Shown: positions 1-14,860 of the stretch, piece by piece
How positions within the stretch are numbered: position 1 is the first letter of the stretch
How the letters are laid out: each line of letters opens with the position of its first letter
Source: an uncultured Hippea sp.
GTDB taxonomy: Bacteria; Campylobacterota_A; Desulfurellia; JAADFJ01
Direction: 5' to 3'
NCBI GenBank assembly: GCA_913009315.1
Contig: CAJVZA010000051.1
Coordinates: forward strand, 1 to 14,860
Length of the DNA: 14,860 nucleotides
Made by a program: the position numbers and the translations under genes
The notes under the pieces: generated by a model
Databases searched by the model: none
Seen by the model: the letters and a program-made list of their open reading frames with translations, nothing else
Told to the model about the DNA's origin: nothing

Positions 1-116
1 GTAGATAGGGAGACGAGATATATCAGTGTGAATGTATTTTTTTTTTTTTTCAAGCAGAAGACGGCATACGAGATATATCAGTGTGACTGGAGTTCAGACG
101 TGTGCTCTTCCGATCT
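1..116. other. Illumina P7/index adapter and junk (non-genomic)
   Basis: Positions 51-116 are the Illumina P7 end followed by the TruSeq index-read adapter, ending in CTCTTCCGATCT at 105-116. The 8 bases at 75-82 between the two constant parts read ATATCAGT, the reverse complement of ACTGATAT, which I recall as TruSeq index 25. Positions 13-31 repeat 19 bases of the same adapter (68-86), and 37-50 is a run of 14 T. None of this is organism DNA. It adds a false C-terminal tail ending IGRAHV to the reading frame on the minus strand, a familiar adapter artefact in protein databases. Confidence 0.98.
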
Positions 117-1302
117 TTTTATTCTCGCTTGCCAAAGCCGCACTTACATATTGAGCTATCATAAAACCGGAATTTATGCCTACATTTTCAAGCAGCATTT
201 TCGGTAAACCGTCATTATCGCCGCCGAGTAAAAGATAAATTCTCCTATCTGAAATATTGCCTAATTCACTCGCTGCCAACGCTGCATAATCCATAGGCAT
301 AGCGATAGGTTCACCGTGAAAATTGCCGCCGCTTATAACGGTATTTTTGTCGATTATGACCGGATTATCCGTTACGGAATTGAGCTCTGTTGTTATAACA
401 TTTTTTAGGTGAAAAAACGCAGATCTTACCGCTCCCGACACTTGAGGTATGCAGCGAAAAGAGTAGGGGTCCTGGACCTTGCCGCAGTTTTTGTGAGATT
501 TTGAGATCTCGGAACCCTCAAGCATCAATCTTATTCTGCTTGATGTGTAAATACTGCCGTCGTAAGGTCTTAATTCATGCAATTTTTCATGGAAAGGCTC
601 TGAGGAAGCTTTTCGGGCTTCTATGGATATGGCTGATATTATGTCGGAATTATCAAGGCATCCCGCAAATCTGTATAATCCGTAAACCCCGTGAGCACTC
701 ATAAATTGTGTGCCGTTTATTAACGCCAAACCCTCTTTCGGGTGGAGATGAAGCGGTTTTAAGTTATATTTTTCCAAAACGGTTTTAGAATTGTATATTT
801 TACCGTTTTCCGTTACTTTTCCGAGACCTATTAAAGGCAAAAACAGATGCGCCAGGGGTGCCAAATCACCGCTTGCACCAACCGAGCCTTGAGACGGAAT
901 AATAGGTATGATATCATTATCAATATGCCATGAAATCCTCTTTATTGTTTCAAGTGAAATTCCTGAATATCCAAAGGCGAGAGAGTGAACTTTTATAATC
1001 ATCATCAATTTTGCAATAAACAAATCGACAGGTTCACCGACGCCGCAAGCATGACTCTTTAGTATATTATATTGAAGTTTGGCTGTATCCTTATTTGAAA
1101 TTTTTGTTCCGCACAACGAACCGAAACCTGTATTGATGCCGTAAACAGCCTTTTCCATTTTTAATATCTCAATAACATTTTCAAAACTTTTCCGGATTTT
1201 TATCTCGGCCTTTTCACTCAAAACGCCTTTTGTTTTTCCTTCTGCAATATTGATAACTATGCCGGGAGTGAGTTTATCTATTCCATATCTGAATTGCTTC
1301 AT
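117..1302 (-). CDS. hutH: Histidine ammonia-lyase, 3'-truncated by contig end
   Basis: This enzyme removes ammonia from L-histidine to give trans-urocanate, the first step of cytosolic histidine degradation. 395 genuine codons are present; the family is usually about 500-510 residues, so roughly the last 110 are missing beyond the adapter junction. The motif GSVGASGDLAPLAHL (about 139-153) contains the Ala143-Ser144-Gly145 triad that cyclises to the MIO cofactor. YGINTGFG (54-61), SHACGVG with His84, and LINGTQ (about 194-199) are other hallmarks of the aromatic amino-acid lyase family. The ATG start overlaps the stop of the upstream regulator gene (ATGA), so the two are probably translationally coupled. 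Related MIO enzymes (tyrosine or phenylalanine ammonia-lyase) are possible, but the SHACGVG His region favours histidine. The IGRAHV ending of the uninterrupted frame is adapter, not protein. Confidence 0.93.
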
Positions 1303-2219
1303 AGAATGCCTTCAAATACATCTAATTTTTTTGAATCTTTTGAGAATTTAACCGTTTTTTTATATACGCATCCATTTTCCTTTAACAAAGATTTAACATC
1401 AAAATTATCGCTATCGAGGTAGATTTTTATTTTGCTTTTTTCTCTTTTTGTATCATTAAACATATTTTGTATTAAAAAGGCATCCGCTTTGTCATTAAAA
1501 TCGTTTTTATTAATTAAAAATATCTCATTATATTCTGCATTTTTTAATATTATTATGGCGGCTACGGCATTTCTATCTCTAAAAACCATACGAATTTCAT
1601 TATGTTCGAAAATATCTTTCAGATTATTTACAAATTCAATCTTCGGAATGCCATAGTCGAATATCCAGGAGAAAGTAAGTCTCTTCAGCTCTGCAAAATG
1701 TGCTTGTTTGTACTTTTCTATTCTGTAGTTTTTCTCTTTTAAACTTTCTAAAACTCTATTGCTTAAACCTTTTTTTACAAACAAATATTCAAGCTCACCT
1801 AACGCTTCAAGCATATATTTGCTGTTTTCTCCCTCATTAAGCATTTCTCTCATTTTACTTTTTATAACCTTCCAGATAGGTTTGATTTTGGATAAAAGTT
1901 TCACGGCTTTTTCGGTAAAAGAAACAAACCTTACACGTTTATCGCCATCAGCCGTTTCTACTTTAACAAATCCCTTCTTTTCTAAAGAAGATACCGTTTG
2001 ACTTATAGCCGATTGAGTAACTCCCAAATTGGCGGCAATTTCACTCATGGTGAGCCTGCCGTATTTATCAAGAGAAAAAAACACCGCAAACCATGACGGT
2101 TCAAACTCTACTTCACTGCTTTTGTAAATAACAGAAACATCATCTAAAAATTTATCGCTCAACTTTTTAAATCTTGTTCCTAATATAAGCTCACCCGCAT
2201 CATCAAACATCTTTTGCAT
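1299..2219 (-). CDS. MarR-family regulator with C-terminal GNAT-like domain
   Basis: The N-terminal part (about residues 5-150) is a MarR winged helix-turn-helix: LTMSEIAANLGVTQSAISQ (about 55-75) is the recognition region and VETADGDKRVRFVSFTEK (about 85-105) the wing. Residues about 165-300 resemble the acetyltransferase half of known MarR/GNAT two-domain proteins (FAELKRLTFSWI near its start). I do not see the R/Q-x-x-G-x-G/A acetyl-CoA loop expected in an active GNAT, so this half may be a ligand sensor rather than an enzyme. The 306-residue length fits that fusion class. The ATG at 2219 has GGAAAG just upstream; a second Met lies three codons in. The stop overlaps the hutH start by 4 nt, suggesting that this protein controls hutH and itself. 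Histidine-use genes are more usually under HutC (GntR family), so the pairing is unusual. Confidence 0.85.
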   Translation of the reverse strand: MQKMFDDAGELILGTRFKKLSDKFLDDVSVIYKSSEVEFEPSWFAVFFSLDKYGRLTMSEIAANLGVTQSAISQTVSSLEKKGFVKVETADGDKRVRFVSFTEKAVKLLSKIKPIWKVIKSKMREMLNEGENSKYMLEALGELEYLFVKKGLSNRVLESLKEKNYRIEKYKQAHFAELKRLTFSWIFDYGIPKIEFVNNLKDIFEHNEIRMVFRDRNAVAAIIILKNAEYNEIFLINKNDFNDKADAFLIQNMFNDTKREKSKIKIYLDSDNFDVKSLLKENGCVYKKTVKFSKDSKKLDVFEGIL

Positions 2220-2231
2220 ATACTTTCCTAC

Positions 2232-2251
2232 TTACTTAAGTCTTAAAGTAA
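2232..2251. promoter_or_regulatory. Candidate MarR operator palindrome
   Basis: TTACTTAAG at 2232-2240 and CTTAAAGTAA at 2242-2251 form an inverted repeat that is perfect apart from one extra base. It lies directly downstream of the -10 box of the minus-strand promoter and upstream of the ribosome binding site, so it would cover the transcription start. AT-rich palindromes of this size at their own promoters are typical of MarR autorepressors. Binding by this regulator is inferred. Confidence 0.55.
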
Positions 2252-2279
2252 ATTATAGTAAGCAAAATACAGATGTCAA
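2252..2279 (-). promoter_or_regulatory. Sigma-70 promoter for regulator-hutH operon
   Basis: Reading the minus strand, TTGACA (2279-2274) and TATAAT (2257-2252) are separated by 16 bp. Both hexamers match consensus perfectly. The regulator start codon lies about 33 nt downstream of the -10 box. Confidence 0.75.
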
Positions 2280-2291
2280 TATGAAATAATA

Positions 2292-2320
2292 TTAACAAGA
2301 TTGTTGATAAAAAGTATAAT
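2292..2320 (+). promoter_or_regulatory. Divergent sigma-70 promoter for small membrane protein and fliA
   Basis: TTAACA (2292-2297) and TATAAT (2315-2320) are spaced by 17 bp, an 11 of 12 match to consensus. The promoter points towards the gene starting at 2372. Its -35 box is only 13 bp from the -35 box of the opposing promoter, so regulation of the two transcripts could interact. Confidence 0.6.
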
Positions 2321-2371
2321 TTTGCTATGATAATTCTTATGATTATTGAAACTGTCGTAAAGGCATAATAG

Positions 2372-2569
2372 ATGAAGATAAATCCTAAAGCATTCGGATC
2401 TGTTTTTGGATTGCTTGCGTTTTTGATGATCAGTATAAGCTATATTGTCAAAGGTTTTTATATAGGAATGGGATATGCAATTGATGCTACGATTTTTACC
2501 GTTTTGTTCTATATTGCCGGAGCTATAATAGCAATAATCATAAACGGTTTTTCAGATAGATCATCCTGA
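2372..2569 (+). CDS. Small two-TM membrane protein, unknown function
   Basis: This encodes 65 residues with two hydrophobic stretches (about 8-27 and 40-59) joined by a short GMGYAID loop, and a polar C-terminal tail NGFSDRSS. A likely membrane protein; I do not recognise a family. AAAGG at 2359-2363 is a plausible ribosome binding site about 8 nt before the ATG. A good promoter lies upstream, and the fliA reading frame follows directly, so the two are probably co-transcribed. A role linked to motility is only guessed from position. Confidence 0.6.
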   Translation: MKINPKAFGSVFGLLAFLMISISYIVKGFYIGMGYAIDATIFTVLFYIAGAIIAIIINGFSDRSS

Positions 2570-2630
2570 GACGACAAGAAAAGCGGAGAATAAAATAAGT
2601 CAGTCTGAAAAAGAAGCTATCATAAAAGCA

Positions 2631-3275
2631 TTGATTCCCAAAATTGAACGACTAATAGATCATATTATAAAATATTTTCCAGATGGGACGGACAAAAAAG
2701 ATTTTGTGCAGATTGGCGTTATCGGAATACTGAAATCGCTTGATAAGTACGATGAAAGTAAAGAGGTTTCGCTATCCGGGTATGCCCTTATGAGAGCGAA
2801 AGGTGAAATTCTCGATGAATACAGAAAGCTTATGCCGCATTCCAGAAATTCATGGAGAAACCAGAAAAAGATAGAGCTTGCGTTAAAAGAGCTGAAAAAA
2901 TCTAACATTGAACCGACATATAAAGCGATAGCAAAGAAGCTCGAATGTTCTGAAAATAAGGTGCACAGGATTATCAGTCAACTTGGTGCAATTCAATTTT
3001 TTTCATTTGAAGATTATCAGGAATCACAAATAATAGGCGGCATCGAAAAAACGCCTTACAGCATAGTTGAAAAGCGGCTTCTTGTGCGAAGCTTATCCGA
3101 CGGCATTAAGCAGCTCAGCAAAATCGAACAGCTTGTCCTGTCGCTTTACTATGAAGAGATGCTGGGATTGAAGGATATTGGAAAGGTGTTGGGTGTATCC
3201 GAATCAAGGGTCTGTCAGATAAAAAACAGTACAATTATTAAACTCCGAAGTAATCTCCGAAGATTAACCGAATAA
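2631..3275 (+). CDS. fliA: Flagellar sigma-28 factor FliA
   Basis: Sigma-28 directs RNA polymerase to late flagellar and chemotaxis promoters. From the TTG at 2631 the protein has 214 residues. Region 2 is visible as DFVQIGVIGILKSLDKYD (about 25-42) followed by SLSGYALMRAKGEILDEYRK; region 3 lies at about 78-118; region 4 is at about 150-205 with LSKIEQLVLSLYYEE and GLKDIGKVLGVSESRVCQIK, a typical FliA helix-turn-helix. The frame stays open upstream to 2544 without any ATG or GTG. Codons from 2595 onward (SQSEKEAIIKAL) also look coding. The best ribosome binding site (GCGGAG, 2583-2588) sits 6 nt before an in-frame ATA at 2595. The true start is therefore uncertain: TTG 2631, an unusual ATA, or a start lost to mutation or base-call error. 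FliA family members are usually about 235-260 residues, so the TTG version is short. Confidence 0.9.
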   Translation: MIPKIERLIDHIIKYFPDGTDKKDFVQIGVIGILKSLDKYDESKEVSLSGYALMRAKGEILDEYRKLMPHSRNSWRNQKKIELALKELKKSNIEPTYKAIAKKLECSENKVHRIISQLGAIQFFSFEDYQESQIIGGIEKTPYSIVEKRLLVRSLSDGIKQLSKIEQLVLSLYYEEMLGLKDIGKVLGVSESRVCQIKNSTIIKLRSNLRRLTE

Positions 3276-3566
3276 TCGGGAGAGATTTCAAAAAGGCTGC
3301 TTCACTCGGCTTTTGCAACTGGCGGCATCGTCTGCATCAAACAAATAGGCAATAAAAAGAATGTTTGCTTAAGAAGATGTTGCCGTATATGGAAAAAATT
3401 TCATAGTTCTATTGTAACTTACCTTGCGTGTGCTCTGTTTTTGCATCTCAAAATTGTAGAATGAAAATTGCTATGTATTTGGAGCAGTACGGAGAAATGA
3501 AAAAAGATTGGCATTGAAATCCGTATCGGCAGCATAAATCTATTATCTGTGAAACAGGAGAATGAC
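3276..3566. other. Intergenic, no convincing gene
   Basis: No open frame of useful length with a ribosome binding site is seen. An imperfect hairpin spans the end of fliA (AATCTC at 3252-3257 with GAGATT at 3282-3287), but no T-run follows, so it is a weak terminator candidate at best. An 18-codon frame starting at 3462 (MKIAMYLEQYGE...) may be chance or gene debris. Confidence 0.5.
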
Positions 3567-3770
3567 ATGGGAAGTGAAAGACATTTATTAGATCATGAAC
3601 TTCAGCAGTTTGTGGAAAGATGGCATATCATCAATGGTAGTGAATTAGAAAGCATAGCTAAAAAATTTGAGGACAAAGCTAATGAATTGAGATGCAGTCC
3701 GATAAAAACAATAGAAATATCCGATGACAATATTAAGAGAGACAGCGCAAGAGCAGTTAATAACAGATAA
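3567..3770 (+). CDS. Hypothetical small protein
   Basis: A 67-residue frame from the ATG at 3567, preceded by ACAGGAG (3554-3560) at good spacing. A GTG at 3549 would add six residues but lies upstream of the ribosome binding site. The protein is polar and probably helical (HLLDHELQQFVERW, then ELESIAKKFEDKANEL), with no membrane segment or signal peptide. I do not recognise a family. It lacks the C-terminal pattern of FlgM, so although an anti-sigma factor near fliA would be natural, I see no support for that. Confidence 0.5.
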   Translation: MGSERHLLDHELQQFVERWHIINGSELESIAKKFEDKANELRCSPIKTIEISDDNIKRDSARAVNNR

Positions 3771-3898
3771 AAACAGGAAATTCAGTCGGAAGACGCATAA
3801 ACTCGAAATAACTATTTTATAATCCGCTTATCGTTTTGTTTTTATGAATTTATTGCACGCAGAACTGCCTTGTTGAGTCTCGGATGCTTACTTCTGAA

Positions 3899-4072
3899 GC
3901 TTGACCCCTATTTTTTCGGTTATTCAAAAAACGAGAACCAAGGGTCAGCTCTATTGATTCATAAGCGATCATCTTGAGCCGCAAAACAGCCTTATCTGCG
4001 TTGCAAATTTTGGCAATAGTCCCGCTATTACCTGCGATTTGAATCTTGATGAGACTGTTTTTGGGCTCTCAA
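3899..4072 (+). other. Possible structured RNA or repeat element
   Basis: Two structures can be drawn side by side. GCTTGACCC (3899-3907) pairs with GGGTCAGC (3942-3949) with one bulged T. GAGCC plus AAAACAG (3976-3980, 3983-3989) pairs with CTGTTTT plus GGCTC (4055-4061, 4064-4068), enclosing small hairpins such as AATAG/CTATT at 4015-4029. The segments CTGCGTTGCAAAT and CTGCGATTTGAAT inside are near-repeats. I do not recognise a known riboswitch or ncRNA core, and the strand is assumed. It may equally be a multicopy repeat. Confidence 0.3.
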
Positions 4073-4246
4073 TTTGAAACGCTTAGAACTGATAGAGGTG
4101 ATCTAAACATAAAAAAGATTTTAAGACAGCGGCAAAATCGAATCTCTGAGCGGGCGGGGGCAATGTGCAAGGTGATATGTCGTATAAATAATAATCATAT
4201 TGTAGTTCATGATACTGTAGAAATAAATAAAAATCTGAAAACAGAG

Positions 4247-4267
4247 TCGGTTTTGTGAGCCGATTTT
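4247..4267 (+). terminator. Weak rho-independent terminator candidate
   Basis: TCGG (4247-4250) and CCGA (4260-4263) form the core of a hairpin with a 9-nt loop, flanked by weaker pairs and followed by TTTT. It would separate upstream transcription from motA. The stem is short. Confidence 0.35.
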
Positions 4268-4294
4268 CGTCACCTTGTTGCAAATAAAGTGTTT

Positions 4295-4308
4295 TATAAT
4301 ATTATAAT
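4295..4308 (+). promoter_or_regulatory. Candidate -10 boxes of the motA operon
   Basis: TATAAT occurs twice (4295-4300 and 4303-4308), 78-91 bp before the motA ATG. The possible -35 elements TTGTTG (4275-4280) and TTGCAA (4278-4283) give spacings of 14 and 19 bp, neither ideal. No sigma-28 type TAAA/GCCGATAA pair is seen here. Confidence 0.4.
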
Positions 4309-4385
4309 AAAATCGCTTTTTGTCATAAGAGAATCACCATCCAGGCAAAAGGCATATACTACAAGCTGATACAGAGGAAGGGATT

Positions 4386-5156
4386 ATGGATAAAGCAACG
4401 GTAATAGGAATTGTTGTATCATATGCGTTTGTTTTAGCCTCACTTGTTACGGGCGCCGGTATAATGACATATGTTAATATACCGTCGGTATTGATTGTTA
4501 TAGGGGGAACATTAGGTATCTTGTTTATCAATTTTCCTATGTCTGATGTTTTGGGTACCCTTGGCCCGCTGAAGAAAGCTTTCTTTCATAAATCTGAAAA
4601 TATCGATGAACTGATTACCGATCTTGTTGAATATAGCGTAAAGGCGAGAAAAAACGGCATTTTGTCACTGGAAAACTCAATTGAGGAGATGGACGGATCA
4701 TTAATGAAAACAGGATTGCAGATGGTTTTGGACGGCGAGGACCCAAAAACAGTCAAAGCCATACTTGAAACAGATCTGGAAAACAGAGAAGATCGACACA
4801 AGGTTGCCATTGCTATTTTCGACTCTATCGGGGCGTATGCTCCTGCAATGGGCATGATAGGAACACTTATCGGGCTTGTTGCTATGCTAAAAACGATGCA
4901 AGATCCTTCCACTATCGGTCCTAATATGGCCGTAGCTTTGATAACAACCTTTTACGGCGCAATTATAGCAAATATGTTTGCTTTGCCTATTTCAGGAAAA
5001 CTTGCATTGCGGGCTAATGAAGAAAGTTTGATAGGTCAGATAGTGATTGAAGGCATCATGTCGATACAGCAAGGCGATAATCCAAGAATAATGGAGCAGA
5101 AACTTCATACATTTCTTCCTCCGAGAAAGCGAAAATCGCAGTTTGATAAATCATGA
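4386..5156 (+). CDS. motA: Flagellar stator protein MotA
   Basis: MotA forms, with MotB, the inner-membrane ion channel that generates torque against the flagellar rotor. The 256-residue product has the expected four TM segments: about 5-25, 32-50, 150-170 and 180-203, with a cytoplasmic loop between the second and third. The segment YAPAMGMIGTLIGLVAMLK in TM3 is the family signature, followed by ALITTFYGAIIANMFALPI in TM4. The charged loop rich in Glu and Arg (about 65-140) is where rotor contacts occur in the family. The ATG is preceded by GAGGAAGGG (4374-4382). It is the first gene of the stator/export cluster, and its stop overlaps the motB start by 4 nt. Ion specificity (proton or sodium) cannot be settled from sequence by eye. 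Confidence 0.97.
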   Translation: MDKATVIGIVVSYAFVLASLVTGAGIMTYVNIPSVLIVIGGTLGILFINFPMSDVLGTLGPLKKAFFHKSENIDELITDLVEYSVKARKNGILSLENSIEEMDGSLMKTGLQMVLDGEDPKTVKAILETDLENREDRHKVAIAIFDSIGAYAPAMGMIGTLIGLVAMLKTMQDPSTIGPNMAVALITTFYGAIIANMFALPISGKLALRANEESLIGQIVIEGIMSIQQGDNPRIMEQKLHTFLPPRKRKSQFDKS

Positions 5157-5857
5157 CAAAAAAAAAGAAGCAGCAGGAAGGCAAGGGCGTACCAATCTGG
5201 ATCGTAACATTTGCCGATCTGACCACCCTTCTTCTCGTATTTTTTATTCTGTTGTTATCTATGAGTACCATTAATGTCAAGAAGTCCAGAATGGCTTTAA
5301 TGTCTCTTAAGCGGGCTTTCGGCGTACTCCAAAGCGGTCAGTCAACAAAAATAGGCAAAAAGATTGTTGTGCCGCAGCCTAATATGCAGCCAAGCAGAGA
5401 TACCGTTAGAAAAAATCTTTCAGGGCTCCAGAGTTTTGTAAGCATGATTGGTTTAAGTCAAATGGTCACAATAAATGAAAGTCAAAGAGGCATTGTGGTA
5501 ACTATAAAAAATCGCTTACTTTATGATTCCGGAAGCGCAAAATTGAAAAAAGAGGCCAGACCTGTGCTTGACAAACTGGCCTATATAATTAAACTTATGC
5601 CGGAAGGCTCAAGGGTTGATGTTCAGGGCAATACAGATAATGTACCGATTAAGACAAGTAAATACCCTTCAAATTGGGAATTATCTATTGCGAGAGCATT
5701 GTCTGTGGTGAGGTATCTAATTAAATATGGCTCTGTATCGCCCACGAGACTTTCTGCTGAAGGGTTTGGTCAATATAATCCTGTAGCAACGAATGAAACC
5801 GCTGAGGGGAGAGAGAAAAACAGAAGGGTTGATATTGTTTTCGTTGGAATTCATTAA
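5153..5857 (+). CDS. motB: Flagellar stator protein MotB
   Basis: MotB anchors the stator to peptidoglycan and carries the ion-binding aspartate. The 234-residue protein has a Lys-rich cytoplasmic N-terminus, then one TM segment in PIWIVTFADLTTLLLVFFIL (14-33), where Asp22 is the predicted ion-carrying residue. A linker leads to an OmpA-like domain at about 120-234, with LLYDSGSAKLKKEA, GNTDNVPI, NWELSIARALSVVRYL, and GFGQYNPVATNETAEGREKN followed by RRVDIVF, all typical of peptidoglycan binding. The length is in the normal short-MotB range. The ATG overlaps the motA stop (ATGA), which supports coupled 1:1 synthesis. Twenty bases separate it from fliL. Confidence 0.97.
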   Translation: MTKKKKQQEGKGVPIWIVTFADLTTLLLVFFILLLSMSTINVKKSRMALMSLKRAFGVLQSGQSTKIGKKIVVPQPNMQPSRDTVRKNLSGLQSFVSMIGLSQMVTINESQRGIVVTIKNRLLYDSGSAKLKKEARPVLDKLAYIIKLMPEGSRVDVQGNTDNVPIKTSKYPSNWELSIARALSVVRYLIKYGSVSPTRLSAEGFGQYNPVATNETAEGREKNRRVDIVFVGIH

Positions 5858-5877
5858 AATTTGCAGGGAGGCTGAAA

Positions 5878-6351
5878 TTGGCTGATGACAAAAAGGAGCA
5901 GGAAGCACAGGAAGTACAGAAAGTAAAAAAGAAAAAATCGCCAATTATGCTGATAGTTGCAGGTTTATTAGTGCTTGTCATCATAGCAGGCGGAGGATAC
6001 TTTTTTTTCTCCAGAGGTTCTTCGAACTCGGGAAGCAATAAAATCGCAGCGCTGACATACTTTCCGTTAAAAACATTTGTCGTAAACCTTGCCGGAAATC
6101 AAGGTAGAAGGTATTTAAAAGTTACTATGCAATTCGGTATTGATAATCCATCTTTGTCAAAAGAACTTCATGTCAAGTCTATTATTATGAGAGATTCTAT
6201 AATTTCTATCCTGTCGTCAAAGTTATACGATGATATTTCATCTGAAGATGGAAAAAATGTATTAAAAAGTCAGATTAAACACATGATAAATAAAATCCTT
6301 AAAACCGGCAGGATTAACAGTGTGTATTTTACGACATTTGTTATCCAGTGA
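5878..6351 (+). CDS. fliL: Flagellar basal body-associated protein FliL
   Basis: FliL is a single-pass inner-membrane protein that surrounds or stabilises the stator and affects torque. The 157-residue product has a Lys/Glu-rich cytoplasmic tail, a TM segment IMLIVAGLLVLVIIAGGGYF (about 23-42), a Ser/Gly linker, and the periplasmic FliL domain with FPLKTFVVNLAGNQGRRYLK and the later RDSIISILSSKLYDDISS. The start is TTG at 5878, chosen because AGGGAGG (5865-5871) lies 6 nt upstream and no ATG occurs nearby. It follows motB closely, and its stop overlaps the fliN start (TGATG). Confidence 0.95.
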   Translation: MADDKKEQEAQEVQKVKKKKSPIMLIVAGLLVLVIIAGGGYFFFSRGSSNSGSNKIAALTYFPLKTFVVNLAGNQGRRYLKVTMQFGIDNPSLSKELHVKSIIMRDSIISILSSKLYDDISSEDGKNVLKSQIKHMINKILKTGRINSVYFTTFVIQ

Positions 6352-6596
6352 TGGCTGAACTCGATAGTTTGATGAATATTACACTTGTGTGCGAATGCGA
6401 ATTGGGAGAAACTTATATAACTGTCGGTAATTTTCTGAAGCTTGAAGCCGGATCGATAATAAAACTTAATACCGTTTCGGGAGGTAATGTAAAAATGGTG
6501 ATTTCAGGTAGAAAACTTTTGACCGGTGAAATTGGAGCCAACAACAATAAATTCAGTGTTAAAATCGTTGATATCGCTAAGAATAATGAAAACTGA
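6351..6596 (+). CDS. fliN: Short flagellar switch protein FliN (SPOA domain)
   Basis: FliN builds the lower C-ring of the flagellar motor and helps dock export substrates. The 81-residue product is almost only a SPOA domain: LMNITLVCECELGETYITVG, then LKLEAGSIIKL, GGNVKMVISGRKLLTGEI, and FSVKIVDI, matching the FliN pattern of initial strand, helix, GxxIxL, vxxGrxla-GE, and final VrI. It lacks the N-terminal extension of many FliN proteins. The ATG at 6351 overlaps the fliL stop by one base. No fliM precedes it, although FliM and FliN normally form the C-ring together and their genes often adjoin. The C-terminal SPOA domain of a deleted FliM is an alternative, but the ATG start and length fit a stand-alone FliN. 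Confidence 0.85.
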   Translation: MAELDSLMNITLVCECELGETYITVGNFLKLEAGSIIKLNTVSGGNVKMVISGRKLLTGEIGANNNKFSVKIVDIAKNNEN

Positions 6597-6978
6597 CAGA
6601 CTATTTGCGCTTTTCCTGGGGTTAGATTTCTTTTTTAGTGCGATACCGGTTATGGCAGCGGATAGATCACCCTTAAGTATAAGCAATTTGCTTATTGTTT
6701 TCGGATCTCTGCTGATTGTTCTCGCTATAATAATCGTGATTTATTTTATCATGAGGGGTAAATTTAAAACACAAAGAATAGTTCCTTTTCGGATAAACGT
6801 AGTAAATAAAATCAATATAGATTCAAAGCATCAGATAATTCTGCTGAAAATTGATGATAGCTACCTTCTTTTAGGATTAGGAGATATCTCTGTTCTCAAA
6901 GAGTTGGATGCACAAGATAACATTGATTTTAGAGCTGCTGCAGAAGATTTTAAGGACAAAGACCCTGAAATTACTTAG
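6586..6978 (+). CDS. fliO: Flagellar export protein FliO
   Basis: FliO assists assembly of the FliP ring in the flagellar type III export gate. From the ATG at 6586 the product has 130 residues: an N-terminal hydrophobic stretch ending in AMA-like VMAAD (about 21-25) that may be a signal sequence, a TM segment LLIVFGSLLIVLAIIIVIYF (about 35-54), then the FliO domain with VNKINIDSKHQIILLKIDDS and LLLGLGDISVLKEL. It is a poorly conserved family, recognised here mostly by this pattern and by its position between fliN and fliP. The start overlaps fliN by 11 nt. A longer frame exists upstream, but this Met precedes the hydrophobic stretch. Confidence 0.85.
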   Translation: MKTDRLFALFLGLDFFFSAIPVMAADRSPLSISNLLIVFGSLLIVLAIIIVIYFIMRGKFKTQRIVPFRINVVNKINIDSKHQIILLKIDDSYLLLGLGDISVLKELDAQDNIDFRAAAEDFKDKDPEIT

Positions 6979-7729
6979 TGCTATCTTTTGCGCATCCTTA
7001 GCTGTTCTGCTGCTTTGTCTGCTGCCGGATCTTACTGCTGCGGCGACTGCAATCCCCTTTCCTGAAATATCGGTTAAATTAGCTTCTTCGTCTAATCCTG
7101 AGAACATTTCAAATGCTATTCAAATAATTTTATTGATAACCGTGCTGGCGCTGGCTCCGTCGTTTCTGATTATGATGACATCCTTTACGCGTATTATTAT
7201 TGTATTGGCGCTTCTTAGGCAAGCTCTCGGAACTCAGCAAATGCCGCCGAATCAGATACTGGTCGGTATAGCACTTTTTACAACGTTATTTGTAATGATG
7301 CCTGTAGCGCAGAATATAAATAAAAATGCTTTGTCTCCATATCTTGCTCATACAATAAATTTGACAGAAGGGCTGAAAAGGGCTGCTGTTCCGCTAAAAA
7401 AATTTATGTTGAGGCAGACCAGAGAAAAAGATATTGCTCTTTTCGTTAGAGCATCAAAAACAAAGCAGCCGAAAAATCCTTCTGCTCTTTCTCTGGATAT
7501 TATTATTCCTGCTTTTATTATAAGCGAACTTAAAACAGGTTTTGAGATCGGTTTTATAATATATCTGCCCTTTCTGATAATAGATCTCGTTGTCGCAAGC
7601 ATTTTGATGTCTATGGGCATGCTTATGCTGCCGCCTGTTATGATCTCTTTGCCGTTCAAACTGTTGCTTTTTGTGCTTGCAGATGGGTGGAATCTGGTGA
7701 TCGGATCGCTTTTGTCAAGTTTTCATTGA
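6908..7729 (+). CDS. fliP: Flagellar export gate protein FliP
   Basis: FliP pentamers with FliR and FliQ form the export gate in the basal body membrane. The 273-residue frame has a cleavable-type signal segment (SAIFCASLAVLLLCLLPDL), then four TM segments. The block LAPSFLIMMTSFTRIIIVLA, RQALGTQQMPPNQILVGIAL and the C-terminal SMGMLMLPPVMISLPFKLL are family signatures. The ATG at 6908 overlaps fliO by 71 nt and puts 19 extra residues before the signal peptide. A CTG at 6965, preceded by AAGGA (6952-6956), would give a 254-residue protein with a normal signal sequence and a small overlap with fliO, so the real start may be there. It is followed by a 423-bp gap rather than directly by fliQ. 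Confidence 0.95.
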   Translation: MHKITLILELLQKILRTKTLKLLSAIFCASLAVLLLCLLPDLTAAATAIPFPEISVKLASSSNPENISNAIQIILLITVLALAPSFLIMMTSFTRIIIVLALLRQALGTQQMPPNQILVGIALFTTLFVMMPVAQNINKNALSPYLAHTINLTEGLKRAAVPLKKFMLRQTREKDIALFVRASKTKQPKNPSALSLDIIIPAFIISELKTGFEIGFIIYLPFLIIDLVVASILMSMGMLMLPPVMISLPFKLLLFVLADGWNLVIGSLLSSFH

Positions 7730-7815
7730 TGATTTACCTTGGCAGGTTACCTCTTATAATCCGCAAATGATTATATTGAACCTCGAATTAATTTCCCTGT
7801 ACGCTAAACGGTGTT

Positions 7816-7845
7816 TTGAGCAGAATAAAAAATGTGCAATATAAT
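7816..7845 (+). promoter_or_regulatory. Possible internal promoter for fliQ-fliR-flhB
   Basis: TTGAGC (7816-7821) and a perfect TATAAT (7840-7845) are spaced by 18 bp. It would allow fliQ, fliR and flhB to be transcribed apart from motA-fliP. AT-rich sequence makes chance matches likely. Confidence 0.3.
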
Positions 7846-7928
7846 ATATTTTGCAGCGCAGCGGACTTGTGTGTAAAAAAGCTGATAAAAGATAAGAGCG
7901 GTGCGTATTTTATTATTTCACCCTTCTG

Positions 7929-8081
7929 ATGTTTTTTATTCAGACACATAGAAAGTACGGTTTTTTTGACGATGGCGATTACCAGTGTATAATTGCAGTG
8001 TTGGTGCTGCTTGCAGCGGCTGTGTTGCTCTCATTTATTGCTGTTTTACGCATTCATACACCGATAAACCGTTTAATGTGA
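7929..8081 (+). CDS. Possible 50-residue single-TM protein
   Basis: An ATG frame of 50 codons whose central part, YQCIIAVLVLLAAAVLLSFI (about 18-37), is a strong TM segment, preceded by KYGFFDDGD and followed by a basic tail. No good ribosome binding site precedes the ATG, and the frame is open only from about 7896. It could be a small membrane protein, debris of a lost gene, or chance. I do not recognise a family. Confidence 0.22.
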   Translation: MFFIQTHRKYGFFDDGDYQCIIAVLVLLAAAVLLSFIAVLRIHTPINRLM

Positions 8082-8152
8082 GTTCAAAAGAATAGGTAAA
8101 TGGAAGCTATATGAAATTTTTTGTCTTTAGCGCATAGTTTGAGGGAGGCGGA

Positions 8153-8422
8153 ATGGATATTGCAACGGTTTCAGGAATAATGTCGGAAGCCACAAGAATC
8201 GCTCTCTATATATCTGCTCCCATTTTAATGGCAGGTCTGATAGCCGGACTTGTTGTCAGCATTTTTCAGGCAACAACTCAAATACAGGAGTTGACGCTTT
8301 CATTCATACCAAAGATAATTGCTGTAATTATTGTGCTGATAATTCTTGGACCGTGGATGCTCAATCAGATAGTAACTTATACGATCAAACTATATCAATC
8401 CATACCGGGTCTCATAGGATAA
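8153..8422 (+). CDS. fliQ: Flagellar export gate protein FliQ
   Basis: FliQ is a two-helix membrane subunit of the export gate, four copies wrapping the FliP/FliR core. The 89-residue length is exactly usual. TM1 (about 18-38) contains ISAPILMAGLIAGLVVSIFQ, followed by the signature ATTQIQELTLSFIPK, and TM2 (about 55-75) IIAVIIVLIILGPWMLNQI. A strong ribosome binding site GGGAGG (8143-8148) precedes the ATG. It lies 11 nt before fliR and probably starts a sub-operon fliQ-fliR-flhB if the internal promoter is real. Confidence 0.96.
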   Translation: MDIATVSGIMSEATRIALYISAPILMAGLIAGLVVSIFQATTQIQELTLSFIPKIIAVIIVLIILGPWMLNQIVTYTIKLYQSIPGLIG

Positions 8423-8433
8423 AATAGAATAAA

Positions 8434-9219
8434 ATGAACCTGTTTCATATAAATCTGATCCAGTTCTGGCTTTTTTTAGCCATTTTCATCAGAGTTATAA
8501 CGATTATCTCGGTAGCTCCGATTTTCGGCAGTTTATTGATACCGGCTCAGATTAAGATTGCGATATCTTTGATTCTTTCGGTTTCTATTTTTATATTTAT
8601 GGACGGCAAGATCGCTCCGCCTGTTTTAAATAATATAGTAGAGATTTTACTCTTTACTGTAAAGCAGCTCATAATTGCGGCGTTTATTGCACTCTTTATT
8701 CATATAATTTGGGCTGCCGCTCAGATGGCCGGAGAATTGCTTGGTTATCTGATGGGCTTATCTCTTGCAAACGTTATATCTCAAAACAGTATACAGATTT
8801 CTCTGTTGTCCGAGCTTGAAGGAATATTTGCAATTCTTATCTTTTTAGCCATCGATGGTCATTACTGGTTCATAGAGGCTATTTATCAGAGTTTTAGTGT
8901 TATCGGATGGGGATCTATAAATTTAAATCAGCAATTTCTGAAGGAGTTTATTGATCTTGGTGCGCAGTTTTTTATAATGGCTGCCAAAATAGGCATGCCG
9001 GGCATAGTTTCGATGCTGCTGGTTAGCGTCTCTTTCGCCATTTTATCCCGCACAATTCCTCAGATGAATATCCTGATTGTCGGTTTTCCTATAAAAATAG
9101 CTGTCGGCTTAATGGTGCTTGGAGTCAGTTTCTCTTTTATCGGTTATGCTTTGTCCGGTTATTATGAAGATTTTCATCAGAATCTTATTCCTATTATGAG
9201 ATTGTTCGGTCATGGCTGA
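8434..9219 (+). CDS. fliR: Flagellar export gate protein FliR
   Basis: FliR joins FliP to complete the helical export-gate core in the inner membrane. The 261-residue protein is almost all membrane-spanning, with six or so TM segments and typical motifs: FIRVITIISVAPIFGSLLIP near the N-terminus, AQMAGELLGYLMGLSLANVI at about 95-114, LAIDGHYWFIEAIYQSF at about 146-162, and RTIPQMNILIVGFPIKIAVG at about 209-228. The length matches the family. The ATG at 8434 lacks a strong Shine-Dalgarno, so it is perhaps coupled to fliQ 11 nt upstream. Its end overlaps flhB by 8 nt. Confidence 0.96.
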   Translation: MNLFHINLIQFWLFLAIFIRVITIISVAPIFGSLLIPAQIKIAISLILSVSIFIFMDGKIAPPVLNNIVEILLFTVKQLIIAAFIALFIHIIWAAAQMAGELLGYLMGLSLANVISQNSIQISLLSELEGIFAILIFLAIDGHYWFIEAIYQSFSVIGWGSINLNQQFLKEFIDLGAQFFIMAAKIGMPGIVSMLLVSVSFAILSRTIPQMNILIVGFPIKIAVGLMVLGVSFSFIGYALSGYYEDFHQNLIPIMRLFGHG

Positions 9220-10255
9220 CGGGGAAAAGACCGAAAAAGCTACACCGAAAAAGTTAAGGGAGGCCAGAGAGAAGGGGCAGGTAGCCAAAAGTGCGGAGCT
9301 TGCAGGTGCCATAGTCCTTTTGAGTGCCGTGCTGTTTTTTTATTTCAAATATAATTCTATGATAGCCGACAGTCTGTCGATGATGCGCCACTATTACAAT
9401 ATGCAGCCTTTTGAATTCAACATCGCCAATGTGGCATCACTCTTTAGAGATGCTCTCTCTATCTTTATTAAGCTTCTTATGCCGTTTATGGTGATTCTTG
9501 TTGTTGTGTCCGTGCTTGCAAATGTAGCTCAGTTCGGTTTTCTTTTTACAACAAAACCGCTTGAATTCAAAATGGACAAACTAAATCCGATTAATGGTCT
9601 TAAAAATATGTTTTCATTAAAAGCATTCGGAGAGATGGTAAAATCAATTCTCAAAATTCTAATCGTACTCTATGTTGCATATCTGGTCATTAAAAGTGAA
9701 ATTATTGCTTCACCTATGCTGATTTCAAGCTCGCTGAAACAGTCATTTTATCATCTGTTGGCTGCCTTGTGGAACCTGATGCTTTATCTTGTTCTGCTTA
9801 TTTTCCTGCTTTCAATTATGGATTTCTTTTCTCAGCGATTTGTATATATGAAGAATCAGAGGATGAGCAAATTTGAGATCAAAGAGGAGATGAAACAGAT
9901 GGAAGGGGATCCGCTGATTAGAGCCCGCGTAAAAAGGCTGCAGCGCGAAATGGCAAAAAGACGTATGATGGAAGCTGTCAAAACTGCTACTGTTGTAATA
10001 ACAAATCCGACTCATTTTGCCATAGCCTTGAAATATGAAACCTCCAAAAGTAATGCACCGCTTGTTGTTGCAAAAGGCGTTGACTCGGTTGCTTTGAGAA
10101 TAAAAGAGATAGCCGTCGAAAACGATGTTCCGACTGTAGAGAACCGAACGCTTGTAAGGGCGATGTATCGATTTTGTAATGTTGACAAAGAGATACCGGA
10201 AAAATTCTACAAGGCAGTGGCAGAGATCATTGCGTATATATGGGGTAAAACATAG
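9212..10255 (+). CDS. flhB: Flagellar export switch protein FlhB
   Basis: FlhB controls the switch from rod/hook to filament export substrates. The 347-residue protein starts with the signature GEKTEKATPKKLREAREKGQ (about 3-22), has four TM segments (about 30-50, 85-110, 140-165, 180-205), then a cytoplasmic domain with DPLIRARVKRLQREMAKRRM and the self-cleavage site Asn265-Pro266-Thr267-His268, in VITNPTHFAIAL. The length is near the family average. The start overlaps fliR by 8 nt. The TAG stop is formed by the first three bases of a perfect inverted repeat; removing the element with one TA copy would leave a TAA stop at the same codon, so the protein end would be unchanged. flhA, often the next gene, is not present. 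Confidence 0.97.
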   Translation: MADGEKTEKATPKKLREAREKGQVAKSAELAGAIVLLSAVLFFYFKYNSMIADSLSMMRHYYNMQPFEFNIANVASLFRDALSIFIKLLMPFMVILVVVSVLANVAQFGFLFTTKPLEFKMDKLNPINGLKNMFSLKAFGEMVKSILKILIVLYVAYLVIKSEIIASPMLISSSLKQSFYHLLAALWNLMLYLVLLIFLLSIMDFFSQRFVYMKNQRMSKFEIKEEMKQMEGDPLIRARVKRLQREMAKRRMMEAVKTATVVITNPTHFAIALKYETSKSNAPLVVAKGVDSVALRIKEIAVENDVPTVENRTLVRAMYRFCNVDKEIPEKFYKAVAEIIAYIWGKT

Positions 10256-10307
10256 GAGACCACTGCACAATAAGCAGATTCACAACTTATTGTGCAGTGG
10301 TCTCCTA
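10253..10307. repeat. Perfect 22-bp inverted repeat on the flhB stop codon
   Basis: The left arm 10253-10274 and right arm 10286-10307 are exact reverse complements, with the 11-nt loop CAGATTCACAA. The left arm starts TAGGAGACCACTGCACAATA. If the outer TA on each side is taken as a 2-bp target duplication, the unit is a 51-bp element GGAGACC...GGTCTCC. It may be a miniature transposable element or insertion-sequence scar, a REP-like unit, or a strong bidirectional terminator (only a weak ATTTTG follows, not a T-run). No second copy is seen in this window. Confidence 0.85.
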
Positions 10308-10325
10308 AGCATTTTGTAAAATTGT

Positions 10326-10354
10326 TTGACATTACCGGATATTTTGATTATGCT
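10326..10354 (+). promoter_or_regulatory. Sigma-70 promoter of the PEPCK-like gene
   Basis: TTGACA (10326-10331) and TATGCT (10349-10354) are spaced by 17 bp. It lies between the flhB-stop inverted repeat and the next gene, leaving about a 50-nt leader, so that gene is probably transcribed independently of the flagellar run. Confidence 0.6.
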
Positions 10355-10409
10355 AAATGGTATGCGATTTGTTTTTTCTGATTATATGAATCTATAGGGG
10401 GGTTCGTTT

Positions 10410-11900
10410 ATGAATAATCTGCTTTTTACTAAGAGAATTGCATGCGGAAATCTTCTTTCCAATCTAAGTACAGATGAGCTAAAAATTTTGGCAAGCAGTG
10501 ATGCTATCGGAAATCGATGGGGGATAACGGTTTATCGCAGTCTAATTCGCTCCAGGAGTGCAGCTGAGACGTATTTGATAAGTGAACCTACAGTTGATCT
10601 GAAAAATGAGATTAATAGTGTCAGGCAATATCTGAACAGTGTTGATCTGATCGGAGTTGACAAAGATATCTGCAAAGATGAAAAGTTTCATTTTAATGTT
10701 AAATTTTACGTAACAAGAAGATTTGCCAGAATTGCTCATATGTTTAACGCAAACTTTTTTCCCTCAACCAATGCAGATGATCCCGATATTGTTATTGTCA
10801 TGGTTCCCGAATGGAAAAATAGAGCCATTTATGTTTATCCATCAGATAACGGCATTGTCTATAACTTTGTTTTAGGGACAGACTATTACGGTGAAGCGAA
10901 AATGGCGGCATTGAGATCCGCACTTTATTTAACACGTGAATATCGAAACGGGCTCGGACTTCATGCCGGAGGAAAACTTTTCAGAGCAATAGAGAATGAT
11001 CGGGTTGTTGAAAATGGAGCACTGATTTTTGGACTTTCGGGAACAGGCAAAACCACCATAACAATTAATGATCATGGATTTGTTCCACCCGAGGGTATAT
11101 CAATACTTCAGGATGATATAATGCTTCTAAGAGATGACGGCTTTGCATATGGAACGGAAAACAATTTTTATATCAAAACAGACAATGTTACAAACCAGCC
11201 TGAAATTTTTCAAGCCGTGCAAGCCCCCACGGCTATTGCTGAAAATGTGTGGGTTGATGATGAGGGTGAGATTGATTTTGATAATCTTTCGCTGACATCG
11301 AACGGCCGCTGTCTGGTGTCCAGATTTGCGCTGCCTCACTCAAGAGACAGTGTTGATCTGTCCGATGTTTCTTGTATGTTTTTTAATACAAGAAGAAACG
11401 ATTTGCCGCCTATTGGCAAGCTGTCATCGGCCTATCAGGCTGCTGCTTATTTTATGCTTGGAGAATCGATGTCTACATCCGCATCTGATCCGGAATCGGT
11501 GGGAAAATCAAAAAGGGTTGTGGGCTTTAATCCGTTTGTTCTGAATCACCCGGAAAAAGAGGGCAACAAGCTGCTTGAGATTCTAAAGAAAAACAAGATC
11601 GAGGTGTATATTGTTAATACGGGAAGCATCGGAGAAAAAGATATAACATCGGATATAACAATGGGATTAATTAAGGATGTGATAAGGGAAAATATTAAAT
11701 GGAAATTCGATGATGTGTTAGGATATTTTACCGTGGAAAAATCTGCATCTTGCGATCCGAGAGAATTTGATCCGTACAAAATATTCGGTGAAGACTACTC
11801 TCTTATGATGGAAAGATTGTATAACGAAAGAATGAGCTATTTGTCTGAATTTGACGGGTTAAATAAAGAGATTTCCGGGCATCTTAGAGAGAGAAGATGA
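10410..11900 (+). CDS. Divergent ATP-type phosphoenolpyruvate carboxykinase homologue
   Basis: ATP-type PEPCK interconverts oxaloacetate plus ATP with phosphoenolpyruvate, CO2 and ADP in the cytosol. The 496-residue product is shorter than the usual 525-540. It has the P-loop GLSGTGKTT (208-216), the second metal/phosphate motif LQDD (Asp235-Asp236), NFYIKTDNVTNQPEIFQAV followed by AENVWVDDEGEIDFDN, SNGR with Arg300 (aligning to E. coli Arg333), and IVNTGSIG near the C-terminus. By eye, Arg49 aligns with oxaloacetate-binding Arg65, Lys164 with Lys212 and His185 with metal ligand His232. The metal ligand Lys213 appears replaced by Met165, and the P-loop-to-DD spacing is 7 residues longer. It could be a divergent active PEPCK or a related kinase-fold enzyme. 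Strong ribosome binding site AGGGGGG (10396-10402). Its stop overlaps a small downstream frame. Confidence 0.8.
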   Translation: MNNLLFTKRIACGNLLSNLSTDELKILASSDAIGNRWGITVYRSLIRSRSAAETYLISEPTVDLKNEINSVRQYLNSVDLIGVDKDICKDEKFHFNVKFYVTRRFARIAHMFNANFFPSTNADDPDIVIVMVPEWKNRAIYVYPSDNGIVYNFVLGTDYYGEAKMAALRSALYLTREYRNGLGLHAGGKLFRAIENDRVVENGALIFGLSGTGKTTITINDHGFVPPEGISILQDDIMLLRDDGFAYGTENNFYIKTDNVTNQPEIFQAVQAPTAIAENVWVDDEGEIDFDNLSLTSNGRCLVSRFALPHSRDSVDLSDVSCMFFNTRRNDLPPIGKLSSAYQAAAYFMLGESMSTSASDPESVGKSKRVVGFNPFVLNHPEKEGNKLLEILKKNKIEVYIVNTGSIGEKDITSDITMGLIKDVIRENIKWKFDDVLGYFTVEKSASCDPREFDPYKIFGEDYSLMMERLYNERMSYLSEFDGLNKEISGHLRERR

Positions 11901-12007
11901 AAGTCGCATTACCGGTTCATAACGAACTTGAGAATCTTGAATATTCTGCTTCTGAGTATGCGTTATACGCATGTGTAACGATTAAGATACTTCAAAATTG
12001 TATATGA
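11897..12007 (+). CDS. Possible 36-residue overlapping ORF or gene remnant
   Basis: The ATG overlaps the PEPCK-like stop (ATGA) and is preceded by AGAGAGAGAAG, so coupled translation is plausible. The product begins MKVALPVHNELENLEYSASE and ends after 36 residues. The first residues recall the start of NifX/NifB-type Fe-Mo cofactor-binding domain proteins (MKIAVPV...), but the rest does not continue that pattern. It may be a truncated remnant or a small peptide. Function unknown. Confidence 0.3.
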   Translation: MKVALPVHNELENLEYSASEYALYACVTIKILQNCI

Positions 12008-12018
12008 AATTTGGGGGG

Positions 12019-12049
12019 TTGGGGAAACGCATAAGATGCATTTCCCCAA
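12019..12049 (+). terminator. Strong hairpin after PEPCK-like gene, probable terminator
   Basis: TTGGGGAAACGCAT (12019-12032) pairs with ATGCATTTCCCCAA (12036-12049) with one mismatch and a 3-nt loop AAG. A T-rich stretch (TTAACTTTCTTCTG) follows a few bases later rather than directly, so termination is likely but not textbook. Confidence 0.6.
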
Positions 12050-12497
12050 AACTGTTAACTTTCTTCTGAGAAAAAACAATATAACCATCTTTTTTCGTTT
12101 GTCAAGTAAATTTTAAAATTAATGCTGCTTTTTTTATTTTTCAAATTAAAAATGCTTCTATTAATTCAGAATGTTATGGATTGAGAATTCAAATTTATCT
12201 CGTGAATGTCATTTCACGCATACATTACAATTTCCATCAGGTACCATCTGTTTATACAGGGTGAGTTGTTTGACACGAATATCAGGTATTGCCGCCGACA
12301 CAATGGCACGGTACAAAAAATGTCCGGCTGCGACTATATTTAACGAAAATAATGGGAAGATATTATCAAACCCATGTTTTTCACGGTAGATTCTCTATTC
12401 CGGACAACCCTCCTGTAACGGCTCATGTCCGGATTCCCTGCGCAATAGGAAGTTAACGTGAGGCTTGAATGATTGTTTATAGATTAGTAGGGGCGTT
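12050..12497. other. Gene-free stretch between convergent genes
   Basis: About 450 bases between the PEPCK-like gene hairpin and the uvrA stop. A 72-codon Cys-rich frame (12171-12389) has no ribosome binding site or family pattern and is not accepted. Small palindromes are present: CGTGAA/TTCACG near 12200-12217 and TCCGGACA/TGTCCGGA at 12399-12433. No terminator with a T-run is evident for uvrA. Confidence 0.5.
12399..12433. repeat. 8-bp inverted repeat downstream of uvrA
   Basis: TCCGGACA (12399-12406) and TGTCCGGA (12426-12433) are exact reverse complements around a 19-nt loop; a third TGTCCGG occurs at about 12319. It could fold in the uvrA 3' region but has no T-run on either strand. 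Confidence 0.35.
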
Positions 12498-14738
12498 TTA
12501 ATTTACGCAATGTCTTAAAAATATTCCTGTAGAACCGTTTGATTTCATAATATCATCTACGGTTCCCATAGCTATCACCGATCCGCCCCTGTTGCCTCCT
12601 TCCGGACCAAGGTCTATTATATAATCTGAATGCATCATGATATCTGTGTTGTGTTCAATGATGATTACACTGTTTCCCTTGTCAACGAGTCGATCAAGGA
12701 GTTTTATCAGTTTGGATATATCGGATTTATGAAGTCCTACGGTAGGCTCATCCAGTAGATACAAAGTATTGCTTCCGTTCCTTCTTACCAATTCTCTTGA
12801 CAGTTTGAGGCGCTGCGATTCTCCTCCTGAAAGCGTTGTGGCCGGCTGCCCTAATCTTAGATAACCTAACCCTATCTCTTCAAGAATATCCAGCTTGCGT
12901 TTTACTGAAGGAATATTGGGAAAAAAATCGGCTGCTTGAATAATAGTCATATTAAGTATGTCTGCTATTGTTTTTTCCTTGAATTTTACTTTTAATGTTT
13001 CTTTATTAAAGCGCAATCCTCCGCAAATTTCGCATGTAACATAAACATCAGACATAAACTGCATCTCTATCTTGATTGTACCGGTTCCCTTGCAATGCTC
13101 GCATCTTCCGCCCGGTACATTAAAACTGAAACGACTTGATTTCCAACCCCATCGTTTGGCGACTTCGGTTTGGCTCAATAATTCTCTGATATCTGTTAAT
13201 ACACCGGTATATGTTGCAGGATTTGATCTGCTTGTTCTTCCGATAGGTGTTTGATCTACCGACATAATACTGCCAATATTGTCGATTCCTGTAATTTTCT
13301 CATATTTAGTTTGAATAGGAATCTGCCTGCCGTAAAAGGCAGATTCTGCAGCCGGAAGCAGTGTGTCAAATATCAAGCTTGATTTTCCGGAACCTGATAC
13401 TCCGGTTATGCATACTATTTCACCAAGCGGAAAAGCGATCGTAAGATCTTTAAGATTGTGCGTACAGGTTTTATATAGAGTAACAAATTTTTTTGAAGTT
13501 CTTGCGCTGATTTTTTTGGGCATTTTTAAAAGTCCTGCAAGATACTTTCCTGTGAGCGATTTAGGATTTTTTTCAATCTGCTCAGGAGTTCCTTTTGCGG
13601 TGATCTCTCCTCCGTATCTTCCGGATCCCGGACCCAAATCAATTAAATAATCGGCAGATCTTATTATTTGTTCATCATGCTCGACAACTATGACGCTGTT
13701 TCTCAAACCAACCAATTCTCTTAGGGATTTTATCAATTTTTCGGTATCCGAGGGATGCAGACCTATAGACGGTTCATCAAGAACATAGATTACATCGGAA
13801 AGCCCCGATCCAATTTGTGTCGCAAGTCTGATTCTTTGAGATTCTCCTCCTGAAAGAGTTGATGATTTTCTCATAAGTGTTATATAATAGAGTCCGCTTT
13901 CCATTAAAAATTTTGTTCTGTCCTTTATGCCTTTTATGATAGGTGCTGAAATTTTTGCAGCTGTGCCCGAAAGTGATTGTTCTGTCTCGCATATAAAACT
14001 GTAAAATCGGTCAATTTCCATGCTTGAAGCTTCTATTATGCTGCAGCCGTTTATCGTAAACGAAAGGGGGACTTTGGCCAGTCTTTTTCCGTCGCAGCTT
14101 TTGCAGGGAAGTTCTATCATATAATTATCAATATCTCTTTTGAGTTCATATGATTCGGTTCGTCCGTAAATTTTCCCCACGATAGTTATTAAACCGGAGA
14201 AGTTCAGCTGATCCGTTTTGGTTTGCTGCGGGACTCCGTACAGCAATATCTGCCGTTCCTTTTCTGTTAGGCGGCTGAACGGTTTATAGAGATCTATATT
14301 ATAAAATTCCGCTGCCCGTCTGAGTGTTTTTCGTGCTGCTGAAAATGGATTGCGAAAGATAAGAGGAATCGCCCCTTCTCTGAGTGACAGCGAAGGATCC
14401 TTTACAAATCGATTGATATCAAGCTGGTAGCGTACTCCCAGGCCGCCGCATTCCGTACATGCGCCTTGCGGACCGTTGAATGAAAAAAGTTGCGGAGTTA
14501 TTTTAGGATAACTTATTAGACAGTACGGGCAGGCAAGTTGGTTTGAAAGCGTAAAGCTTGAATCCTCCGATTCTATTGACGCAATTGCTCCCGATAGCGC
14601 TAAGGCGTTCTGTAAAGAATTGGCGAGCCTTGATCGTATATCCTTTTTCATTATCATTCGATCGATAATCACTGAAATGTCATGCCTTTTGTTTTTGTCT
14701 AAGACAATCTCATCTTCCAGCTTCATCATTTTGCCGTC
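12498..14738 (-). CDS. uvrA: Excinuclease ABC subunit A, 5'-truncated by contig end
   Basis: UvrA finds DNA lesions and loads UvrB in nucleotide excision repair. 746 genuine residues are present; the family is about 940, so roughly the first 190, including the first Walker A, are missing beyond the adapter. Visible in order: a CxxC...CxxC zinc module (Cys70, 73, 94, 97 counted from the first genuine residue), the first ABC signature LSGGESQR with LDEPSIGLH, the second Walker A GVSGSGKSS (about 13380-13406), the second zinc finger (CEHC...CEIC), and the second signature LSGGESQR with DEPTVGLH. It ends FLRHCVN with TAA. Residues before Asp1 in the open frame (ending STLFPYTTLFRS) are translated adapter. 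Gene orientation converges on the PEPCK-like gene. Confidence 0.97.
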   Translation of the reverse strand, partial: DGKMMKLEDEIVLDKNKRHDISVIIDRMIMKKDIRSRLANSLQNALALSGAIASIESEDSSFTLSNQLACPYCLISYPKITPQLFSFNGPQGACTECGGLGVRYQLDINRFVKDPSLSLREGAIPLIFRNPFSAARKTLRRAAEFYNIDLYKPFSRLTEKERQILLYGVPQQTKTDQLNFSGLITIVGKIYGRTESYELKRDIDNYMIELPCKSCDGKRLAKVPLSFTINGCSIIEASSMEIDRFYSFICETEQSLSGTAAKISAPIIKGIKDRTKFLMESGLYYITLMRKSSTLSGGESQRIRLATQIGSGLSDVIYVLDEPSIGLHPSDTEKLIKSLRELVGLRNSVIVVEHDEQIIRSADYLIDLGPGSGRYGGEITAKGTPEQIEKNPKSLTGKYLAGLLKMPKKISARTSKKFVTLYKTCTHNLKDLTIAFPLGEIVCITGVSGSGKSSLIFDTLLPAAESAFYGRQIPIQTKYEKITGIDNIGSIMSVDQTPIGRTSRSNPATYTGVLTDIRELLSQTEVAKRWGWKSSRFSFNVPGGRCEHCKGTGTIKIEMQFMSDVYVTCEICGGLRFNKETLKVKFKEKTIADILNMTIIQAADFFPNIPSVKRKLDILEEIGLGYLRLGQPATTLSGGESQRLKLSRELVRRNGSNTLYLLDEPTVGLHKSDISKLIKLLDRLVDKGNSVIIIEHNTDIMMHSDYIIDLGPEGGNRGGSVIAMGTVDDIMKSNGSTGIFLRHCVN

Positions 14739-14860
14739 AGATCGGAAGAGCGTCGTGTAGGGAAAGAGTGTAGATCTCGGTGGTCGCCGTATCATTAAAA
14801 AAAAAAAACATAAGAATAGAAAAAAAGAGAAAAAAAAAAATAAAATCACTTTAGTATCAT
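14739..14860. other. Illumina universal (P5-side) adapter and junk (non-genomic)
   Basis: 14739-14796 is the reverse complement of the TruSeq universal adapter: it begins AGATCGGAAGAGCGTCGTGT and ends GGTCGCCGTATCATT. A run of 12 A follows (14797-14808), then AT-rich low-complexity sequence typical of read-through past the fragment end. Translated on the minus strand it gives the well-known artefact peptide ending STLFPYTTLFRS in front of uvrA. Confidence 0.98.

Follow-up and report, generated by a model that had tools for sequence, protein, structure and literature searches.

The flhB gene in the window analysed here (the whole stretch of 14,860 nucleotides) ends in a perfect hairpin that starts on the stop codon itself, and the question is whether this hairpin is a dedicated terminator or a mobile element that has landed in the stop codon, both of which had been put forward in the original prediction. 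Our data indicate that it is almost certainly a type II MITE, a very small non-autonomous transposon.

A perfect inverted repeat begins on the flhB stop codon

The flhB open reading frame (9212..10255, + strand) encodes 347 aa and shares 96% identity, in the best segment, with its orthologue in stretch L071 of a sister species. Its altered stop codon, TAG, lies at 10253-10255, so that the stem begins on the T of this codon. An inverted-repeat search placed the left arm (an element end plus TA) at 10253..10274 (+) and the right arm at 10286..10307 (+); the 22-bp arms are 100% complementary and 11 nt apart, exactly as originally described. No longer inverted repeat was found in the window (arms within 60 nt), the runner-up being 14 bp at 93%. 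When set beside the 265-bp elements and the remaining mini forms described below, the 11-nt loop, CAGATTCACAA (10275..10285), was seen to correspond to the inner part of the terminal sequence in the long form, adjoining the junction of its internal deletion. The predicted RNA fold has a free energy of -37.7 kcal/mol, compared to a mean of -9.5 for shuffled sequences (z -11.5). A chance origin is excluded by the stem itself, and also by the 165 arm matches in the genome against 0 for a reversed control.

Elsewhere in the window, a near-perfect 14-bp hairpin with a 3-nt loop (12019-12049) lies between convergent pckA-like and uvrA-like genes and is probably an ordinary terminator. It should be noted that Illumina adapter sequence is present at both contig ends (window ~51-116 and 14739-14797), with AGATCGGAAGAGC matching exactly at 104-116 (-) and 14739-14751 (+). 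The terminal ORFs, histidine ammonia-lyase-like and UvrA-like, therefore run into chimeric ends, for example 'IRRPPRSTLFPYTTLFRS' in ORF 12498-14849.

The orthologous site is empty in a sister species

In the sister species G001 (JAADFJ01; Campylobacterota bacterium M_MaxBin.016), the orthologous site is uninterrupted: ACATAAGCAT stands at the precise position of ACATA[51 bp]TAAGCAT in the window. The empty site in stretches L205 and L071 of this genome (...AAAACATAAGCATTTT...) gives a net insertion in the window of 53 bp, i.e. 51 bp plus TA. The longer alignment sets GGGGCAAAACATAAGCATTTTGTAAAATTG in G001 against GGGGTAAAACATA, GGAGACC...GGTCTCC and TAAGCATTTTGTAAAATTG in succession in the window. 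In a second relative, the congener G002, flhB ends ACATAA, again without the hairpin. It follows that the window carries the derived state, an insertion of 51 bp plus TA.

The inserted element, GGAGACCACTGCACAATAAGCAGATTCACAACTTATTGTGCAGTGGTCTCC (10255..10305), missing at the orthologous site and with the same family found at many loci, is flanked by two copies of TA. The left copy (10253..10254) and the G that opens the element make up the TAG stop codon that flhB now has; the right copy (10306..10307) is followed by A to give TAA, as in the stops of G001 and G002. As judged from these alignments and the ORF end, the insertion converted the TAA stop of flhB into TAG without altering the predicted FlhB protein. 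The empty site thus matches the proposal, made from the window alone, of a 51-bp TA-flanked element inserted in a TAA stop with FlhB intact. The hairpin is neither kept in place in the two relatives whose flhB ends were compared nor, as described below, without other copies in the genome, these being the observations that were to speak against mobility.

The element belongs to a high-copy family with two size classes

An 81-bp query gave 65 BLAST matches in the element's own genome (G000; 1.74 Mb, 96 contigs, 88% complete). Among 40 relatives, there were 26 matches in the sister species, 1 in G002 and none in the 38 others, nor was any found outside the genus. The arm pattern TGAGACCACTGCACARTAARC, allowing ≤3 mismatches, occurred at 165 places in G000, compared to 0 for the reversed pattern. 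These counts are lower bounds because the assembly is incomplete and is interrupted by the repeat; many contigs stop within the long form, ~80-120 bp past one of its ends. A search of the same genome for the arm had been suggested as a means of telling a mobile element from a terminator, and the number of matches, their conserved ends and their TA-containing flanks point to a mobile element. Viral contigs gave no exact arm match and plasmids no match to the 265-bp form; spread through viruses or plasmids was rejected on these grounds. On the sequence comparisons made here, the MITE family is found in one genus only and is a new sequence family of an ordinary kind; we found no earlier description of it in the open-access literature.

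By pairing ends in stretches around the listed places, we obtained 52 complete elements from G000 and G001. These fall into two size classes with common ends, 49-57-bp hairpins and ~265-bp elements, both with TGAGACCACTGCACAATAA-type terminal inverted repeats. The minis (31/52) measure 47-55 bp from GAGACC to GGTCTC, or 49-57 bp including the terminal base on each side. The other 21 mostly measure 257-275 bp between the same points (~259-277 bp whole), with variants ranging from 136 to 427 bp. Long and mini forms have the first ~30 bp in common. The commonest mini has a 49-bp core (16/31), equal to the long form with its middle deleted across the short repeat GCTT, and the 52- and 55-bp cores have their deletion junctions elsewhere. 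The family has features by which MITEs are recognised: terminal inverted repeats conserved among copies (TGAGACCACTGCACARTAARC at both ends), multiple dispersed copies in G000, small size without a transposase gene (51 bp here, the ~265-bp forms also being too short for a transposase), and a target duplication with an empty site in a relative (TA at flhB, TNA family-wide).

Several long copies show additional peculiarities. Two of them (L020:1089-1521 and L024:1798-2134) carry additional inserted sequence in the middle, e.g. ...TTCAGGGCAACTCTATTAATCCG... in L020, perhaps from another repeat family nested inside the MITE. In a 263-bp copy (L158:945-1210; G000:C2, about 11144-11409), the right TTA duplication abuts the start of a queC-like ORF (TTATGAATGCATTG...). 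A 417-bp variant (L172:about 1049; G000:C21, about 14048) lies directly after the CCA end of an apparent tRNA-Leu gene.

Insertions occur at TNA and span the split between two species

To count duplications, each of the 52 complete elements was read as T-GAGACC...GGTCTC-A and the three flanking bases were compared. Identical 3-bp flanks were seen in 25/52 cases (TAA 14, TTA 10, TGA 1), compared to a mean of 14.2 and a maximum of 25 in 10,000 shuffles. TNA was present on both sides in 35 elements; their middle bases agreed in 25 cases and were complementary in only 6, as expected from direct duplication. The consensus around insertions is A-TWA-T, with a TNA duplication that is mostly TAA or TTA. 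In the window copy, G...C replaces the T...A of the family, and each flank shows TA, which on the right is extended to TAA. Since TAA is itself of the TNA type, this arrangement could have arisen in two ways: only TA was duplicated, or TAA was duplicated and one A was then lost on the left. The earlier reading of TA as the target duplication fits the flhB copy, where only TA is seen; for the family as a whole it is refined to the 3-bp TNA.

Comparison of L018 with L204 (G001) revealed another unambiguous case of a mini at a site that is empty in the sister species. Two further minis (L019 vs. L203, and L013:1490) are missing from G001, their flanks having diverged. Elements in L016/L052 and in L180/L051 are common to both species, the latter orthologous pair showing a 2-bp loop difference. 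The existence of both species-specific and common insertions indicates that the family was active both before G000 and G001 diverged and afterwards.

A candidate transposase of the IS5/IS1182 type

A 291-aa ORF (G000:C15:2362-3234) containing DUF772 and part of DDE_Tnp_1 has a 20-bp MITE end 118 bp upstream. The ORF is without its C-terminal part, the other element end was not seen, and the visible end has no TNA flank. The fragment matches NF033551 (IS1182) and NF033581 (IS5), both below the NCBIfam cut-offs. Its closest plasmid relative, a homologue with 56% identity in the Aliarcobacter cibarius plasmid pACIB, belongs to an IS of ~1.53 kb that is bounded by GAGACCACTGCA and, inverted, GAGCCCACTGCA, independently tying such ends to this transposase type. 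The similarity between the MITE and the IS is confined to the ends, which therefore makes the element a type II MITE in the sense of PMC10969869. The 3-bp TNA duplication known from IS1031-like members of the IS5 family was found throughout the MITE family, with TA only at the window copy. An intact autonomous parent IS was found neither in three congeners nor in the phylum. From the similarity of the ends we infer a link between the MITE and this IS5-like IS, and hence the identity of the transposase; the MITE would most likely be mobilised in trans by such an IS5-like enzyme. In L195/L150 (G000:C85), an IS3-type element containing two ORFs seems to interrupt an IS5-type transposase gene.

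Gene context and alternative explanations

With ORFs called by a simple length rule, 14/52 elements lie inside ORFs, compared to 73.5% of nearby TWA sites (p 3e-12). An insertion preference for stop codons was rejected, as 4/38 non-internal insertions vs. 6.1% expected is not a significant difference (p 0.20). Directly downstream of the flagellar genes, the window encodes a divergent 496-aa PEP-carboxykinase-like protein (10410-11900; NF006821, 438 bits). A motif search identified a putative sigma-70-type promoter of this gene, TTGACA-17-TATGCT (10326..10354, +), weak by itself (1 found vs. 1.2 expected in shuffles), which is outside the insertion in a region that aligns with G001. An insertion between the flhB ORF and this putative promoter probably did little harm.

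A dedicated bidirectional terminator, or a hairpin that stabilises the mRNA where the flagellar operon ends, would fit both the great stability of the RNA hairpin and its location immediately after the flhB frame, ahead of the putative promoter of the next gene. However, the hairpin is missing at this place in G001 and G002, the region contains 0 terminator-like sites, with no U-tract after the stem, and T-rich tails of minis are as frequent as in controls (17 vs. 15 of 62). Nor are convergent gene pairs preferred, the 36 intergenic copies comprising 8 convergent, 12 divergent and 16 co-directional cases. Arm mismatches within copies numbered 81, compared to 84.8 in shuffled pairings, and 1224/5000 shuffles were as low. 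Since the arms of one copy match no better than those of different copies, pairing is not maintained by selection, and the perfect stem of the window copy, with no arm covariation in the family, is best read as youth. Rfam gave no match for the hairpin. We therefore rejected a terminator or conserved RNA, and consider the terminator proposed in the original prediction very improbable. The hairpin may have an accidental local effect on RNA, and we infer that the MITE has no selected function. A REP/REPIN-type palindrome mobilised by RAYT (a Y1 transposase) would also be small, intergenic and high-copy, but the defining feature of REP elements, an unpaired GTAG or CGTC tag (PMC3733652), cannot be read in the sequence of the ends. 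In addition, the flanks fit target duplications, and the same ends bound the 265-bp elements and match the IS5-like IS, making this explanation scarcely credible.

A variant of the MITE explanation is that the minis are immobile, being 265-bp MITEs that have decayed in place by recurrent deletion at short repeats. The derivation of the 49-bp core by deletion across GCTT, the different junctions of the 52- and 55-bp cores and the loop difference between L180 and L051 are all consistent with this. However, the 49-bp core is the commonest and minis occur at sites that are empty in the sister species, so that each would need its own insertion followed by the same deletion. We think decay in place rather unlikely. 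The many copies, the conserved ends and the empty orthologous site thus uphold the mobile-element reading first offered for this hairpin.

Discussion

We propose that the flhB hairpin is a type II MITE that comprises little beyond the two terminal inverted repeats, ~20 bp each, of an IS5/IS1182-type IS. Internal deletion of a ~265-bp MITE would have brought its ends head to head. A transposase acting in trans would recognise the TGAGACCACTGCA... ends and direct insertion to TNA, usually inside A-TWA-T; one insertion in this lineage entered the flhB TAA stop before the next gene, leaving FlhB unchanged. By this scheme the mini form would move as such. Whether the 51-bp form is the complete moving unit, with two transposase-binding ends only ~11 bp apart, seems to us an evenly balanced question. 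If it is, it would be near the smallest possible DDE-type transposon and a test case for a paired-end complex on such short DNA, perhaps via a cruciform or hairpin. With the 49-57-bp copies, it becomes feasible to address by experiment how small a DDE-type transposon can be. The analysis settles the nature of a hairpin open to confusion with a regulatory terminator and provides a clear case of the harmless insertion of a mobile element into a stop codon. In this little-studied genus the family, one end of which occurs about every 10 kb, shapes the intergenic DNA and fragments assemblies.

Comparison with known systems places the element as follows. It resembles REP/REPIN sequences (PMC3733652, PMC3116915) in being a short intergenic palindrome of high copy number, but is without the GTAG/CGTC tag, is flanked by duplications and has ends matching a DDE-type IS. 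The Chunjie MITE of Geobacter uraniireducens has a ~235-bp full form and many shorter, mostly intergenic copies (PMC10969869); the likeness is to the published description, and the short form here differs from that described for Chunjie in being a complete element with both ends. The IS1031 subgroup of the IS5 family has a TNA target (PMC12016507), in keeping with the 3-bp TNA-type duplication at the family level and with a transposase fragment resembling the IS5 and IS1182 models; in contrast, that fragment scores below the NCBIfam cut-offs and the GAGACCACTGCA ends differ from the ISLrh ends quoted in PMC12016507. Prokaryotic type II MITEs are IS-derived with similarity confined to the ends, and range from 50 to 500 bp, with QMITE1 copies down to 39 bp (PMC10969869). 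The family described here shares with them its terminal inverted repeats, small size, dispersed and mostly intergenic copies and target duplication; its ends also occur next to a truncated IS-type transposase gene. It differs in being a new sequence family with a large class of nearly pure inverted repeats (49-57 bp), which is at the low end of the MITE size range.
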